Below are positions 1-64,000 of a DNA stretch of 64,000 nucleotides, piece by piece. The DNA is from an uncultured delta proteobacterium (GTDB lineage Bacteria; Myxococcota_A; UBA9160; JAFDET01), in NCBI GenBank assembly GCA_947259215.1, contig CAMYLJ010000008.1:1-64000 (forward strand), read 5' to 3'. The first letter of the stretch is position 1. Every line of letters starts with the position of its first letter. Made by a program: the position numbers and the translations under genes. Below the pieces are notes generated by a model. That model saw only the letters and a list, made by a program, of their open reading frames with translations, made no database searches and was not told the DNA's origin.

Positions 1-87
1 ATACCCGACCGAGGAAGAGGTACGGCTACGACACCCCGGAGGAGCGGTTCCATGCGGCCTAGCGGCTGTTGCGCTTCAAATGTGAAG

Positions 88-420
88 CTAAGCGGCGGGC
101 CTGCGAGCAAGCGGCAACCCGCAGTTACAGCAGGCCCGAGAGAACGGACGAACCCCGAACCGGAGAAGAAACGGATTGCGGGAAGGATCACCGCGGACAA
201 AGAAGAGCTGGCCGCACTCCGGACACGGGTGGTACGCGAAGAGAACCCAGGAGACGGCAGCCACGGCGAAGGCAGCGAGCGGAACCCAGGCAAGACCGGA
301 ATGGACGAGGTTGCTGCCGAACCAAAGCGTCCCTAGCGCGAGGGCGAGTAGTCCAAGAAACGCTGCGCGAGCGCGGCGAATGCGGGCGATACCAGCCGTG
401 ATCTCCGAATCCCCGGGCAA
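88..420 (-). CDS. Small membrane protein with C-terminal zinc ribbon (possible first integron cassette gene)
   Basis: The 110-residue protein has two hydrophobic helices (about residues 19-36 and 43-62) followed by a cytoplasmic-looking zinc-ribbon pattern, CPEC at 66-69 and CCNC at 97-100. The start is a TTG at 420, chosen because a GGCGGGAGAA ribosome-binding stretch precedes it directly. No family is recognised. Its start lies 10 bases after a GTTAGAC heptamer on the same strand, and the integrase gene lies upstream in the same orientation, as expected for a cassette gene in an inverted integron. A short stem-loop (73-88) overlaps the stop codon. The membrane and zinc features are visible directly; cassette status is inference. 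Confidence 0.6.
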   Translation of the reverse strand: MPGDSEITAGIARIRRARAAFLGLLALALGTLWFGSNLVHSGLAWVPLAAFAVAAVSWVLFAYHPCPECGQLFFVRGDPSRNPFLLRFGVRPFSRACCNCGLPLARRPAA

Positions 421-430
421 TTCTCCCGCC

Positions 431-437
431 GTCTAAC
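431..437 (-). other. GTTRRRY core-site-like heptamer (candidate attI/cassette junction)
   Basis: On the minus strand this reads GTTAGAC, an exact match to the GTTRRRY consensus at which integron integrases recombine. It sits downstream of the integrase gene and 10 bases before the next gene's start, the spacing seen for cassettes. A heptamer is weak evidence alone; the position relative to intI and the small gene is what makes it noteworthy. No full attI was identified because those sites vary between integrons. Confidence 0.4.
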
Positions 438-769
438 AAGTAATCAACAGCCCCCGATCATACCGCGCCCGCACGAATCCGTGCGTTGCCGCTGCCTTTG
501 CATCAGGTAGGGGGTCGGGCGGTGTCGCAAGATTCCGAGCGCGCTGCGCATTCGGGGGTGGAGTTGTGGGAGTGCGCGGAAGGACAGCTTGCGTTTGCTC
601 GTCTTTTGCGGCGGTGGTTCGCTGGCTTCTGTCGGGGAGGCTTGTTCGCTGTTGATCGGCGGCCTGGCCGGGGGTCCGTTCGCGGATCTGCCGGAGGGGC
701 GGGCGGTTGCCGGTGCGCAGGGTCCCCGCGCCGCGCCCAGACGCGGCAAAGGGGCCCTGGGGGGGAGGC
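438..769. other. Gene-free stretch between intI and the first downstream gene
   Basis: This 332-bp segment follows the stop codon of the leftward integrase gene. I see no supportable gene; open frames here are high-GC shadows. It is G-rich on the plus strand. If the inverted-integron reading is right, it should hold the attI site with additional integrase binding sites and perhaps a cassette promoter. I could not identify either by eye. Confidence 0.5.
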
Positions 770-1738
770 TCACTCCAGCTCCAGGCGATCGGTGGGGCTC
801 AGCGTGCCGGTCGGGCCGCTCTGGAGGACGTGGGTGTAGATCTGGGTGGTGCGGACGCTGCGGTGGCCCAGGAGCTCCTGCACGGTGCGGATGTCGGAGC
901 CGTCCTCCAGCAGGTGGGTGGCGAACGAGTGGCGCAGGGTGTGGCAGGTGACGCGCTTGGGGATGCCGGCGCGCAGGGCTGCGTGGCGCACGGCCCGTTG
1001 GACGCTGGTGGGGTGCATGTGATGGCGGCGCAGCTCGCCGCTGCGCGGGTCCGGCCCGATCCGCCTCGACGGGAAGACCCACTGCCAGCGCCACTGGCGC
1101 GCCTCGCTCGGGTATTTCTTGGCCAGGGCGAACGGCAGCAGCACTTCGCCATGGCCCCTGCGCAGGTCCTGCCGGTGCAGGGCGCGCACCTGTTCGAGAT
1201 GGCGCTTCAAGGCGCGCTCCTGGGTGCGCGGCAGCAGGGCCGCGCGGTCGCGGCCGCCCTTGGCGTCGCGCAGCAGGATCTGGTGGCGGGCGAAGTCCAC
1301 GTGCTGGACGCGCAGCCCGAGGCATTCGTTCAGGCGCAGGCCGCTGCCGTAGAGAAGGGCGGCGATCAGCCTGGGCACGCTTGACAGCTCCAGGAGCAAT
1401 GCCTTGGCTTCCGGGCGGCTCAGCACCACGGGCAGCCGCTGTCCCCTGCGGGCGCGGGCGCGGTCGTTCAGGTCGCTGAGCTCCCGGCGCAGGACGACGC
1501 GGTAGAGTAAGACGAGAGCGTGCAGTGCCTGGTTCTGGGTGGAGGCGCTGACGTTGCGCTCCTCGGCCAGGTACGTGAGGAAGGCGACCACCTCGTCCGA
1601 TCCCATCTGCTCGGGATGGCGTTTCCCGTGGAAGAGGATGAAGTCGCGGATCCAGTAGACGTAGCTCCGCTCGGTCGAGAGGCGGTAGTGGCGCACGCGG
1701 ATGGCACTGCGCACGCGATCCAGGAGTCTGGGAGGCAA
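770..1738 (-). CDS. intI: Integron integrase (IntI-type tyrosine recombinase)
   Basis: A complete 322-residue tyrosine recombinase. The N-terminal SAM-like domain (about 1-90) is typical of IntI. The catalytic set is visible: Arg135 in GSGLRLNE, His266 and Arg269 in HTLRH, His292 in LGHRS and nucleophile Tyr301 in TQIYTH. Residues about 209-242 carry the extra patch (Trp-rich, then VFPS, then RRHH) that separates integron integrases from XerC/D and that binds extrahelical bases of folded attC. IntI excises and inserts gene cassettes between attI and attC sites. No cassette-like genes lie on its 5' side, whereas a GTTRRRY heptamer and a small gene lie on its 3' side, suggesting the inverted arrangement. 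All catalytic residues are intact. Confidence 0.93.
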
Positions 1739-1811
1739 GTCGCATCTCCGGGACCGGAGACGCCGTCAGCATAGGTCCAGGGGGCGCGCGGGACCAGTCG
1801 GCGAGGCCGCG

Positions 1812-2075
1812 CTAGCCCAGGGACTGCTCGCGCGCGAGCGCCTCCACGGCCTCCTTCGCTTCCTTCAGGCCCACGCCGTGCTCCGCGCGGTAGGCCTTGA
1901 TGGCCTCGATCTTGCGGCCCGACGCGATCAGGTCCTCGATGGAGCCTTCGCTCCCGGGAGCCGGCGGCGGCACGCGCGAGCCCCCGGCGGGCGAAGCCCG
2001 GCCGTCGCGGCTGCGGACCCACAGGACGAGGACGAACGCTCCCACCAGGATCGCAACAGCGGTAGTGGCACCCAT
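1812..2075 (-). CDS. Single-pass membrane protein with ribosomal L7/L12 C-terminal-like domain
   Basis: An 87-residue protein: a hydrophobic N-terminal helix (about 4-20), a Pro/Gly-rich linker (25-45), then a short helical domain (about 45-82) with the pattern I-E-A-I-K-x-Y-R and G-L-K-E-A-K-E-A-V-E. The second half resembles the C-terminal domain of ribosomal protein L7/L12, which is also found in small membrane-anchored proteins of unknown function. The ATG at 2075 was chosen because the hydrophobic segment follows it at once; an upstream in-frame extension is low-complexity. It lies between the leftward hydroxylase gene and intI. Function unknown. Confidence 0.65.
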   Translation of the reverse strand: MGATTAVAILVGAFVLVLWVRSRDGRASPAGGSRVPPPAPGSEGSIEDLIASGRKIEAIKAYRAEHGVGLKEAKEAVEALAREQSLG

Positions 2076-2127
2076 TCCCGCAGATTCGGCCGGACGCGGG
2101 GTCGCCTTGACCGGCTCAGCGCTGACG

Positions 2128-3090
2128 TCAGAGCCAGCGCACTCGCAGGTAGTGAAGGAGACCTCGCGCCCAGCCGGCGGCCGGCACCCAGTTGAAGCCG
2201 CGCCGTACCCCGGAGAGCGTGCGCCGTGCGGCGCTGCGCGCCGCGGCGGAGTCCCGGCGCGCGTCCGGAGGAACGTCCAGGTGGCGGTAGAGGACGCGAG
2301 GGTCGCGCCAGTAGCGGAGGGTGGTCGCCGCACGGGGCGCCATCGCCCAGACCTCCGGCGGCAGCCGCCGCGCGACCGTTTCCCTGGCGAAGTGCTCGAT
2401 CGCTTCGTCGGCGTCGTCTCCCACCACCAGGATGTCCAGGTCGCGCAGCCCCTCGTGGTCGTCGTGGGCGGCGCCGAGCGGCCGGGCGCCAGCGCGGGCG
2501 AGCTCGTCGGCCAGCGCGTTGGCGAAGGCGTCGTCTTTCTCGCCCGCGGTCCCTGCCCACGCGACGCTTCGCCCGGCCAGCTGCGCGCCGGTGCCGAGCG
2601 CGTGATCCAGGGTCTTGATCCACGAAGAGTAGTGGGCGTCGACCCAGGCGTGATGGAGCGCGTGGTATTGGGGCAGGCAGAAGTAGGAGGGCGGGTAGGC
2701 GCGCAGGTGCGTGATGCTGCGGTGGTTGATGTCCATGCCCCGGGCGCGCAGGATCAGCACGAAGACCAGGGTCTGGATCACCAGGGCGCCGACCACCCAG
2801 CGTGTGGGCAGCACCAGCAGCAGCAGCGCGCTGAAGCTCACGTGGGTGAGGTACTCCGGGATCACGTGCCAGCTCAGGTTCTGGCGCGTCCACTCCTCGT
2901 GAATCTGGAGGTCGCAGTCGGCGAAGCGGTGGTGCCAGCCGTGCAGGTGGCCCAGGGCGCGCAGCGGCGCCGCGCGGGAGCGCAGGCAGACGTGGAGCGT
3001 GGCGTGGGCCACGTCGAAGACGACGGTGGAGGCGAGGAAGACGCCGACGATGGCGAGTCCGTCGCCCAGGATTCCGAGGACGCCAGACAC
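2128..3090 (-). CDS. Fatty acid hydroxylase/sterol desaturase-superfamily membrane protein
   Basis: A 320-residue integral membrane protein. Histidine boxes typical of di-iron membrane hydroxylases are visible: HATLH near residue 29, HGWHH near 50, and HALHH near 143. Hydrophobic helices lie near residues 5-25 and 80-115. This superfamily oxidises lipid substrates such as fatty acyl chains, sterols or carotenoids; the substrate cannot be told here. The C-terminal 150 residues are soluble-looking and more than the core family needs, so there may be a second domain; I do not recognise it. Divergent from the PrlC gene with 62 bases between starts, so the two promoters must share that gap. Confidence 0.7.
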   Translation of the reverse strand: MSGVLGILGDGLAIVGVFLASTVVFDVAHATLHVCLRSRAAPLRALGHLHGWHHRFADCDLQIHEEWTRQNLSWHVIPEYLTHVSFSALLLLVLPTRWVVGALVIQTLVFVLILRARGMDINHRSITHLRAYPPSYFCLPQYHALHHAWVDAHYSSWIKTLDHALGTGAQLAGRSVAWAGTAGEKDDAFANALADELARAGARPLGAAHDDHEGLRDLDILVVGDDADEAIEHFARETVARRLPPEVWAMAPRAATTLRYWRDPRVLYRHLDVPPDARRDSAAARSAARRTLSGVRRGFNWVPAAGWARGLLHYLRVRWL

Positions 3091-3152
3091 GACTCAAATG
3101 GTACCGCGGGTGGGCCGGACGCGGCGATCCCCTTGGCTACTCTCTGCGCCCC

Positions 3153-5267
3153 ATGAGCGACACCCTGTCCGACAACCCGCTCCTCAGCCCGTCTCCGCTG
3201 CCCCGCTTCGACGTCATCGCGCCAGAGCACGTGGAGCCCGCCATGGCGGCGCTCCTGGCGGAGCTCGGGGGGGCGCTCGAGCGCCTGGAGTCGGAGGTGA
3301 CGCCCCGCTGGGAGTCCGCCGTGGAGCCCCTGGAGCGGCTCGGCGATCGGCTCGAGCGCGCCTGGGGGCTGGTCGGGCACCTGATGGGCGTGCGCAACTC
3401 CGCTCCCCTGCGCGCGGCCCACGACGCGGTGCAGCCGGACGTGGTCCGCTTCGGGATCCGGCTCGGTCAGAGCCGCCCGCTCTACGACGCTTACTGCGCG
3501 CTGCGCGAGGGCGCCGGCTTCGAGGCGCTCGAGCCGGCGCAGCGGCGCATCCTGGAGTCCCTGATCCGTGACGCGCGCCTGGCGGGCGTGGGCCTCGAGG
3601 GCGAGGCGCGCGAGCGCTTCAACGACATCCAGACCGAGCTGGCGGAGCTCGCCACCCGCTTCAGCAACCACGTGCTCGACGCCACCAAGGCCTTCGCGCT
3701 CACCTTGACCACCCGTGACGAGGTCGAGGGCCTGCCCGAGAGCCTGCTCGAGCTGGGCGCGGCGCTCGCGCGGCAGGCGGGCGAGACCGACGCGAGCGCC
3801 GAGGCGGGGCCCTGGCGGATCGGTCTCGACGCCCCCTGCTACCTGCCCTTCATGGAGCACAGCCGGCGGCGCGACCTGCGCGAGCAGCTCTACCGCGCCT
3901 TCGTGACGCGGGCCAGCTCGGGCGAGCTCGACAACGCGCCCGTCCTGCTGCGCATCCTGGCCCTGCGGCGAGAGGAGTCGCAGCTCCTCGGCTACGCGGA
4001 CTTCGCGGAGGTGTCGCTCGCCAGCAAGATGGCGCCGGACGTGACGTCGGTGGCGCGGCTGCTGGAGGAGCTTCGCAGCGCGTCGTTCGAGCCCGCGCAG
4101 CGCGAGCTCGAGGACCTGCGCGCCCTGGCCCGCGAGAAAGGCGCGCCCGAGGCCGACGACCTCACGTTCTGGGACGTGGCCTTCTGGAGCGAGCGCCTGC
4201 GCGAGCGGCGCTACGCCTACAGCGACGAGGCGCTCCGCCCCTACTTCCCGCTGCCCCAGGTGCTGGACGGTCTCTTCGACCTGGCTCGCCGCCTCTTCGG
4301 CGTCAGCATCACGGCGGCGGACGGCGAGGCCCCGATCTGGCACGAGGACGTGCGCTTCTTCCGCGTCGACGACGAGGGCGGACGTCCGATCGCCGCCTTC
4401 TACCTGGATCCCTACAGCCGGCCCGGCGAGAAGCGCGGCGGGGCCTGGATGGACGAGTGCGTCGGGCGCAGCCGGCTGCTGGCACCGGAGCCGGGCGGCG
4501 TGCGCCTGCCGGTGGCCTACCTGGTGTGCAACCAGGCGCCGCCCACCGGCGGGAAGCCGTCCTCGATGAGCTTCTCGGAGGTCGAGACGCTCTTCCACGA
4601 GTTCGGGCACGGGCTCCAGCACATGCTGACCCGCGTGGACCACGGCCTGGCCGCGGGAATCCGCAACGTGGAGTGGGACGCCGTCGAGCTCCCTAGCCAG
4701 TTCATGGAGAACTGGCTCTATCACGAGCCCACCTTGATGGGCATCGCGCGTCACGTGGATACGGGCGAGTCACTGCCGCGGGAGCTCTTCGAGAAGATCT
4801 CGGCGGCGCGCAATCACATGGCGGCGAGCATGATGCTGCGCCAGGTCTACTTCGCGCGGACGGACCTGGCCCTGCATCACGGCTACGATCCGGACGGGTC
4901 GGAGTCTCCGTTCGACGTGCAGCGACGCATCGCCGAGAACACGACGGTTCTGCCCCCGCTGCCCGAGGACCGCTTCCTGTGCTCCTTCGGCCACATCTTC
5001 GGCGGCGGCTACGCCGCGGGCTACTACAGCTACAAGTGGGCCGAGGTGCTCTCGGCCGACGCCTTCGGCGCCTTCGAGGAAGCGGGTCTCGACGACGCGG
5101 ACGCCGTCGCCGACACCGGTCGCCGCTACCGCGACACGGTGCTGGCCCTCGGTGGCAGTCGCGCGCCCATGGAGGTGTTCGTGGCGTTCCGCGGGCGCGA
5201 GCCCACGACCGAGGCGCTGCTGCGCCACTCCGGGCTGGAACCTGCCGCCGGCGCTGCCGCGGGCTGA
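3153..5267 (+). CDS. prlC: M3-family oligopeptidase A
   Basis: A 704-residue zinc metallopeptidase close in length to E. coli oligopeptidase A (about 680). The M3 signature HEFGH, followed by GLQHM, starts near residue 482, with the third zinc ligand expected in the following helix. The downstream segment with GGGYAAGYYSYKW is typical of the family's substrate-binding C-terminal region. It degrades short peptides, including cleaved signal peptides, in the cytosol. No signal sequence is present. It is a single gene; the next gene is convergent and ends only 6 bases away. Confidence 0.93.
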   Translation: MSDTLSDNPLLSPSPLPRFDVIAPEHVEPAMAALLAELGGALERLESEVTPRWESAVEPLERLGDRLERAWGLVGHLMGVRNSAPLRAAHDAVQPDVVRFGIRLGQSRPLYDAYCALREGAGFEALEPAQRRILESLIRDARLAGVGLEGEARERFNDIQTELAELATRFSNHVLDATKAFALTLTTRDEVEGLPESLLELGAALARQAGETDASAEAGPWRIGLDAPCYLPFMEHSRRRDLREQLYRAFVTRASSGELDNAPVLLRILALRREESQLLGYADFAEVSLASKMAPDVTSVARLLEELRSASFEPAQRELEDLRALAREKGAPEADDLTFWDVAFWSERLRERRYAYSDEALRPYFPLPQVLDGLFDLARRLFGVSITAADGEAPIWHEDVRFFRVDDEGGRPIAAFYLDPYSRPGEKRGGAWMDECVGRSRLLAPEPGGVRLPVAYLVCNQAPPTGGKPSSMSFSEVETLFHEFGHGLQHMLTRVDHGLAAGIRNVEWDAVELPSQFMENWLYHEPTLMGIARHVDTGESLPRELFEKISAARNHMAASMMLRQVYFARTDLALHHGYDPDGSESPFDVQRRIAENTTVLPPLPEDRFLCSFGHIFGGGYAAGYYSYKWAEVLSADAFGAFEEAGLDDADAVADTGRRYRDTVLALGGSRAPMEVFVAFRGREPTTEALLRHSGLEPAAGAAAG

Positions 5268-5273
5268 CGCGGA

Positions 5274-8200
5274 TCAGGGCGCCGGCGCGAGCGGCGCCTG
5301 GAAGCCCGGGACGCCGTCCACGTCCGCGTAGAGCGCGTTGGTGAAGCCCAGCGCCAGCACGCCGTCCTCGCCCAGGTTCCCGTCGCTCAGGTCGGCGAGG
5401 TTCGCGTTGGTGCTCCGATCGAGGTCGTTCGCGAAGACCGGGAACATGGGCGGCGAGACGCCGTCGTTGCCGCGCACCAGCACCACGAACCAGGTGTCCT
5501 GGGAGAGCCCGCGGAAGGCCACGCTCACGTGGCTTTCGAGCCTTGCGGCGCCCTGCACGCCCGCATCCACCACGACAGTTTGGACGGAGAAGTCGCCGCT
5601 GCCCAGCTGCAGCTCGCGGGTGGGGGTGGCCGTGAACGCCACGGGCACCCCGCCGTTGTCTCCAGTTTCGATGGTAGCGGCGTTGGCGTAGATCTCGATC
5701 TCGTCGTAGGGCGCCCAGACGGGCGACTGCACGTGGATCTCGAGGTCGAGGTTCCCGCCGGGCGCCGACACCAGGGTCGCGCCCTCGAGGCTGAGGTCGG
5801 CACGGCGCTCCGGGGCGTCCGCGTCGCGCAGCGTTGCCTGCACGAAGGGGCCCTGCCCCCCGATGACGCGGCCGCTGCGCGCGCCCTCGGCCACCTCCGC
5901 GTCGCGGATCTCGGCGGGCCGGTCGTCGGAAGACGGGGTCCAGGAGCGGGCGCCGGCGGTGCGCAGGTTGCGGAAGGTGTGGGTGTCCGTGTCGGCGATC
6001 GCCGTCGTCAGGAGCCCCTGGTTCAGGTGGTTCATCCAGACGCCGATCCGGTCGTTCAGGAACTGCTGCTGGTCCCCGCGCGTGGAGCCGTTCCAGAGCT
6101 CGAGGGCGGGGAACGGGGCGTAGACCTCGCCGGCCGTCGGATCCAGCCGGCGCTCGACCTTCTCCGCGTCCGACAGCAGCGAGCGCGGCGGCACCAGCGA
6201 GGTGTCGATCTTGAGCGGCCCGAAGTGGCTGTCGATGTGATTGATCTGCATCACGGTGTCGCCGGTCGCGGTGTCCTGGGTGGTGGTCTCGACCAGGATC
6301 TCCTGCGGCAAGAGAGAGAAGCTTCCGAGCGCCACGAAGTCTTCGCCGGGGGGCGCCGCGCGGCTCCAATCCGTGGCGCCCCCGGACGGCTCGCTCGGGT
6401 CGAAGAGCAGCGGGTAGGCGTTGTAGTGGCCGATGTCGGAGGTGGTGATCTCCTCGCCGATCGTGCTGTGCAGCCAGGCGCCGACCCCGAGCTGCGCGAT
6501 CACCGGCCCGAGGTCCGTGTGGGCGCCGTGGTCGGTGATGATCAGGTTCTCGACGCCCTCGCCGGCGAACTGGGCCACGCGCCGCGGGTTGCTGACGCGC
6601 GTGTCGAGGCTGCGGATGGCGTGCACGTGGAAGTCCGAAGAGACGAAGCCCGCGGTGTCGATCACGCGAGCCAGCACCCCTTCGATCTCCGTCAGCGCTC
6701 CCGCTGCGACACTGACGGTCTGGGTGTGGAGCGAGTACTCGCTGCCCCGGGAGAGGGCCACCTGGTAGGTTCCCGGCTCGACCTCGAACTCGGCCACGCC
6801 GTCCGCGTTCGCGTACTCCGAGCGCACGACCCCGTAGGGCTCCTCGTCGTTCACGAAATCGCTGAACATCCCGGTGCGGTCGAAGATCGCGATCAGGTCC
6901 GGCTGGGGGCTCGGATCGAACCCGACCACGGTGACCCGCGCCGGCAGCCCCTCGCCGTCCTCGCCGAGCACCCAGGCGCGCAACTTCCCGGTGGCCGGGA
7001 AGGCCAGATCGAGTGCGACGAACTCTCCTTCCTGGATGGACACCGGATGGAAGAGCGGCGTCGCACCGCCGCCTTCGAACGGCGTGCCCCGCCGCCAGCC
7101 GGCCACGAACCAGTCGCCCGGCGGCACCGGTCCCTCGTAGCAGCCGTCGGCGTCGCTGACGAAGTGGGAGACCAGGGCGTCCTGGGCGGTGGTCAGCACC
7201 GCCACGCGCGCCTCGGCGGCCGGCTCGCCGCCGACCGTGGCGCAGCCGCGCAGGCTCCCCATGGGCTGTCCCCGCACGTCGCGCTCGACCACCAGCGCAC
7301 CGGCGCCGTCGCCGTCTCCCACGCCAACGATGCGCGAGAAGCTGTTGGAGCCGCCGGCGGGGACCGTGAACGAGGTCTGGTTCAGCAGCACGCCGGTGAC
7401 GTCGTTGCTCTGGATCACGAAGGTGATGCCCGAGATGACGACGGTGACGGAGTCCTCCACCGCCGCCCCCGGAATGGGGATCGAGGTGCGGGAGTAGTCG
7501 ATGCCGGCGGCGTCGCCGAAGCCCACGAAGCCGACGGAGTTGGCGACCCCGAGGGTCAGGTCGCCGAAGCCGCCGGGCCCCACCACCCACGGGTCCACCT
7601 CGCCGGCCACGTTGAGCGCATCGCCCGCGAAGAGCTTCACCTCCGAGCCCGAGGTGTTGAAGATGGTGGTCGTCACCTCCAGGTGGGCGGCGCCGGGCCG
7701 GAGCACGTACTGGGTGCAGCCCGTGATCGGGAAGTTCTCCTCGTCCAGGCTCGGCGGCAGCGGGAAGCCGAACTCCGCCGCCTGCACGGACGGGTTGGTG
7801 GCGTCGAGGGCGTCGTCGGGCCCGCAGCTCTCCACCACCGCCGGCGCGCCGTTCTCGCCGTCGTTCAGGACGTCCACGGTCTGGGCGTTGATGACGGTCT
7901 CGATGTTCACGATCGGCTGCATCTCGATGAAGTTGTCGCGCTCGGGAGCGTCCAGCCGCTCCAAGTCGATCAGGTTGCCGCCGAACTGACCCACCCCGTA
8001 GATCTCGCGCTTCGGCGCGTCCTGCACGATGAAGCGCGCGACGTCGTTCTCCAGCAGGTAGTCGCCGACGCGACCCTGGCCGAGGGGGCCCTGGATGAGA
8101 TCGGCCGGGTCGCGGATCCGCCGGGCGAGGGCGGGGGGCGGCGCGTAGTCGAATGCCACGGTGTGCTGCACCAGGCTGCCGCCCTGCTGGGCGCTGGCCA

Positions 8201-8483
8201 CCAGGCTGTTCTGCGCCGCCAGGGCTCCGCCGGGCCCGATCTCCGCCACGAAGCTCCCGGGTTGCTCCGGCAGCGGCACCACGGGCACGGCGACGCCGTT
8301 CAGCCGCAGCTCCAGGCTGGCGGGGTCCACGTCCTCCCCCAGCTCGACCACGGCCTCGAACACCGAGCGGGTCACGCTGGCGCCGTCCTCGGGCTCCAGC
8401 ACCTGGATCGCGCGGTCGCAGGCCAGGGAGAAGAGGGCTGCAGCCAGGGTGACGGCGAGGCGGGAGACGGGGGGAACCTGCAT
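5274..8483 (-). CDS. Large PHP-domain (CehA/McbA-like) metallohydrolase lipoprotein
   Basis: A 1069-residue secreted protein. The N terminus is a lipoprotein signal with lipobox FSLAC, the lipidated Cys being residue 22. An Ig-like or carboxypeptidase-regulatory-like region rich in beta strands follows, then a PHP-type metallohydrolase domain with SDFHVH near residues 600-620, ITDHG further on, and DTDTH later, which would supply metal ligands. Similar CehA/McbA proteins have been linked to ester or phosphoester hydrolysis outside the cytoplasm; the substrate here is unknown. The first 600 residues and the beta-rich C terminus suggest surface or outer-membrane attachment. Divergent from the OsmC gene. 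Confidence 0.75.
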   Translation of the reverse strand: MQVPPVSRLAVTLAAALFSLACDRAIQVLEPEDGASVTRSVFEAVVELGEDVDPASLELRLNGVAVPVVPLPEQPGSFVAEIGPGGALAAQNSLVASAQQGGSLVQHTVAFDYAPPPALARRIRDPADLIQGPLGQGRVGDYLLENDVARFIVQDAPKREIYGVGQFGGNLIDLERLDAPERDNFIEMQPIVNIETVINAQTVDVLNDGENGAPAVVESCGPDDALDATNPSVQAAEFGFPLPPSLDEENFPITGCTQYVLRPGAAHLEVTTTIFNTSGSEVKLFAGDALNVAGEVDPWVVGPGGFGDLTLGVANSVGFVGFGDAAGIDYSRTSIPIPGAAVEDSVTVVISGITFVIQSNDVTGVLLNQTSFTVPAGGSNSFSRIVGVGDGDGAGALVVERDVRGQPMGSLRGCATVGGEPAAEARVAVLTTAQDALVSHFVSDADGCYEGPVPPGDWFVAGWRRGTPFEGGGATPLFHPVSIQEGEFVALDLAFPATGKLRAWVLGEDGEGLPARVTVVGFDPSPQPDLIAIFDRTGMFSDFVNDEEPYGVVRSEYANADGVAEFEVEPGTYQVALSRGSEYSLHTQTVSVAAGALTEIEGVLARVIDTAGFVSSDFHVHAIRSLDTRVSNPRRVAQFAGEGVENLIITDHGAHTDLGPVIAQLGVGAWLHSTIGEEITTSDIGHYNAYPLLFDPSEPSGGATDWSRAAPPGEDFVALGSFSLLPQEILVETTTQDTATGDTVMQINHIDSHFGPLKIDTSLVPPRSLLSDAEKVERRLDPTAGEVYAPFPALELWNGSTRGDQQQFLNDRIGVWMNHLNQGLLTTAIADTDTHTFRNLRTAGARSWTPSSDDRPAEIRDAEVAEGARSGRVIGGQGPFVQATLRDADAPERRADLSLEGATLVSAPGGNLDLEIHVQSPVWAPYDEIEIYANAATIETGDNGGVPVAFTATPTRELQLGSGDFSVQTVVVDAGVQGAARLESHVSVAFRGLSQDTWFVVLVRGNDGVSPPMFPVFANDLDRSTNANLADLSDGNLGEDGVLALGFTNALYADVDGVPGFQAPLAPAP

Positions 8484-8603
8484 GGGGGACCTCAGGGGGA
8501 TTCACAGCGACCGCAGCCCCCTGAATACGCTCCAGCCTCCCGAAAGTCAAGAAACCTTTTTGTTATCGGAACGTTAGGGTATTTCTGGGCTACCCTGGGG
8601 CCT

Positions 8604-9059
8604 ATGTCGGAGCATCGGGCGACGATCCGCTGGCGGCGCGAGACCGAGGGCTTCGGCTACGAGGACTACGACCGCCGCCACGCCTGGGAGTTCGGCGGCG
8701 GGGTCCGCGTCGAGGCCTCGTCCGCGCCGGAGTTCCTCGGACGCGCCGAGCTTCCGAACCCGGAAGAGGCGCTGGTGGCGGCGCTCTCGAGCTGCCACAT
8801 GCTGACCTTCCTGGCGGTCGCCTCGCGCAAGCGGCTGGTGGTGGACGCCTACGAGGACGAGGCCGCCGGCGTGATGGCGAAGAACGAGGCCGGCAGGCTC
8901 GCGGTGACGCGCGTCGTGCTGCGACCGCGGATCGCCTGGGGTGGCGAGCGCACGCCCGACGCCGCCGAGATCGCGCGCATCCACGAGATCGCCCACCGCG
9001 AGTGCTTCATCGCCAACTCGGTGCGGACCGAAGTGGTGGTGGAGACGCCCGGGGCGTGA
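8604..9059 (+). CDS. OsmC-family peroxiredoxin-like protein
   Basis: A 151-residue OsmC/Ohr-fold protein. The NPEEALVAALSSCHM segment carries the first conserved Cys of the family, and a second conserved Cys appears in HRECFIANS near the C terminus. These Cys residues reduce organic hydroperoxides using thiol donors. The ATG at 8604 matches the family's N terminus; a longer upstream frame is a shadow of the divergent PHP gene. Its stop codon overlaps the GTG of the next gene (GTGA), so it is probably translationally coupled to the alkyltransferase-like protein, pairing oxidative and alkylation defence. Confidence 0.88.
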   Translation: MSEHRATIRWRRETEGFGYEDYDRRHAWEFGGGVRVEASSAPEFLGRAELPNPEEALVAALSSCHMLTFLAVASRKRLVVDAYEDEAAGVMAKNEAGRLAVTRVVLRPRIAWGGERTPDAAEIARIHEIAHRECFIANSVRTEVVVETPGA

Positions 9060-9394
9060 CGGGCCCGCGGGCCCGTGGCTCCGGCTGGCAGCGCTTCTAC
9101 CGCGTGGTGCGCCGCATCCCCCGCGGCCGCGTAGCCACCTACGGACAGGTGGCGGCCTTGGCCGGCCTGCCCGGGCACGCGCGCCAGGTGGGCTACGCGC
9201 TCCACGGGCTTCCCGCGGATGACGCGGTACCGTGGCAGCGCGTCATCAACGCCCGCGGCGAGGTCAGCCGGCGCGCCGAGCCCTTCGCGGAGCGCATCCA
9301 GCGTCAGCTGCTGGAGCGCGAAGGCGTCGCCTTCGACGCCCGCGGCCGCGTCGACCTCGCCCGCTTCGGCTGGCGACCGCGCCCCCGGCGCTAG
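9056..9394 (+). CDS. Alkyltransferase-like protein (ATL, YbaZ type)
   Basis: A 112-residue protein of the O6-alkylguanine-DNA alkyltransferase fold. Where methyltransferases have PCHRV with the acceptor Cys, this protein has PWQRVI at residues 59-64, so Cys is replaced by Trp60. The helix-turn-helix segment (RGRVATYGQVAALAG) and its recognition Arg region are retained. Proteins of this type bind alkylated guanines without repairing them and hand them to nucleotide excision repair. The start is a GTG overlapping the OsmC stop; the longer upstream frame runs into OsmC coding sequence. Its TAG stop shares the bases CTAG with the convergent nth gene. Confidence 0.88.
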   Translation: MTGPRARGSGWQRFYRVVRRIPRGRVATYGQVAALAGLPGHARQVGYALHGLPADDAVPWQRVINARGEVSRRAEPFAERIQRQLLEREGVAFDARGRVDLARFGWRPRPRR

Positions 9395-10041
9395 CGCCGG
9401 CTCTCCTTGCGGATCCGCGCCTTCGTCGCCGCCCAGCCGCAGATCGGGCACGCGCCCAGGTCGTGTCCGCGGGCCGGGCAATGGGTGCGTCCGAAGTAGA
9501 TGATCTGGAGGTGGACCTTGCCCCAGGTCTCTTCGGGGAAGAGCTTCTTCAGGTCGCGCTCGGTCTGCACCACGTTCTTGCCCGAGGAGAGTCCCCAACG
9601 CGCCGCCAGCCGGTGGATGTGGGTGTCCACCGGGAAGGCGGGCTTCCCGAAGGCCTGCACCCGCACCACGCTCGCGGTCTTGTGGCCGACGCCGGGCAGC
9701 GCCTCGAGCGCCTCCAGGTCCTCGGGAACCCGGCCGGCGTGACGCTCCACCAGCAGCTTCGACGTCTCGCGGATCGCCTTGGCCTTCTGGGGCGCGAGCC
9801 CGCAGGTGCGGATCAGGCCCAGGATCTCGGAGGTCTTCAGGGCGGCCATCTTCTCCGGCGTGGACGCCCGGGCGAAGAGCGCGGGCGTGACCTTGTTGAC
9901 GCGCTCGTCGGTGGTCTGGGCCGAGAGCATCACCGCCACCAGCAGGGTGAACGGGTCCCCGTGGTCGAGGGGCACGTCCGGCAGCGGGTGGAGCCGGTCG
10001 AGGAGGCGTCCGATCTTGCGGGCCTTCTCCGCGCGCGTCAT
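9391..10041 (-). CDS. nth: Endonuclease III (DNA glycosylase/AP lyase)
   Basis: A 216-residue HhH-GPD glycosylase that removes oxidised pyrimidines. The hairpin-helix-hairpin and catalytic Lys121 (LPGVGHKTAS) and Asp139 (PVDTHI) are intact. The C-terminal iron-sulfur loop is unusual: it holds Cys at 188, 198 and 201, with 9 rather than 6 residues between the first two and no fourth Cys, where the classical pattern is C-x6-C-x2-C-x5-C. The cluster may be missing or have another ligand. The ATG at 10041 was chosen because an in-frame extension upstream is antisense to phhB. It shares CTAG with the ATL gene at its stop. Confidence 0.92.
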   Translation of the reverse strand: MTRAEKARKIGRLLDRLHPLPDVPLDHGDPFTLLVAVMLSAQTTDERVNKVTPALFARASTPEKMAALKTSEILGLIRTCGLAPQKAKAIRETSKLLVERHAGRVPEDLEALEALPGVGHKTASVVRVQAFGKPAFPVDTHIHRLAARWGLSSGKNVVQTERDLKKLFPEETWGKVHLQIIYFGRTHCPARGHDLGACPICGWAATKARIRKESRR

Positions 10042-10090
10042 GGGCGCGCTAGTCTGCCACTCCCGGGGGAGAGGTGGAAGGAGGCGTCCC

Positions 10091-10429
10091 GTGAGCGATC
10101 TCGCCAGCCGCGACTGCGTTCCCTGCAAGGGTGGCGTCCCGCCCTTGGCCGGCGAGGCGCTGCGCGCGCTCCAGAGCGAGCTCGGCGGCGACTGGGAAGT
10201 GGTGGACGAGCACCACCTGACGAAGGAGTACCGCTTCGAGAACTTCGTGCAGGCGCTGGCTTTCACCAACCGCGTCGGCGAGATGGCGGAGGCCCAGGGC
10301 CATCACCCGGACATCCACCTGGCCTGGGGCCGGGTGCGGCTCGAGATCTGGACGCACAAGATCGACGGCCTGACCGAGAGCGACTTCGTCTGGGCCGCCA
10401 AGGCGGACCAGCTCCAGCACGCCGCCTAG
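10091..10429 (+). CDS. phhB: Pterin-4a-carbinolamine dehydratase
   Basis: A 112-residue protein of the PCD/DCoH family, which dehydrates 4a-hydroxytetrahydrobiopterin and so recycles the cofactor of aromatic amino acid hydroxylases. The family pattern is visible: EAQGHHPDIHLAWGRV, then WTHKIDGLTESD. The GTG start at 10091 follows an AGGAGG-like stretch 7 bases upstream, and the longer frame overlaps nth on the other strand. No phenylalanine hydroxylase gene is nearby. Its stop codon shares CTAG with the convergent GST gene. Confidence 0.9.
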   Translation: MSDLASRDCVPCKGGVPPLAGEALRALQSELGGDWEVVDEHHLTKEYRFENFVQALAFTNRVGEMAEAQGHHPDIHLAWGRVRLEIWTHKIDGLTESDFVWAAKADQLQHAA

Positions 10430-11034
10430 GGCGCGAAGGCCCTCGCGAAGGCCGGCCGCTGGGCGAGGGCGTCCAGGTAGGCCGTGGCGTGCTTGGCTTC
10501 GGCCGGCAGCTGGCCCAGCATGCGCGCCAGCTGGAGCGAGTAGCCCATCATGATGTCGGCCGCGGTGAAGCGGCCGCCCACCAGGAACTCCCGCCCCCCG
10601 AGCTCCGCATCGATCGCGTCCACGCAGCGGCGCAGGTCCGCCTTCGCCTCGGGCACGATCGCGTCGATGCGCTTCTCCTCCGGGCGCAGGAAGGCGTGCT
10701 GCGCCACCAGGCCGAGCGGCGGCAGGAAGGTGGCCTCGGACCAGTGCAGCCACTGCAGGAACGCCGGCCGGTCCGGGTCGCCGGGCTTCGGCGCCAGGCT
10801 GCCGTCATCGTGCTTCTCCAGCAGGTACTCGACGATGGCGCCGGACTCGAAGATCGTGACGTCGCCGTCCACCAGCGTCGGGATCTTGCCGAGCGGGTTC
10901 TCCTGCTTGTAGGCCGGGTCCGTGACCCGCCCGCTCTCGAAGGGCACCGGGGCCAGCTCGTAGTCGATTCCCATCTCCTCGAGCAGCCAGCGCACGCGGC
11001 AGGAGCGGGCGCCGAAGGCGTGGTAGAGCTTCAT
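10426..11034 (-). CDS. Glutathione S-transferase family protein
   Basis: A 202-residue two-domain GST. The thioredoxin-like N domain starts MKLYHAFGARSCRVRW and has the cis-proline segment GKIPTLVDGD, then an ESGAIVEYLL glutathione-contact motif. The all-helical C domain runs from about residue 85. GSTs conjugate or reduce electrophiles using glutathione; the substrate is not evident. It lies just downstream of the flavin oxidoreductase gene on the same strand (28 bases), so the two probably form one transcript together with a second GST. Ends in a shared CTAG with phhB. Confidence 0.85.
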   Translation of the reverse strand: MKLYHAFGARSCRVRWLLEEMGIDYELAPVPFESGRVTDPAYKQENPLGKIPTLVDGDVTIFESGAIVEYLLEKHDDGSLAPKPGDPDRPAFLQWLHWSEATFLPPLGLVAQHAFLRPEEKRIDAIVPEAKADLRRCVDAIDAELGGREFLVGGRFTAADIMMGYSLQLARMLGQLPAEAKHATAYLDALAQRPAFARAFAP

Positions 11035-11062
11035 CGGGGTCTCCTCGGTCGGGCGCGCGAGT

Positions 11063-12247
11063 CTAGCGGAGAACGCAGCGGGTCCCGCCGCGCTCCATCT
11101 CCACCATGCACTGGTTGCACGGGATGCAGCGCGAGCCGGCCAGCTCGCCGGCGCGCATGCGCGCCACCAGATCGGGATCGCGGATCAGGCCGCGGCCCAT
11201 GGCGACGAACTCGAAGCCCTCGGCCAGGGCGGCTTCCATGGTCTCCAGCTGCGTCACGCCGCCGAGGAGCATCAGCGGGATCCCGAGCGCCTCGCGGAAG
11301 CGCCGGGCCTGGGGCAGGAAGAAGGCCTCTTCGAAGGGGTAGGGCTTCAAGAGGAAGGGCGCGAAGAGCCGCATGCCGAGCTTCGACATCCAGTGCTTCT
11401 GGTTCTCGATCATGCCCTGCTTGGGCACCTCGCCGCGCATGGTGAAGAAGGGCGTGCGGGTCGTGTGGCCGCCGGTCAGCTGGAGGGCGTCCACGCTGCC
11501 GTCGGCCTCGAGCCAGCGCCCCACCTGCACGGCGTCCTCCACGGTGAGCCCGCCGTCGAAGCCGTCGTCCATGTTGAGCTTGGCGTAGACGGCAGCGCCG
11601 GGGCCCGCGGCCTCGCGCACCGCCGCCGCCACCTGGCGCGGGAAGCGGGCGCGGTTCTCCAGGCTGCCGCCCCAGTGGTCCTTGCGCCGGTTGTTCCAGG
11701 GCGTCAGGAACTGGGACAGCAGGTAACCGTGTCCCATGTGGATCTCGACGGCGTCGAAGCCGGACTCCACGGCCAACCGGGCGCCGGCCGCGAAGTCCGC
11801 GCTGAGGCGCGCGAAGTCCTCCTCGCCCATGGCGCGCGCGAAGGCCTGGGCGTGGGGGCTGAACTGGCGCGAGGGCCCGACGGGTGGGGTCTTGGTCACA
11901 TGGGAGTTGGCGAACCAGCCCGCGTGGCCGATCTGGATCGAGGCGCGGGCGCCCTCGGCGTGGATGGCCTGCGTGAAGCGCCGGAGGCCGGGACGCGCCT
12001 CGTCGCGCAGGCACATCTGGTGCTTGAAGGTGAGCCCGTCGCGGGCGACTGCGCAGTAGGCCAGGGTGGTCATGCCGACGCCGCCGGCCGCGAACTCCCG
12101 GTGCCAGTCGATCAGTTGATCGGTCACCAGGCCGTCGCGCGACATGCCCTCGTTGGTGCCGCACTTCACCACACGATTGCGCAGCTCGATCGGACCCAGG
12201 CGTCCGGGCGTGAACACGGGCTGCGCGGCGGTCGCCGGCTCGCTCAC
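11063..12247 (-). CDS. NADH:flavin oxidoreductase (old yellow enzyme family)
   Basis: A 394-residue FMN TIM-barrel enzyme. It has a GRLGPIELRNRVV N terminus, an FMN-binding QIGHAGW segment, the EIHMGHGYL active-site strand, and the SLENRARFP loop. Cys residues near the end (RCIPCNQC) resemble the iron-sulfur Cys set of the larger 2,4-dienoyl-CoA reductases, but the NAD(P)-binding C-terminal half is absent, so an iron-sulfur role is uncertain. It reduces activated alkenes or enals in this family. The GTG start overlaps the TGA of the upstream GST gene, so the two are coupled. Confidence 0.85.
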   Translation of the reverse strand: MSEPATAAQPVFTPGRLGPIELRNRVVKCGTNEGMSRDGLVTDQLIDWHREFAAGGVGMTTLAYCAVARDGLTFKHQMCLRDEARPGLRRFTQAIHAEGARASIQIGHAGWFANSHVTKTPPVGPSRQFSPHAQAFARAMGEEDFARLSADFAAGARLAVESGFDAVEIHMGHGYLLSQFLTPWNNRRKDHWGGSLENRARFPRQVAAAVREAAGPGAAVYAKLNMDDGFDGGLTVEDAVQVGRWLEADGSVDALQLTGGHTTRTPFFTMRGEVPKQGMIENQKHWMSKLGMRLFAPFLLKPYPFEEAFFLPQARRFREALGIPLMLLGGVTQLETMEAALAEGFEFVAMGRGLIRDPDLVARMRAGELAGSRCIPCNQCMVEMERGGTRCVLR

Positions 12248-12936
12248 GCGGCCTCGACTTCGCCCGTGGCCTGATCGACGCGCTCCATCAGGGCCACCAG
12301 GGGCGGGTGCTCCAGCAGGATCTGGCGGCCGCGGGGATAGGTGCCGCGGCGGGTGCTGTCCAGCATGGCGTAGACCGCCAGGTCGGCCAGGCTGACCTGG
12401 TCGCCGTAGAAGAAGGGGCGGCCGCCGAGCATCCCCACCAGGTCGTCGCAGCGGCGGCTCATCTGCTCGGCCAGGTCCACGGCCTCGGGGGAGAGCCCGT
12501 CCCGGGAGCGCGTTCGCGCCACGGGGCCGCGGGAGAGGGCCAGCTCGCGCAGCCAGGTGGCGAGTCCGAAGGGCCGCGGCGGCCGCTCCGCCTCCTGCTG
12601 CTCGAGGCGGCGCCAGCGCAGCCAGTAGAAGAAGAAGGTCTCGTCGCACCAGTCCTCGAGTCGGAGCTGGGCGTCGGCCATCTTGGGGTCGCTCGAGAAG
12701 AGCGGCGGCTGGGGGTAGATCTGGTCGAGGCGAACCACGATGTCGGTCGAGTCGTGGACCCGCTCGCCGTCGATGTCGATCAGCGGCAGCAGGCCCGTCT
12801 CCGGGTTCCAGCGCCGGTAGTCCTCCGGGCTCTCGGGCTCCACCAGCACGTACTCGAGCTTCTTCAGCCGCAGGGCCAGCTCCACCTTCAGGGTGAAGGG
12901 AGTGGGCGTGGGGGCGTACAACGTGATCCGGGGCAT
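12244..12936 (-). CDS. Glutathione S-transferase-like protein
   Basis: A 230-residue GST. The N domain begins MPRITLYAPTPTPF and includes LLPLIDIDGERV, followed by a STDIVVRLDQ contact motif. The C-terminal helical domain ends with the GDQVSLADLAVYAML segment typical of the family. The ATG at 12936 was chosen over upstream codons because the upstream 51 residues are Arg/Gly-rich shadow sequence. Its stop overlaps the start of the flavin oxidoreductase (GTGA), so reduction and glutathione conjugation may act on the same class of substrate. That pairing is inference. Confidence 0.85.
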   Translation of the reverse strand: MPRITLYAPTPTPFTLKVELALRLKKLEYVLVEPESPEDYRRWNPETGLLPLIDIDGERVHDSTDIVVRLDQIYPQPPLFSSDPKMADAQLRLEDWCDETFFFYWLRWRRLEQQEAERPPRPFGLATWLRELALSRGPVARTRSRDGLSPEAVDLAEQMSRRCDDLVGMLGGRPFFYGDQVSLADLAVYAMLDSTRRGTYPRGRQILLEHPPLVALMERVDQATGEVEAA

Positions 12937-13132
12937 CTGCGCCTCGCTCCGCGGGCCGCAGCCGGGAGCCTTCAACCGTACCGCACCGCCCCCGGCCGGC
13001 CAGCGGCACCGGCCACGGGGCAGACCCGGCCCGTGCCGGCCCCGCCCGGGCCAACGGAGAGGAGATGCCGTGAACCGCCTCGCCGTCACAGGCGCCGTCT
13101 CGCCGAGCCTGCTCGCCCCCGCCAGCGCTGGT

Positions 13133-13972
13133 CTAGGGCGCCGGCTGGTCGTTCAGCCCCCAGTCGTACTCGAGGAAGCCGAGCTCGTAGTCCCGGGCGC
13201 GGTCGAGCTCGGCCTGGCGCTCCGGCGGCACGTAGCGGCGCACGTAGTCCAGGAGCGTCGGGGTCTCGTCGTCCAGGAAGTCGTCGCGGAACCACTTCAG
13301 GATGGACGAGACCTCCACGCGCTTCCCGGGATGGTCGATCTTCAACTTGTCGGGCTGGGCGAAGAAGCGCCGGGCCTCACGGTCGAGGGCGGCGTCGAGG
13401 TCGCGAGGCGTGAAGGCGCGCTGCGGCAGCAGCGGGCAGCCGATCGAGGCGCAGTTGATGGCGAAGTGGATGCGCGGCTCGCCGAAGCGCTTGCGGATGA
13501 TCTTGTTCTCCAGGTCGTAGAGGTTCGTGGTCTTCCCGCCGAGGCGAACCCGCTGGAAGAAGAAGAAGCCCGCGAGGCGCGGGAAGAAGAAGGCCCCGGC
13601 GGGCCGCCGCACGTCCTTCACGCTGTCGATCGGATAGTGCTCGAGCACCAGCACCAGCACGGCGGCGTTGTAGGCGTTGATCCAGTAGGCGAGCTGGTCG
13701 GCTTCGTCCGGGAAGCGGATGGGGTGGCTGTCCGGGCTGACCGCCGCCAGGGCAGCGTAGTAGCGGTCCAGGTCGCCCCGGTTGCCGGCCAGGCCGGAAT
13801 AGTCCACGCGCCCGCGTTCGTCGACGAAGCGCTGCTGCACGCCGTCGAGGAGCGTGTGGGAGAAGCCGCTCTTCGGACCCGGCGCCGGCGCGACGGGCTC
13901 CCAGGTGGTCGCGCAGCCGGCGAGGCCGACGGCGAGCAGCAGCAGCAGGCTGGCGATGCGAAGCGTGTGCAT
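13133..13972 (-). CDS. DUF547-domain lipoprotein
   Basis: A 279-residue predicted lipoprotein: the signal ends in VGLAGCA (lipidated Cys about residue 20). The remainder carries the DUF547 pattern, including AYWINAYNAAVL and FAINCASIGCP, with the paired Cys of that motif. DUF547 is a papain-like fold often seen in bacterial and plant proteins of unknown role. It lies downstream of the BadI-like gene with a 31-bp-arm palindrome between, which likely separates the transcripts. A promoter for it must lie in the short gap that holds the palindrome. No function is assigned. Confidence 0.85.
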   Translation of the reverse strand: MHTLRIASLLLLLAVGLAGCATTWEPVAPAPGPKSGFSHTLLDGVQQRFVDERGRVDYSGLAGNRGDLDRYYAALAAVSPDSHPIRFPDEADQLAYWINAYNAAVLVLVLEHYPIDSVKDVRRPAGAFFFPRLAGFFFFQRVRLGGKTTNLYDLENKIIRKRFGEPRIHFAINCASIGCPLLPQRAFTPRDLDAALDREARRFFAQPDKLKIDHPGKRVEVSSILKWFRDDFLDDETPTLLDYVRRYVPPERQAELDRARDYELGFLEYDWGLNDQPAP

Positions 13973-14022
13973 GATCTCTCCGATGCCCCGAGGGTCCCGT
14001 CGGTTCCCACACCCAACGCGAT

Positions 14023-14089
14023 TTAGGAAACGGGGACGGTCCTTAGAAACTCCGTTGTGGAGTTTCTAAGGACCGTCCCCGTTTCTTAA
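14023..14089. repeat. Long imperfect palindrome (REP/MITE-like), copy A
   Basis: Left arm 14023-14053 and right arm 14059-14089 are inverted repeats matching at 30 of 31 positions, with a 5-base loop. Each arm reads outward-in as TTA(G/A)GAAACGGGGACGGTCC then TTAGAAACTCC. The right arm overlaps the TAA stop of the BadI-like gene. It shares the GGGGACG and TTA(A/G)GAAACT words with the palindrome at 36972-37042, so both look like one mobile-repeat family. It can fold into a strong hairpin and may block transcription, but it has no U tract. Confidence 0.85.
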
Positions 14090-14871
14090 CGGTAGGGGGA
14101 GAAGTCGGGGGGGCGCTTCTCGCTGAAGGCCGTGCGGCCCTCGTTGGCCTCGTCCGACTTGCCGAAGACCTCCAGGGCCTCGAAGGCCAGGCGCTGCTGG
14201 CCGGCCACCTGGGCGCTGTCGGCGTTGAACGACATCTTCAGGAAGCGCAGGGTCGTGGGGGAGAGGGCCGCGGCCTCCTTCGCCCAGGCGCGCGCTTCGT
14301 CCATCAGCCGCTCGCCGGGGACCACCTTGTTCACCAGGCCCCACTCGGCCGCCGTGGCGGCGTCGTACTGGCGGCAGAAGAACCAGATCTCCCGGGCGCG
14401 CTTCTCGCCCACCACCCGGGCCAGGTAGGCCGTGCCGTAGCCCGCGTCGAAGGAGCCCACCCGCGGCCCGGCCTGGCCGAAGCGCGCATGCTCGGCCGCG
14501 ATCGTGACGTCGCAGACCACGTGCAGCACGTGGCCGCCGCCGATCGCCACGCCGTTCACGGCCGCGATCACGGGCTTCGGCACGTTGCGGATCACGTGGT
14601 GCAGCTCCTCGATTTCGAAGAGCCCGCTCTCGCTGGTGCCGTAGCTCCCGGTCTCCACGTACTCCTTCTGGTCGCCGCCCGCGCAGAAGGCCTTGTCGCC
14701 GGCGCCGGTCAGGATGACGCAGGCCACCTGCTTGTCCGACCAGGTGCGCTTGAAGGCGTGGATCAGCTCCTCGACGGTGCGGCCGCGGAAGGCGTTGTAG
14801 CGCTCGGGCCGGTCGATGGTGAGGGTCGCGATGCCCTCGGCCACCTCGAATCGGATGTCCTGGTATTCCAT
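14086..14871 (-). CDS. badI: 2-ketocyclohexanecarboxyl-CoA hydrolase-like crotonase
   Basis: A 261-residue enoyl-CoA hydratase/isomerase-fold protein of the MenB-like branch. The NAFRGRTVEEL stretch, GAGDKAFCAGGDQ oxyanion loop, AIGGGHVLHV second oxyanion loop, and GQAGPRVGSFDAGYGTA segment match the pattern I recall for BadI of Rhodopseudomonas palustris, which hydrolytically opens the ring of 2-ketocyclohexanecarboxyl-CoA to pimelyl-CoA. MenB (naphthoyl-CoA synthase) is close in sequence and is the main alternative. The upstream gene is a BadH-like dehydrogenase, which would make the keto substrate, and no other menaquinone gene is present, so BadI is preferred. Starts 9 bases after the BadH stop. 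Confidence 0.8.
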   Translation of the reverse strand: MEYQDIRFEVAEGIATLTIDRPERYNAFRGRTVEELIHAFKRTWSDKQVACVILTGAGDKAFCAGGDQKEYVETGSYGTSESGLFEIEELHHVIRNVPKPVIAAVNGVAIGGGHVLHVVCDVTIAAEHARFGQAGPRVGSFDAGYGTAYLARVVGEKRAREIWFFCRQYDAATAAEWGLVNKVVPGERLMDEARAWAKEAAALSPTTLRFLKMSFNADSAQVAGQQRLAFEALEVFGKSDEANEGRTAFSEKRPPDFSPYR

Positions 14872-14880
14872 GGGGAGCTC

Positions 14881-15627
14881 CTATCCGGCCATGGTGAGGC
14901 CGCCGCTCACCGACAGGACCTGGCCGGTCACGAACCGCGAGCGGTCGCTCGCGAAGAAGACGATCGCGTCGGCGACCTCGCGTGGCTCGGCCAGGCGTCG
15001 GAAGGGAATCGCGCGCTCGAGGGCCTGCTGCATCTTCTCGGGCAGCGAGCGGAAGAGCGGCGTGTCGGTCGGCCCCGGGCAGACGCAGTTCACGCGGATC
15101 CCGTGGCGCGCCATTTCCCGGGCCAGGCTCTTGCTGAACGCGATCACGCCGCCCTTGGCGCCGGCATAGACGGTCTCGCCCATGCTGCCCACACGGCCGG
15201 CGTCGCTGGCCACGTTCACGATCGAGCCGGTCCCGGCGTCGATCATCGGGTCCAGGAAGGCGCGCGTGACGCGCACCTGCCCCAGGTAGTTGATCTGGAC
15301 GATCTCCTCCCAGAAGCCGGGGGAGTTCTCGACGAAGGGCTCGAGGCGGTCCCAGCCGGCGGCGTTGACCAGCACGTCCGGTCGTCCCACGTCGGCGAGC
15401 ACGCCCGCCGCGAAGGCGTCCACCGCCGGGGCGTCGGTCACGTCCACCGCGGCGGCGAATGCCTCGCCGCCAGCCTTGCGGACCGTTTCCGCCGCCTCGG
15501 CGGCGCCCGCCTCGTCGCGGTCGCCCGCCACCACCCGCGCCCCGGCCTCCGCCAGCGCCTCCAGCGCCGCGCGTCCGATGCCAGACGCTGCGCCGGTCAC
15601 GACGGCGATCCGCCCGCCGAGCTTCAT
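14881..15627 (-). CDS. badH: 2-hydroxycyclohexanecarboxyl-CoA dehydrogenase-like SDR
   Basis: A 248-residue short-chain dehydrogenase. The NAD site is TGAASGIG (11-18), and the catalytic Ser141, Tyr154 and Lys158 are in SDAGRVGSMGETVYAGAKGG. LVNAAGWD and the C-terminal TGQVLSVSGGLTMAG match the BadH pattern from memory, including the NAGWD and SGGLTM.G words. BadH oxidises 2-hydroxycyclohexanecarboxyl-CoA to the keto form that BadI hydrolyses. Its ATG overlaps the ChaC stop (ATGA). Function rests on family resemblance and gene neighbour; a generic 3-oxoacyl reductase is the fallback. Confidence 0.8.
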   Translation of the reverse strand: MKLGGRIAVVTGAASGIGRAALEALAEAGARVVAGDRDEAGAAEAAETVRKAGGEAFAAAVDVTDAPAVDAFAAGVLADVGRPDVLVNAAGWDRLEPFVENSPGFWEEIVQINYLGQVRVTRAFLDPMIDAGTGSIVNVASDAGRVGSMGETVYAGAKGGVIAFSKSLAREMARHGIRVNCVCPGPTDTPLFRSLPEKMQQALERAIPFRRLAEPREVADAIVFFASDRSRFVTGQVLSVSGGLTMAG

Positions 15628-16160
15628 TCGATCCCCTCCTGGCGCAGCAGGGCCTCCAGGGCGAAGACGTGCGGGTCCGAGGCATCCATCTCCCGCAGCG
15701 AATCCGCCAGGCGAAGAACGTATTCCAGATTGGCGCCGCTGGGTCCCCGGGCCTTGCGCACCTGGCGCGCGATGGTGTCCAGGGGCGCCGGGCCCAGGTA
15801 GTTCCGGTTGCGCTCGGTGGCCACGTAGACGAGGCCGTCCGTCTGCGGCGCCCCGGCTTCGAAGTGGATGGACACGTCCAGCCGCTCATAGCCGCCCTGC
15901 TCGCGGTGGTCGAGCCGGTCCAGCACGGCGTCGCGCTCGTCCGCGGCCACCCGGTAGGCTGCGCCCCAGCAACGGGCGGCTTCCGCGCGCACCAGGGTCA
16001 CCACGCGGCCGGGCGCCTCGGGGACGCCGCGGTGATCCGTCGATCCCTGCCAGAAGCGGCGCGCGAAGCCCCGGATCCAGGCGGGGCGCCGCTCGTCGTG
16101 GGGGATGTCCGGGCGCCAGACCAGGGAGCCGTAGCCGAAGATCCAGAGGGGTCTCTTCAC
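15624..16160 (-). CDS. chaC: Glutathione-specific gamma-glutamylcyclotransferase
   Basis: A 178-residue ChaC-family enzyme that degrades glutathione to 5-oxoproline and cysteinylglycine. The FGYGSLVW substrate-binding loop is near the N terminus, and the catalytic Glu is expected in the HREQGGYER segment. The GTG at 16160 was chosen because it makes the GTGA overlap with the upstream DUF4336 stop that recurs in this operon and places FGYGSL at the usual distance; an ATG at 16178 is the alternative. Shorter than E. coli ChaC (about 230), lacking the extra termini. In an operon with the BadH/BadI-like genes. Confidence 0.85.
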   Translation of the reverse strand: MKRPLWIFGYGSLVWRPDIPHDERRPAWIRGFARRFWQGSTDHRGVPEAPGRVVTLVRAEAARCWGAAYRVAADERDAVLDRLDHREQGGYERLDVSIHFEAGAPQTDGLVYVATERNRNYLGPAPLDTIARQVRKARGPSGANLEYVLRLADSLREMDASDPHVFALEALLRQEGIE

Positions 16161-16843
16161 CGCGCCTCGCTCAGCCACTCGAAGGCCTCACGCAGGGCCG
16201 CGTGCCCGCCGTGCTCCAGCACCTCGCCGTGGGCGACCAGGATGCGGTCGAAGTCCCAGCGAAGCATGCGCTCGACGGACTCCCGCGCGGCCTGCTTGTC
16301 CCGGATCACCGCGCGCATGATGCCCGTGGTCTTGAGGCGTCCGTGGCAGCGGCCGATCCGCAGGTACGCGCGCGTGATCCAGTTGACCGGGCCGGTGATG
16401 TGGAACGCCAGGTCCGTCATCACGAGCGTGCGCGTCGGCTTGTGCAGGAACACCACCTCGTTGGTGTAGGCGGCACCGTAGAACTGCTGCTGGTCGATCA
16501 CGTCCGCCCAGGCGGCGTCGGGATCGTCGAGCAGCACCCCGTCGAAGCGCAGATCCTTGCGCTTGTCGGGCAGGCCCACCGGGCCCCAGAGCTTCGCCTC
16601 CGGGTAGGCCGCGACCCAGTCGTCCAGGAAGAGGTGGTGGATCTTGTTGGGCGCCACCAGGACGCGCACCGGCCCGAGCGCGTCGGTGGCGCGCCGCAGG
16701 TCGTCGTCCAGCGCCATCGGCGAGTGCACGAAGAGCCCGCCATCCGGGAGCCGGACGACGTTCATGCGCACGCCGATCTGCATGCCCCCGGTCGTGAAGG
16801 GGCCGTCCGCGGTGTAGAGGTCCTTGTCGAGCTCCTTCAGCAC
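16157..16843 (-). CDS. DUF4336 metallo-beta-lactamase-like protein
   Basis: A 228-residue protein of the DUF4336 type, which has a metallo-hydrolase-like fold. Visible pieces are an N-terminal LYTADGPF, APNKIHHLFLDDW (where the classical HxHxDH zinc motif would be, but reduced to a single HH), and VAHGEVLEHGGHAALREA near the C terminus. The classical zinc-ligand set is therefore incomplete. The GTG at 16843 was chosen because a TAGGAGA ribosome-binding site sits 6 bases upstream; a much longer open frame beyond it is a shadow of the amidase. No function is assigned. Confidence 0.75.
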   Translation of the reverse strand: MLKELDKDLYTADGPFTTGGMQIGVRMNVVRLPDGGLFVHSPMALDDDLRRATDALGPVRVLVAPNKIHHLFLDDWVAAYPEAKLWGPVGLPDKRKDLRFDGVLLDDPDAAWADVIDQQQFYGAAYTNEVVFLHKPTRTLVMTDLAFHITGPVNWITRAYLRIGRCHGRLKTTGIMRAVIRDKQAARESVERMLRWDFDRILVAHGEVLEHGGHAALREAFEWLSEAR

Positions 16844-16851
16844 GCGGTCTC

Positions 16852-18291
16852 CTAGGCGTGCAGCGGCGGGCGCCGGTCGTTCCACGGCACGGAGTTCTCG
16901 AGCTGCTGCGCCACCGAGAGCAGCAAGTCTTCGCGCCCGGTCGCCGCCACCAGCTGCGAGCCCACGGGCAGGCCCTCGGGCGTCCAGTGCAGGGGCAGCG
17001 AGATTCCGGGCTGCCCGGTGGCGTTGAAGGGCGACGTGAACATCCCGAAGATCGCCGCGCGCGCGAAGCCGGCCAGGGCGTCGCCGTCCACCGGCGCGAA
17101 GCTCCCGATCTCCGGCGGCGGCTCGCCGCAGGTGGGCGTCAGCAGCAGGTCGAAGCCCGACTCCCACCACGCCGCCATCTGGCGCCCGAGGCGGTGGACG
17201 TTCTCGATGGCGCGCAGGTAGTCCGGCGCGCTCATCCCCCGCGCGATCTCGGCCAGGCGCCAGGTCATGGGTTCGACGTCCGTCTCGGTGATGGTCTCGC
17301 CCAGCTTCTCGGACCAGCCGTCGAGGGCGCGCGCGGTGTGGCACATGATCACCGTGGCCACGCCCGCCACCAGGTCCGGCTCCTCCAGCGCGTCCGGGTG
17401 GGACTCCACCACCTCGTGCCCGAGCGCGGCCAGGGCCTCGCCGGTGCGGCGCGCCGCGGTGGCGCACTCCGGATCGATCTCGACGCCGCGCGGTCCGTGG
17501 GCCAGCAGGCCGACGCGCAGGCGACCCGGGGCGCGCCCGAGGTTCTCCGCGAAGGGGCGGTCGGGCAGGGCGGCGGCGTAGGGGTCGCCCGGCGCCGGGC
17601 CGGCCACGGCGTCGAGCACGCCCGCCGTGTCGCGCACGCTGTGCGAGACCACGAGCTCCACCGAGAAGCCGTTCCAGCGGTCGCCGAGATCCGGCCCGAA
17701 CGACGAGCGCGCGCGCGTGGGCTTCAGTCCCACCAGCCCGGCGTGGGAGGCCGGGATGCGGATCGAGCCGCCGCCGTCGCTGGCGTGGGCCACGGGCACC
17801 ATGCCGGACGCCACGGCGGCCGACGCGCCGCCGCTCGAGCCGCCCGGCGAGTGGGAGGTGGACCACGGGCTGCGCGAGGGCCCGTAGGCCAGGGGCTCGG
17901 TGGTCGGTGCCAGCCCGAGCTCCGGCGTGTTGGTGCGGCCGAGCAGCACGAAGCCCGCACGGCGCAGGCGCTCCGTGAAGTAGGCGTCGCGGGCCGAGCG
18001 GTAGTCGTGCCGCTTCAGGAACTGCATGCCGGCGTGGTAGGGCTCGCCCGCCAGGTTGCCGCCCAGGTCCTTCAGCAGGAAGGGCACGCCGCGGAAGGGG
18101 CCGTCGGGCAGCTCCCCCGCCGCCTCTTCGCGGGCGCGCTCGAAGCGCGGGTGGATGACCGCGTTCAGCTCCGGGTTCAGCTTCTTGATGCGCGCGATGG
18201 CGGCGTCCACCAGCTCGCTCGGGCTGGCGTCGCCGCGGCGCACCAGCTCCGCCTGCGCGGTCGCGTCGAGCGTGGCGAGGTCGTGACTCAC
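16852..18291 (-). CDS. Amidase (amidase signature family)
   Basis: A 479-residue amidase. The Ser-cisSer-Lys triad is visible: Lys in VPFLLKDLGG (near residue 80), cis-Ser in SPGGSSGGASAA, and nucleophilic Ser in SDGGGSIRIPAS. The family cleaves carbon-nitrogen amide bonds, releasing ammonia from amides or nitrile-derived substrates. Specificity cannot be read from the sequence. The GTG start overlaps the TGA of the upstream phosphodiesterase (GTGA), and it is followed after 8 bases by DUF4336, so it is the second gene of a six-gene leftward operon. Confidence 0.9.
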   Translation of the reverse strand: MSHDLATLDATAQAELVRRGDASPSELVDAAIARIKKLNPELNAVIHPRFERAREEAAGELPDGPFRGVPFLLKDLGGNLAGEPYHAGMQFLKRHDYRSARDAYFTERLRRAGFVLLGRTNTPELGLAPTTEPLAYGPSRSPWSTSHSPGGSSGGASAAVASGMVPVAHASDGGGSIRIPASHAGLVGLKPTRARSSFGPDLGDRWNGFSVELVVSHSVRDTAGVLDAVAGPAPGDPYAAALPDRPFAENLGRAPGRLRVGLLAHGPRGVEIDPECATAARRTGEALAALGHEVVESHPDALEEPDLVAGVATVIMCHTARALDGWSEKLGETITETDVEPMTWRLAEIARGMSAPDYLRAIENVHRLGRQMAAWWESGFDLLLTPTCGEPPPEIGSFAPVDGDALAGFARAAIFGMFTSPFNATGQPGISLPLHWTPEGLPVGSQLVAATGREDLLLSVAQQLENSVPWNDRRPPLHA

Positions 18292-19613
18292 GGGGATTCT
18301 CCTCCTGCCAGGATCGCGGCTGCCAGCGTGCCGTCCACCGGCCGTCCGGGGCCGATGTCGAGCAGGTGGGTCACCGTCGGGTGGACGTCCACGTTGCTCA
18401 CCCGGGGGAGCGCGCGGCCGCGGGCCACGCCCGCCCCCCAGGCGAAGAAGATGCCGTGCATGCCTTCGGTGTCCGGCGGATAGCCGTGGGTCTCCTTCAG
18501 GCTGAAGCGCGCCCACACGAAGGAGGGGCCGATGCGGCCCAGCCAGCGCGCCCACCAGGGCCAGGCTCCGACGTCTTCGATGAAGTAGGGGGGATGGGCC
18601 GACACGATGAGCTCGCCCACCCGCGGCCCGTCGCCGAGGCGCGCGTACTCCGGAAGCGCGTCCCGCCGCAACACTTCGAACTCGTCGTAGCACGAGAGTG
18701 CCTCGGCGGCGCGGTCCACCTGCGACGGGTCGTCGAAGTAGAGGAAGGAGGTGGTGCCGGTCGACACCGGTGTTGCCGGGATGTCGTGCTTGCGGACGAT
18801 CCGGGTGATGTTCACCAGATGCGAGATGGGGCGCATGCCATGGTCCGTCACGATGAAGACGCTGACCCGGTCCGCGTCCGGGCGGCTCGCGACGGCGTCG
18901 AGGACGCGGCCCACGATGGCGTCGGCGCGGGCCACCTCCTCGCGGGTCTCCTCGGTGTCCGTGCCGCGGAAGTGGGCCGCACCATCGGGTCCGCAGAAGT
19001 AGCCCAGCACCAGGCGCGGGCCGCCGCTCCGCTCCAACAGCTCCACGACCCGGTCCGCCCGCGCGGCATCCAGGCGCCGGCTTCCCGCCAGGTCCGGTCC
19101 GCAGACGCGTTCTCCCTGGGGCGCGACCCAGCTGGCCTGGGCGCCGCGGGATTCGGAGTGGGCGCCCACCCAGCCGATGGCCGCGGCCGGCAGCCCCTGG
19201 CGTTCCGCCGCCTGGTGCAGGTGTTCGCAGCCCGTCAGCCAGTCGGCGTCGCCCGAGTGGTCGTAGCGGCCCCGCTCCGGATCCTCGAAGACATTGGTCA
19301 CGATTCCATGCTGGGCGGGCCAGCAGCCCGTCGAGACGGTGACCGCGTTGATGAGCGAGATGGTCGGGAAGGCCGGCACGAAGCCCCGCGACGAGACGCC
19401 CTCCCGGGCCATGCGGTCGAGGTTCGGCGTCTCGGCCAGCTCCAGCATCGGCGGCGCGAAGCCGTCGAAGAGCAGCACCACCGCCGTGGGGCCGGGATCG
19501 GCCGCTGCCGGGCCGACCAGCGCCAGCATGATCGCGGCGGCGAGCTGGGCGCCGCATCGCGTCAGATTGCGACGCGCTTCGATCTCGAGACCGCCGGGGG
19601 AGCTCTGCCGCAT
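18288..19613 (-). CDS. Secreted alkaline-phosphatase-superfamily phosphodiesterase (NPP-like)
   Basis: A 441-residue protein with a signal peptide (hydrophobic core about 24-38, ending AAADPG). The metal site begins VVLLFDGF, and the nucleophile Thr or Ser region is PAFPTISLINAV; the later DHGM and HG segments supply further metal ligands. This is the nucleotide pyrophosphatase/phosphodiesterase or phosphonoacetate-hydrolase-like branch, acting on phosphate esters in the periplasm. The ATG at 19613 was chosen since the longer upstream frame is an Arg-rich shadow. It is divergent from a second family member starting only 65 bases away. Confidence 0.85.
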   Translation of the reverse strand: MRQSSPGGLEIEARRNLTRCGAQLAAAIMLALVGPAAADPGPTAVVLLFDGFAPPMLELAETPNLDRMAREGVSSRGFVPAFPTISLINAVTVSTGCWPAQHGIVTNVFEDPERGRYDHSGDADWLTGCEHLHQAAERQGLPAAAIGWVGAHSESRGAQASWVAPQGERVCGPDLAGSRRLDAARADRVVELLERSGGPRLVLGYFCGPDGAAHFRGTDTEETREEVARADAIVGRVLDAVASRPDADRVSVFIVTDHGMRPISHLVNITRIVRKHDIPATPVSTGTTSFLYFDDPSQVDRAAEALSCYDEFEVLRRDALPEYARLGDGPRVGELIVSAHPPYFIEDVGAWPWWARWLGRIGPSFVWARFSLKETHGYPPDTEGMHGIFFAWGAGVARGRALPRVSNVDVHPTVTHLLDIGPGRPVDGTLAAAILAGGESP

Positions 19614-19678
19614 GCGCTTCCGGCGGCACGATACCACGGGGTGTCCGGGCGGGCCGGAGCGCCGTGCTAGCGTGCGGC

Positions 19679-21265
19679 ATGGCGCCGTCCCGCGTCGCTC
19701 TCCTGCTGGCTCTCTCGTTCTGGACACTCGCGTCGGCGGCGCCGTCCCGCGCACGGGTGGTGTTCGTTGGCATCGACGGCGCCTCCTGGAACGTGATCGA
19801 CAGCATGCTCGACGCCGGCCGCCTGCCGGGATTCGCCGCGCTCCTGGCGCGTGGCGCGAGCGCCGAGCTAGAGACCGTGGAGCCGGTGATCTCGCCGGTG
19901 GTGTGGACCAGCATCGCCAGCGGGCGCGGCCCGGACGCCCACGGGATCGGCGGCTTCCTGGCCACGCGCATGGCGCTGGCGGTTCCGACCGCGTTCGAGC
20001 GGCTGGCCGCGGGCGGCGTGCGCGTGGGGCTCTACGAATACCTGGTGACCTGGCCGCCGCCCGCCCTGCCGGGCGGCTTCGCGATCCCCGGCTGGCTGCG
20101 GCGCGACGACGCGGTCTGGCCGCCGGACGTGTGGACGCGCGCGGGGGTGTCGCCGGTGCGCGTGGTCTACGACGCCGCGCTCGTGCGTGACGAGCACGCG
20201 GTGCGCGCGCTGCGCGAAGTCGAGCGCAAGCCCGCCGCCTTCTCGGCGCTGGTCCGCAGCTTCGACCCGGAGCTGGCCGTGGTGACGATCTACGCCGTGG
20301 ACCGCGTCTGCCACCGCTTCTGGCGCGACGCCTACCCGGATGGGGCCGATGCCGACGCGGCTCCACCGGCCCCTGGCAGCGTCCTCGACCGCGTGATGCG
20401 CGGACTCGATCGCGCGGTCGCCTCCATCGCCGCGGGCCTCGCTCCCGAGGACGTGCTGCTGGTCGCGTCGGACCACGGCTTCCAGGACGGGGAGGCGCGG
20501 AACGTGTGGGTGGGCCGCACCCGCGGCCAGCTGGCGCGCGCGGACCTGGAGCCCGCCCGCGACAACTTCACGCTGATCCGCGAGTGGGGCGCGATCGTGG
20601 CGCGCGTGCACCCGGGTCCCTTCGACGCGCGGGATGCGGTCCTGACCCGACTCGACGCCTTCTATCGCTCCGCGGAGACGCCGGACGGCGACGCGCTCTA
20701 CCGGGTCGTGACCCTCGACGCGGTCGAGCGCCCGCCGGATCACCAGCGGTCCTTCGTGGAGCGGCTGCGCCAGCGCGTCTACCGCTTCGTGGCCGCCCGC
20801 TTCTTCGGCGCCCGCTTCGAGGAGGCCGCCCACGGCTGGGTGATCGCCATGCCGAAGGAAGACGCGATGGCGTCCGTGTGGCCGGACGGACGCATTCTGC
20901 TGGCGGGCGCGACGCTCCCGGCGCGCGAGGTCGTCTACCGCGAAGACTTCGACGGCGAGCACGACCCGACCGCCGTCTTCGTGGCTGCAGGCGGCCCGAT
21001 CCGCCCACAGCCGGTGCGGGGCGAGCTCTCGGCGCTGGACCTGGCACCGCTGCTCTTCCAGCTGACGGGTCAGCCGATCCCGGACGACCTGGAGGGCGCG
21101 CTCCCCGAGACGTGGCTCGACCCGGACTGGCTGTCCGCGCATCCGCCAAAACGGGTGACCGCCGCCGAGGCGCCCCGCCTGCCCGCCTCGCCCGAGGTCC
21201 CGGCGGTGCAGGTGGACGACGGCGCCATGCTCGAACGCCTGCGCGCGCTCGGTTACGTGGACTAG
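19679..21265 (+). CDS. Secreted alkaline-phosphatase-superfamily hydrolase
   Basis: A 528-residue protein, also with a signal peptide (hydrophobic core about 7-20, ending ASAAPSRA). The start of the metal site is VVFVGIDGASW, the probable nucleophile is the Ser/Thr of ISPVVWTSIASGR, and ASDHGF supplies later ligands. A C-terminal part ends with an ALGYVD tail typical of type I phosphodiesterase/pyrophosphatase proteins. The substrate is unknown. It is related in fold but clearly distinct in sequence from the divergent neighbour at 18288, so the pair probably cleaves different phospho- or sulfo-esters. The ATG at 19679 is the first that leaves a proper signal peptide. Confidence 0.85.
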   Translation: MAPSRVALLLALSFWTLASAAPSRARVVFVGIDGASWNVIDSMLDAGRLPGFAALLARGASAELETVEPVISPVVWTSIASGRGPDAHGIGGFLATRMALAVPTAFERLAAGGVRVGLYEYLVTWPPPALPGGFAIPGWLRRDDAVWPPDVWTRAGVSPVRVVYDAALVRDEHAVRALREVERKPAAFSALVRSFDPELAVVTIYAVDRVCHRFWRDAYPDGADADAAPPAPGSVLDRVMRGLDRAVASIAAGLAPEDVLLVASDHGFQDGEARNVWVGRTRGQLARADLEPARDNFTLIREWGAIVARVHPGPFDARDAVLTRLDAFYRSAETPDGDALYRVVTLDAVERPPDHQRSFVERLRQRVYRFVAARFFGARFEEAAHGWVIAMPKEDAMASVWPDGRILLAGATLPAREVVYREDFDGEHDPTAVFVAAGGPIRPQPVRGELSALDLAPLLFQLTGQPIPDDLEGALPETWLDPDWLSAHPPKRVTAAEAPRLPASPEVPAVQVDDGAMLERLRALGYVD

Positions 21266-21270
21266 AGCCG

Positions 21271-21706
21271 GTGTCCGGCACCGAGGCCGTCGTGCGTGCC
21301 GAGATCGAGGCGCTCCACGCGTTCTTCGTGGGCTGGTTCGCCGGCGTGCTGCCGCAGGAGCGCTTGGAGACGGACTTCCTGTCCCGCTTTTCGTCGGACT
21401 TCCTGCTGGTGCCTCCGGCGGGCACCCTCCTGACGCTCGACGAGCTCGCGGCGAGCGTCCGAGCGGGTCACGCCACGAACCCCACGTTTCGCATCGAGAT
21501 CCGCAACGTCACGCTCCGTCGACGGTTAGACGGCCGTCCTGGCTACCTATGAGGAGTGGCAGCGGAACGCATTGGCGGGGACGCCGCCCGACAACGCGCG
21601 GATCGCCACGGTCCTCTTTCGTGACGTCCGACCCCTGAAGTGGCTGCACATCCACGAGACCTGGCTGCCCGAAACGATCGCCCGGGCAGGGCCCCATGAC
21701 TTCTGA
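21271..21706 (+). pseudogene. Frameshifted DUF4440-like small protein
   Basis: The reading frame starts at GTG 21271 (VSGTEAVVRAEIEALHAFF) and ends at a stop at 21550-21552, but the sense continues in another frame from about 21530: ATYEEWQRNALAG, then RPLKWLHIHETWLPE to a TGA at 21704-21706. The joined product of about 145 residues has the layout of a SnoaL/DUF4440-like cone-fold protein: an N-terminal helix, FSSDFLLVPP, and a C-terminal HIHETWL strand. A single-base change near 21525-21545 separates the halves. It may be a true loss or a sequence error. No function known. Confidence 0.65.
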
Positions 21707-21763
21707 AGAAGCACCGGCACGCCCGCTCAGGTGCACCCGCCGGGCGGTCGATCCCGAATTGCC

Positions 21764-22399
21764 ATGCGCATTCTACTGGCCGTCCTGTCCCTTCTCCTCG
21801 CCTGGGAAGCTGCGGCGGAGGTGCACATCAAGGAGGTGGCGGAGTCGCTCTGCAGGTCCGCTCCCCCGGAACTCCTTCCGTGGCTCTGGAACTACTTCGT
21901 CGGCGATCTCGACGGCGATGGCCGCGTCGATCTGATCGTGCCCAACGAGAGAGACCTCGGCGAGCTGCCCAGCCGGATGCGCGTCCTCCTGCAGCGGGAC
22001 TCGGACGGCCGCTACCGCGATATCGGACGCGTCCCCTACGCGGACGCGTTGGTCGTCGAGGAGTTCGAGGGCGTGCGGGTGATCTCCCTGCTCGAGGAGC
22101 TTCATCCGAGGGCGCTCCGGGCGCACCAATACGAGGTGCGAGCGGGGAGGCTCGTCTTCCTGGGGCAGAAGACGATCGGCGTGTGGTATTGGTCCATCAC
22201 CCCTTCCTTCGAGGGGCGGGGCACCATCATCTGCGATCCCACGGCGCCGACGCCCGTGAGGATGTACGGGCCCATGGACGGGTTCTGCGGATACGGCGTC
22301 TCACAGGAAGCGATGGAAAAGAGCGCAGAGAGGGAACGACGGATCCGGAAGCGTGTCGTCGAGCTCTTGCGTCCGAAGAGCCTCGTTCCGCGGCCATAG
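21764..22399 (+). CDS. Secreted protein with FG-GAP-like calcium-binding motif
   Basis: A 211-residue protein with a signal peptide (hydrophobic core about 3-14, ending EAAAEVH). Near residue 45 the pattern GDLDGDGRVDLIVP is an acidic calcium-binding loop seen in VCBS/FG-GAP repeats, here present once. The rest has strands and a few Cys residues but no recognised domain. It likely sits in the periplasm or outside the cell. The ATG at 21764 was chosen because it gives the signal peptide; an in-frame ATG 33 bases upstream does not. It is not clearly in an operon with the frameshifted gene. Confidence 0.65.
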   Translation: MRILLAVLSLLLAWEAAAEVHIKEVAESLCRSAPPELLPWLWNYFVGDLDGDGRVDLIVPNERDLGELPSRMRVLLQRDSDGRYRDIGRVPYADALVVEEFEGVRVISLLEELHPRALRAHQYEVRAGRLVFLGQKTIGVWYWSITPSFEGRGTIICDPTAPTPVRMYGPMDGFCGYGVSQEAMEKSAERERRIRKRVVELLRPKSLVPRP

Positions 22400-22417
22400 C
22401 TCCGCGACGCTCCAGGA

Positions 22418-23233
22418 CTAGGGCGTCCGGCGGAACGCGATCACCGTCAGGTCGTCCGGCTTCGAGGGCTCGCCGCGCCGGGGCTCGCCCATGCGGCGCA
22501 GCCCCAGCTCCACCAGCGCTGCCAGGCCCGCGTCGAGCGGGCCGGTGCGCACGAGCTCCACGACCTCGTCCACGTGCACGTTGTCGAAGAGCCCGTCGCT
22601 CGCCAGCACAACGGTGTCGCGGGCCGCCAGCGCCAGGGACGAGCCCATCTCGATCCGCATGTCGGGTGAGCCGACGGCGTTGGTGATCACGTGGCGTTCG
22701 TCGTGGTGGAGCGCCTCGCGTTCGTCCATCAGGCCCGCCTCCACCGCGTAGCCCACGGGCGAGTGGGCGATGGTCTGGAGCTTGCGCCGCCCGCGCTGGC
22801 CGGTCACCAGGATCTCGGAGTCGCCGGCGTGGTAGGGGCGCAGGTGCGCGCCGCGGATCTCGGCCACCACCAGGGTGGTGGCTCCGCCGGCGCCGGCCGC
22901 GAGGATCGCGCGGTTCGCGCGCTCGAAGCCGTTCAGGATGCCCGTGCGCGGCTCGGCGCCGTCGCGGGACGCGTCGAGGATGCCCTCGCGCAGGCAGCCC
23001 AGGGCCACCCCGGCGGCGCGCTCGCCGGAGGGCTGCCCGCCCACGCCGTCAGCCACCGCCAGCACGCCGGCGTCGGGTCCGAGCGGGATCAGGCCCGCGC
23101 CGTCCTCGTTGGGGCCGTCGGCGCCAGGCCGGCGGCAGGTGGCCACGGCGGCGACGCCCCCCGCGAAGGGGACGAGCCGCGGCTCGTGCAGGTCTCGAGC
23201 CCAGAAGAGCTGCGCGTCGTCGGGCGCTTCCAT
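22418..23233 (-). CDS. PP2C-family serine/threonine protein phosphatase
   Basis: A 271-residue PP2C phosphatase. Metal-binding aspartates are in GPNEDGAG and AVADGVGGQPSGE near residues 40-70; further family words are HAGDSEI, ASDGLFDN and KPDDLTVIAF near the C terminus. The enzyme removes phosphate from Ser/Thr residues and usually partners with Hanks-type kinases; no kinase gene is in this window. The ATG at 23233 was chosen because upstream in-frame sequence is Arg/Pro-rich shadow. It faces the LLM gene with 83 bases between starts. Confidence 0.88.
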   Translation of the reverse strand: MEAPDDAQLFWARDLHEPRLVPFAGGVAAVATCRRPGADGPNEDGAGLIPLGPDAGVLAVADGVGGQPSGERAAGVALGCLREGILDASRDGAEPRTGILNGFERANRAILAAGAGGATTLVVAEIRGAHLRPYHAGDSEILVTGQRGRRKLQTIAHSPVGYAVEAGLMDEREALHHDERHVITNAVGSPDMRIEMGSSLALAARDTVVLASDGLFDNVHVDEVVELVRTGPLDAGLAALVELGLRRMGEPRRGEPSKPDDLTVIAFRRTP

Positions 23234-23316
23234 CCCGCGGTTCCAAGCGGGGGGGATCCGCGCGCGAGCATAGGACAGGGGCGCGGCCCCCGCGGCGATT
23301 CTGCTAGGAAGAGCGG

Positions 23317-24252
23317 GTGACGCGCCTCGCGATCGGCCTGCTGCTCCCCATGCACGGGGTGGCCTTCCGCGACACCCTGGCCGCCGCCCGGGCCGCCGAG
23401 GCGGGCAGGCTCGACGCGGTCTGGGTCCCCGATCAGCTCCTGAACGCGGGCCGGCCCCGTGCCGGTGTGCTGGAGTGCGAGACGGTGTTGGCGGCGGTGG
23501 CCGCCTGCACCGAGCGCGTGGAGGTAGGGCCGCTCGTGCTGACGACGCCCTTCCGCCATCCGCCGCTCCTCGCCAAGCGCCTGGCCACCGTGGAGGCCAT
23601 GGCTCCGGGCCGCCTGCGGGTGGGTCTGGGCGCGGGCGGGATGACCTATGCCGCGGCCTGCGCGCAGCTCGGCTTCCCGCACCTGCGCCCCGCCGAGCGC
23701 CTCGCCCACGTGGAGGAGACGGTGGCGTGCCTGCGAGCTCTCTGGAGCGACGATCCCGCGTCGTTCCACGGGCGCTTCGCCCAGGCGGAGGACGTGCGCA
23801 TCCACCCTCGGCCGGAGCGGCCGGTTCCGATCGTGCTGGCGGCACGCGGACCGCGCATGCTCGACCTGGTGGCGCGGGTCGCCGACGGCTGGAACTGCCC
23901 GCTGCCCGACGAGCTCGCGCAGGGCCTCGCCGCGCTGGCGCGCCGCGGCCGTGGCCCGGACGACCTCTCGGTCAGCTGCTTCGCCATCGGGGTTCTGGGC
24001 GAGAGCGAGGCCGCCGCGCGCCGGAACCTGGAACGCGCCGGTCCCGCCGCTCAGCTCTTCGGAGACGTCGAGAGCCGCCACGTGTTCGGGGACCCGCAGC
24101 GCGTCGCGGAGCGGTTGGGCGAGCTTCAGGCCCAGGGCGCGAGCCAGGTGAGCCTCGACCTGCGCGGTCTTCCCATCGGCGAGAACGTGGCGCTGCTGGT
24201 GGAGGAGGTGCTGCCGCGGCTGGGGCTCGAGGCGCCCGGGGCCGGCGCCTGA
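23317..24252 (+). CDS. LLM-class flavin-dependent oxidoreductase (luciferase-like)
   Basis: A 311-residue TIM-barrel protein of the luciferase-like monooxygenase group. It starts VTRLAIGLLLPMHG and carries the DAVWVPDQLL segment, a central GRLRVGLGAGGM flavin-binding strand, and a C-terminal EEVLPRL helix. Members use reduced FMN or F420 as cofactor; which one is used here cannot be told. The GTG at 23317 follows AGGAAGAGCG, a plausible ribosome-binding site. Substrate unknown. Confidence 0.85.
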   Translation: MTRLAIGLLLPMHGVAFRDTLAAARAAEAGRLDAVWVPDQLLNAGRPRAGVLECETVLAAVAACTERVEVGPLVLTTPFRHPPLLAKRLATVEAMAPGRLRVGLGAGGMTYAAACAQLGFPHLRPAERLAHVEETVACLRALWSDDPASFHGRFAQAEDVRIHPRPERPVPIVLAARGPRMLDLVARVADGWNCPLPDELAQGLAALARRGRGPDDLSVSCFAIGVLGESEAAARRNLERAGPAAQLFGDVESRHVFGDPQRVAERLGELQAQGASQVSLDLRGLPIGENVALLVEEVLPRLGLEAPGAGA

Positions 24253-24350
24253 CCGGAACCGCTTGCTTCTCTGAAAACGCAATCTTTTCAATAGCTTGTG
24301 CGGAGACACCGAGTCTCGCTCCGGCGTCAAGGCCCCCTCCGGATCGACCG

Positions 24351-26111
24351 ATGCAGGACGCGAGGGAGTTGGCGTCCATGCCCAGCCTGCCGGGGTCCCA
24401 GTCTGCGCCGCCGTCCGCCGACGCCGACAGCGAGGGCTCGCTGCGGGGCCGGCCGTTCCAGAGCCTCCCCTCGCGCATCATCCTCTCCGTCTTCGGCGCG
24501 GCCTTCGTCACCTCGCTGGTGGTGACCCTGGTCTCCACCTCCTCGATCGAATCCTTCCTGCGCCAGAAGATCGATCAGAAGTTCCCGGCCACGTTGCTCT
24601 CCACGGCGGAGCACCTCGACCTCTGGTACTCGCAGCGCCGTCTCGACGTCGAGACCTTCGCCCGCAGCACGACCCTGATGGACAACGCACCCGAGCTCGC
24701 GAGCCCGTCGGCGAAGGGCGGCCGTTCGCGCGAAGAAGTCGGCAAGTACCTGCAGTACGTGCTCGAGCGCTTCCCGCAGTATGCGGCCATCTTCGCCCTC
24801 GACCCCGACGGCGGGGAGCTCTTGTGGGTGGGCGAACGCACGTCCCTGCCGGCCGGCCTGCGCAGTCGCCTGGCCGGCGTGACGAGCTCCCAGGTGGGGG
24901 ACGTCCACGAGGCGGAGGGGATCCGGATCCAGGCGGTGTCCGCGCCGATCGCCGACGGCCGCGGCGCGGCGCGCGGCTCGCTGCACGCGCTCGTCCGGCC
25001 GGAGTCGCTGGTGCCCGTGTTGGGGGACCACGACCTCGGTCCCTCCGGCGTGGTCTTCGTGGTGGGACGCGGCGGCGAGGTGCTGGCCCAGAGCGCCGAC
25101 TCCTCGCCGCGCAGGGTCCACGAGCGGCCCCTGCCCGAGAGCGGCGAGGACGTGCAGGTGGCGGACTACACCGGGGCGACGGGCGCCCACGTGGTGGGCG
25201 CGTCCCTGCGCTTCCCGCGCTTCGGCTGGACCGTCGTCTGCGAGGAGGACTACGATCAGGCCTTCGCGCCGGTCGTGTCGATCATCGGGCGCATCCTGGC
25301 CATCAATCTGGGTATCGTCGTGCTGTTCGGCTTCGTAGCGTATCAGTTCGCGCGCTCCATCGTGCGCCCGGTGCACGCCCTGTCCGACGGGGCGCGCCGG
25401 ATCGCGGAGGGCGAGACCGGCGTCGTGGTCCCGCTCCCGTCGACGCGCGACGAGATCGAGGTGCTGGCGCGGGTCTTCAACGAGATGAGCGCCCGGCTCG
25501 AGGCCAACCAGCACGAGATCGCACAGGGCCAGCTCGAGATCGAGAAGGCCAACAAGCGCCTGGTGAGCCAGAACCAGGAGCTGCATCGGGTGAACGAGGC
25601 GCTGGAGCAGCTCTCCATCACCGACGACCTGACCAAGCTCCACAACCATCGCTTCTTCCACGACTCGCTCTTGCGTGAGAACCGACGGGCCGCGCGCAGC
25701 GGGGAGCCGCTCTCGCTGGTCCTGATCGATCTGGACGACTTCAAGCAGGTGAACGACCGCTACGGCCACGCGAGCGGCGACGCCCTGCTGCGCCAGGCGG
25801 GAGAGGTGATGAACGCCGTTGTGCGCGAGAACGATCTGCTGGCGCGCTACGGCGGCGAGGAGTTTGCGCTGATCGCACCCCGGACGGCGCTGGAGGGTGC
25901 GCTCGTGCTGGGCGAGAAGCTCCGTCTGGCGGTGGCCGAGGCCGACTTCACCGTGGAAGGTGAGCCCGTCCGGGTCACCGTGTCCGTCGGGGTGGCCGAG
26001 TCCGACGGCGACGCGCGCGAGCTCTTCAAGCGCGCCGACGCCGCCCTCTACGAAGCCAAGGGCCAGGGCAAGGACTGCGTCGTCGTCGCCGACGAGCCCG
26101 CCGACGACTAG
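24351..26111 (+). CDS. Membrane diguanylate cyclase (Cache-HAMP-GGDEF)
   Basis: A 586-residue c-di-GMP synthase. It has a transmembrane helix near residues 43-63, a periplasmic sensor region of about 260 residues that looks like a dCache domain, a second helix near 312-334, a HAMP domain (about 335-390), a coiled-coil linker, and a GGDEF domain. The active site is the canonical GGEEF at 501-505, and the RxxD inhibitory site lies at 492-495, so the enzyme should be active and product-inhibited. The PilZ gene at 48.3 kb is a candidate c-di-GMP effector in this window. The ATG at 24351 is the first before the helix; an ATG at 24378 is the alternative. Confidence 0.93.
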   Translation: MQDARELASMPSLPGSQSAPPSADADSEGSLRGRPFQSLPSRIILSVFGAAFVTSLVVTLVSTSSIESFLRQKIDQKFPATLLSTAEHLDLWYSQRRLDVETFARSTTLMDNAPELASPSAKGGRSREEVGKYLQYVLERFPQYAAIFALDPDGGELLWVGERTSLPAGLRSRLAGVTSSQVGDVHEAEGIRIQAVSAPIADGRGAARGSLHALVRPESLVPVLGDHDLGPSGVVFVVGRGGEVLAQSADSSPRRVHERPLPESGEDVQVADYTGATGAHVVGASLRFPRFGWTVVCEEDYDQAFAPVVSIIGRILAINLGIVVLFGFVAYQFARSIVRPVHALSDGARRIAEGETGVVVPLPSTRDEIEVLARVFNEMSARLEANQHEIAQGQLEIEKANKRLVSQNQELHRVNEALEQLSITDDLTKLHNHRFFHDSLLRENRRAARSGEPLSLVLIDLDDFKQVNDRYGHASGDALLRQAGEVMNAVVRENDLLARYGGEEFALIAPRTALEGALVLGEKLRLAVAEADFTVEGEPVRVTVSVGVAESDGDARELFKRADAALYEAKGQGKDCVVVADEPADD

Positions 26112-26749
26112 CGCGAGCCGACCAGCCGGGCGTGGACCCAGCCGACGCGTCCGTTGAAGGTCCGCACGAGCATCCAGTCCCCGGAGCGCTTCTCCTCGAA
26201 GACCGGCACACCGTGGCCGAGCACGTCCACCACCTGCTCGTCGGTGCCGGGCCCCGAGCGCAGGTTGACCCGCCGGCCGCGCACGTAGAGCGCGCCCGGG
26301 GTCGCATCCGCGACCTTCGCCTCGCCGAGCATGCCGTCGGCGATGCGCTGGGCCCGGGACGAGAAGAAGAGCGACGTGCCGACGTGCCCTTCCTTCATCT
26401 GGCGTTCGGCGTCGACCAGCTTGGCCTGGGCCTCGTCGGCCTCCTGGGTGCGCCAGGGCGCGTGCGCGCGGGCGCGATCGAGCGAGATCCGCGCCTCGGC
26501 CAGGGAGGAGACGGCGTCAGCCCGGGTGTGCACGCCCCGCAGGCCGGACTCCATCGCGATCATCGCCCCTTCCGCCCCGCGCACGTCGGCGCGCAGCCGC
26601 TCGACCTCGCGCTCGAGGTACGCCACGCGGTCCTCGCGGGCGCGCTCGTAGATGGCCGCGCTGGATCCGGTCAGCCCGGCGCAGCCGCTGGCGCCCGCTC
26701 CGAGAAGAAAAGCGTAGAAGAAACAGCTGGTTGCAGCTCGATGCCGCAT
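26108..26749 (-). CDS. Lipoprotein with coiled coil and bacterial SH3 domain
   Basis: A 213-residue predicted lipoprotein (signal ending GAGASGCAG, lipidated Cys about residue 23). A charged helical stretch (about 35-150) is likely coiled coil, and a bacterial SH3 domain (about 157-210) contains VNLRSGPGTDEQ and WMLVRTFNGRVGWV. SH3b domains often tether proteins to peptidoglycan or cell-wall-linked partners. Its TAG stop shares CTAG with the convergent diguanylate cyclase, and its start lies about 265 bases from the start of amt. The role is unknown. Confidence 0.75.
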   Translation of the reverse strand: MRHRAATSCFFYAFLLGAGASGCAGLTGSSAAIYERAREDRVAYLEREVERLRADVRGAEGAMIAMESGLRGVHTRADAVSSLAEARISLDRARAHAPWRTQEADEAQAKLVDAERQMKEGHVGTSLFFSSRAQRIADGMLGEAKVADATPGALYVRGRRVNLRSGPGTDEQVVDVLGHGVPVFEEKRSGDWMLVRTFNGRVGWVHARLVGSR

Positions 26750-26959
26750 CGGATCCACGCCTCGCCGTGGGGACTGGGTGCAAGCCCCAGCTTTTCCATC
26801 GATCCGCGGCGCGCCCGGCTTGAGCCCATCCCAGGCTGCCCAATGCGGCGGCAGCCGCCTGCGCAAGCGGAGTGCGCCGTCCTCGGCCCGATGTGCCGAA
26901 TTCAGCCCATTCCGGGCCGATCCCAGCACGCCGAAGGCGTGCTGCCGCCCGCCCGCTCC

Positions 26960-26975
26960 TGGCACGTCCCTTGCT
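26960..26975 (+). promoter_or_regulatory. Sigma-54 (-24/-12) promoter upstream of amt
   Basis: TGGCACGTCCCTTGCT matches the sigma-54 consensus TGGCAC-N5-TTGC(A/T), with the GG and GC elements 12 bases apart as required. It ends 38 bases before the amt start codon and points towards it. Amt genes are classically activated by NtrC with RNA polymerase-sigma-54 under nitrogen limitation. I did not find a convincing NtrC site upstream. Confidence 0.8.
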
Positions 26976-27013
26976 CAAGCTGCGAGGCGGATTTCCACCC
27001 GGAGGACCACGAA

Positions 27014-28387
27014 ATGAATCGGAAGCTCGCTCTGGCGCTGGCCCTGGGGGCTCTGGCGCTTCCCGGTGTCGCGCTCGCAGAAGACGGCGTGACACCGGGC
27101 CAGTTCACCGCCAACAACGTCTGGATGATGCTGGCCGCGGGCCTGGTGTTCATCATGCACCTCGGCTTCGCCACCCTGGAAAGCGGTCTCACCCGCGCCA
27201 AGAACACGGTCAACATCCTGTTCAAGAACACCTTCATCGTGTGCGCCGGGATCCTGACCTACGCCCTGATCGGCTTCAGCTTGATGTACCCGGGCGAGTT
27301 CAACGGCGTCCTCGGCTGGGCCGGGCTCGGGATCACCACCGACGCGACCGGCCTGGGCATCGCCTACGCCGGCGGCGGCTACACCTACTGGACCGACTTC
27401 CTGTTCCAGGCCATGTTCGCCGCCACCGCGGCCACGATCGTGTCGGGCGCCGTCGCGGAGCGCATCAAGCTCCCGAGCTTCATGGTGTTCTCGGTGATCT
27501 TCGTGACCTTCGTGTACACGATCGCCGGCTCCTGGAAGTGGGGCGGCGGCTGGCTCGACGGCCTGGGCTTCTACGACTTCGCCGGCTCGACCCTGGTGCA
27601 CTCCGTCGGTGGCTGGGGCGCGCTTGCGGGCGCCCTGCTCCTCGGCCCCCGGCTGGGCAAGTACGTGGGCGGCAAGCTGAGTCCGATCCCGAACAGCAAC
27701 ATGCCCTTGGCAGCGGTCGGGGTCTTCCTGCTGTGGCTCGGCTGGTTCGGATTCAACGGCGGCTCGGTGCTGTCGGCGGATCCGGCGCTGACGTCGCTGG
27801 TGCTGGTGACCACCTGCCTGGCGGCCGCCGCGGGCGGCGTGGCGTCGATGTTCACCTCCTGGTTCGTGGCCTCGAAGCCGGACCTGTCGATGGCCCTGAA
27901 CGGCATTCTGGCGGGGCTGGTCGGGATCACGGCCGGCGCCGACGTGGTGACCCCGCTGTCGGCGGTCGTGATCGGTCTCATTGCCGGCGTGATGGTCGTG
28001 TTCGCGGTGCTCTTCTTCGACCGGATCAAGATCGACGACCCGGTGGGTGCGATCTCGGTGCACCTGGTGTGCGGCATCTGGGGCACGCTGGCGGTGGGGA
28101 TCTTCTCCACCAACCCGGAGCACAGCCTCGTCACCCAGGCCATCGGCGTCCTGGCCTACGGCGCCTTCACCTTCGCCTGCGCGATGGGGATCTTCCTGAC
28201 CGTGAAGGCGACGATGGGCCTGCGGGTCTCGCCCGAAGAGGAGGTCGAGGGGCTCGACTACGGCGAGCACGGGATGCACGCCTACGACTTCCCGCGCGAG
28301 TCGTCGCTCATGGACGAGGTGACCAGCGGTCGTCGGCCCACGCCCGCGGCCGCCGCCCCGCAGTCGCTGGCCCACGAGCCCAGCTAG
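27014..28387 (+). CDS. amt: Ammonium transporter (Amt/Mep/Rh family)
   Basis: A 457-residue polytopic transporter. It begins with a cleavable-looking signal (LPGVALAED), then about 11 transmembrane helices. Family words include the GFATLESGL segment in the first helix, WKWGGGWLDGLGFYDFAGSTLVHSVGG in the central pore region (split here over two helices), the NPEHSL loop and a cytoplasmic C-terminal tail of about 65 residues. The family imports ammonium as NH3/NH4+. A sigma-54 promoter 38 bases upstream of the ATG implies nitrogen control. No glnK/glnB gene, the usual partner of amt, is adjacent. An SD-like GGAGGA lies 7 bases before the start. Confidence 0.95.
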   Translation: MNRKLALALALGALALPGVALAEDGVTPGQFTANNVWMMLAAGLVFIMHLGFATLESGLTRAKNTVNILFKNTFIVCAGILTYALIGFSLMYPGEFNGVLGWAGLGITTDATGLGIAYAGGGYTYWTDFLFQAMFAATAATIVSGAVAERIKLPSFMVFSVIFVTFVYTIAGSWKWGGGWLDGLGFYDFAGSTLVHSVGGWGALAGALLLGPRLGKYVGGKLSPIPNSNMPLAAVGVFLLWLGWFGFNGGSVLSADPALTSLVLVTTCLAAAAGGVASMFTSWFVASKPDLSMALNGILAGLVGITAGADVVTPLSAVVIGLIAGVMVVFAVLFFDRIKIDDPVGAISVHLVCGIWGTLAVGIFSTNPEHSLVTQAIGVLAYGAFTFACAMGIFLTVKATMGLRVSPEEEVEGLDYGEHGMHAYDFPRESSLMDEVTSGRRPTPAAAAPQSLAHEPS

Positions 28388-28459
28388 GGGCACAGGTCTC
28401 CGGGAGGGGACCGTCGTCGCGAGCTCCCCTGCGAGTCGGCGGCGGTCCTCCTCCTGGCC

Positions 28460-29281
28460 CTAGCGGGGCGGGGCCGGCACGCACAGGAGCTGCGCCCCGC
28501 CGCTGGCAAGGAGCTTCCGTTCCCGGCTCCACACGCGCGCCGTCGTTCCCATCAGCCCGCCCGCCGCCACCCGGGACTCGTGCTCGCCCAGCAGCCAGTC
28601 GCTCTCCCGTGCGCTCCCGTGGAACCAGACGGCCACGTCCAGGTTGGGCGCGATGAAGGCGGCTTCGGGATGCGGCTGGCACGCGGCCGGCCAGGACATC
28701 GTGTCGATCAGGAGCAGCGCGCGCCCGGCGTCGAGGAAGGGATCCTCGACCGTGGCGCGCGGCCGGAAGCGGTACCACTCGACCCACACCGGGTCCCGCG
28801 GCTGCGGCGGCTCGCGGAAGCGCTCGGGATGCAGCGGGCGCGCGTCCAGGTTGTCCCAGAAAGCGTACCGCGGCCACGTGGGGTCGCGCAGCTCGTCGGA
28901 GCTGACGAGCGCCTCGGGGTCCGGCACTTCGGGCGCCGAGCCGTGGGTGTGCTCGAGGCCAGGGCCCTCCAGCGCCGTGCGCACCAGCCCCTCGAAGAGT
29001 CCCCGCCCCTCCTGGGACACGGAGACGCGGAACGACTCGGAGCGCCGCCCCTGGCGCACCGGGACCACCTCCACTTTCACCGGCGCGAACGCTCCCACCG
29101 ACAGGAAGTGGCCGGAGAACGCAGCAGGCCGCGGGATCTTCGCCTCGTGCCCCACCGCGCGCAGCGCGATCGCCGCCAGATAGCCGCCGTTGGGTCCCCA
29201 GATCTCCCAGTCGGGGGACAGGGTCGCGCGGTAGCGTCCGTCCGCGCCCTCGAGGCGGGTGTCCTGCTCGAAGTCGCCCAT
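28460..29281 (-). CDS. Acyl-CoA thioesterase-like protein (double hotdog)
   Basis: A 273-residue protein with the layout of the TesB/4HBT_3-type thioesterases: two fused hotdog domains, with PNGGYLAAIALRA and GHFLSVG near residues 30-65 in the first and RALLLIDTMSWPA and PNLDVAVWFHG near 185-215 in the second. Such proteins hydrolyse acyl-CoAs. The conserved Asp/Gln/Thr catalytic residues cannot be assigned with certainty by eye. The ATG at 29281 was chosen because the longer upstream frame is an antisense shadow of the methyltransferase. It is the last gene of a three-gene leftward run with a methyltransferase and a small lipoprotein. Confidence 0.78.
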   Translation of the reverse strand: MGDFEQDTRLEGADGRYRATLSPDWEIWGPNGGYLAAIALRAVGHEAKIPRPAAFSGHFLSVGAFAPVKVEVVPVRQGRRSESFRVSVSQEGRGLFEGLVRTALEGPGLEHTHGSAPEVPDPEALVSSDELRDPTWPRYAFWDNLDARPLHPERFREPPQPRDPVWVEWYRFRPRATVEDPFLDAGRALLLIDTMSWPAACQPHPEAAFIAPNLDVAVWFHGSARESDWLLGEHESRVAAGGLMGTTARVWSRERKLLASGGAQLLCVPAPPR

Positions 29282-29310
29282 GGGCGCGACGGTAGCAGGG
29301 ACGCGCGTTC

Positions 29311-30048
29311 CTAGGCGGCGGTTGCGCTGCGCGTCCCCACGATCACGTCCTCGCGCCGGAGCCCGAAGCGCTCGACGACCTCGGGTTCGAGGTCGCGCGC
29401 CCAGCCGTCCCGCCGGACTGCGAAGCCGGCTTCGCGCAGGCGATCCTCGAAGTCTGCACCGTAGACGCGCAGGTGATCGGCCTGGCCGAAGCGGCGGACG
29501 CGCTCGGCCGGATCCGTCACGCTCGGATCTTCGTCGGTGCGCGCGAGCTTCGAGCGCACGGGTGTCTGCAACACGGCCCAGCCCCTGGGTGCCAGGATGC
29601 GGTGCAGCTCGCGCATGGCGCGGCGATCGTCGGGCACGTGCTCGAGCACGTGACAGCAGAGGATCGCGTCGAAGGACGCGTCGGGGTAGGGAATGTCCTG
29701 GATGTCGATCTGCTGAGCGGCCAGCGGCGACTCCAGGTCCGCGCTCACGTAGTCGAGGCCGGGCGTCGTCGCCAGGCGCTCGCAGAGCCGCGGCTCGGGT
29801 GCGACGTGCAGCACGCGCTGCGGCTTCGCGAAGAGGTCGGTGCAGCGTTCGAGGTAGAGCCAGAGCAGCCGGTGTCGCTCGAGGGAGCCGCAGCGCGGGC
29901 AGCGCAGCCCCGGTCGGCTTCCGGGCCCGCTGGCCAGGAAGCCGCGGAAGCGCCCGCCGCAGCAGGGGCACTCGACGCGGTCGCCGCGGTAGAAGGGCGC
30001 ACGCAGCCGCCCCTGGAGCTCGCGCGCCGCGAGCGCCCAGCGCCGCAT
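29311..30048 (-). CDS. SAM-dependent methyltransferase with N-terminal zinc-ribbon
   Basis: A 245-residue protein. Residues about 27-55 hold two CxxC pairs (CPCC and CPRC) forming a zinc ribbon. A class I methyltransferase domain follows, with VLHVAPEP as motif I, an acidic segment DYVSADLES, ILCCHVLEHVPD as motif IV, and a PRGWAVLQTPV strand. The target is unknown. The ATG at 30048 overlaps by one base the TGA of the small upstream lipoprotein gene (TGATG), implying coupling. Confidence 0.82.
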   Translation of the reverse strand: MRRWALAARELQGRLRAPFYRGDRVECPCCGGRFRGFLASGPGSRPGLRCPRCGSLERHRLLWLYLERCTDLFAKPQRVLHVAPEPRLCERLATTPGLDYVSADLESPLAAQQIDIQDIPYPDASFDAILCCHVLEHVPDDRRAMRELHRILAPRGWAVLQTPVRSKLARTDEDPSVTDPAERVRRFGQADHLRVYGADFEDRLREAGFAVRRDGWARDLEPEVVERFGLRREDVIVGTRSATAA

Positions 30049-30206
30049 CACTCGGACGCCTCCTCCGCCTCTTCGCACGCCCATTCCAGGCCGGGCTCGT
30101 CGCAGATCGAATCGGCGTCCCACTCGCCCTCGGCCTTGTCCGCCGGACCGCAGCACACTGCGGCCAGACCGAGCAGCACCAGCAGTCTCGTCGTTCGCCC
30201 CACCAT
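30048..30206 (-). CDS. Small acidic lipoprotein (52 aa)
   Basis: The sequence encodes MVGRTTRLLVLLGLAAVCCG followed by a short acidic tail. The signal ends with a lipobox-like LAAVCC, so the mature protein is about 34 residues and rich in Glu/Asp, with two further Cys. Its ATG is at 30206 and its TGA (30048-30050) overlaps the methyltransferase start by one base. It lies below most gene-finder length cutoffs. Function unknown; coupling to the methyltransferase is visible. Confidence 0.6.
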   Translation of the reverse strand: MVGRTTRLLVLLGLAAVCCGPADKAEGEWDADSICDEPGLEWACEEAEEASE

Positions 30207-30325
30207 CCGGACCCCCTTGTTGACCGTCGGCGCCGCATTGCGGCGGCGCTCCCGAGCCTGGCCGTCACGGTACCGCCTCGCTCCCGAAAGAGCCCTTTTC
30301 TTCCGGTTGGCGGTAGACTGCGGAG

Positions 30326-30955
30326 ATGCTGGCGTTCGCAGGGTTGACCGCGGTCGCGCTCGTCGTGCTGCTCGTCGGCGATGCGCGCGGCGCCCAGACC
30401 TTGCGGTTCGTGGCGAAGCCGCTGGCCTCGACGGGCTTCCTGGGCGTTGCGCTCGCGGCAGGCGCGCTGGACAGCCGCTACGGGATGGTCGTCTTGCTGG
30501 CCCTCGTGCTCTGCTGGCTGGGGGACGTGCTGCTCCTGTGGCACGCCGAGGCTCCGTTCCGCGCCGGCCTGGTGAGCTTCCTGCTCGGCCACGTCGCCTT
30601 CGTCGCGGCCTTCGCGCTGCGCGGTGTGGACGCGCTCTGGCTGCTCGCCGCCGCCGTGGGGGTCGCGCCGATCGGCTGGGCGGCGCTCGCCTGGCTGCGG
30701 CCCCACCTGCCCGACTCGATGCGCGTGCCGGTGCTGGCGTATGTCGTCGTGATCTCCACGATGGTGGCCTTCGCGTTCGGCGTCTTTCCTACGGCTGGGC
30801 TCGCGCTGCTGGCGGGTGCGCTCTTCTTCTACGTCTCGGACCTGGCCGTGGCGCGCGACCGCTTCGTCGCGCCGGGCTTCGGCAACCGGCTCTGGGGCCT
30901 GCCCCTCTACTACGGCGGCACCCTGCTGCTGGCCACCACGGCGGGGGGCGTCTAG
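30326..30955 (+). CDS. YhhN/TMEM86-family membrane protein (lysoplasmalogenase-like)
   Basis: A 209-residue polytopic protein with about seven hydrophobic helices. The conserved polar words are FVAKPLAST near residue 30, CWLGDVLLLW near 70, and FYVSDLAVARDRF near 172. Family members include vertebrate lysoplasmalogenase TMEM86B, which cleaves the vinyl-ether bond of lysoplasmalogens; bacterial roles are not settled. The ATG at 30326 gives a clean first helix. It is first in a rightward run with an aminotransferase (2-base gap) and a hydrolase. Confidence 0.8.
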   Translation: MLAFAGLTAVALVVLLVGDARGAQTLRFVAKPLASTGFLGVALAAGALDSRYGMVVLLALVLCWLGDVLLLWHAEAPFRAGLVSFLLGHVAFVAAFALRGVDALWLLAAAVGVAPIGWAALAWLRPHLPDSMRVPVLAYVVVISTMVAFAFGVFPTAGLALLAGALFFYVSDLAVARDRFVAPGFGNRLWGLPLYYGGTLLLATTAGGV

Positions 30956-30957
30956 CG

Positions 30958-32112
30958 GTGCCGCGCCCGCCGCGACCGGCCGCGGCCGCCGCCGCCATGC
31001 CCGCCACGGTCTTCTCCCCCGTGGCCCACGAGCTGGCGCGGCACCCGGGGCCGCTGTTCCCACTGCACGTCGGGGACACCTGGATGGAGCCTTTCGAGGG
31101 CGGCCGCATGCAGGACCTGGACGTGGCCGAGCACCCGGGCATGCACCGCTACTGCGCCACCCAGGGGATCCCGCCCCTCCTGGACGCCATCGTCGAGAAG
31201 GTCCGCGCGCGCAACGGGTTGGCGTGCGAGCGCGAGGGCGTGCTGGTGACGGGCGGCGCGACCGCCGGACTGGCGGCGACGGTGGGTGCGTTGGCGGATC
31301 CCGGCGAGGAGGTGCTGATCCTGGCGCCCTTCTGGCCCCTCATCCGTGGGATCGTGCAGGCGCTGCGGGCGACGCCGGTGGAGGTGCCTTTCTACGATCG
31401 CGTGGACTCGCCGGAGGCGGCGGTGGCGGCGGTGCGCGAACGGCTCGGGCCGAAGAGCGTCGCCCTCTACTTCTCGTCGCCGTCGAATCCCACGGGCCGC
31501 GTGTTGCCCGAGGCGTGGCTGGCCGCCCTGGCCGCGCTGGCCCGCGAGGCGGAGCTCTGGATCCTGTCCGACGAGGTCTACGAGGACTACGTCTACCGCG
31601 GCGAGCACGTGTCGATCGGCCGCTTCGCTCCGGAGCGGACCGTCGGTATCTTCTCGTTCTCGAAGGCCTACGGGATGGCGGGGAACCGCGTCGGCTACCT
31701 GGCTGGCCCGCCGGAGCTGATCGCGCAGGCCCACAAGCTCAGCGTCCACACCGTCTACCACGCGCCGACCGCCGGGCAGCTCGCCGCCGAGCGCGCGCTG
31801 CGCAAGGGCGACGCCTGGATCCGCGGGGCCCACGCCGCCTACCGCGCGGCCGGCGACGATGCGGCGGGGGTGCTCGGTCTGCCGCCGCCCGAGGGCTCGA
31901 TGTTCCTGTTTCTCGACGCGGCGGACCGGCTCGACGAGCGCGGGATGACGGGCTTCCTGCGCGACTGCCTGGAGGACGGCGTCGTGGTGGCGCCGGGCGC
32001 CTCGAGCGGCGCGGACTACGCCAGCTGGATCCGCCTCTGCTACAGCTCGGCCCCGCCGGACGCGGTGGCCGAGGGCGTGCGGCGCCTCGCGCGGCGCCTG
32101 GGCCGGAGCTGA
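30958..32112 (+). CDS. PLP-dependent aminotransferase (class I/II)
   Basis: A 384-residue aminotransferase of fold type I. The cofactor lysine is in FSFSKAYGMAGNRVGY, with SSPSNPTGRVLP, SDEVYEDYVY, and the ARG-type IRLCYSS near the C terminus as further conserved words. It moves an amino group between an amino acid and a keto acid; specificity is unknown, aspartate/aromatic-type being likely. The GTG at 30958 directly follows the YhhN stop; an ATG at 30997 is another plausible start since the intervening residues are Ala/Pro-rich. Confidence 0.85.
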   Translation: MPRPPRPAAAAAAMPATVFSPVAHELARHPGPLFPLHVGDTWMEPFEGGRMQDLDVAEHPGMHRYCATQGIPPLLDAIVEKVRARNGLACEREGVLVTGGATAGLAATVGALADPGEEVLILAPFWPLIRGIVQALRATPVEVPFYDRVDSPEAAVAAVRERLGPKSVALYFSSPSNPTGRVLPEAWLAALAALAREAELWILSDEVYEDYVYRGEHVSIGRFAPERTVGIFSFSKAYGMAGNRVGYLAGPPELIAQAHKLSVHTVYHAPTAGQLAAERALRKGDAWIRGAHAAYRAAGDDAAGVLGLPPPEGSMFLFLDAADRLDERGMTGFLRDCLEDGVVVAPGASSGADYASWIRLCYSSAPPDAVAEGVRRLARRLGRS

Positions 32113-32116
32113 CGTC

Positions 32117-33340
32117 GTGGCCACGCGGATCGGCCGCTACGACAATCCCTGGGCGGTGGCGGAGTGGGATCAGGCGCCCGCCGGCGACGTGCGCTGCGAG
32201 CCGCTGCGCCTCGATACCGCCGACCGCGCCGTGGCCCAGGGCTGGCTCTACCGGCGCGGCGGCGAAGACACGGTCGTGTGCCTGATGCACCCCCGCGCGA
32301 ACTTCTCGCACCACTACCTGGCGCCCGGGCTGCTCGAGGCGGGCTACGCCGTCTTCTGCGAGAACAGCCGTTGGCTCGGGGACGACTCCAGCCTGATCCA
32401 CGAGCGCGTGCTGCTGGACGTGGCCGCGGGCGTCGCCGCCATGCGCGCGCGCTACGACCGCGTCGTGCTCTGCGGCAACTCCGGCGGCGGCTCGCTCTAC
32501 AGCTACTACCTGGACCAGGCCCTGGCGCCCGAAGGCGAGCGCTTCCGCGATACGCCCGCGGGTGACCCCTTCGACCTGAACCGTTTCGAGCTGCCCGCGG
32601 CGGATGCCATGGTCTACGTGGCGGCGCATCCGGGCGAGGGCCACTACCTGCTGCACGCCATCGACCCGTCGCTGCGGGACGAGGCCGACCCGCTGGACGC
32701 AGATCCCGCGCTCGATCTGTACCAGGCCGCCAACGGCTTCCGCGAGCCGCCGGCGTCGAGCCGCTACACGCCGGAGTTCCTGGTCGCATACCGCGGGGCC
32801 CAGCGCGCGCGCGTGGAGCGGATCGACGCCGAGGCGCGCAGGCGGGTGGCGCGGCGGCGGGCGGCACGCGAGCGCTGGAAGGAGACCGGCGCGCTCGACG
32901 AGCGGCGCGCGTCGATCGCCACGGAGTTCCTGCTGGTCTACCGCACGGACGCCGATCCCCGCTGCGTGGATCTCTCCCTCGACCCCTCGGACCGCGACTA
33001 CGGCTCGCTCTGGGGCGTGCGGCCGGACTGGATCAACTACGGCGCCGTCGGGTTCGGCCGCATGGTGTCGCCGGAGGCCTGGCTCTCCACCTGGTCCGGG
33101 CTCTCGTCGCGCGCCGAGATCGCCCGCAGCGGACCGCGCATGAGCCTGCCCGCGCTGCTCGTCTCCTACACGGGCGACAACGGGATCTTCCCGTCGGACG
33201 CGGACGCGATCGCCGCCTCCCTGGCGACGGACGATCTGGAGCGCGTGGACCTGGTCGCGGATCATTACGGCTTCCCCTCGCAGCGGGGCCGCGTGCTCGC
33301 CGCGGCCGCGGTCGCCGAATGGCTGAGGCGGCGCGCCTGA
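32117..33340 (+). CDS. Alpha/beta hydrolase-fold protein
   Basis: A 407-residue protein. The nucleophile elbow is CGNSGGGS near residue 121, following a HPRANFSHHY strand-turn segment near 55 and a long insertion (about 145-290) before the C-terminal catalytic His expected in VADHYGFPS. The insert contains an Arg-rich helix (about 240-260). Substrate unknown. The GTG at 32117 lies 4 bases after the aminotransferase stop, so it is translated from the same messenger. Confidence 0.72.
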   Translation: MATRIGRYDNPWAVAEWDQAPAGDVRCEPLRLDTADRAVAQGWLYRRGGEDTVVCLMHPRANFSHHYLAPGLLEAGYAVFCENSRWLGDDSSLIHERVLLDVAAGVAAMRARYDRVVLCGNSGGGSLYSYYLDQALAPEGERFRDTPAGDPFDLNRFELPAADAMVYVAAHPGEGHYLLHAIDPSLRDEADPLDADPALDLYQAANGFREPPASSRYTPEFLVAYRGAQRARVERIDAEARRRVARRRAARERWKETGALDERRASIATEFLLVYRTDADPRCVDLSLDPSDRDYGSLWGVRPDWINYGAVGFGRMVSPEAWLSTWSGLSSRAEIARSGPRMSLPALLVSYTGDNGIFPSDADAIAASLATDDLERVDLVADHYGFPSQRGRVLAAAAVAEWLRRRA

Positions 33341-33359
33341 GCGCGTCGCGGCCCTGGCG

Positions 33360-33989
33360 TTAGAGGGGCCGCGCGAAGCCCGTGATCGGGCAGCGCCCGC
33401 GCGCGTTCTCCAGCAGGAAGGCCGGCTGGCCGCGGCCGTAGAACTGCATGCTGGCCGTGCCCTCGCCGGCCAGCGCGAAGCACTCGGGTGTCGGCGGCAG
33501 CACGGCCACCATGTCGCGGGTTCCGTCCCAGCCGATACGCCCGGCCTTGGGCAGGTTCCCCCGCACCAGGATGGCGTTCGGGTCCGAGAAGATCACATGG
33601 AAGCTCGCCGTCTCGGCGGTGGGGAGCGCCGAGAGCACGGGGCGCTGCTTGAGGTCGCGCCAGGCCTCGAGGGACGCGATCCCCACCGGCTCGCAGTGGG
33701 TCGCGCCGCGGTCCACGTCTCCCAGGTACTTGACGCGCGTGTACGAGACCCGGCCCGGCAGGCCCACCACCAGCCGGCAGTTCTCGTTGTCGGGGAAGAG
33801 GAAGCGCAGCTGGCCGGCGCCGCCGACGAGCCAGGCGTCCAGGTAGCCGGCGTAGGCCGTGGTGCCCTGCACCTCGGCGTCGGTCCACTCGACCGGCACG
33901 CCGAGCTCCGAGAGGATCTGGGTGGCGCAGGCGGCGAGCCCGCAGGCGGCCAGCGCGGCCGCGAGTGTCTTCACGATCCTCCCCCCCAT
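33360..33989 (-). CDS. Hypothetical lipoprotein
   Basis: A 209-residue protein with a lipoprotein signal (hydrophobic core about 8-18, lipobox GLAAC). The mature part has no recognised domain; it contains several Gly/Asp turns and three spaced Cys (NENCRL, ATHCEP, PECFAL). Likely anchored in the outer membrane or periplasm. It lies 9 bases after the VOC protein gene and so probably shares its transcript. No function assigned. Confidence 0.65.
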   Translation of the reverse strand: MGGRIVKTLAAALAACGLAACATQILSELGVPVEWTDAEVQGTTAYAGYLDAWLVGGAGQLRFLFPDNENCRLVVGLPGRVSYTRVKYLGDVDRGATHCEPVGIASLEAWRDLKQRPVLSALPTAETASFHVIFSDPNAILVRGNLPKAGRIGWDGTRDMVAVLPPTPECFALAGEGTASMQFYGRGQPAFLLENARGRCPITGFARPL

Positions 33990-33998
33990 GTGCGTCCC

Positions 33999-34520
33999 CT
34001 ACGCCTCCGAAGCCCTGTGGACCCGGACCGTGGGCCCGGGCACGGTCTGGGGGCTCGGATCCGCCAGGATCTCCAGAGCCTGCTCGGCGTCCGCCGCCGT
34101 GAAGGGCCGGGTCGTCGTGCACCATTCCACCAGGATCTCGTTGGGATCCCGGGTGTAGATGGAGACGCACCAGTGGTGATCGATCTCGACCACGTCGTGG
34201 CCGCAGGCGAGCCAGCGGTCGCGCCGGCGCGCCAGGTCGCCCAGGTCGTGGGCTTTCCACGCCAGATGGTTCGTCCACGGCGGCAGCCCCACGCCCCGGG
34301 AGATGGAGGGGTCCCAGTCGTCGCCGATCGAGTCGTCGTGGAGATCCCAGAAGGCGATCATCCCGTCTCCGCCGGTGTCGTAGAAGAGGTGCTTGGCCCA
34401 GCCCCCACTTTCGGTCTTGATGGGCTCCACCTTGACCAGCGCGAAGCCCATGGCCTCGGTGTAGAAGGCGTGGGTGGCCCGGACGTCCTTGGTGGCGAGG
34501 GCGACGTGGTGAAAGGACAT
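33999..34520 (-). CDS. VOC-family (glyoxalase/dioxygenase-like) protein
   Basis: A 173-residue protein made of two beta-alpha-beta-beta-beta units. Metal-ligand candidates are the His of SFHHVALAT near the N terminus, the His of TNHLAWKA, and the Glu of NEILVEW. The superfamily covers glyoxalase I, ring-cleaving dioxygenases and antibiotic-resistance proteins; this one is unassigned. A TetR regulator gene lies upstream on the same strand with a 61-base gap, making it a plausible target. Confidence 0.82.
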   Translation of the reverse strand: MSFHHVALATKDVRATHAFYTEAMGFALVKVEPIKTESGGWAKHLFYDTGGDGMIAFWDLHDDSIGDDWDPSISRGVGLPPWTNHLAWKAHDLGDLARRRDRWLACGHDVVEIDHHWCVSIYTRDPNEILVEWCTTTRPFTAADAEQALEILADPSPQTVPGPTVRVHRASEA

Positions 34521-34581
34521 GGGGGTTCTCCTCGACGGGCAAGCATGCGAAGGGCGCCCCGCCGCCGCAAGCCGGGGCGCC

Positions 34582-35268
34582 TCAGTGTCCGGCGGCCGGG
34601 TCCGCCAGACCCGTGAAGATCACGTCCACCGAGCTCTCGATGGCGGCCTGGCAGGCGTCGGCGTCCACCAGTCCGTTGGCCCAGGGGATGCGGGCGCTCG
34701 TGGTCACGTGGAAGAGGGCGCGGGCGGCGGCCATCACGTCCACGTCCCGGCGCAGGTCTCCCGCCACCCGGCCCTGCTGCAGGATCTCCGCCACGAGCCC
34801 GATGGTGCGGTCGTGCAGGGCCAGCACCTGGCGCGCCACCTGAGCGCCCGGGTGGGTGGTGGCGCGCAAGGCGATCGTCACCAGGTCCGGGTCCTCGGCC
34901 AGCAGCCCGTGCTGGGCCCGCAGGAAGCGACCCACCCGCTCGCGGGTCTCGCGGGAGCGGTCGTCGCTGGCCCGGAAGCGCTGCCAGGCCTCCTCCTGAC
35001 GGTCCACAAGCTCCCGGATCAGAAGCTCTTCCTTCGATCGCACGTGGCGGTAGATCGAGCTGGCGCCCATTCCGGCCCGCTCCGCGATGGCCCGCAGGGT
35101 GGCGCCGTCGAAGCCCCGCTCGCGGAAGAGCTCGCTGGCGGCGGCGCGGATCCGAGCCCGGCTCCGGCGCCCCCGGACCAGGCGTCCGTCGTCCGAGCGG
35201 CGGGGGCGGCGGCTCCCGCCCCGGGTCGGTCCGGTCGGCGGGCGCGGAGGAGGCTGGGTCGCAGCCAT
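34582..35268 (-). CDS. TetR-family transcriptional regulator
   Basis: A 228-residue regulator. The N-terminal helix-turn-helix is SELFRERGFDGATLRAIAERA, then GMGASSIYRHVRSKEELL (about residues 44-83); the all-helical ligand domain follows. A Pro/Arg-rich leader of about 30 residues precedes it and may be untranslated if a later start is used. Upstream of the VOC and lipoprotein genes on the same strand, which it may control. The ligand is unknown. Confidence 0.85.
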   Translation of the reverse strand: MAATQPPPRPPTGPTRGGSRRPRRSDDGRLVRGRRSRARIRAAASELFRERGFDGATLRAIAERAGMGASSIYRHVRSKEELLIRELVDRQEEAWQRFRASDDRSRETRERVGRFLRAQHGLLAEDPDLVTIALRATTHPGAQVARQVLALHDRTIGLVAEILQQGRVAGDLRRDVDVMAAARALFHVTTSARIPWANGLVDADACQAAIESSVDVIFTGLADPAAGH

Positions 35269-35305
35269 GCGAACAGGATCGCATAGATTGCGAACCCGGG
35301 CCCTC

Positions 35306-35857
35306 TCAGAAGATGTTCAGGCCCATGCCGGCCGCGCAGGGCCCGACCGTTTCGATCTGGTCGGTGATGCCGGTGCTGGGGTTGTAGACCCCGCTCGCCG
35401 GGCACCCGAAGGTCCCGGGCAGCGTCGATCCCGCCGGGTCGGGCTTCACGTAGCCCCAGACGTTGATGGCGAGATCGCCGTCCAGGTCCGACTGGGCCTC
35501 GGCGGTGAAGCGCTCTCCCGCGGACATCACCTGGTACTGGAACCGGACCTCGCCCTCGGGCACCCAGCCGAGGACCGAGAAGCCGTCGGGCGCGCTGGCG
35601 TCGACCCACTTGTGGGGCAGGCGGCCCGTCGGGCCGGGCGCCCAGCTGGGCGGGCTCGGCAGGGCCGACACGTGGGTCCCGTACTCCGAGAAGTAGCTGC
35701 TCTCGGCGGTCCGGATCGCGGCCAGGTTGGCCTTGGCCTCGGAGGCCTTGGAGCGGCGCTGGAAGCTCACGAAGTTGGGGATCGCGATGGCCGCCAGGAT
35801 GCCGATGATGGCCACCGCCACCATCAGCTCGATCAGGGTGAAGCCACGGCTGCGCAT
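35306..35857 (-). CDS. pilA: Type IV pilin-like protein
   Basis: A 183-residue prepilin. The processing site is RSRG|FTLIE, with Gly5 and Phe6, Glu at mature position 5 and a hydrophobic N-terminal helix, VAVAIIGILAAIAIPNF. The globular part has a pair of C-terminal Cys (FGCPAS and GPCAAG) that probably form the D-region disulfide. Type IV pilins polymerise into pili used in twitching, adhesion or DNA uptake. No pil assembly genes are near it, and it stands alone between the TetR gene and the quinone reductase. Could equally be a minor pilin or pseudopilin. Confidence 0.88.
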   Translation of the reverse strand: MRSRGFTLIELMVAVAIIGILAAIAIPNFVSFQRRSKASEAKANLAAIRTAESSYFSEYGTHVSALPSPPSWAPGPTGRLPHKWVDASAPDGFSVLGWVPEGEVRFQYQVMSAGERFTAEAQSDLDGDLAINVWGYVKPDPAGSTLPGTFGCPASGVYNPSTGITDQIETVGPCAAGMGLNIF

Positions 35858-35996
35858 GGGGGAACCCTCTCTGGAGTCCTGATCGGCCGTTGGGGACGGG
35901 GGCTCAAGCGTTCTGGCGAATGGCGGGCTCTCCCGTGGGGGGATCCGGGCCGCGATCCCCTAGAATCGGGGACTTGGAGCGGAAAGGAGCAGCCCC

Positions 35997-36968
35997 GTGA
36001 GAGCCGTCGTGTGCAAGCAGTGGGGTCCCCCCGAGAGCCTCGTCATCGAGGAGGTCCCGGACCTCTCGGCCGACGCCGGTCAGGTCGTGATCGACGTCAA
36101 GGCCGCCAGCGTGAACTTCCCCGACGTCCTGATCATCCAGAACCAGTACCAGTTCAAGCCCCAGCTCCCCTTCACGCCGGGGAGCGAGGTGGCCGGGGTG
36201 GTGCGCGAGGTGGGGGAGGGCGTCTCGGACGTGGCGCCGGGCGACCGCGTGCTCGCCACCACCGGCTGGGGCGGCTTCGCCGAGCAAGCGAAGACGGGGG
36301 CCGGGGGCGCGATCCGCATCCCCGACGCCATGACCTACGAGGACGCCGCCTCGCTGCTGATGACCTACGGCACCTCCCACTACGCCCTCAAGGACCGGGC
36401 CGACCTCCAGCCGGGTGAAACCCTGCTGGTGCTGGGTGCCGCGGGCGGGGTGGGTCTTTCGGCGGTGGAGATCGGGAAGGTCCTCGGCGCCCGCGTCATC
36501 GCCGCGGCATCGAGCGACGAGAAGCTCGCCATCTGCAAGGAGAAAGGCGCCGACGAGCTGATCAACTACACCCGCGAAGACCTGAAGACGCGCACCAAGG
36601 AGCTCACCGACGGTCACGGCGCGGGCGTCGTCTACGATCCGGTCGGCGGCGACTACGCCGAGGCGGCCCTGCGTTCCACCGCCTGGGAGGGGCGCTTCCT
36701 GGTGATCGGCTTCACCGCCGGCATCCCGAAGGTGCCGCTCAACCTCGTGCTGCTGAAGGGCTGCCAGGTGGTCGGTGTCTTCTGGGGCTCCTTTACCGGG
36801 CGCGAGCCGGAGAAGAACCGCCAGAACATCCAGGAGCTGCTCGACTGGTACGAGGCCGGCCGCATCAAGCCCCACGTCTCCGGCCGCTACTCCCTCGAGC
36901 GCGCCGCCGACGCCCTGAACGATATGGCCGCCCGCAAGGTCACCGGCAAAGTCGTCATCGTCCCGTAG
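35997..36968 (+). CDS. Zinc-independent NADPH:quinone oxidoreductase-like MDR protein
   Basis: A 323-residue medium-chain dehydrogenase/reductase family member. The N-terminal GroES-like part begins MRAVVCKQWGPPESL and lacks the zinc-ligand Cys and His of alcohol dehydrogenases. The Rossmann motif VLGAAGGVGLSAVEIGK sits near residue 143, and YDPVGGDYAE follows. It fits the NADPH:quinone reductase/crotonyl-CoA reductase-like group. The GTG start at 35997 follows GGAAAGGAGC. It is followed immediately by a 35-bp-arm palindrome. Confidence 0.87.
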   Translation: MRAVVCKQWGPPESLVIEEVPDLSADAGQVVIDVKAASVNFPDVLIIQNQYQFKPQLPFTPGSEVAGVVREVGEGVSDVAPGDRVLATTGWGGFAEQAKTGAGGAIRIPDAMTYEDAASLLMTYGTSHYALKDRADLQPGETLLVLGAAGGVGLSAVEIGKVLGARVIAAASSDEKLAICKEKGADELINYTREDLKTRTKELTDGHGAGVVYDPVGGDYAEAALRSTAWEGRFLVIGFTAGIPKVPLNLVLLKGCQVVGVFWGSFTGREPEKNRQNIQELLDWYEAGRIKPHVSGRYSLERAADALNDMAARKVTGKVVIVP

Positions 36969-36971
36969 CGC

Positions 36972-37042
36972 GGGGACGTTGGTTAAGAAGTTAAGAAACT
37001 GCCCGCAGCGGGCAGTTTCTTAACTTCTTAACCAACGTCCCC
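36972..37042. repeat. Long perfect palindrome (REP/MITE-like), copy B
   Basis: Left arm 36972-37006 and right arm 37008-37042 are 35-base perfect inverted repeats around one central A. Each arm reads GGGGACGTTGGTTAAGAAG then TTAAGAAACTGCCCGC. It lies between two convergent genes (stops at 36968 and 37051) and could act as a bidirectional transcription block. It shares GGGGACG and TTAAGAAACT words with copy A at 14023-14089, but the middle words differ, so the two are family members rather than recent duplicates. Confidence 0.9.
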
Positions 37043-37050
37043 TTCTCTTC

Positions 37051-37854
37051 TCAGAGCTTTTCGGGGTTCTCGATGAGCTCGCGCAGGCGTTCGAGGCTGC
37101 GGGCGCAGTAGAGGCCGTCCTCCACGCGCTCGTCGTAGCTCCACTTGAGCGTCACGATCGGCGTCCCGGTCGCATCCTGCTTGATGCGCCCGACCACGCA
37201 GAAGAGCGGGCAGTTGCCGTGCTCCCACAGGTGGTGGAAGCCCGCCTCGAGTCCCACCGAGCCGAGGTTGGCCACGAAGGCCGAGGCGTACATGGGGTCG
37301 GGCTGGATCATGGAGAGCGGCAGCAGCCCCAGGGCATCGAGCCCCGCCACCAGGCGCATCAGCAGGTGCACCAGCGGCGAGGGCAGGCGCAGCAGCAGAT
37401 CCACCTCGCGGTCCGAGGTGCTCTTCTGGTCGTTCTTGCCCTCCCGGATGCCCTCCAGCAGGCCATCCACCATCTCGCCGAGAGACGCGTGGGGATCGAG
37501 CTGCCGCTTCACCGTGGTGATGGGCGCGTCGTCGTCGAAGCGCTTCTTGGCGCTGAAGGAGATCCAGATCCCGTCGCGCTGCCAGATGCGACCGCCCGCC
37601 GTGAAGCGGTTCAGGCGCGACCGCTCGTCCAGCACCAGTGTGATGCCGCGCAGGATCAGGTGGAAGAGGGTCATCGGCGCGTCGTCCGCACGCTCGCGGT
37701 TGCGCTCCTCCACGAACGCCAGCGCGCGATCCACCCGCAAGTCGTGCTCGAAGTACACGAGCGAGTCGTTGCGCCGCGGTGAGATGAACGGCATGAAGCG
37801 GCGGATGGGCGCGAGGTCGCGTACCAGGCTGGCGTCGGGCCGGCGTCCGAACAC
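37051..37854 (-). CDS. E2-like CoA-acyltransferase-fold protein lacking catalytic His
   Basis: A 267-residue protein resembling the catalytic domain of 2-oxoacid dehydrogenase E2 acyltransferases (chloramphenicol acetyltransferase fold), without lipoyl or subunit-binding domains. The family's C-terminal active-site motif is DHRxxDG; here it reads DERVEDG (241-247), with Glu242 replacing the catalytic His. ASAFVANLGSVGLEAG and LPLSMIQ-type segments are otherwise conserved. It may bind acyl-CoA without transfer, or use another mechanism. It is the last gene of a leftward run following the DUF2378-like gene by 10 bases. Confidence 0.75.
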   Translation of the reverse strand: MFGRRPDASLVRDLAPIRRFMPFISPRRNDSLVYFEHDLRVDRALAFVEERNRERADDAPMTLFHLILRGITLVLDERSRLNRFTAGGRIWQRDGIWISFSAKKRFDDDAPITTVKRQLDPHASLGEMVDGLLEGIREGKNDQKSTSDREVDLLLRLPSPLVHLLMRLVAGLDALGLLPLSMIQPDPMYASAFVANLGSVGLEAGFHHLWEHGNCPLFCVVGRIKQDATGTPIVTLKWSYDERVEDGLYCARSLERLRELIENPEKL

Positions 37855-37864
37855 GGGGGGCTCC

Positions 37865-38452
37865 TCAGTCGCTGGGCTCCCAGGTCACCCGGATGATCGC
37901 ACGCCCGCCGACGGCGTCCACCGCCTTGACATGGGCTTCACCATCGACCTCCACCAGGTCGTAGAGCGCAGACGCGGTAGCGGCCACCCCGTCGAGGTAG
38001 GCGTGCCCGGCCGTCAGGACCTCCGGCAGGGAATCCAGCTCGAGCCGGCCCTCGCCGGGCCCGACCCGTTCGAAGCGCATGTCGCCGCAGCCCCGGAAGA
38101 GGTGGCTCCAGACCCGGGACGCGAACTCGAAGAGCTTCCCCGGATCGCCTCCGCGCAGCCGCAGGGCCATGCGGACGAACGAGTTCAGGATCGGGGAATC
38201 GAAGCTCGCCGACATGTTCGCTCGGAAGATCTCTCGTGCGCGCTCGGCCCCGGCCTCGGCGAAGAGCGCGTCCGTGAGCGCCACGTCCAGCTCGAGCGGC
38301 ACGAACGCGATGCGGCTGGCGTCCTCGATGGCGCACAGACCTTCCTCGCCCAGACGCGCGCGCACCCGCCGGCCGAGATCGGCGTCGGCGGCATCGATCG
38401 ACTCCAGGGTGCCCTGGACGAATCCGGCCAGCATGCGCGGCAGATCGGACAT
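37865..38452 (-). CDS. Uncharacterised protein, resembles the myxobacterial DUF2378 group
   Basis: A 195-residue protein with no signal peptide. Its layout (an N-terminal Leu/Asp-rich half, then RAREIFRANM, VWSHLFRGCGDMRFERVGPG and a C-terminal IRVTW strand) recalls an uncharacterised family best known from Myxococcales, with a V4R-like shape. I match it from memory and am not sure. The ATG at 38452 is the first with family-like sequence; 67 residues upstream in-frame are shadow sequence. It sits between the GNAT and E2-like genes. Confidence 0.55.
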   Translation of the reverse strand: MSDLPRMLAGFVQGTLESIDAADADLGRRVRARLGEEGLCAIEDASRIAFVPLELDVALTDALFAEAGAERAREIFRANMSASFDSPILNSFVRMALRLRGGDPGKLFEFASRVWSHLFRGCGDMRFERVGPGEGRLELDSLPEVLTAGHAYLDGVAATASALYDLVEVDGEAHVKAVDAVGGRAIIRVTWEPSD

Positions 38453-38469
38453 CGCGTCTCCCAACGAGG

Positions 38470-39003
38470 TCAGAAGGCGGATCGGCGCCCGGCGCGCGCC
38501 GCTTGAGTCCGCCACAGCAACCACACGGGCACGCCCAGCACCGGGATCTCGCGCGTCACGGCGAAGCCGGCGCGGGTGTAGAAGGGCAGGTTCTCCGGGC
38601 GGTCGGTCTCCAGATAGGCGGGCGCGCCTTCGGCGTCGACGCGCGCCAGCCAACGAGCCAGCAGCGCGCTGCCGACCCCGCGACCCTGGCAGGCCGGCTC
38701 CACGCCCAGGGTCGCGAGGTACGCGTGCTCTTCGAACGGCCGCTCGGCGTCCAGGGTCTGGAAGACCTCCTGCCAGCGGCGGGCGACGCGGAGGCCCTGC
38801 CCCAGCAGGGTGCGCAGCTGCGAGGCCAGGGGCGGCGGGGGAAAGCGGGTGACGCCCGGTGGCGCGGCCAGCAGCACCCCGGCGAGCCGTCCGGAAGCGT
38901 GCAGCGCCAGCGTCTCGCCGTGGCGGCGCGCGCGGGGCACGAGGGCGCGCATGCCGCGCGCGTTGCTGCGCTCGCGCGCACGCGGACCGCGGCGTCCGAG
39001 CAC
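38470..39003 (-). CDS. GNAT-family acetyltransferase
   Basis: A 177-residue protein with the GNAT acetyl-CoA motif A, VEPACQGRGVGSALLARWL (about 97-115), then the conserved LETDRPENLPFYTRAGF segment. Acetyl-CoA-dependent N-acetylation of an unknown substrate. The frame stays open upstream of the GTG at 39003 for about 27 codons and reads as a typical GNAT N terminus (VLARAFRDNPL), but no ATG, GTG or TTG is present before it meets the purC end. The true start may be a rare codon, or the N terminus may have been damaged. Confidence 0.75.
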   Translation of the reverse strand: MLGRRGPRARERSNARGMRALVPRARRHGETLALHASGRLAGVLLAAPPGVTRFPPPPLASQLRTLLGQGLRVARRWQEVFQTLDAERPFEEHAYLATLGVEPACQGRGVGSALLARWLARVDAEGAPAYLETDRPENLPFYTRAGFAVTREIPVLGVPVWLLWRTQAARAGRRSAF

Positions 39004-39088
39004 GGCCTGGTTCAGCGGGTTGTCGCGGAAGGCGCGGGCCAGGACGCGCGCCGCGTTGCGCTCGTCGGCGGCCGCGAGAGGAGCGGGC

Positions 39089-40060
39089 TCAGGCGTCGCC
39101 GAGCCCGAGATTGCGCCGGATCCGCGCGATCGGCTCGTCGGTGTCCGGCTGGAACGCCAGGCCGGTCACCTGCTCGAAGGCCTCGATGTAGCGGCGCGCC
39201 GCCTCACAGCGCACGTCGTCCGGAAGCGTCGGCGGCGGGCCGTCGCCCTTGTAGCCCTGTTCCCCGAGCCAGCGGCGCACGTACTCCTTGTCCAGGGCCT
39301 CCGGGTCGCGGCCCTCGGACATGGCGCGCTCGTAGGCCTCCCGGTACCAGTAGCGGGACGAGTCGGGTGTGTGGATCTCGTCGATCACCACCAGCTCGCC
39401 GGCGTCGTCCACGCCGATCTCGTACTTCGTGTCCACCAGGATCAGGCCGCGGGTCTCTGCGAAGCGCTGGCCCTCGGCGAACAGCGCCCGGCAGATCCCC
39501 GCGGCACGGTCGAAGCGCGCCTCGCTGATCGCGCCGGATGCGATCAGCTCCGCGCGCGAGGCCGGCGTGTCGTGGCCGCCCTTCGGCGCCTTGGTGGTCG
39601 GTGTCAGGAGCGGCCCGGGCAGGCGCTCGTGGCGCGCCAGGCCGTCGGGCAGGCGGTGCCCGCAGTACTCCCGGTCGCCCCGCGCGTAGACGGTCCAGAT
39701 CGAGGTGTTGGTGGAGCCGGTGAGGTACCCGCGGTAGACGAACTCCACCGGCAGCAGCTGGCACTCGCGCACCCGCGACACGCACGGGTCCGGCACGTCG
39801 AGCAGGTGGTTCGCTGCGATGGAGCGGGTCTGCTCGAACCAGAAGGCCGCTGCCTGGTTCAGCACCTGACCCTTCAGCGGCAGGGTCCCCACCACCACGT
39901 CGAAGCAGCTCACGCGGTCGGTCACGACGATCGTGCGCGTGTCCCCGCGCACGTAGCTGTCGCGGACCTTGCCCTCGTGCTTCGTCCCGAGCTCCGGCAG
40001 CTCGGTGTGATCGAGGGTGCGCGGGCAGAGCTCGCGCAGAAGCTGGATGTCGATGCCCAT
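39089..40060 (-). CDS. purC: Phosphoribosylaminoimidazole-succinocarboxamide synthase
   Basis: A 323-residue SAICAR synthetase, the purine step that joins aspartate to CAIR using ATP. The N-terminal GKVRDSYV nucleotide-binding segment, [12 protein letters not shown], and [11 protein letters not shown] with [12 protein letters not shown] are visible. It belongs to the long form (about 300, as in yeast), not the 237-residue E. coli form. Followed on the same strand by the GNAT gene and preceded after 54 bases by the pyrophosphorylase. No other pur gene is in the window. Confidence 0.94.
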
Positions 40061-40114
40061 GATGGTCCCCCCCCTCCTCGTCGACGCTCAGTCAACCACG
40101 ACGCGGGCCGTGGT

Positions 40115-41503
40115 TCAAGAGCCCTCTCCGAGCCGCGCACCGTCGGGGATGCGCCGGGGCTCGGGCCCGCTCTGCTCCAGCTCCACGTCGCCCTCCACCA
40201 CGACGCCGCGCCCGAAGCGCACGTCCCCGCGCACCGCGAGCCGCCGGCAGCGCACGAGCGACGGAGCGCCCTCGGGGAAGCGCTCCTCGAGCTGGTCGAT
40301 GCGCTTGTAGTGGGCGGGGTCCAGGTCCACCCGCAGGGTGCCGTCGGCCGGGTCGCGCGCGCCGACCACCTGCCAGTCCCCGGTCAGGCGGTAGGCGTCG
40401 GACCAGAGGCCGAGCAGATCGTTCGTCGTCTTCACCGCGGCGAAGCGCGCCCGGGGTACGCAGACCGCGCGGGCGCCTTCGAAGACCTCGATGGCGGCGC
40501 CCATGGCGGTCTCCAGCTGGATGCAGCGCGGGGAGCTGGCATCCGCCGGATCGACGGTCTTCTCGTTGCGGATCAGCGGCAGCGGCAGCACGCCGGCGCG
40601 CTGGCGCAGCAGGGTGTCGAGCGCCTGGAGATCGATCCACAGGTTGTTGGTGTTGAAGAAGCGGTAGAGCTCCACGTCCTGGAACTCGCTCTCCTCCTCT
40701 GGCGGGCACTGGGCCACCTCGCGCAGCACCAGGGCGCCGTCCCGTCGCAGGGCCAGGTGGCCGCCCTTGCGGTCCGTCTCGCTGCGCTCGCACACCTCCA
40801 TCAGGAACGGAATCTCCTCCTCGGAGAGCCAGCCGAGGATGTCCGGGTCCGCCACGGCCCCGAGGTTGTCGGCGTTGGAGACGAAGGCGTGCCGGTAGCC
40901 CGCGGCCAGGAGCGCTTCGAGCAGGCCGGAGGTCTGGAGCGCCACGTAGAGGTCGCCGTGCCCCGGCGGACACCACTCGTGCTCCGGGTCCGCGGGCCAG
41001 ACCACGGGCTCGAGGCTGTCGGCCAGGATCTTCGGGACCTTGTGCTGGAGGAAGTCCGCCGGCAGGTCGGACGCCAGGTCGGGGTAGCGCGAGAGCGCCG
41101 CCAGGGAATCGTCGCGCGTGCGGAAGCTGTTCATCAGCACCAGGGGCAGGCGCGCGCCGTGGGCCGCGCGCAGGTGCAGCACCTGGCGCGCGATGATGTC
41201 GAGGAAGCTGAGGTCGTCCTTCACGCGCAGGAGCGACTTGGCGCGCCGCATCCCCATGCTCGTCCCGAGCCCGCCGTTCAGCTTGACCACGACCGTGCGG
41301 TCGAGCGCCGCGTGGCCGGCCGCGCGGTGCCGGGAGAGGTCGCCGGCGTGGGGCACGTCGTCCACGGGGCCGATCTCGGGGCGGCCCATGCGGCCGCTGC
41401 GACCGGCGCGCAGCGCCTCGTAGTGCTGTCGGAAGGCCTCGATCGCGACGGCGGGCAGGCCCGCCTGGCGCATCCGGGTCGCGAAGGGATCGAACGTGTC
41501 CAA
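40115..41503 (-). CDS. UTP--glucose-1-phosphate uridylyltransferase, eukaryotic (UGP2) type
   Basis: A 462-residue nucleotidyltransferase. The UTP loop reads VKLNGGLGTSMGMRRAKSL near residue 73, and VSNADNLGAVAD, GHLALRRDGALVLRE, and FFNTNNLWIDL follow the pattern of eukaryotic UDP-glucose pyrophosphorylases, not bacterial GalU. A C-terminal beta-helix-like tail (VRGDVRFGRGVVVEG) completes it. It makes UDP-glucose for glycans and glycogen-related pathways. Bacterial copies of this type are scattered, so lateral gain is possible. It precedes purC on the same strand. Confidence 0.9.
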   Translation of the reverse strand: MDTFDPFATRMRQAGLPAVAIEAFRQHYEALRAGRSGRMGRPEIGPVDDVPHAGDLSRHRAAGHAALDRTVVVKLNGGLGTSMGMRRAKSLLRVKDDLSFLDIIARQVLHLRAAHGARLPLVLMNSFRTRDDSLAALSRYPDLASDLPADFLQHKVPKILADSLEPVVWPADPEHEWCPPGHGDLYVALQTSGLLEALLAAGYRHAFVSNADNLGAVADPDILGWLSEEEIPFLMEVCERSETDRKGGHLALRRDGALVLREVAQCPPEEESEFQDVELYRFFNTNNLWIDLQALDTLLRQRAGVLPLPLIRNEKTVDPADASSPRCIQLETAMGAAIEVFEGARAVCVPRARFAAVKTTNDLLGLWSDAYRLTGDWQVVGARDPADGTLRVDLDPAHYKRIDQLEERFPEGAPSLVRCRRLAVRGDVRFGRGVVVEGDVELEQSGPEPRRIPDGARLGEGS

Positions 41504-41630
41504 GGGCCCTCCTCCGGCTCAAGGCCCGGAGCCTAGCGGCCCCGGCCCGCCAGGGAAGAGGCCTCTCGCGCGCGCATCCGAGCCGCCAGAGGGCCGGAAA
41601 TACCCCAAAAGGCCGCCCTCCGGGGCGCCG

Positions 41631-42347
41631 ATGAGCGGGGCGATGCGTCGGATGTTGTGCACCGAGTGCGGCCAGACCGATCGGCCCAACACGCTGATCG
41701 GGGGGTCGGACCTGCTGGAGCTGGTGCTCTGGGCCTGCTTCCTGGTCCCGGGCCTGGTCTACTGCGGCTGGCGCCACAGCGCGCGGTGCAAGGCGTGCGC
41801 CCACTGCGGGAGCCTCGACCTCGTGCGCGAGTCGCGCGCGGCGCGGGATCGCGCGGACGAGGCCCCGACCAGCGCGGGCGGACGCGTCGTCTACGCTCGC
41901 CGGCCGCTCCCCTTCCTGGCGCCGCCGGGGACGCGCTTCCGCCGCCTGACGGCGAGCGGGGCCGTCGCCAGCGTGGCGCTGGTCTCCTGGGCCGTGGTCT
42001 CGCTGGACCTGCTACGGGTGCAGCCCGCAGCGCGCCGGTCGACGCCGATGCGCGCCGAGGTGCCGGTGCCGGCGCCAGAGGCGCATGCGGCTGCCCAGCA
42101 GGCGAGAGCCCGGGCCGAGGAGCAGGCCGAGGCCGACCCGTCCGATCACCCGAGCGTGCGACGCTACCTGCGCAAGCGCGAGTGCCAGCGCCTCTGCAAC
42201 GAGTTCCACGGCAGCAATGCGGCGTCGAACCGCGGCTGCCTGGCCCGCTGCGTGGACGAGCTCGAATCCGACGCCATGCGCGGCCTCGAGGGCTGCAAGG
42301 ACAGCCTCGACCCGGCGAGCTGTCCGTTCCTGCTGGGCCCGCCCTAG
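41631..42347 (+). CDS. Membrane protein with N-terminal zinc ribbon and Cys-rich C terminus
   Basis: A 238-residue protein. It starts with a zinc ribbon made of CTEC (about residues 9-12) and CAHC (about 61-64) around a hydrophobic stretch (about 27-46). A second membrane helix lies near residues 106-124, followed by an Ala/Glu-rich coiled segment and a C-terminal part with five Cys (ECQRLC, GCLARC, GCKD, SCPF). It recalls zinc-ribbon membrane proteins at 88-420 in layout, but is longer. Function unknown. The ATG at 41631 was chosen; another at 41643 is close. Confidence 0.65.
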   Translation: MSGAMRRMLCTECGQTDRPNTLIGGSDLLELVLWACFLVPGLVYCGWRHSARCKACAHCGSLDLVRESRAARDRADEAPTSAGGRVVYARRPLPFLAPPGTRFRRLTASGAVASVALVSWAVVSLDLLRVQPAARRSTPMRAEVPVPAPEAHAAAQQARARAEEQAEADPSDHPSVRRYLRKRECQRLCNEFHGSNAASNRGCLARCVDELESDAMRGLEGCKDSLDPASCPFLLGPP

Positions 42348-42466
42348 TCCGGGGCTGGCATTCCGGCTTCCCCACCGAGCGCGCCGCCCGGCCGCCCCGG
42401 ACGCCGAGGTCCGGTCCCGCGAGGAACCCCATTTTCTTTTGAGGTTCGAAAGTTTCAGCGGTGCAG

Positions 42467-42493
42467 TTGCGTACGGTAATTGTACACTATAGT
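42467..42493 (+). promoter_or_regulatory. Possible promoter of the PEP-CTERM gene
   Basis: In an AT-richer pocket upstream of the PEP-CTERM gene, TTGCGT (42467-42472) and TATAGT (42488-42493) could be -35 and -10 elements with a 15-base spacer, which is short. A 12-base perfect palindrome, ACACTATAGTGT (42485-42496), overlaps the -10 and could be an operator. Both are by eye only. Confidence 0.3.
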
Positions 42494-42539
42494 GTGTTTT
42501 CCCCTCGGGGTGTCTCGAGGTGGACGGGGAGGAGATCTG

Positions 42540-43259
42540 GTGCAAACGCGCCGACTACGGGTGTGGGGCCTGCTGGCAGCTTCGCTCGCCATGGCTGCGA
42601 TCGCGCGCCCCGCAGGGGCGATGCCGGTCCAATACGATCTGACGGCCGGCCGGGTGACCATGAAGGGCTACCTCGGCGGTACTGGGGTCATCGATGCCAC
42701 CGTGATGAAGCTCGCCGGGACGCAGATCACCCTGGACACCGCGTCGAATCGGCTCCTGTCCCTCGACCTCGCGGCGAGCGCCCCGCTCGGCATGGCAATG
42801 AAGAGCAGCCTGGGCGGGATCGACGGCGTCGTCATCGACTCGCTCTCGGTCTCGGCCAGCAACGGCTACCTGGTTCAGCACTCAGCGAGCCTCTACTCGT
42901 TCATCGCCCCGTCGACCATCACCCTCGACGTTCGCCAGCAGGGCGCCGGAGTCAGCGGCACGCCGCAGACGGTGACGAAGAGCTCGTTCATCAATGGCGC
43001 CATGGTGGTCGACCCGACGACGGGCCAGATCGTGATGCAGGGCGTGCAGCTCGGCAGGTGGGGATCGGTCGGCTCGAAGGGCCTCTTCCTGAAAGGCGAC
43101 GTCATCGTCCGCGGGACCGCGAGCGTGGGCGGCGGCGGAGTCAGCGGTGGGTCTGGACCGTCGGTGCCGGAGCCGACGGCGGTGCTCGCGTTCGTCTTCG
43201 GGCTCGCGACGGTGGGTGGTGCCATCCACCGCTCCCGGGGAAGGGTCGTCCGCGCCTGA
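42540..43259 (+). CDS. PEP-CTERM sorting-signal protein
   Basis: A 239-residue exported protein. The signal peptide spans about residues 7-28, ending ARPAGAM. The mature part has repetitive Gly/Ser/Thr-rich beta strands. The C terminus has the PEP-CTERM signal: SVPEPTAVLAF, a hydrophobic helix, and a basic tail, RSRGRVVRA. Such proteins are cut and anchored by an exosortase, and are often surface or biofilm components. No exosortase gene is in the window. The GTG at 42540 was chosen since GGGGAGGAGAT lies 4-6 bases before it and the signal peptide follows directly; an upstream ATG at 42480 lacks both. Confidence 0.82.
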   Translation: MQTRRLRVWGLLAASLAMAAIARPAGAMPVQYDLTAGRVTMKGYLGGTGVIDATVMKLAGTQITLDTASNRLLSLDLAASAPLGMAMKSSLGGIDGVVIDSLSVSASNGYLVQHSASLYSFIAPSTITLDVRQQGAGVSGTPQTVTKSSFINGAMVVDPTTGQIVMQGVQLGRWGSVGSKGLFLKGDVIVRGTASVGGGGVSGGSGPSVPEPTAVLAFVFGLATVGGAIHRSRGRVVRA

Positions 43260-43297
43260 TCCTGAGGTGCCCGCGAGGCGGCTTCGGCACCCGCGGC

Positions 43298-44185
43298 CTA
43301 CTCCATCTGCTCGATCGCCTCGTTGGCCGCCTCGCGCACGCGCGGGTCGCGATGCCGGGCGAGCGGTCGGATCCGCGGCAGGAGCGTCTCGTCACCCAGA
43401 ATGCCGAGAGCCTCGACGGCGCGCGCCACCACCGCCGCGTCGTCGTCCTCGAGGCTGCGCACCAGGGTCTGGACGACCGCATAGCTCTCGTCGCCCTCGA
43501 TCTCCCCGATGGCCGCGATCCGCACGCTCGGATCCGGATCCGCGCTGGCGTAGACCAGCAGCCGCTCGAGTCCCGCGCCCCAGGTCTCGAGCTCGGTCAC
43601 CGCCTCGGCGCGCACGCGCGCGTCGCTGCTGTCGAGCCGGCGGACCAGCTCCGGGTCCATCTCGCCTTCCTCGTCACCGCGTGTCCACGGCTCGAGGGTC
43701 GCGTCGTCCGGGCCGGGCTGCGGGGGCCGGGTCGCCCCGCGGCGCGGCGGCTCCGCCACGGTCGCTGCGGTGGCGGGGGCCGCGGTCGTGACGGGCGGAC
43801 TTCCCACCCGCACGCGTGCCACAAGGTGCCCGTCGCCGGTCGAGACGTACTCCGCCGCCCAGGCCTCGCCGGCCAGCAGTCGCGAGAGCGCGTCCTCGAG
43901 CGGCGCGTCTTCCAGCTCGAGGCTGACGCGCCGCATGGGAAGCGGGCCCGGCGCGAGCTGGAAGCCCGCCTCGCCGGCGAGCGCGCGCAGGACGTCGGGC
44001 AGCGGCGCCTCGCTGCAGGACAGCGAGACGCGGCCGTCGCCCATCCGCACGGCGATTGCGCCCGCCGTGTCCGGAGCCGGGGCCTCGGGCTCCGAGGGCT
44101 CCAGCGTCACCTGGGCGCGGTCGGGTCCGTCGCAGGCAGCGAACGCCAACGCCAACGCCAGCGGAATCGCGATGGATCGTCGCAT
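43298..44185 (-). CDS. Lipoprotein with secretin-type STN-like domain and HEAT repeats
   Basis: A 295-residue predicted lipoprotein (signal ending AFAACDG). Residues about 53-110 look like a small STN/secretin N-domain (VSLSCSEAPLPDVLRALAGEAGF, LEDALSRLLAG). After a Pro/Ala linker, residues about 180-295 form HEAT-like repeats (DSSDARVRAEAVTEL, DPDPSVRIAAIGEI, DDAAVVARAVEALG, HRDPRVREAANEAI). HEAT repeats serve as protein-binding scaffolds. The pairing of an STN-like domain with HEAT repeats is unusual. It probably acts at the outer membrane. No neighbour clarifies it. Confidence 0.72.
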   Translation of the reverse strand: MRRSIAIPLALALAFAACDGPDRAQVTLEPSEPEAPAPDTAGAIAVRMGDGRVSLSCSEAPLPDVLRALAGEAGFQLAPGPLPMRRVSLELEDAPLEDALSRLLAGEAWAAEYVSTGDGHLVARVRVGSPPVTTAAPATAATVAEPPRRGATRPPQPGPDDATLEPWTRGDEEGEMDPELVRRLDSSDARVRAEAVTELETWGAGLERLLVYASADPDPSVRIAAIGEIEGDESYAVVQTLVRSLEDDDAAVVARAVEALGILGDETLLPRIRPLARHRDPRVREAANEAIEQME

Positions 44186-44280
44186 GGGCGCGGGAAGGGT
44201 ATCAGAGACGAGCCCCGGATATCATGGACGACCGATCCCCGATCACGCTGCGCCGAAGCACTCCATGTCGTCCGCCGACG

Positions 44281-44481
44281 TCAGCCCCCGCACTGGCTCG
44301 GGTGGTGGCGATGGCGGTAGCGCCCGTGCGGGCGATGGAGGCCCGGGTCGCGGGGCTCTTCTCGCGGGTAGCCCACGTGATGCTGCCCGTGACGATGCCC
44401 GTGGTGGTAGGCGCCGTGGCACGCGGGCAGCAGGAAGCCGAGGCCCACCAGGGCTCCGGCAAAGGCGGATGTCTTCCTCAT
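44281..44481 (-). CDS. Histidine-rich small lipoprotein (66 aa)
   Basis: A 66-residue protein. The signal (about 1-19) ends in LLPAC, a lipobox, so Cys about 21 would be lipidated. The mature part, HGAYHHGHRHGQHH onwards, carries 14 or so His among 45 residues, with few other residue types, which suggests binding of nickel, zinc, copper or haem. The ATG at 44481 was chosen because it yields this signal peptide; longer in-frame starts upstream have no signal. It lies in the short gap between the HEAT lipoprotein and the oxidoreductase. Function unknown. Confidence 0.6.
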   Translation of the reverse strand: MRKTSAFAGALVGLGFLLPACHGAYHHGHRHGQHHVGYPREEPRDPGLHRPHGRYRHRHHPSQCGG

Positions 44482-44618
44482 GTTCACCCCCGGGCGGCGC
44501 GAGCAGGGCGCTCCGCCGCTCTCGCCCAGGGACATGCCGTTGGAGGGCGGGAGTCCACACCCCGCGCGCGAGGGACTGAATGGAAGACGGTGCAACGGCG
44601 TCGAAGGGCGCCGGGGAA

Positions 44619-47600
44619 TCAGCGCACGAAGCGCGCGAGCTCTTCCGCCAGCTGCTTCCGGTACTCATTGGCTCGCGCCAGCTTGAGGTCCTCGTAGCCC
44701 CGGACGCCGCTCGGGAGGGTCGCGATCGCCACGGCGTCGTCGAGTAGCTCGGGCTTGAGGTCGGCCAGCAGGCTGCGGACGGCGGTGCGGTACTCCCCGG
44801 GCAGCTCGCGTTCCAGGCGTCGGATCCGCGTGCGGCCGAAGGGGTCGAGCCAGCTGCCGCGCAGCCGCCTGGCCGCCGCGAGCAGGCGGAACGCGGGCGC
44901 GGCCCAGGTGCCCACGGCGAGCTTCCGCTTCAGCCCAAGTGCGCGCAGCAGCGGCGGGTGCAGCCGCCAGGCGATCCGGGCCCCGTCGCCGGCGATCCCG
45001 CGTGCCGGGGCCAGCCCTTCGTCGAGGAGCATCAGGCGCGCGACCTCGTACTCGTCCTTGTAGGCCAGGAGCTTGTGCAGCCCGCGCGCGACAGCAACGG
45101 TGAGCCGTGTCGAGCCCGGGGCGACGGCCGACTCGCGCTCGGCGACCTCCGCGACGGTCGCCAGGAAGCCTTCGGCGTAGCGGCGGTCCTGGTAGGCGAC
45201 CAGGTCGCTCGTGAGCAGCCGCAGCCGGGTGGCGAGATCCTCGTCGCCGCCGGCTGCCGCGCTGACGCGCTCCTCCAACGGTCGGGGCAGCGGCGCCAGC
45301 ACCGGCGCGGGCAGGGCGGCCGTGTGCTCGGCCGTCGCCGCGCGGACGGCGCCGGGGTTCGCGATCTGGCGACGGCCCCAGCGGAATGCCGCGCGATTGC
45401 GCTCGATCGCGACGCCGTTCAGCTCGATCGCCCGCTCGATGGCCTCGGGACCGATCGGCAGACAGCCGGCCTGCACCGCCATGCCGACCACGAAGAGGTT
45501 GGCGGTCACCGCGTCGCCGAAGAGCGCGCTGGTGATCGCGGCAGCGTCCGCCCAGTAGCGCTGTCCGTCGCGCGTGACCGCCGCGATGCGCGTCCCGAGC
45601 GCGTCCGCGGAGGGCAGCTCGATGCCCGGCTTCGCGATCATCGCTCCCGTAGGGGTGCCGGTGGTCGAGCCGACCACCGCCGTCCGCTGCGGGTCCGCGA
45701 CCAGCAGGCCGCTGGGAGACGCCGCCACCAGCGCGTCGAAGGCGAGCAGCAGATCCGCCTGCCCCGCGCCGAGCCGGTTGGTCTCGGCCGGACCTTGCCG
45801 GCGCAGGCGCAGGTCGCTCACCACCGGGCCCGCCTTCTGCGAGAGGCCGATCTGGTCCAGGCCCCGCACTTGGTAGCCGTCGAGCGCGGCCGCGGTGCCC
45901 AGGACCTGGGAGACCGTGACCACCCCGGTGCCGCCGATCCCGGCGATGCGGGCGGCGAAGTCGTCCGGGTCGACCGCCAGCACGGGCTCGGGGAGGGGCT
46001 CGGCCGGCTCGCGCGGGAGCGGCGGGGCGCTCTCCGTCGCACTCCCGCCGTCCGTCGAGACGGTCATGAAGGCCGGGCAGTCGCCCTCGAGGCACGAGAA
46101 GTCCAGGTTGCAGGTGGTCTGGTCGATCGCGGTCTTGCGACCGAAGGGCGTGTCGACGGGCTGCACGGACAGGCAGTTGCTGATGCGCCCGCAGTCGCCG
46201 CAACCCTCGCAGAGGCGCGGGTTGATGGCCACCCGCAGGTTCGGTGTCGGCGCCCGGCCGCGCTTGCGCGCGCGCCGGACCTCCGCGGCACACGCCTGGT
46301 CGTGGATGAGGACCGTCACCCCGTCCAGCCCGGCGAGCAGCTCCTGGGCCTCCGCCAGCCGCGTGCGGTCCCACACCTCGACGCCGTCGGGGAGCCCGGC
46401 GTAGTCGCTCCGCTCCACGTCGTCGGTCGTGACGAGCACCCGCGTCACGCCCTGGGCCAGCAGGGTGCGCGCCACGGAGGCGAGCGGGATGCTGCCCTGG
46501 GCTTCCTGGCCGCCGGTCATCGCGACCGCGCCGTTCCACAGCAGCTTGTAGGTGATGTCGATCCCGGCGGCGACGGCCGCCTGGATCGCGAGCTGTCCGC
46601 TGTGGAAGTAGGTGCCGTCGCCGAGATTCTGGACGAGGTGGCGGCGTTCGACGAACTCGGCCATGCCGATCCACTGCGTCCCCTCGTTGCCCATGCACGC
46701 GAGGGCCGAAACGTCGCCCACCCGACGCGGGTCCATCAGCATCACCATCGTGTGGCAGCCGATCCCGGCCGCCACCAGCGAGCCTTCGGGCACCTGGGTG
46801 CTGCGGTTGTGCGGGCAGCCGGAGCAGTAGAAGGGCGTGCGCTGCACCGCGAGCGGGGCGGCGTCCGGGCGCGCAGCCGGCGCCTCCGGCGCCAGGCGAT
46901 CGGCGAGCCGCGGCGTCAGCCGCCGGCGCAGCGCAGGCAGCAGGGAGTCGGCCGAGAGGCTGCCGTGGCCCCGCAGCAGCGGTCGTTCGCGCTCGTCGAG
47001 CTTCCCGGTCACGAGCGGGTGCCGCGTCTCGTTGTAGAGCGCGTCCTTCACGAGCGACTCGATGTTCGGCTGCTTCTCCTCGATCACGAGCAGCTCTTCG
47101 AGCCCGCGCGCGAAGTGGCGCACGGTGTCCGGATCGAAGGGCAGGGGCATCTGCATCTCCAGCAGCCGGATGCCCGCGGCTGCCACGGCCTCGTCGCCGG
47201 CGAGGCCGAGGCGCCGCAGCGCCTCGCGCAGCTCGCGGTAGGTGATTCCCGACGAGACGATTCCGATCCAGGCGTCCGCGGGATCGACGGTGGTGCGATT
47301 CAGCCGGTTCGCCGAGGCGTACTCGACGGCGAGGGCGTAGCGGATCTCGTAGATCTCGCGCTCGAGCTCGAGGGTATGAGGGGTAAGGAGCTTGCCGTCG
47401 GGCACGTGCACGTAGGGCCTGCCCTCGTGCAGCGGGATCTCGGGTCGCACGCGCTCCGGATCGAGGTGCACGCTGCTGCTCCCGTCGGCGACGTCCGCCA
47501 CGATCTTCAGGCTCGTCCACAGCCCCGTGCAGCGGGAGAGCGCGATCGCGTGGCGTCCGAGCTCGAGGGCTTCCGCGGGATCTCCCGGATACAGCAGGGG

Positions 47601-48128
47601 GATGTGCATGTCGAAGAGCGCGCCGGCCGACGAAGAAGGCAGGGTCGAGCTCTTGGCGTTCGGATCGTCGCCCACCAGCGCTACGGCGCCACCGCGCGGA
47701 TCGCTGCCGGCGTAGACCGCGTGGCGCAGCGCGTCGCTCGCGCGGTCCACCCCTGGCGCCTTGCCGTACCAGATCCCGACGACGCCGTCGTAGCGCGCGT
47801 CGGGCTGGGCCGCCGCGAGCTGCGACCCCATCACCGCGGTCGCGGCGTACTCCTCGTTCAGCGCCGGACGGCAGACGATGGGAAGGTCGGGCACCTCGCG
47901 CACGGCGGCCGCGATGGTCTTGTCGTAGCCGCCCAGCGGCGATCCCGGGTAGCCGGACACGAAGGCGGCGGTGCGCAGGCCCGCGGCGCGATCGGCGCGC
48001 AGCTGCTCGATCGGGAGCCGCGCGAGCGCCTGGATGCCGGTCATGTAGACCGTGCCGCGCTCCGCCGTGTAGCGGTCCGAGAGCCGGTAGCCCTCCCCGA
48101 TGCCCTGGCCGTCGCGCGCTCGCTTCAC
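44619..48128 (-). CDS. Fused indolepyruvate:ferredoxin oxidoreductase (iorA-iorB-type)
   Basis: A 1169-residue three-part protein. An N-terminal alpha-like region (about 1-430) is followed by a TPP-binding region (about 430-720, with YCSGCPHNRST and GIGCHTM) containing a Cys-rich ferredoxin-like segment (CEGCGDCGRISNC, then CNLDFSCLEGDC). A C-terminal gamma/beta-like region (about 745 onwards; GIGGTGVVTVSQVLG) resembles IorB. It oxidatively decarboxylates aryl pyruvates from aromatic amino acids to acyl-CoAs with ferredoxin as electron acceptor. Fused forms of about 1160 residues are known in proteobacteria. It stands alone. The start ATG at 48128 gives the family's N terminus. Confidence 0.92.
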   Translation of the reverse strand: MKRARDGQGIGEGYRLSDRYTAERGTVYMTGIQALARLPIEQLRADRAAGLRTAAFVSGYPGSPLGGYDKTIAAAVREVPDLPIVCRPALNEEYAATAVMGSQLAAAQPDARYDGVVGIWYGKAPGVDRASDALRHAVYAGSDPRGGAVALVGDDPNAKSSTLPSSSAGALFDMHIPLLYPGDPAEALELGRHAIALSRCTGLWTSLKIVADVADGSSSVHLDPERVRPEIPLHEGRPYVHVPDGKLLTPHTLELEREIYEIRYALAVEYASANRLNRTTVDPADAWIGIVSSGITYRELREALRRLGLAGDEAVAAAGIRLLEMQMPLPFDPDTVRHFARGLEELLVIEEKQPNIESLVKDALYNETRHPLVTGKLDERERPLLRGHGSLSADSLLPALRRRLTPRLADRLAPEAPAARPDAAPLAVQRTPFYCSGCPHNRSTQVPEGSLVAAGIGCHTMVMLMDPRRVGDVSALACMGNEGTQWIGMAEFVERRHLVQNLGDGTYFHSGQLAIQAAVAAGIDITYKLLWNGAVAMTGGQEAQGSIPLASVARTLLAQGVTRVLVTTDDVERSDYAGLPDGVEVWDRTRLAEAQELLAGLDGVTVLIHDQACAAEVRRARKRGRAPTPNLRVAINPRLCEGCGDCGRISNCLSVQPVDTPFGRKTAIDQTTCNLDFSCLEGDCPAFMTVSTDGGSATESAPPLPREPAEPLPEPVLAVDPDDFAARIAGIGGTGVVTVSQVLGTAAALDGYQVRGLDQIGLSQKAGPVVSDLRLRRQGPAETNRLGAGQADLLLAFDALVAASPSGLLVADPQRTAVVGSTTGTPTGAMIAKPGIELPSADALGTRIAAVTRDGQRYWADAAAITSALFGDAVTANLFVVGMAVQAGCLPIGPEAIERAIELNGVAIERNRAAFRWGRRQIANPGAVRAATAEHTAALPAPVLAPLPRPLEERVSAAAGGDEDLATRLRLLTSDLVAYQDRRYAEGFLATVAEVAERESAVAPGSTRLTVAVARGLHKLLAYKDEYEVARLMLLDEGLAPARGIAGDGARIAWRLHPPLLRALGLKRKLAVGTWAAPAFRLLAAARRLRGSWLDPFGRTRIRRLERELPGEYRTAVRSLLADLKPELLDDAVAIATLPSGVRGYEDLKLARANEYRKQLAEELARFVR

Positions 48129-48334
48129 TGGCCGTTCTCCGGCCAGACGTATCGGTCGTCCGGCCTCCCAGCCGTCGCCTCGACATTAGCACGCAACTCC
48201 CGGCGCAAGCTCCTGGAGTGCCGTCCCGGCAGGAGGGTAGCTCGCCGCTCGCGCAAACGTGTTTCAGGCCGCGGGCGCATCCGGACGATGATGGCTGCTC
48301 GGGGCTGGAGCGTTTACGACGGGAGCTGGGGCGA

Positions 48335-48859
48335 ATGGAGAAGCGCAGGCAGCAGCGGAGCCGGCGCCGGATCACCTGTGAGCTGGTGATCGACGGAAAG
48401 CACCACCCTGCCATCGTGCGCGACGTTTCCCGTGCGGGTCTCTTCGTGCAGACCCGGGCGCGACCGGAGCTGAACAGCGCCATACAGCTGGTCTTTTCCG
48501 CCGAGGGGGACCGGCCGGAGATCCGGGTCGAGGCGGGGGTGGCGCGGGAGCGCGCCGTACCCGCAGGGCTCGAGTCCGAGGTGCCCGGCGGGATCGGGCT
48601 CGAGGTGCTGGATGCGCCGCCCGCCTACCACGAGCTGGTCGCCGAAGCCGGCTTGCAGCCCGCGGGCCCCGGGCCGGCGGCCGAGACGGGCCCGACGTCC
48701 GATCCGGGCATCCGCACCTTCCGCGTGCGGCTGATCGAGCGCGGGACGCCCAACGCCACGGTCCTGACCGTTCGCTCCGAGAGCGCTGAGGGAGCCCGCG
48801 CCCGCGCCCTCACGCGCGCCGGCCGCGGCTGGAAGATCGCGGCGATCCAGGAGATCTAG
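48335..48859 (+). CDS. PilZ-domain protein
   Basis: A 174-residue protein. The PilZ domain occupies about residues 1-95. An Arg-rich N-terminal word (RRQQRSRRRI) and the D-x-S-x-x-G-type word DVSRAGLFV match the c-di-GMP binding pattern R-x3-R and (D/N)-x-S-x-x-G. The C-terminal part (about 125-174) has no clear domain. It may respond to c-di-GMP made by the diguanylate cyclase at 24.4 kb, though that link is inference. The ATG at 48335 is the first leaving the Arg motif at the N terminus. It ends at 48859, overlapping the convergent pseudogene by 4 bases. Confidence 0.85.
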   Translation: MEKRRQQRSRRRITCELVIDGKHHPAIVRDVSRAGLFVQTRARPELNSAIQLVFSAEGDRPEIRVEAGVARERAVPAGLESEVPGGIGLEVLDAPPAYHELVAEAGLQPAGPGPAAETGPTSDPGIRTFRVRLIERGTPNATVLTVRSESAEGARARALTRAGRGWKIAAIQEI

Positions 48860-49537
48860 GCTCCCGCCGAGGTCACGGCGTCGAACGCGTCGAGATCCTG
48901 GCAGGCCGTGACCAGACGCGAGATGTTCGCTTCGGTGATGGCCGGACCGAAGGCACGGGCGGCGTGATGAGCCAGCCGATCACGAGGCCCCAGATCACGG
49001 CGAGGCGATAGCGAGCAGGTCGCGGATCGAATCGAGCGGCACGTCGCGGGTGGCGTTCGGGAAGCTCGCACCGCGCAGGGTGACGTCCTCCATCAGGATC
49101 CCGAAGTGGCGGCTCTTCGCGTCGAAGAGTCCTCCGAACGCCCGGGGTGCTTCCAGATCCAGCTGCGGTCGGATCTCCGTGTAGAAGCGGACCTCGTTCG
49201 CGTACATGGGGTCGGGCGCGTGAGGGAAGAAGCGCTGGTAGGCGCCGACGAGCACGAAGAGCAGTGAGCGTACGCCGCCGTCGACCGCGGGCAGGCTTTC
49301 GGTGGCGCGCGAAGCCCGGGCCAGGGACAGCACGGCCGGCAGACCGAAGCGCAGCAGTGGATGGAGAAGCAGGGTCTTCAGGATCATCCGCGAGGGCAGA
49401 CCACCGTCGCGGCCCGGCGCGAACTCGACGCCGAGCGCGATCCGGTCGGCCGTGGAGGCGATTCCGTCCCCGCAGCGCGCGCGTTCGAGGACCTCGACCG
49501 CGCGCACGACCACGTCCGGGTGGAGCCGGCGCAGCAT
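48856..49537 (-). pseudogene. Remnant of an ecdysteroid-kinase-like/phosphotransferase gene
   Basis: The leftward frame from the ATG at 49537 reads as the N-terminal half of an EcKL-type kinase-like protein (180 residues: STADRIALGVEF, LPSRMILKTLLLHPL, YANEVRFYTEIRP, FGILMEDVTLRG) and stops at 48995. After the stop, another frame resumes with family-like C-terminal words (VIGWLITPP, then AITEANISRLVTACQDLDAF, in two frames) to a stop near 48856. The catalytic middle (HxD-type loop) is missing. It looks like a gene with an internal deletion of roughly 150-200 codons plus a frameshift. Inactive if the sequence is right. Confidence 0.65.
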
Positions 49538-49784
49538 CGCCTGTACGCCCGCTAGGGACCCGAGGTCAAGACGATCCGCTCGGACGTGAGCGATCCGGGT
49601 GAATCCACCAGCGAGACCGGCGTCGTGCGAATCCGCCTGGGCGACGACGAGCCGTGGGCGGGCCTCGTGCTCCCGGAGAGCGAGGCCACGGGCGCCTTGT
49701 CCGAGTGGCGCGGCGGCGCGAGCCTGGCGCCGGAGGACTGAGTGGCGCCCGCTTCGGGAACGGTCCGGGGTATCCTGTCCGGCC
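49538..49784. other. Stretch between pseudogene and serine hydrolase
   Basis: The plus strand carries a 51-codon frame (GTG at 49586 to TGA at 49741) whose product is acidic (SDPGESTSETGVV, then IRLGDDEPWAG). It has no strong ribosome-binding site, and could be the tail of a lost gene rather than a working one. I cannot support it as a gene. The segment also holds the likely promoter for the hydrolase at 49785. Confidence 0.4.
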
Positions 49785-50873
49785 ATGAGCGAGCACCCGA
49801 CGCGCCGTCCCGAGCTTCTCCCGCTTCCGCCCCAGCCCACGGGCGTGCCCTGGCCGACGAGGGAGTGGCCCCGGGCGGAGCTCGACCGCCGGGTCGACCG
49901 GGCGGCTCTGGACGGGCTGCTCGACCACGCCTTCGCGCGCCCCGAGCCCGAGGACCTGGAGCGCACCCACGCGGTCGTGGTCGTGCACCGCGGCGCGATC
50001 GTGGCCGAGCGCTACGGGGAGGGCGCCGGTCCCGACGACCCCTGCCGCTCCTGGTCGATGGCCAAGAGCATCACCAACGCGCTGATCGGCATTCTCGTGC
50101 GTGAGGGCCGGCTCGACATCTTCGAGCCGATCCCGGTGAAGGAATGGGATGCGGACGACCCGCGCGCGCGCATCACCACGGACCAGATGCTGCGCATGGT
50201 CGACGGGCTGCGCTTCCGCGAGGCCGAGCACCTGGGCGGCGGCGCGGTCCGCTACTACCCCGAGGAGGAGTCGGACGTCATCCCGATGCTCTTCGGCGCG
50301 GGCCGGAAGGACGTCGCCGCCTTCGCCGCGACCCTGCCCAGCGTGGCGGAGCCCGAGACCCGCTGGAACTACAACAGCGGCGCCAGCAACCTGCTGGCGC
50401 GGCTGGTGGGCGAGATCGCCGGCGGCGGAGGAGGCGAGAAGACACTCGCCTTCATGCAGCGCGAGCTCTTCGCGCCGCTCGGCATGAAGACCGCGAGCCC
50501 GACCTTCGACGAGGCCGGCCACTTCATCGGCTCGAGTCACTGCGCCTGCAGCGCGCGCGACTTCGCGCGCTTCGGCCTGCTGTACCTGCGCGACGGCCTG
50601 TGGGAAGGGAAGCGCATCCTGCCCGAAGGCTGGGTCGACTACAGCCGGACGCCCAGTCCCCAGTCCGAGGGCCTCTACGGGGCCCACTTCTGGGTAGTCC
50701 CCGGCAGCCTCGGCATCTTCCATTGCAGCGGTGCGTGGGGGCAGCGGATCATGATCGTCCCGAAGCTCGACCTGGTGGTCGTGCGGGTGGGACAGACCGC
50801 GCCGCACAAGGTCGCCGCGGTGGTCCGCCAGTGCAGGGAGCTGATCGACGCGTTCCGGCCGACGGCGCTGTGA
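49785..50873 (+). CDS. Serine hydrolase (beta-lactamase family, EstB-like)
   Basis: A 362-residue serine hydrolase of the class C beta-lactamase/DD-peptidase fold. The SxxK motif is SMAK in CRSWSMAKSITN (near residue 90), the YxN-like motif is YNSG in RWNYNSGASN, and the third motif region is CSGAWGQR (in place of KTG). Such proteins are mostly esterases or peptidases. No signal peptide is evident, so it is probably cytoplasmic. The ATG at 49785 was chosen because the upstream open frame lacks family-like sequence. Confidence 0.85.
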   Translation: MSEHPTRRPELLPLPPQPTGVPWPTREWPRAELDRRVDRAALDGLLDHAFARPEPEDLERTHAVVVVHRGAIVAERYGEGAGPDDPCRSWSMAKSITNALIGILVREGRLDIFEPIPVKEWDADDPRARITTDQMLRMVDGLRFREAEHLGGGAVRYYPEEESDVIPMLFGAGRKDVAAFAATLPSVAEPETRWNYNSGASNLLARLVGEIAGGGGGEKTLAFMQRELFAPLGMKTASPTFDEAGHFIGSSHCACSARDFARFGLLYLRDGLWEGKRILPEGWVDYSRTPSPQSEGLYGAHFWVVPGSLGIFHCSGAWGQRIMIVPKLDLVVVRVGQTAPHKVAAVVRQCRELIDAFRPTAL

Positions 50874-50876
50874 TCG

Positions 50877-51731
50877 TCAGGCCAGCGCCTCCAGCGCCCG
50901 CAGCGTACCCCCGACGTAGCCTCCGCCGAACTTGATCGCGTGCACCACCAGCGGCGCCAGCTGGTGGAGGGGCACCCGGTCGGCCCAGCCGTCGGTCAGG
51001 GGCGAGACCTCGGCGTAGGCCGCGAAGCACGCGTCGCCGAACCCGCCAAAGAGTCGCATCATCGCCAGGTCGAACTCACGATGGCCACCGTGGGCTGCGG
51101 GGTCGATCAGCCAGCTGACGCCGCCCGCACCCACGACGCGGTTTCCGCCCCAGAGGTCGCCGTGGAGACGGGCTGGGGGCTCGATCGGACCGCCGAGCTC
51201 CGGGAGTCGGCCGGCGACGGCTTCGAGGTTCCGGATCGCCGACAGCGGCAGCGCTCGCTCGTCGGACGCGAGCCGGGCGAGCGGGAGCAGGCGGTTCGTC
51301 GCGTAGAAATCGACCCAGGTCTCACACGGCTCGTTGGGGAGACCGCGGCTGCCCGTCCGGCGCCGATCCTCCCGTCCGAACGACGGGGCGCCTGCCGCGT
51401 GGGTTGCGGCCAGGGCGCGCCCGAAGGTTGCTTCGGTCGCGGCACCCGGGCGCCCGTGTTCGATCCACTCGAGGATCAGGAGCGGCGGGTCGTCGGAGAC
51501 TCCGAGCACCTCGGGGATGGGTACGGCATCCGCCTCCCGCAGCCACGCCAGGCCGGCCGCCTCGGTGACGAAGAACCCGGGCGGAGCCCCCGGGCGGGTC
51601 TTGGCGAAGACCGTGCCGCCGTCCCCCAGGCGCACCCGGAAGGCGTCGGCGACGTCCCCGCCGCTCACCGGGGTCAGCGCCACGATGTCGCGGTCCAGCG
51701 CGCGGGCGATGTGTTCGCGAAGGTCGCTCAT
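50877..51731 (-). CDS. Fructosamine/ketosamine-3-kinase family protein
   Basis: A 284-residue kinase with a protein-kinase-like fold. The Gly-rich segment is SGGDVADAFRV, and the catalytic loop is RLHGDLWGGNRV (Asp of HGD, near residue 197), with LIDPAAHGG as the following metal-binding loop. Family members phosphorylate sugar adducts on protein lysines, so they deglycate proteins. Convergent with the hydrolase at 49785 (3 bases between stops). The start ATG at 51731 leaves the family's N terminus. Confidence 0.87.
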   Translation of the reverse strand: MSDLREHIARALDRDIVALTPVSGGDVADAFRVRLGDGGTVFAKTRPGAPPGFFVTEAAGLAWLREADAVPIPEVLGVSDDPPLLILEWIEHGRPGAATEATFGRALAATHAAGAPSFGREDRRRTGSRGLPNEPCETWVDFYATNRLLPLARLASDERALPLSAIRNLEAVAGRLPELGGPIEPPARLHGDLWGGNRVVGAGGVSWLIDPAAHGGHREFDLAMMRLFGGFGDACFAAYAEVSPLTDGWADRVPLHQLAPLVVHAIKFGGGYVGGTLRALEALA

Positions 51732-51804
51732 CAGCCCCGCCTGGAATAGCGTACTACGCTCCGAGCGCCTTCCCCCAGGACCCGAAGCATGGGAGTCCCG
51801 AACG

Positions 51805-52071
51805 ATGGCCGAGACCCGCGACGCCGACGGCTACTGGAGGGCCAATCTGCGCCTCGTGCTGGGCCTGCTCCTGGTCTGGTTCCTCGTCTCCTACGGCTTC
51901 GGAATCCTGTTCGTCGACCTGCTCAACCGGGTCCGGATCCCGGGCACCGGCTTTCCGCTCGGGTTCTGGTTCGCGCAGCAGGGGTCGATCTACGTCTTCG
52001 TGGTCCTGATCTTCGTCTACGTCTGGCGCATGAACCGGCTCGACGCCGAGTTCGGCGTGGCCGAGGACTAG
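51805..52071 (+). CDS. DUF4212 small subunit of sodium:solute symporter
   Basis: An 88-residue protein with two transmembrane helices (about residues 16-38 and 54-71) and the word YWRANLRLVL at the N terminus. DUF4212 proteins accompany a family of large sodium/solute symporters in the next gene, here 3 bases downstream. The ATG at 51805 is the first in frame before the first helix. Its partner is damaged (see 52075), so it may be an orphan here. Confidence 0.85.
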   Translation: MAETRDADGYWRANLRLVLGLLLVWFLVSYGFGILFVDLLNRVRIPGTGFPLGFWFAQQGSIYVFVVLIFVYVWRMNRLDAEFGVAED

Positions 52072-52074
52072 CTC

Positions 52075-53671
52075 GTGAACGTCCAGGCCTGGACCTTCGT
52101 CATCGTCGGGCTGACCTTCGCGCTCTACATCGGCGTCGCGATCCGGTCGCGCGCCTCCTCCACCAGGGACTTCTACGTGGCCGGCGTCGGCGTGTCGCCG
52201 CTGGCGAACGGGCTGGCCACGGCGGCGGACTGGATGTCGGCCGCCTCCTTCATCTCGATGGCGGGCCTGATCTCGTTCCTGGGCTTCGACGGGTCGGTCT
52301 ACCTCATGGGGTGGACCGGAGGCTACGTGCTGCTGGCCCTGCTGCTCGCGCCCTACCTGCGGAAGTTCGGCCAGTACACGGTGCCCGACTTCGTAGGCCA
52401 GCGGTACTACTCGCGGCTCGCGCGGATCGTGGCGGTGGTGTGCGCGATCTTCGTGTCGTTCACGTATGTGGCAGGGCAGATGCGCGGAGTGGGGATCGTC
52501 TTCAGCCGCTTCCTCGAGGTCGACATCACGTACGGCGTCCTGATCGGCATGGGGCTCGTCTTCTTCTACGCCGTCCTGGGCGGGATGAAGGGCATCACGT
52601 TCCGCCGATCTCGCGTCGGGCGAGTACCTTCTCGACCGCCTGAACGGACTTCACGCCGAGCTGGGATTTGCCCCCTACACCGATGGCAGCAAGGGCACCC
52701 TGGACCTGCTCGCGATCACTGCCGCGCTGATGGTCGGGACGGCGGGTCTGCCCCACGTCCTCATCCGCTTCTTCACGGTGCCCCGCGTCCGGGACGCGCG
52801 CACCAGCGTGGGCTGGGCCCTGGTGTTCATCGCGATCCTGTACACGACCGCACCCGCGGTCGCCGTCTTCGCGCGAACCAACCTGCTGAACACCGTGAGT
52901 GAGCAGCCGTACGCCGACGTGCCGGAGTGGTTCAAGACCTGGGAGGGCACGGGTCTGATCCGCTACGAGGACCGCAACGGCGACGGCCGGATCCAGTACG
53001 TGGGGGCGGGCTCGCCGCAGCAGAACGAGCTCACGATCGACCGGGACATCATGGTGCTCGCGAACCCCGAAATCGCGGGCTTGCCGGCCTGGGTGATCGG
53101 CCTCGTCGCGGCGGGCGGGCTCGCCGCCGCGCTCTCGACCGCGGCCGGCCTGCTGCTCGTGGTCTCGTCGGCGGTGAGCCACGACCTGTTGAAGAGCACG
53201 ATCCGGCCCCGCATCACCGAGCGCGGTGAGCTCCTCGCGGCCCGCGTGAGCGCGGCCGTGGCGGTCGTGGTAGCCGGCTACCTGGGCATCGATCCGCCCG
53301 GCTTCGTCGCCGAGGTGGTGGCGTTCGCCTTCGGCCTGGCGGCCTCGTCATTCTTCCCGGTCCTGATCCTCGGCATCTTCTGGAAGCGCATGAACCGGGA
53401 GGGAGCGATCGCGGGGATGGTCACGGGCATCGGCTTCACGGCCGCGTACATCGTGTACTTCAAGTTCGTGAACCCGGCGGCCAACGTGCCCGACCGCTGG
53501 CTCCTCGGCATCTCGCCCGAAGGCATCGGAACCCTCGGGATGCTGCTCAACTTCGGGGTCGCGAGCGGCGTCGCGCTGGTCACGCCCCCGCCGCCCGAGA
53601 TCGTCCAACGGCTGGTGGACGAGATCCGGGTTCCGAAGGGCGCAGGTCCGGCCCACGAGATCCGCGCGTAG
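52075..53671 (+). pseudogene. Sodium:solute symporter (ActP/VC_2705-like) with internal deletion and frameshift
   Basis: The first part from GTG 52075 is a normal symporter N terminus ([16 protein letters not shown], then [30 protein letters not shown]) up to GGMKGIT at 52604. The family word that should follow, a transmembrane stretch of roughly 40 residues, is absent. Sequence resumes in another frame ([21 protein letters not shown], then [21 protein letters not shown]) and runs to a normal C terminus at 53671. The 5' half in frame 1 runs on for about 100 shadow codons to 52902. It is split between two reading frames, so it is probably inactive unless the sequence is wrong. Confidence 0.8.
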
Positions 53672-53755
53672 CGCGGAGACACGTCCGATCCCGCGGGAAA
53701 TTGTTGCCGTGGCACCTTGATTCTTGAACCCGGCACGTGGACACTGGAACGCGCC

Positions 53756-53980
53756 ATGGAGAAGAAGCCCGATCCGGTGGAAGGCGGCGCGCTCGCCTCG
53801 GCCAATGCCCTCGGCACGATCGATGAAGTGCGTGCGCTGCTCGAGTCGGCTATGCACCACGATCTGGCCGACCGCGCGGCCAGCGTGAAGCAGAAGCTCG
53901 ACGCCGCGCACGAGGCGCTGGAGGCCGCCCACCGCGAGACGGGCGGCGCCCTGGGCCGCAGGCGCTCCTGGGCGTGGTGA
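53756..53980 (+). CDS. Small hypothetical protein (helical, 74 aa)
   Basis: A 74-residue soluble protein predicted mostly helical: DEVRALLESAMHHDLADRA and KLDAAHEALEAAHRETG have the heptad pattern of a coiled coil. No signal or membrane segment. The ATG at 53756 is the first in-frame after a plausible GGAACG; an ATG at 53717 is the alternative. Its TGA overlaps the GTG of the next small gene. Function unknown. Confidence 0.5.
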   Translation: MEKKPDPVEGGALASANALGTIDEVRALLESAMHHDLADRAASVKQKLDAAHEALEAAHRETGGALGRRRSWAW

Positions 53981-54225
53981 GGCACCTCGAGCACGAGAAG
54001 GCGCTGCTGGAGGCGAAGATCGAGGCGCATCGCCGGGTCCTGGGTCTGGAGGTGCGTGCCGCGCGCTCCGCGTTCGATCCGATCGGGATCGCGCCGTCGT
54101 TCCTCGACGCGGACCCGCGGGTGGTGGAGGTCCTGCCGCCGCTGCTGCGCGCCATCACGGCCAGCATGGGTCGGGACTCCGACCACGCCGAGGCCGAACC
54201 CGGCGACGAGCCGGACGGAGCGTGA
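53977..54225 (+). CDS. Small hypothetical coiled-coil protein (82 aa)
   Basis: An 82-residue protein beginning VRHLEHEKALLEAKIEAHRRV, a strongly charged helix, then a less regular part ending in an acidic tail. No recognised domain. The GTG at 53977 overlaps the TGA of the previous gene in the GTGA pattern recurrent in this window, and its TGA in turn overlaps the GTG of the AI-2E transporter. The three genes are thus probably one operon. Confidence 0.5.
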   Translation: MRHLEHEKALLEAKIEAHRRVLGLEVRAARSAFDPIGIAPSFLDADPRVVEVLPPLLRAITASMGRDSDHAEAEPGDEPDGA

Positions 54226-55340
54226 GCGTGCCCCCGGTTCACGAGCGCCCCACGTTGATCCGGGAGAGCCTGTTCACCCCGTTCTTCTTCGCGGTCTTCT
54301 TCTTCCTGATCTACCAGTTCTACCTCTTCCTCTCGCCGTTCGCGGCGCCGCTGTTCCACGCCGGCGTCTTCGCGATCATCTTCTCCCCGCTGACCACGCG
54401 CGTGGTCGCGCTGCTGCGGGGATCGCGAACCCTGGGCGCACTGATCATGACGGTCGCGACTGTGTTGCTCGTACTCGTGCCGCTGTCGATCCTGCTCTCG
54501 ATGCTGGTCGCCGAGGCCGCCGACTTCTACGAGCGGGCCGATGAGATCGGGAGCCAGGCCCGGGAGGAGCGCCAGGCGATCCTGGCGTGGTTCCGTGACT
54601 TCTGGGAGAAGCTCGAGGGTCGCTTCCCGTTCCTGGCTTCCCTCGACCTCTCCGCTGCGCCCCTGGCGGCGTCCAAGCGCATCGCAAGCTGGGTCGCGGA
54701 AGAGAGCCAGGCCCTGGCGACCGGAGCCGCGGCGACGCTGCTCGGCGCCGCGATGATGCTGGTAGCCCTGTTCTTCTTCTTCCGGGACGGGGACCGCATC
54801 GCCGCCCTCGTGCGCGAGCTGATTCCCATGCGGCCGGTCTACCGGGATCGCATCCTGAAGCGTCTCTACGACACGCTCCAGGTCGTCGTCCAGAGCAGCC
54901 TCGCGATCGCCGTGCTCCAGGGAATCGTCGCGGGAGTCGGCTACGCCTTGCTCGGAGGCCTCTCGGTGAGCGTCTTCCTGGCCTTCCTCACTGGCGTGGC
55001 CTCGCTCGTGCCCGTCGTGGGTTCCGCGTTGATCTGGGTCCCTACAGCGATCTACGTGCTCTTCGGCGTAGAGGTCTGGCGCGGGATCGCCCTGTTGCTG
55101 TGGGGCGCCCTGGTCGTGGGCTCCATCGACAACATCGTGCGGCCCGTGATGATCGGGGGCCGCGTGCAGATCCCGACCGTGCTGCTGCTCTTCGCGATCC
55201 TGGGCGGCATCCAGGTGTACGGGATGCTGGGCATCATCGTGGCGCCGGTCGTCGTGGCGATCCTGATCGGGTTCGTGGAGATCTACCGCGAACGCCTCGC
55301 CGACCTGGCGGCGGACGACGCGCCCGCGGAAGCGGACTGA
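54222..55340 (+). CDS. AI-2E family transporter (PerM/YdiK-like)
   Basis: A 372-residue membrane protein with about eight helices. Family words: an N-terminal FFFAVFFFLIYQF helix, a middle soluble loop (about 90-150), LFFFFRDGDRIAALV near 188, VASLVPVVGSALIWVP near 260, and the C-terminal GGRVQIPTVLLLFAILGGIQVYGMLG. Members of the family have been implicated in autoinducer export, bicarbonate and sodium/proton transport; the specificity here is unknown. The GTG start at 54222 overlaps the upstream stop. Confidence 0.88.
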   Translation: MSVPPVHERPTLIRESLFTPFFFAVFFFLIYQFYLFLSPFAAPLFHAGVFAIIFSPLTTRVVALLRGSRTLGALIMTVATVLLVLVPLSILLSMLVAEAADFYERADEIGSQAREERQAILAWFRDFWEKLEGRFPFLASLDLSAAPLAASKRIASWVAEESQALATGAAATLLGAAMMLVALFFFFRDGDRIAALVRELIPMRPVYRDRILKRLYDTLQVVVQSSLAIAVLQGIVAGVGYALLGGLSVSVFLAFLTGVASLVPVVGSALIWVPTAIYVLFGVEVWRGIALLLWGALVVGSIDNIVRPVMIGGRVQIPTVLLLFAILGGIQVYGMLGIIVAPVVVAILIGFVEIYRERLADLAADDAPAEAD

Positions 55341-55356
55341 AGGCTCTTCCCAACCC

Positions 55357-55689
55357 GTGCCCCACTACGCCTGCATCATCCAGGAGGGACAGACCGCCCA
55401 CCAGCGGCAGGAGCTGCTGGCGGAAGGACTGCGTCGGATCGGCCAGGAGTCCTTTGGCGACGATCCCACGGCGACCGAGATCGCCTGGATCGTGATGAAG
55501 AAAGGGTTCGCCTGGACGGCCGGCGAGCCGAGCACGTCCTCGATCGTCGTCCGCTCGGTTCCTGTCGGCCTGCCCCTCGACCGGAGGGAGGCCTTCATGC
55601 GCAAGGTCTGCGACCTGTGGGAGAAAGAGACGGGCTGCTCGATCAACGAGATCGTCGTCACCGCCTGGGACGGTCCGCTTCCCCTCTAG
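55357..55689 (+). CDS. Tautomerase-superfamily protein
   Basis: A 110-residue protein with the tautomerase start Met-Pro (PHYACIIQEG), the Pro being the catalytic base after Met removal. Family-like words are SEIAW-type ATEIAWIVMKKGFA and GCSINEIVVTAWD near the C terminus. It acts on keto/enol substrates in the family. A second tautomerase gene follows after 16 bases. Not assignable to a known enzyme. GTG start at 55357. Confidence 0.72.
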   Translation: MPHYACIIQEGQTAHQRQELLAEGLRRIGQESFGDDPTATEIAWIVMKKGFAWTAGEPSTSSIVVRSVPVGLPLDRREAFMRKVCDLWEKETGCSINEIVVTAWDGPLPL

Positions 55690-55705
55690 CCACGAGGAGA
55701 TTCCG

Positions 55706-56092
55706 ATGCCCCTCTACCGCTGCGCCGTTTCCGAAGGTCTCACCACGGAAGCGCAACGCGCCCGGATCGCCAAGGAAGTGGTTCGAATCCACTGCGAAGT
55801 GAGCGCGGCGCCGCCCTCCTTCGTCCACGCCTTCTTCACGGAGACGCCCGCCGCGGAGCTTCCCGAAGGCAGGCTGGCCTTCGTGCTGGGATCGATCCGT
55901 TGGGGTCGGACCGACGAGCAGAAGGCGCGCATCGTGTCGGAGCTCACCGACGTCGTGGCGGAGGTGATCGGCCGCGACCGGGATGCCGTCGCCGTCGTCA
56001 CCGCCGACGTGCCCTCCAAGTGGAACATGGAGGGCGGCGAGCTCCTGCCCGAGGCGGGCGAAGAGGCCGAATGGCTGGAGCGGCACCGATAG
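55706..56092 (+). CDS. Tautomerase, cis-3-chloroacrylate dehalogenase-like
   Basis: A 128-residue protein. After Met removal Pro1 is followed by LYRC; His28 is in VVRIHC and Arg64 and Arg67 are in GSIRWGR, corresponding to the His28 and paired Arg (70 and 73) of cis-CaaD. The NMEGGELLPEAGEE segment near the C terminus also matches the cis-CaaD layout, including a Glu. The family hydrates unsaturated acids; whether a halogenated substrate is used is not known. The tandem with the gene at 55357 may be a duplicated pair or two subunits. Confidence 0.75.
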   Translation: MPLYRCAVSEGLTTEAQRARIAKEVVRIHCEVSAAPPSFVHAFFTETPAAELPEGRLAFVLGSIRWGRTDEQKARIVSELTDVVAEVIGRDRDAVAVVTADVPSKWNMEGGELLPEAGEEAEWLERHR

Positions 56093-56171
56093 GAGTCGAG
56101 GGCACCCTCCTTCAGAGAGCGCCCTCGTTCTCCCACGCCACCGATTCGATACGGCCCGCGCTACGCGGCGC

Positions 56172-56441
56172 TCAGATCCCCGCGCCGGCCATGATGCCGG
56201 GCTCCGGGGCCACGTCCGGGGCGGTGATCAAGCCCACGTTGAGGGCAGCCACGTAGACCCAGTCGAATCCCGCGAAGCTCTTGTACGCGCCACGGAAGGC
56301 CAGGCTCAGCGCCAGGTGTTCGACGAAGACCCCCAGCGACGGCAAGGCGGCCAGACCGGCCATCACCGAAGCCGAGATCACGGAGGTCACCCCCGCGACG
56401 AGTGTTACGGCGTAGGCTGCGAAGATCTTGTCGTTGTCCAC
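56172..56441 (-). CDS. Small hypothetical membrane protein (89 aa)
   Basis: An 89-residue protein with two hydrophobic helices (about residues 7-30 and 60-78): KIFAAYAVTLVAGVTSVISAS and VYVAALNVGLIT. The GTG at 56441 was chosen because an AGAGGA stretch lies 7 bases before it; an ATG at 56486 is open in frame but has no ribosome-binding site. Function unknown. It faces away from the tautomerases. Confidence 0.55.
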   Translation of the reverse strand: MDNDKIFAAYAVTLVAGVTSVISASVMAGLAALPSLGVFVEHLALSLAFRGAYKSFAGFDWVYVAALNVGLITAPDVAPEPGIMAGAGI

Positions 56442-56860
56442 GGCTCTGTCCTCTTCTCTCCTGGTTCGCTGAATCCAATCGATCATTCGATCGCGTGCGT
56501 GCGAAATGCAGGCTCCGTGCCAGCGGGCCGGGCAACCGGTGTCGTCCAGGCGTCACCCTTCCTGGCCGAATGTCCAACCGAGCCGCCGCAAGAGGCAGAG
56601 CACGAAAATCCGCTCCGTTGCGCGAAAGTCTGCGCGTGACAGTTCGCTTGACTGCGGGTCAGGGAATTCGTTCCAGCGATTCGAACCGATTTGCCTCGCG
56701 CGGATTTCCGCTTCGATCCGTGGCGAAGATCCACATCCGGTTGTGGCCGATTGGGCAGAACGTCTCAGTCGTTCCGATCCGGTGTCGGCGCGATGACTTC
56801 GCGTCGACGAATGCGCGCGTGAACACGTGATCGGGCTGGACAATTCGACAACGAACGCTA
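56442..56860. other. Gene-free stretch
   Basis: About 420 bases of lower GC than the surroundings lie between the leftward membrane gene and Coq4. I see no supportable gene, RNA gene or clear hairpin terminator. It should contain the divergent promoters of both genes. Short open frames in it have no ribosome-binding site or family features. Confidence 0.5.
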
Positions 56861-57643
56861 GTGGCGCCGGGTTCCGCCGCGGCGCGCTACGCTGGCGAGG
56901 TGACGCGCAAGGCGGATCAGACGTGGGGGTTCCGGCTCGAGCCGCGCGAGTGGCGGCGTCTCGCCGGCCTCGTGCGCGCGAATCCGGGCGACGTGACGCT
57001 CGGCGCGCGCGTCTTCTTCGCGATCGGTGGCCACGACGAGGAGCCCGCCTATCGGCGCTTCCTCGAGACCCCGACGGGCAGGCATCTGGTCGAGAACGCG
57101 ATCGGCTATCCGGACCTGTTCACGGACTACGAGCGCCTGCGCGCACTGCCGCCGGGCAGCTTGGGTCGCGAGTACGTCCGGGATCTCGACGATCGCGGCA
57201 TCGACCCGCTCGAGCTCGACCAGCTCACGCAAGCCGCCTACGAAGGGCGTGCGTTCAGCCGCGAGCACGCCTACGTGCGCGATCGCGTGCGCCACGCCCA
57301 CGACCTCCTTCACACCCTCACGGGCTACGGGGTCGACGTGTTCGGTGAGGCCGGCGTGCTGGCCTTCACCTACGCACAGACGGGCAACAAGGGCTGGGCG
57401 GGGCTCGTGCTCCTGAACGGATTGACCGCGGTCGCGGGGTGGCGGCTCGACGGCTGGCGCGTCGCCTGGAAGGGATATCGCCGCGGTCGGCAGGCCCGCT
57501 ATCTCCCCGCCGTGGACGATTGGGAGAGGCTGCTCCAGCTCCCGATCGAGGAGGCCCGCGCCGAGCTGAAGATCCCGCCCCTCGAACCCTACGCACCCAT
57601 GGCGCTGGGCGACGTCTTCCGCTTCGCGAGCGACGCGCATTGA
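56861..57643 (+). CDS. coq4: Coq4-family ubiquinone biosynthesis protein
   Basis: A 260-residue member of the Coq4 family. The diagnostic zinc motif HDxxH-x11-E is exact: His147, Asp148, His151 in HDLLHTLTGYG, and Glu163 in FGEAG. Residues about 60-120 carry the helix bundle start (YRRFLETPTGRHLV, LDQLTQAAYEGR). Coq4 is a ubiquinone-biosynthesis protein that has been assigned a C1 decarboxylation-hydroxylation role in eukaryotes; the bacterial role is inferred. The GTG at 56861 was chosen for the longer family-like N terminus; GTG at 56900 is also possible. No other ubi gene is adjacent. Confidence 0.82.
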   Translation: MAPGSAAARYAGEVTRKADQTWGFRLEPREWRRLAGLVRANPGDVTLGARVFFAIGGHDEEPAYRRFLETPTGRHLVENAIGYPDLFTDYERLRALPPGSLGREYVRDLDDRGIDPLELDQLTQAAYEGRAFSREHAYVRDRVRHAHDLLHTLTGYGVDVFGEAGVLAFTYAQTGNKGWAGLVLLNGLTAVAGWRLDGWRVAWKGYRRGRQARYLPAVDDWERLLQLPIEEARAELKIPPLEPYAPMALGDVFRFASDAH

Positions 57644-57649
57644 GCCGAA

Positions 57650-58242
57650 TCAGGGCCGAAGCGTGATCGGTCCCTGGTAGCTGTCCCGGTTGGGAAAGAA
57701 GAAGACGGTCGTCGGGGTGGGGATGCGCACGACCCACTCCGTCTCGAGCGCCACCTCGCTGAGCGTCCAGCCATCCGGCAGCGTGAGCGGCGGCTTGTCC
57801 GGACCGCCCTCGACCACGTGGACGAAGTCCCCGCCCTCGGCGCCGGGGACGCGCAGCACGGGAACGCGCCGGCCCGTCCGAAATCGCAGCACGTGATGTT
57901 TCTCCACCAGCATCCGTCGCGGCCCGTCGGGTCCCGCCGGCTGCGCAAGGGCGCTGGCAGGTCGGGCGCAGAGCGCGAAGCGGTGGCCGCCGATCTCGGT
58001 CCGTCTTCAGCGTCGCCCGGTGAGTGCTCGAACCAGTGCTCGTCCATGGCGCCCGCGCCGATGCCGACGCGAATCCACGGTTCCTCGAGGGGCAGCGCCT
58101 CGTACTCCTCGCGCGAGACCGGCTCGACCGACTGCCAGACGTTCTGCGTCGTCGGGTCGAGGACCTCCGCGTGCAGCTCTTGCGCTCCCACCAGCACGGT
58201 GGCAGACGCGGGGCGCCCGGCGTGCTGCGAGCGGGCCGTCAC
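57650..58242 (-). pseudogene. Frameshifted hypothetical gene
   Basis: From GTG 58242 the frame reads VTARSQHAGRPASATVLVG, then EVLDPTTQNVWQSVEP and DEHWFEHSPGDAEDG, after which the sense moves to another frame near 58005: TEIGGHRFALCARPASALA, then MLVEKHHVLRFRTGRRVPVL up to a stop at 57650. A single-base change near 58000-58010 restores one product of about 197 residues. No known domain is recognised. It overlaps the stop of the upstream gene (GTGA), so the two are coupled. Sequence error and genuine decay cannot be told apart here. Confidence 0.6.
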
Positions 58243-58559
58243 TGCAGCGGGGAGTAGGGGAGGGGATGCAGCCGCTGCATTCGCTCCCGGAGCGCGACCG
58301 GCCGCAGCGGCTCGAAGAAGGCATCCGGCCCCTCCGCGCCGGCTGCCTCGCGCCAGGCGCCGAAGCCGGCCAGGTTCTCGAACTCGGTGACGTGCTGGAT
58401 CTCCGAGAACCACTCCTCGTGGCAGAACCAGGCGGCCATGAGTCGCGCGCCGAGCTTCTGGGTCGCCGGCACCGCGGCCTCCCCGGCGGCTTCGACGAAG
58501 CGGTCTCGCGTCGCCGGAGTGGCCGGATGGATGCGGAAGCTCTGCTTCAGGTAGATCAT
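58239..58559 (-). CDS. NIPSNAP/Dabb-like small protein
   Basis: A 106-residue protein shaped like the dimeric alpha-beta barrel family: LKQSFRIHPATPATRDRF at the N terminus, AAWFCHEEWFSEIQHVTEFENLAGFGAW in the middle, and a C-terminal helix-strand. NIPSNAP and related folds bind small molecules or catalyse mild oxidations. Function unknown. Its TGA overlaps the GTG of the downstream frameshifted gene. Divergent from the GST-like gene with about 80 bases between starts. Confidence 0.65.
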   Translation of the reverse strand: MIYLKQSFRIHPATPATRDRFVEAAGEAAVPATQKLGARLMAAWFCHEEWFSEIQHVTEFENLAGFGAWREAAGAEGPDAFFEPLRPVALRERMQRLHPLPYSPLQ

Positions 58560-58639
58560 CGCGACTCCCGAGCGGGTGCTTGTGCCCGCCTTCCGGATTA
58601 TGGCATGATCCGTGCCGAAACCCGAGCCGGACGTCCGCG

Positions 58640-59737
58640 ATGCCCCCTCCCGTCCCCGGACCCTATCGCTTCCACGCCTTCGAGGTTTCGTACTTCTCGG
58701 CCAAGGTGCGCCCGGCGCTCCGCTACAAGCGGATCTGGTACGAGGAGGTCCGCGCCGACCTGCGCGAGGTGCTGAAGCGGACCGGTCTCGGATTCATCCC
58801 CATCGTGGTGACGCCCGAGGACGAGACCTGGCAGGACTCGAGCGAGATCATCGACCGGCTCGAGGCGCGCCACCCGGACCCGCCCCTCATTCCCACCGCG
58901 CCGGTGCAGCACGTCGCGGCCCACCTGGTGGAGCTCTACAGCGACGAGTTCGCCACGATCCCCGCCATGCACTACCGCTGGGGCAGCCCGCTCGGCGAGG
59001 CCTCGGCCCGGGCGCGCTTCGTGGCGATGATCGGAGACCCGAAGCTGGGTGAGGGCGCAGCCAAACGCATGGCCCGCGCGCGCTTCGCGCTCGGCGCCAC
59101 GCAGGAGACGGCGCCGGCCCTCGAGGACCACACCCGCGACCTGCTCGCGGCGCTGTCCAGCCACTTCGAAGAGCACCCGTACCTGCTCGGCGACCGCATG
59201 TCCTTCGCCGACTGCGCCCTCATGGGTCCCGTCTACGGGCACTTCTTCAGCGACCTGGTCCCGCGCCAGCTCTTGCTGGAGAGCGCGGTTCCGGTCGTGG
59301 GCTGGATCGAGCGCTGTCTCTACCCGAGCCCCGATCCGGGCGGATGGCTCCCGGACGGAGGGATCGCGGAAAGCCTGCGCGAAGTGCTCTCGCTGATGGG
59401 GCGCGACGCTGCCCCGGTGATCCTCGCCGGGATCCGCGCCTTCGAGGCCTGGGCCGACGAGCGGCCAGCGGACAGCGACGAGCCGCCGCGGGCGGTGGGG
59501 AACTACGAGACCACCCTGCGCGGGGTTCCGCTCAAGCGCTTCATCAGCTCCTACACCCTGTGGATGCTCCAGCGCACCCTCGACGCCTACCTCGCCCTGG
59601 CGGCGGACGAGCGCGCCCGGGTGGACGCCGCTCTCGCGGACACCGGTTGGGAGCCTCTGCTCGTCTACCGGCCGCGTCACCGCCTCGCCAAGCGAGGCTT
59701 CCAGCTCGTGTTCGAAGAGAAGGGAGGAACGCCGTGA
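58640..59737 (+). CDS. GST-fold protein with long C-terminal extension
   Basis: A 365-residue protein. The N-terminal thioredoxin-like domain reads YRFHAFEVSYFSAKVRPALRY with GFIPIVVTPEDE and DSSEIIDRLEAR as GST contact motifs; the helical C domain has YLLGDRMSFADCALMGPVY near residues 190-208. About 130 extra residues follow (about 235-365), longer than normal GSTs. It heads a tightly packed operon: DUF2855 starts at the overlap with its stop. Might be the glutathione-handling step of a catabolic pathway. The ATG at 58640 is the first that leaves the domain start intact. Confidence 0.8.
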   Translation: MPPPVPGPYRFHAFEVSYFSAKVRPALRYKRIWYEEVRADLREVLKRTGLGFIPIVVTPEDETWQDSSEIIDRLEARHPDPPLIPTAPVQHVAAHLVELYSDEFATIPAMHYRWGSPLGEASARARFVAMIGDPKLGEGAAKRMARARFALGATQETAPALEDHTRDLLAALSSHFEEHPYLLGDRMSFADCALMGPVYGHFFSDLVPRQLLLESAVPVVGWIERCLYPSPDPGGWLPDGGIAESLREVLSLMGRDAAPVILAGIRAFEAWADERPADSDEPPRAVGNYETTLRGVPLKRFISSYTLWMLQRTLDAYLALAADERARVDAALADTGWEPLLVYRPRHRLAKRGFQLVFEEKGGTP

Positions 59738-60858
59738 CCGATCGCCCCGCCGGAGTGGATTTCCTGGTCGAGAAGTCCGACTGGATTCGGCATCGCTTCG
59801 TGGACGCCCCGGAGCCCGAGCTCGCGCCCGGACAGGTGCTCTTCCGCGTCGATCGCTTCGCCTTCACGGCCAACAACATCTCCTATGCGCTGGCCGGAGA
59901 CATGCTCGGATACTGGCGCTTCTTCCCCGCCCCCGTCGGCTGGGGGCGGATTCCCGCCATGGGGTTCGGCGACGTCGTGCGCTCGAGCCACCCCGACGTG
60001 GCCGAGGGGACGCGCTGCTTCGGCTTCTACCCCATGTCCCGCTACCTGGTGATCGAGCCCAGCGCTGCCAGCCCGGCCGGGATCATGGACGGAGCCTCGC
60101 ACCGGGAGGGCCTGGCGCCGGCCTACAACCAGTACAGCCCCGCCGCTCACGACGCCCTCTACGAGCCCGACCACGAGGACGCCCTGATGCTGCTGCGCGG
60201 GCTCTTCATGACCTCGTTCCTGGCCGACGATGCCATCGCCGACCACGACCACTACGGGGCCGAGTCGGTGCTGATCTCTAGCGCCTCGAGCAAGACGTCG
60301 ATCGCGCTGGGCTTCCAGGTCTCGCGTGCCGGGCGCGCGCGGGCGGTGGGACTCACCTCGCCGCGCAACCGCGCGTTCGTGAGCAAGCTCGGGTGCTACG
60401 ACCAGGTGCTGACCTACGACGAGGTCCTTACCCTCGACGCCGCTCTCCCCAGCGTCTACGTCGACATGGCGGGCAGCGGGCCGCTGCGGGCCGCCGTGCA
60501 CGGCCACTTCGGCGACCAGCTCCGCTACTCCTGCTCGATCGGCGCCACGCACTGGGACGCGCCTCGCGACGACGCTGCGCTCCCGGGGCCGAAGCCCGAG
60601 TTCTTCTTCGCCCCGGGACAGATCCAGAAGCGCGTGGCGGACTGGGGGCCCGCCGGATTCCAGGAGCGCATCGGCGACGCCTGGTCCGCCTTCCGCGCCT
60701 TCAGCGACGGCTGGCTGCGGGTGCAGCGCGGCTACGGACGCGACGCCGTCGAGCGCGTCTACCTTGAGACCCTGGAAGGACGCACCCGCCCGGAGGACGG
60801 CCACGTGATCTCGCTCTGGGACTCGGCGGAGGAGGCCTCCGGCGGCGCACCGGCGTGA
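59734..60858 (+). CDS. DUF2855-family protein (MDR-like, zinc-less)
   Basis: A 374-residue protein. DUF2855 words are DFLVEKSDWIRHRF near the N terminus, FTANNISYALAG, GVVRSSHPDVAEGTRCFGFYPMSRYL, SASSKTSIALGF near residue 188, and LRYSCSIGATHW. The fold resembles medium-chain dehydrogenases with an altered cofactor region; no catalytic role is established. The GTG at 59734 overlaps the upstream stop, and its TGA overlaps the sulfatase start. The coupling implies one pathway for all three. Confidence 0.82.
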   Translation: MTDRPAGVDFLVEKSDWIRHRFVDAPEPELAPGQVLFRVDRFAFTANNISYALAGDMLGYWRFFPAPVGWGRIPAMGFGDVVRSSHPDVAEGTRCFGFYPMSRYLVIEPSAASPAGIMDGASHREGLAPAYNQYSPAAHDALYEPDHEDALMLLRGLFMTSFLADDAIADHDHYGAESVLISSASSKTSIALGFQVSRAGRARAVGLTSPRNRAFVSKLGCYDQVLTYDEVLTLDAALPSVYVDMAGSGPLRAAVHGHFGDQLRYSCSIGATHWDAPRDDAALPGPKPEFFFAPGQIQKRVADWGPAGFQERIGDAWSAFRAFSDGWLRVQRGYGRDAVERVYLETLEGRTRPEDGHVISLWDSAEEASGGAPA

Positions 60859-62528
60859 GTCGACTGCGCACGATCGGGGTGGGAGCGCTCGCACTCCTGG
60901 TTCTCGCCGGCGGCCTGGCCTGGCTCTACCAGGACGAGGTTCTGCTCGCGCTCGTCGGCTTCGCGATGGACCGGCGCCTCCCGGTGGGAACGCACCAGCC
61001 CATCGGCTGGGCGAGCGGGCCGGATCCGTCAGGCCGTTCGACCGCGGAACGTCCCCCGAACATCGTCCTGATCCTGGCCGACGACCTCGGCTGGAACGAC
61101 CTCACGTTCGGCGGCGGCGGCGTCGCGGACGGCACGGTTCCGACGCCGCACATCGACTCGCTGGCCCGGGAGGGCGTGTCGTTCTCCAACGGCTACGCGG
61201 CCAACGGCACCTGCGCTCCGTCGCGCGCAGCCATCATGACCGGGCGCTACGGGACCCGCTTCGGCTTCGAGTTCACGCCGACGCCCGCCGGCATGAGCAC
61301 GCTGCTTCCCCGCATCGGGAACCGCAGGCCGGGCCGCCTCCGGCCGATCATCACCACTCCCGTGGAAGACGGCGGCGACCTCTCCTTCGAGGCCCTCGGG
61401 ATGCCGCCCTCGGAGATCACCCTGGCCGAGCTCCTCGGCGAGCGTGGCTACCACAGCGTGCACATCGGGAAGTGGCACCTCGGCCGCAATCCCGGCATGG
61501 CGCCGCACGACCAGGGCTTCGACGAGAGCCTGCTGATGGCGAGCGGCCTCTACCTGCCGGAGGACGACCCGGAGGTGGTGAACTCGAAGCAGGACTTCGA
61601 TCCGATCGACCGCTTCCTCTGGGCCGCGCTCAAGTACGCGGCGTCTTTCAACGGGGGAGCGGCGTTCGAGCCGGCCGGCTACTTGACCGACTACTACACC
61701 GACGAAGCGGTGAAGGTGATCGAGGCCAACCGGGACCGGCCCTTCTTCCTCTACCTCGCGCACTGGGCGCCCCACACGCCGCTCCAGGCCGCGCGTTCGG
61801 ACTACGAGGCCCTCTCCCACATCCAGGACCACCGCCTGCGGGTCTACGCCGCCATGATCCGCGCCCTCGACCGGGGCGTCGGTCGCGTGCTCGAGGCGCT
61901 GCGGAAGCAGGGCCTGGAGGAGAACACCCTGGTCTTCTTCACGTCGGACAACGGCGCGCCCAGCTACATCGGGCTCCCCGACGTGAACCGCCCCTTCCGC
62001 GGCTGGAAGATCAGCTTCTTCGAGGGAGGGGTTCACGTACCCTACTTCGTGAAGTGGCCGGGCCGGCTGCCGGCGGGCGACTCCTTCGCTGCGCCCGTGA
62101 GCGGCTTCGACATCTACGCCACGGCCGCAGCGGCAGCGGGCGCCTCGCTGCCCGAGGATCGCGTCATCGACGGGGTGGATCTCGTGCCCTTCGCACGGGG
62201 CGACCGCCAAGGGGCTCCGCACTCCCGACTCTTCTGGCGCACCGGTCACTATCAGGTGGCGCTGGTGGATGGCTGGAAGCTGCAGGTGAACGAGCGCCCG
62301 CCCGGTACGACCTGGCTCTTCGACCTGGCGAACGACCCCGGCGAGCGCACCAATCTGGCGGAGCGCGAGCCCGCGCGCGTGGCCTCGTTGAAGCGCGCGC
62401 TGGCCGCCCACAACGCCGAGCAGGCCGAGCCTGCCTGGCCGTCCCGGGTGGAGGTGCCGGTGAACCTGGACAAGACCCTGGTCGAACCGGATGCGCCCGA
62501 CGACGAGTACATCTACTGGCCCAACTGA
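60855..62528 (+). CDS. Secreted/membrane-anchored sulfatase
   Basis: A 557-residue type I sulfatase. An N-terminal membrane anchor (about 7-26) is followed by the metal site LADDLGW (Asp76, Asp77). The CxPSR signature reads CAPSR with Cys120, to be oxidised to formylglycine by a separate enzyme not seen here. GKWHLG and TSDNGAP near the middle complete the catalytic set. It removes sulfate from a secreted sulfate ester; the substrate is unknown, and a small molecule is likely, since the operon lacks carbohydrate enzymes. The GTG start overlaps the DUF2855 stop. Confidence 0.9.
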   Translation: MSRLRTIGVGALALLVLAGGLAWLYQDEVLLALVGFAMDRRLPVGTHQPIGWASGPDPSGRSTAERPPNIVLILADDLGWNDLTFGGGGVADGTVPTPHIDSLAREGVSFSNGYAANGTCAPSRAAIMTGRYGTRFGFEFTPTPAGMSTLLPRIGNRRPGRLRPIITTPVEDGGDLSFEALGMPPSEITLAELLGERGYHSVHIGKWHLGRNPGMAPHDQGFDESLLMASGLYLPEDDPEVVNSKQDFDPIDRFLWAALKYAASFNGGAAFEPAGYLTDYYTDEAVKVIEANRDRPFFLYLAHWAPHTPLQAARSDYEALSHIQDHRLRVYAAMIRALDRGVGRVLEALRKQGLEENTLVFFTSDNGAPSYIGLPDVNRPFRGWKISFFEGGVHVPYFVKWPGRLPAGDSFAAPVSGFDIYATAAAAAGASLPEDRVIDGVDLVPFARGDRQGAPHSRLFWRTGHYQVALVDGWKLQVNERPPGTTWLFDLANDPGERTNLAEREPARVASLKRALAAHNAEQAEPAWPSRVEVPVNLDKTLVEPDAPDDEYIYWPN

Positions 62529-62564
62529 TCGGCGCCTGCCGCCGACGACGATGGAGAATCGCCC

Positions 62565-63170
62565 ATGACGCAAGCCCAGCAGAGCCCGCGAGCGACGACC
62601 GACGGCCGGGCGCGCCGTGCCGAGCGCAGCCGCGAGACGATCGCCAATGCGCTCTACGAGCTGGTGGGCGAGGGCAACCCGACGCCGACCGCCCAGCAGG
62701 TCGCCGAGCGCGCAGACGTGGGCATCCGCAGCGTGTTCCGGCACTTCTCGGACATGGAGGCCCTCTACGCCACCCTCGACGCCCGCCTGCTGGCGGAGAT
62801 GAGACCGCTCGTCCGCCCGCTGCCGCCGGAGGGTGGCCTGCGCGAACGCGGCGCGGACCTGGTGCGCGAGCGGGACGCGCTCTTCGAGCGCATCGCCCCG
62901 TACAAGCGTGCCTCGAACCTCAATCGCTGGCGTTCTCCCTTCCTGACCGCCCAGCACCGCAAGCTGGTGGCCGCGCTGCGCACGGGTCTCCTGCGTTGGC
63001 TCCCGGAGCTCGCGTCGGCGCCTCCCGACACGCTCGAGGCGCTCGACCAGGCTACCTCGTTCGAGGCCTGGGACCGGCTGCGCAGCGAGCAGCGGCTGAG
63101 CCGCGCGCGCGCTCGCGCCGCCATGGAGTGCACCGTGCTGGCTCTGGCTGCCAGCTTGGAGGCGCCGTGA
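62565..63170 (+). CDS. TetR-family transcriptional regulator
   Basis: A 201-residue regulator whose helix-turn-helix is TAQQVAERADVGIRSVFRHF (about residues 41-60), after an N-terminal Arg-rich helix. The rest is helical and binds an unknown ligand. It lies in the middle of the catabolic-looking operon (36 bases after the sulfatase, overlapping the next gene by GTGA), so it probably regulates these genes and senses their substrate. The ATG at 62565 is preceded by GGAGAATCGCCC, a usable ribosome-binding site. Confidence 0.87.
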   Translation: MTQAQQSPRATTDGRARRAERSRETIANALYELVGEGNPTPTAQQVAERADVGIRSVFRHFSDMEALYATLDARLLAEMRPLVRPLPPEGGLRERGADLVRERDALFERIAPYKRASNLNRWRSPFLTAQHRKLVAALRTGLLRWLPELASAPPDTLEALDQATSFEAWDRLRSEQRLSRARARAAMECTVLALAASLEAP

Positions 63171-64000
63171 GTCGGTTGGCTCGAAAGGCGATGCCCTGGT
63201 TCCCCTGGGCCCTGACCCACCCGCGCGCGCGAGCCGCACGCCGCGCGCTCGCGGAAAGGCGCCGGCGGCTCGCCGGGCAGTCGCACCGGATCCGCTACTT
63301 CCACCAGGTCGACGATCCCTACAGCCAGCTGGCCGCACAGGCGCTGGAGCCGCTCTGCGATCGCTACGAAGTGCAGCTCGAGCCCCACCTGGTGGGGCCG
63401 CCGCCCGACGACGCCGCCCCCGAGCGCGAACGTCTCGAGGGCTTCGCGCGCCGGGACGCGGCCGACGTGGCGCCGTTCTACGGGCTCGACTTTCCGGAGT
63501 CCCCGGCGCCGCCCAGGCCCGCCGACGTCGAGCTCGCCGGACGGCTGCTGGCGTCGGCGCTCGCCAGCGGACGCTTCGTGCAGGAGGCGGCGCGCATCGG
63601 AGCGGCGCTCTGGAGCGCGGACCCGAGCCGGCTCGGGAAGCTGGCGATCGAGCTCCCGCCGGCGGACCGCGAAGCCACGCGGAGCGCGATCGACGCCGGC
63701 AACGCACTGCGCCGGCGCAGCGGCCACTACCTGGGCGCCATGTTCCACTACGCCGGCGAATGGTACTGGGGCGTCGATCGGCTGTGGCACCTCGAACGCC
63801 GGCTGCAAGCGCTGGGCGCGCTGCGCTCGGGCACCGACGCCGCCCCGATCGTCCCGCGACCCGATCTCCGGGAGGCGCCACCCCTCGGGTCGCCGCGTCG
63901 TCTGCGGCTCGAGTACTTCCCGTCGCTCCGCAGCCCCTACACGGCCATCGCGATGCGTCGGGTCCTGGAGCTTCCCGAGCGCCTGCCCGTCGAGCTCGTG
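63167..64000 (+). CDS. Tandem DSBA-like (HCCA isomerase type) protein, partial at window edge
   Basis: The visible 278 residues begin at the GTG at 63167, overlapping the TetR stop. A first thioredoxin-like domain starts IRYFHQVDDPYSQLAAQA (about 42-60), and a second starts LRLEYFPSLRSPYTAIAMR (about 246-264), so the protein is a duplication of the 2-hydroxychromene-2-carboxylate isomerase/DsbA-like fold. Neither start has a CxxC; both have a Ser-Pro-Tyr or Pro-Tyr-Ser type site as in glutathione-dependent isomerases. The C terminus lies beyond the window. It may act with the GST in this operon. Confidence 0.72.
   Translation, partial: MSRLARKAMPWFPWALTHPRARAARRALAERRRRLAGQSHRIRYFHQVDDPYSQLAAQALEPLCDRYEVQLEPHLVGPPPDDAAPERERLEGFARRDAADVAPFYGLDFPESPAPPRPADVELAGRLLASALASGRFVQEAARIGAALWSADPSRLGKLAIELPPADREATRSAIDAGNALRRRSGHYLGAMFHYAGEWYWGVDRLWHLERRLQALGALRSGTDAAPIVPRPDLREAPPLGSPRRLRLEYFPSLRSPYTAIAMRRVLELPERLPVELV

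Follow-up and report, generated by a model that had tools for sequence, protein, structure and literature searches.

Analysis of a 64-kb stretch of DNA (the window, which opens the 335-kb contig G000:C8 of a 5.7-Mb draft genome that is 96% complete) and of the contig past it revealed a tight run of eight plus-strand genes (58640-67518). This run is probably an inducible catabolic or detoxifying operon with its own TetR repressor and one operator before the first gene (Table 1). Its substrate, we infer, would most likely be a sulfated, halogenated or otherwise electrophilic natural product.

Table 1. Genes of the predicted operon, its putative operator and the divergent neighbor
Feature	Position	Strand	Basis
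NIPSNAP-like protein	58239-58559	-	Pfam NIPSNAP 25.2 bits, cut-off 22.3
Predicted TetR operator	58594-58612	.	19-bp palindrome CGGATTATGGCATGATCCG
GST	58640-59737	+	ORF call, Pfam
DUF2855	59734-60858	+	ORF call, Pfam 332.8 bits
Sulfatase	60855-62528	+	ORF call, Pfam 175 bits
TetR	62565-63170	+	ORF call, Pfam TetR_N 24.2 bits (cut-off 24), marginal
DSBA-fold protein	63167-64522 (beyond window end at 64000)	+	ORF call, Pfam on second copy
HLD-I haloalkane dehalogenase	64519-65424 (wholly past window)	+	NCBIfam PRK00870
205-aa membrane protein	65432-66049 (wholly past window)	+	Hydropathy only
MFS_2 transporter	66046-67518 (wholly past window)	+	Pfam MFS_2 247.9 bits

A preliminary description of the window had reported five rightward genes (GST, DUF2855, sulfatase, TetR and a tandem DSBA). 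All five are present, and the three 4-bp overlaps given for them are exact. The start assigned to the operon, 58239, belongs to the leftward NIPSNAP-like gene, and the operon proper starts with GST. Reading past 64 kb, as had been advised, completed the DSBA gene and added three further genes, giving eight and not five. The sulfatase and TetR genes are separated by a 36-bp gap; downstream, DSBA and the dehalogenase gene overlap by 4 bp (stop on ATG), a 7-bp gap follows, and the membrane protein and MFS_2 genes again overlap by 4 bp. The strand switches at about 67508, where the gene after the transporter is convergent. No promoter-like site was seen inside the eight-gene run, and its one weak terminator-like site is fewer than shuffles give. 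This packing, together with the lack of internal promoter-like sites, argues for the proposed single transcription unit. A search for consensus sigma-70 promoters gave none. In addition, the operon is directly preceded by genes for a tautomerase-family protein and a Coq4-like protein (window 55706-57643), and a sulfotransferase-like gene is located downstream (contig 70766-71992, minus strand).

The predicted operator has a G at its center, flanked by two 9-bp arms that pair at all positions but one. It lies 27 bp ahead of the GST start and 34 bp from the start of the divergent NIPSNAP-like gene, which may share its control. An alternative GST start (TTG at 58580) is possible, but would engulf the operator. 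The palindrome CGGATTATGGCATGATCCG was expected 0 times in shuffles of the window, which never yielded it, and its core GATNATGNCATNATC, at up to one mismatch, occurs only once in the 5.7-Mb genome. In relatives from other genera, this core was also present between tetR and GST in three loci (L183, L184 and L185) and, in weaker form, in L186, and between tetR and DUF2855 in L055. Since the operator consensus was fixed after viewing L055, L183 and L184, these three loci are not independent. Among 40 held-out tetR loci, which were fetched after the motif had been fixed, five carried the operator at no more than three mismatches, compared with about 0.4 expected (0.9% of random windows match at this threshold). 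The other 35 had no good copy, suggesting that the operator has drifted or that the more distant tetR genes recognize another sequence.

The TetR protein (201 aa) has orthologs in 48 relatives, repeatedly beside GST, DUF2855, sulfatase and DSBA genes. Its assignment as a TetR repressor combines the marginal TetR_N match with a palindromic operator in the promoter region, indicated by sequence and by phylogenetic footprint. With the tetR gene now inside the operon and the operator before the first gene, the locus has the textbook arrangement of an operon whose repressor controls all of its genes, tetR included. The palindrome is likely to be the switch of the operon under its own TetR, and this predicted regulation is well supported at the sequence level; the earlier suggestion that TetR is the local regulator gains support from the single site ahead of the operon. 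The locus resembles TetR-controlled catabolic and detoxification operons in its local TetR, palindromic operator before the operon, and combination of enzymes and transporter, whereas the present gene set and operator had no description in the literature searched. In two genomes, operator-like palindromes also precede the gene for an AMP-dependent ligase, within a cluster that contains DSBA and TetR as well (L190, position 6290; L191, position 13910).

The preliminary description had named absence of the five-gene order from other genomes as a refutation. This order was absent from all 97 relatives searched, which speaks against it as a conserved pathway, but its members turn up there in many other combinations, with regulator and operator unchanged. 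To measure this, members were mapped in 98 genomes with a distance limit of 8 kb. GST and DUF2855 were found together in 9 genomes (0.14 expected), being adjacent and co-directional in 8 of them. Other pairs included TetR-DUF2855 (7 genomes, 0.2 expected), GST-TetR (5, 0.15 expected), TetR-sulfatase (5, 0.2 expected), TetR-DSBA (5, 0.18 expected), sulfatase-DUF2855 (4, 0.17 expected) and DSBA-DUF2855 (3 genomes). These expectations are simple uniform-placement estimates for a 4.8-Mb genome that ignore relatedness, and the excess is too large to be explained away on that account. Arrangements included DSBA-GST-DUF2855 (G008), GST-DUF2855-TetR (G073), DUF2855-TetR-dehalogenase with a divergent sulfatase (G056), and divergent TetR and DSBA with a sulfatase (G028). 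In the sister genome (G002), most members were present but scattered over separate contigs. The dehalogenase, membrane protein and transporter seldom joined the other members elsewhere in the 98 genomes, and may be recent local additions with a different job. Taken together, the set appears to be a modular regulon that belongs to a single Myxococcota lineage and is here collected into one operon.

Several other genes were recurrent neighbors in relatives: a second extended GST, a classical GST, luciferase-like monooxygenases, an AMP-dependent ligase, a metallo-beta-lactamase-fold protein, DUF1330, DUF3604 and an unnamed 211-aa family. This neighbor set speaks for breakdown of a difficult organic compound rather than for sulfate scavenging alone. 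It is very improbable that sulfate starvation induces the operon and that its products free sulfate and, via the glutathione enzymes, other organic sulfur: the sulfatase does occur together with glutathione-type enzymes, but a dedicated TetR and a unique operator take the place of a global sulfur regulator, and such scavenging would leave the dehalogenase and the medium-chain dehydrogenase/reductase-like (MDR) protein without a role. With regard to the neighbors themselves, the 211-aa family had no Pfam match and accompanied DUF2855, GST, sulfatase or TetR genes at 11 loci, including L061 (8873-9505), L047, L057, L065, L073, L187 and L196. L183, L184 and L185 share a run of luciferase-like monooxygenase, GST, second extended GST, AMP-dependent ligase, GST, divergent TetR and DUF3604, a conserved and fuller form of the regulon in other genera. 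A second extended GST copy (63% identical) was also found at L010 (G000:C44, 2288-9922), with a metallo-beta-lactamase-fold protein, two DUF3604-like proteins and a luciferase-like monooxygenase.

The sulfatase (PF00884) carries the motif CAPSRAAIMTG (CAPSR) at residue 120, which places it in type I (formylglycine). The C/S-x-P-x-R motif is accompanied by a formylglycine-generating enzyme in the same genome (PF03781, C6:75036-75719, E 5.5e-58), and hydropathy indicated an N-terminal membrane segment (residues 4-26). Its best solved relatives are carrageenan sulfatases, which are too distant to fix the substrate. Compared with the S1 carrageenan sulfatases 6prm and 6b0k, the CxPSR motif and the catalytic domain are common, whereas the operon sulfatase has a membrane anchor and its operon lacks any carbohydrate-active enzyme. 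The last gene encodes an MFS_2 transporter, which supports the uptake previously suggested for the predicted pathway. These carbohydrate sulfatase relatives, and the likeness of MFS_2 to GPH sugar symporters, could point to the use of a sulfated glycoside or polysaccharide, with the sulfatase and a sugar-type transporter as the core and the rest as accessory. This reading is quite unlikely, because the run has no glycoside hydrolase or polysaccharide lyase, the partners of the sulfatase in relatives are GST, DUF2855, DSBA and TetR, and the transporter scored 164.6 against the GPH cation symporter model TIGR00792, below its cut-off of 231.35, and was filed as MFS_2 only.

Two glutathione-type folds, GST and DSBA-type, had been noted among the operon genes, and Pfam was clear for both. 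The GST (365 aa) contains GST N and C domains followed by about 130 further C-terminal residues. Its AlphaFold2 model (mean pLDDT 95.5) gave GSTs as Foldseek matches, and S17, P54, Q65 and D66 were invariant across 50 relatives; thus, the protein shows the thioredoxin-like N domain, helical C domain and conserved Ser, cis-Pro and Gln-Asp of cytosolic GSTs. Isoprene- and styrene-epoxide GSTs (IsoI, StyI) and beta-etherases share with it the GST fold and a Ser at helix 1, at weak similarity in both sequence and fold, whereas the scores fall far under the equivalog cut-offs and the C-terminal extra is particular to the operon GST. Relatives of this GST in named genomes were mostly Deltaproteobacteria/Myxococcota MAGs, and the broader ones in Parvibaculum, Gammaproteobacteria and Myxococcus had no close relatives of the other members alongside. 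The DSBA protein (451 aa), a candidate for the HCCA isomerase/kappa GST type of DsbA fold (a CxxC-free DSBA domain with a glutathione-binding Ser), has no CxxC and is apparently a tandem: its C-terminal copy matched PF01323 (46.4 bits) with SPY replacing CxxC, and the N-terminal copy, which had no Pfam match, was seen by eye as a sequence pattern.

The DUF2855 family was previously described as having no known activity, yet the protein is no blank, since it models as a zinc-independent MDR enzyme of the PTGR/double-bond-reductase type. Its structure model, built from only 8 sequences, had a pLDDT of 83.3 (the other four models, 63-72), and showed a GroES-like plus Rossmann fold whose top Foldseek matches were all zinc-free MDR double-bond reductases (best E 1.5e-16). 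PTGR1, CurA, PA1648 and plant DBR have the same predicted fold (E about 1e-16 to 1e-13, probability 1.00), but at TM-scores of only 0.53-0.61, and DUF2855 has SASSKT instead of their Gly-rich NADPH loop. In a profile search, its SASSKTS aligned with the cofactor loop GASGSIG of the solved NADP-dependent oxidoreductase 9jp8, and the SASSKT loop was invariant across 16 DUF2855 relatives. As DUF2855 lacks the glycine-rich NADP(H) loop (GxxG type), we consider it to have a fold in common with MDR double-bond reductases and do not class it as a member. DUF2855 was also present in 47 plasmid records, nearly all from Pseudosulfitobacter and all below 60% identity. The literature on DUF2855, DUF3604 and the gene combination offered nothing useful.

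The dehalogenase belongs to the HLD-I family (PRK00870, 401.7 bits; cut-off 265). Its catalytic pentad, D123, H279, D249 and the halide-binding W124 and W163, aligned with solved dehalogenases, and it is predicted to hydrolyze a carbon-halogen bond. The HLD-I enzymes 5esr, 4mj3 and 6f9o (PRK00870) matched over the whole length, with nucleophile, acid, histidine and two tryptophans kept; the operon enzyme differs in having HGNP where these have HGEP, and in its sulfatase/GST operon setting. Its presence past the window indicates a halogenated or similarly electrophilic substrate, and a 'sulfated and probably halogenated electrophile' is a better fit than the 'sulfated aromatic or terpenoid' of the preliminary description. 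MAGs of the Myxococcota order UBA9160, to which the window most likely belongs, are reported to be rich in hydrolytic dehalogenases in macroalgal microbiomes (PMC10919026) and, in work on dehalogenation in the Mariana Trench, to be among the dominant ones (PMC12750322); these results are consistent with a dehalogenating reading and are no proof of it. The adjacent 205-aa membrane protein had orthologs in 12 relatives and no Pfam or NCBIfam match; its candidate assignment as EXPERA/EBP-like was dropped, as neither database supported it.

General detoxification is a possible but less probable role, in which the operon would defend against electrophilic or halogenated toxins from competitors, algae or sponges, with MFS_2 exporting conjugates, and would not serve feeding. 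Two GST-type proteins, an alkenal-reductase-like MDR, a dehalogenase and TetR are a usual set for such defense, and the run has no central catabolic enzymes. On the other hand, nutrient uptake is a better fit for an operon with its own membrane-anchored sulfatase and with a transporter from MFS_2, a family whose usual role is the import of solutes together with cations, and related tetR clusters with an AMP-dependent acyl-CoA ligase and luciferase-like monooxygenases fit catabolism.

For the inducible operon favored here, TetR would occupy the palindrome when the substrate is absent and block the operon including its own gene, and the substrate or a product would free TetR from the operator. 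The membrane-anchored sulfatase would then strip sulfate at the outer face of the inner membrane, and the MFS_2 transporter would bring the desulfated product in. Inside, the haloalkane dehalogenase may cleave the carbon-halogen bond by hydrolysis, the DUF2855 enzyme may reduce or otherwise handle an activated double bond or carbonyl, and the GST and DSBA-type proteins may conjugate or isomerize electrophilic intermediates using glutathione. No ring-cleavage or beta-oxidation genes were found within the operon, which counts against this reading as a route to full breakdown. The literature searched contained no published description of this enzyme set. More speculatively, and with considerable doubt, a modular regulon under one orthologous TetR and a TATGSCATA-type operator might extend across UBA9160 and degrade, by a glutathione-dependent route, a class of natural products that are both sulfated and halogenated; DUF2855 would then represent a novel MDR type in which an SxSSKT loop, in place of a glycine-rich one, binds the cofactor. 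If these proposals are right, they would provide the regulator, operator and gene set that an uncultured lineage uses when it encounters organohalogens and organosulfates, and would make the regulon predictable from sequence. DUF2855, which is widespread in the lineage, would then gain an assigned fold, a chemistry open to testing and a cofactor loop of unusual type.
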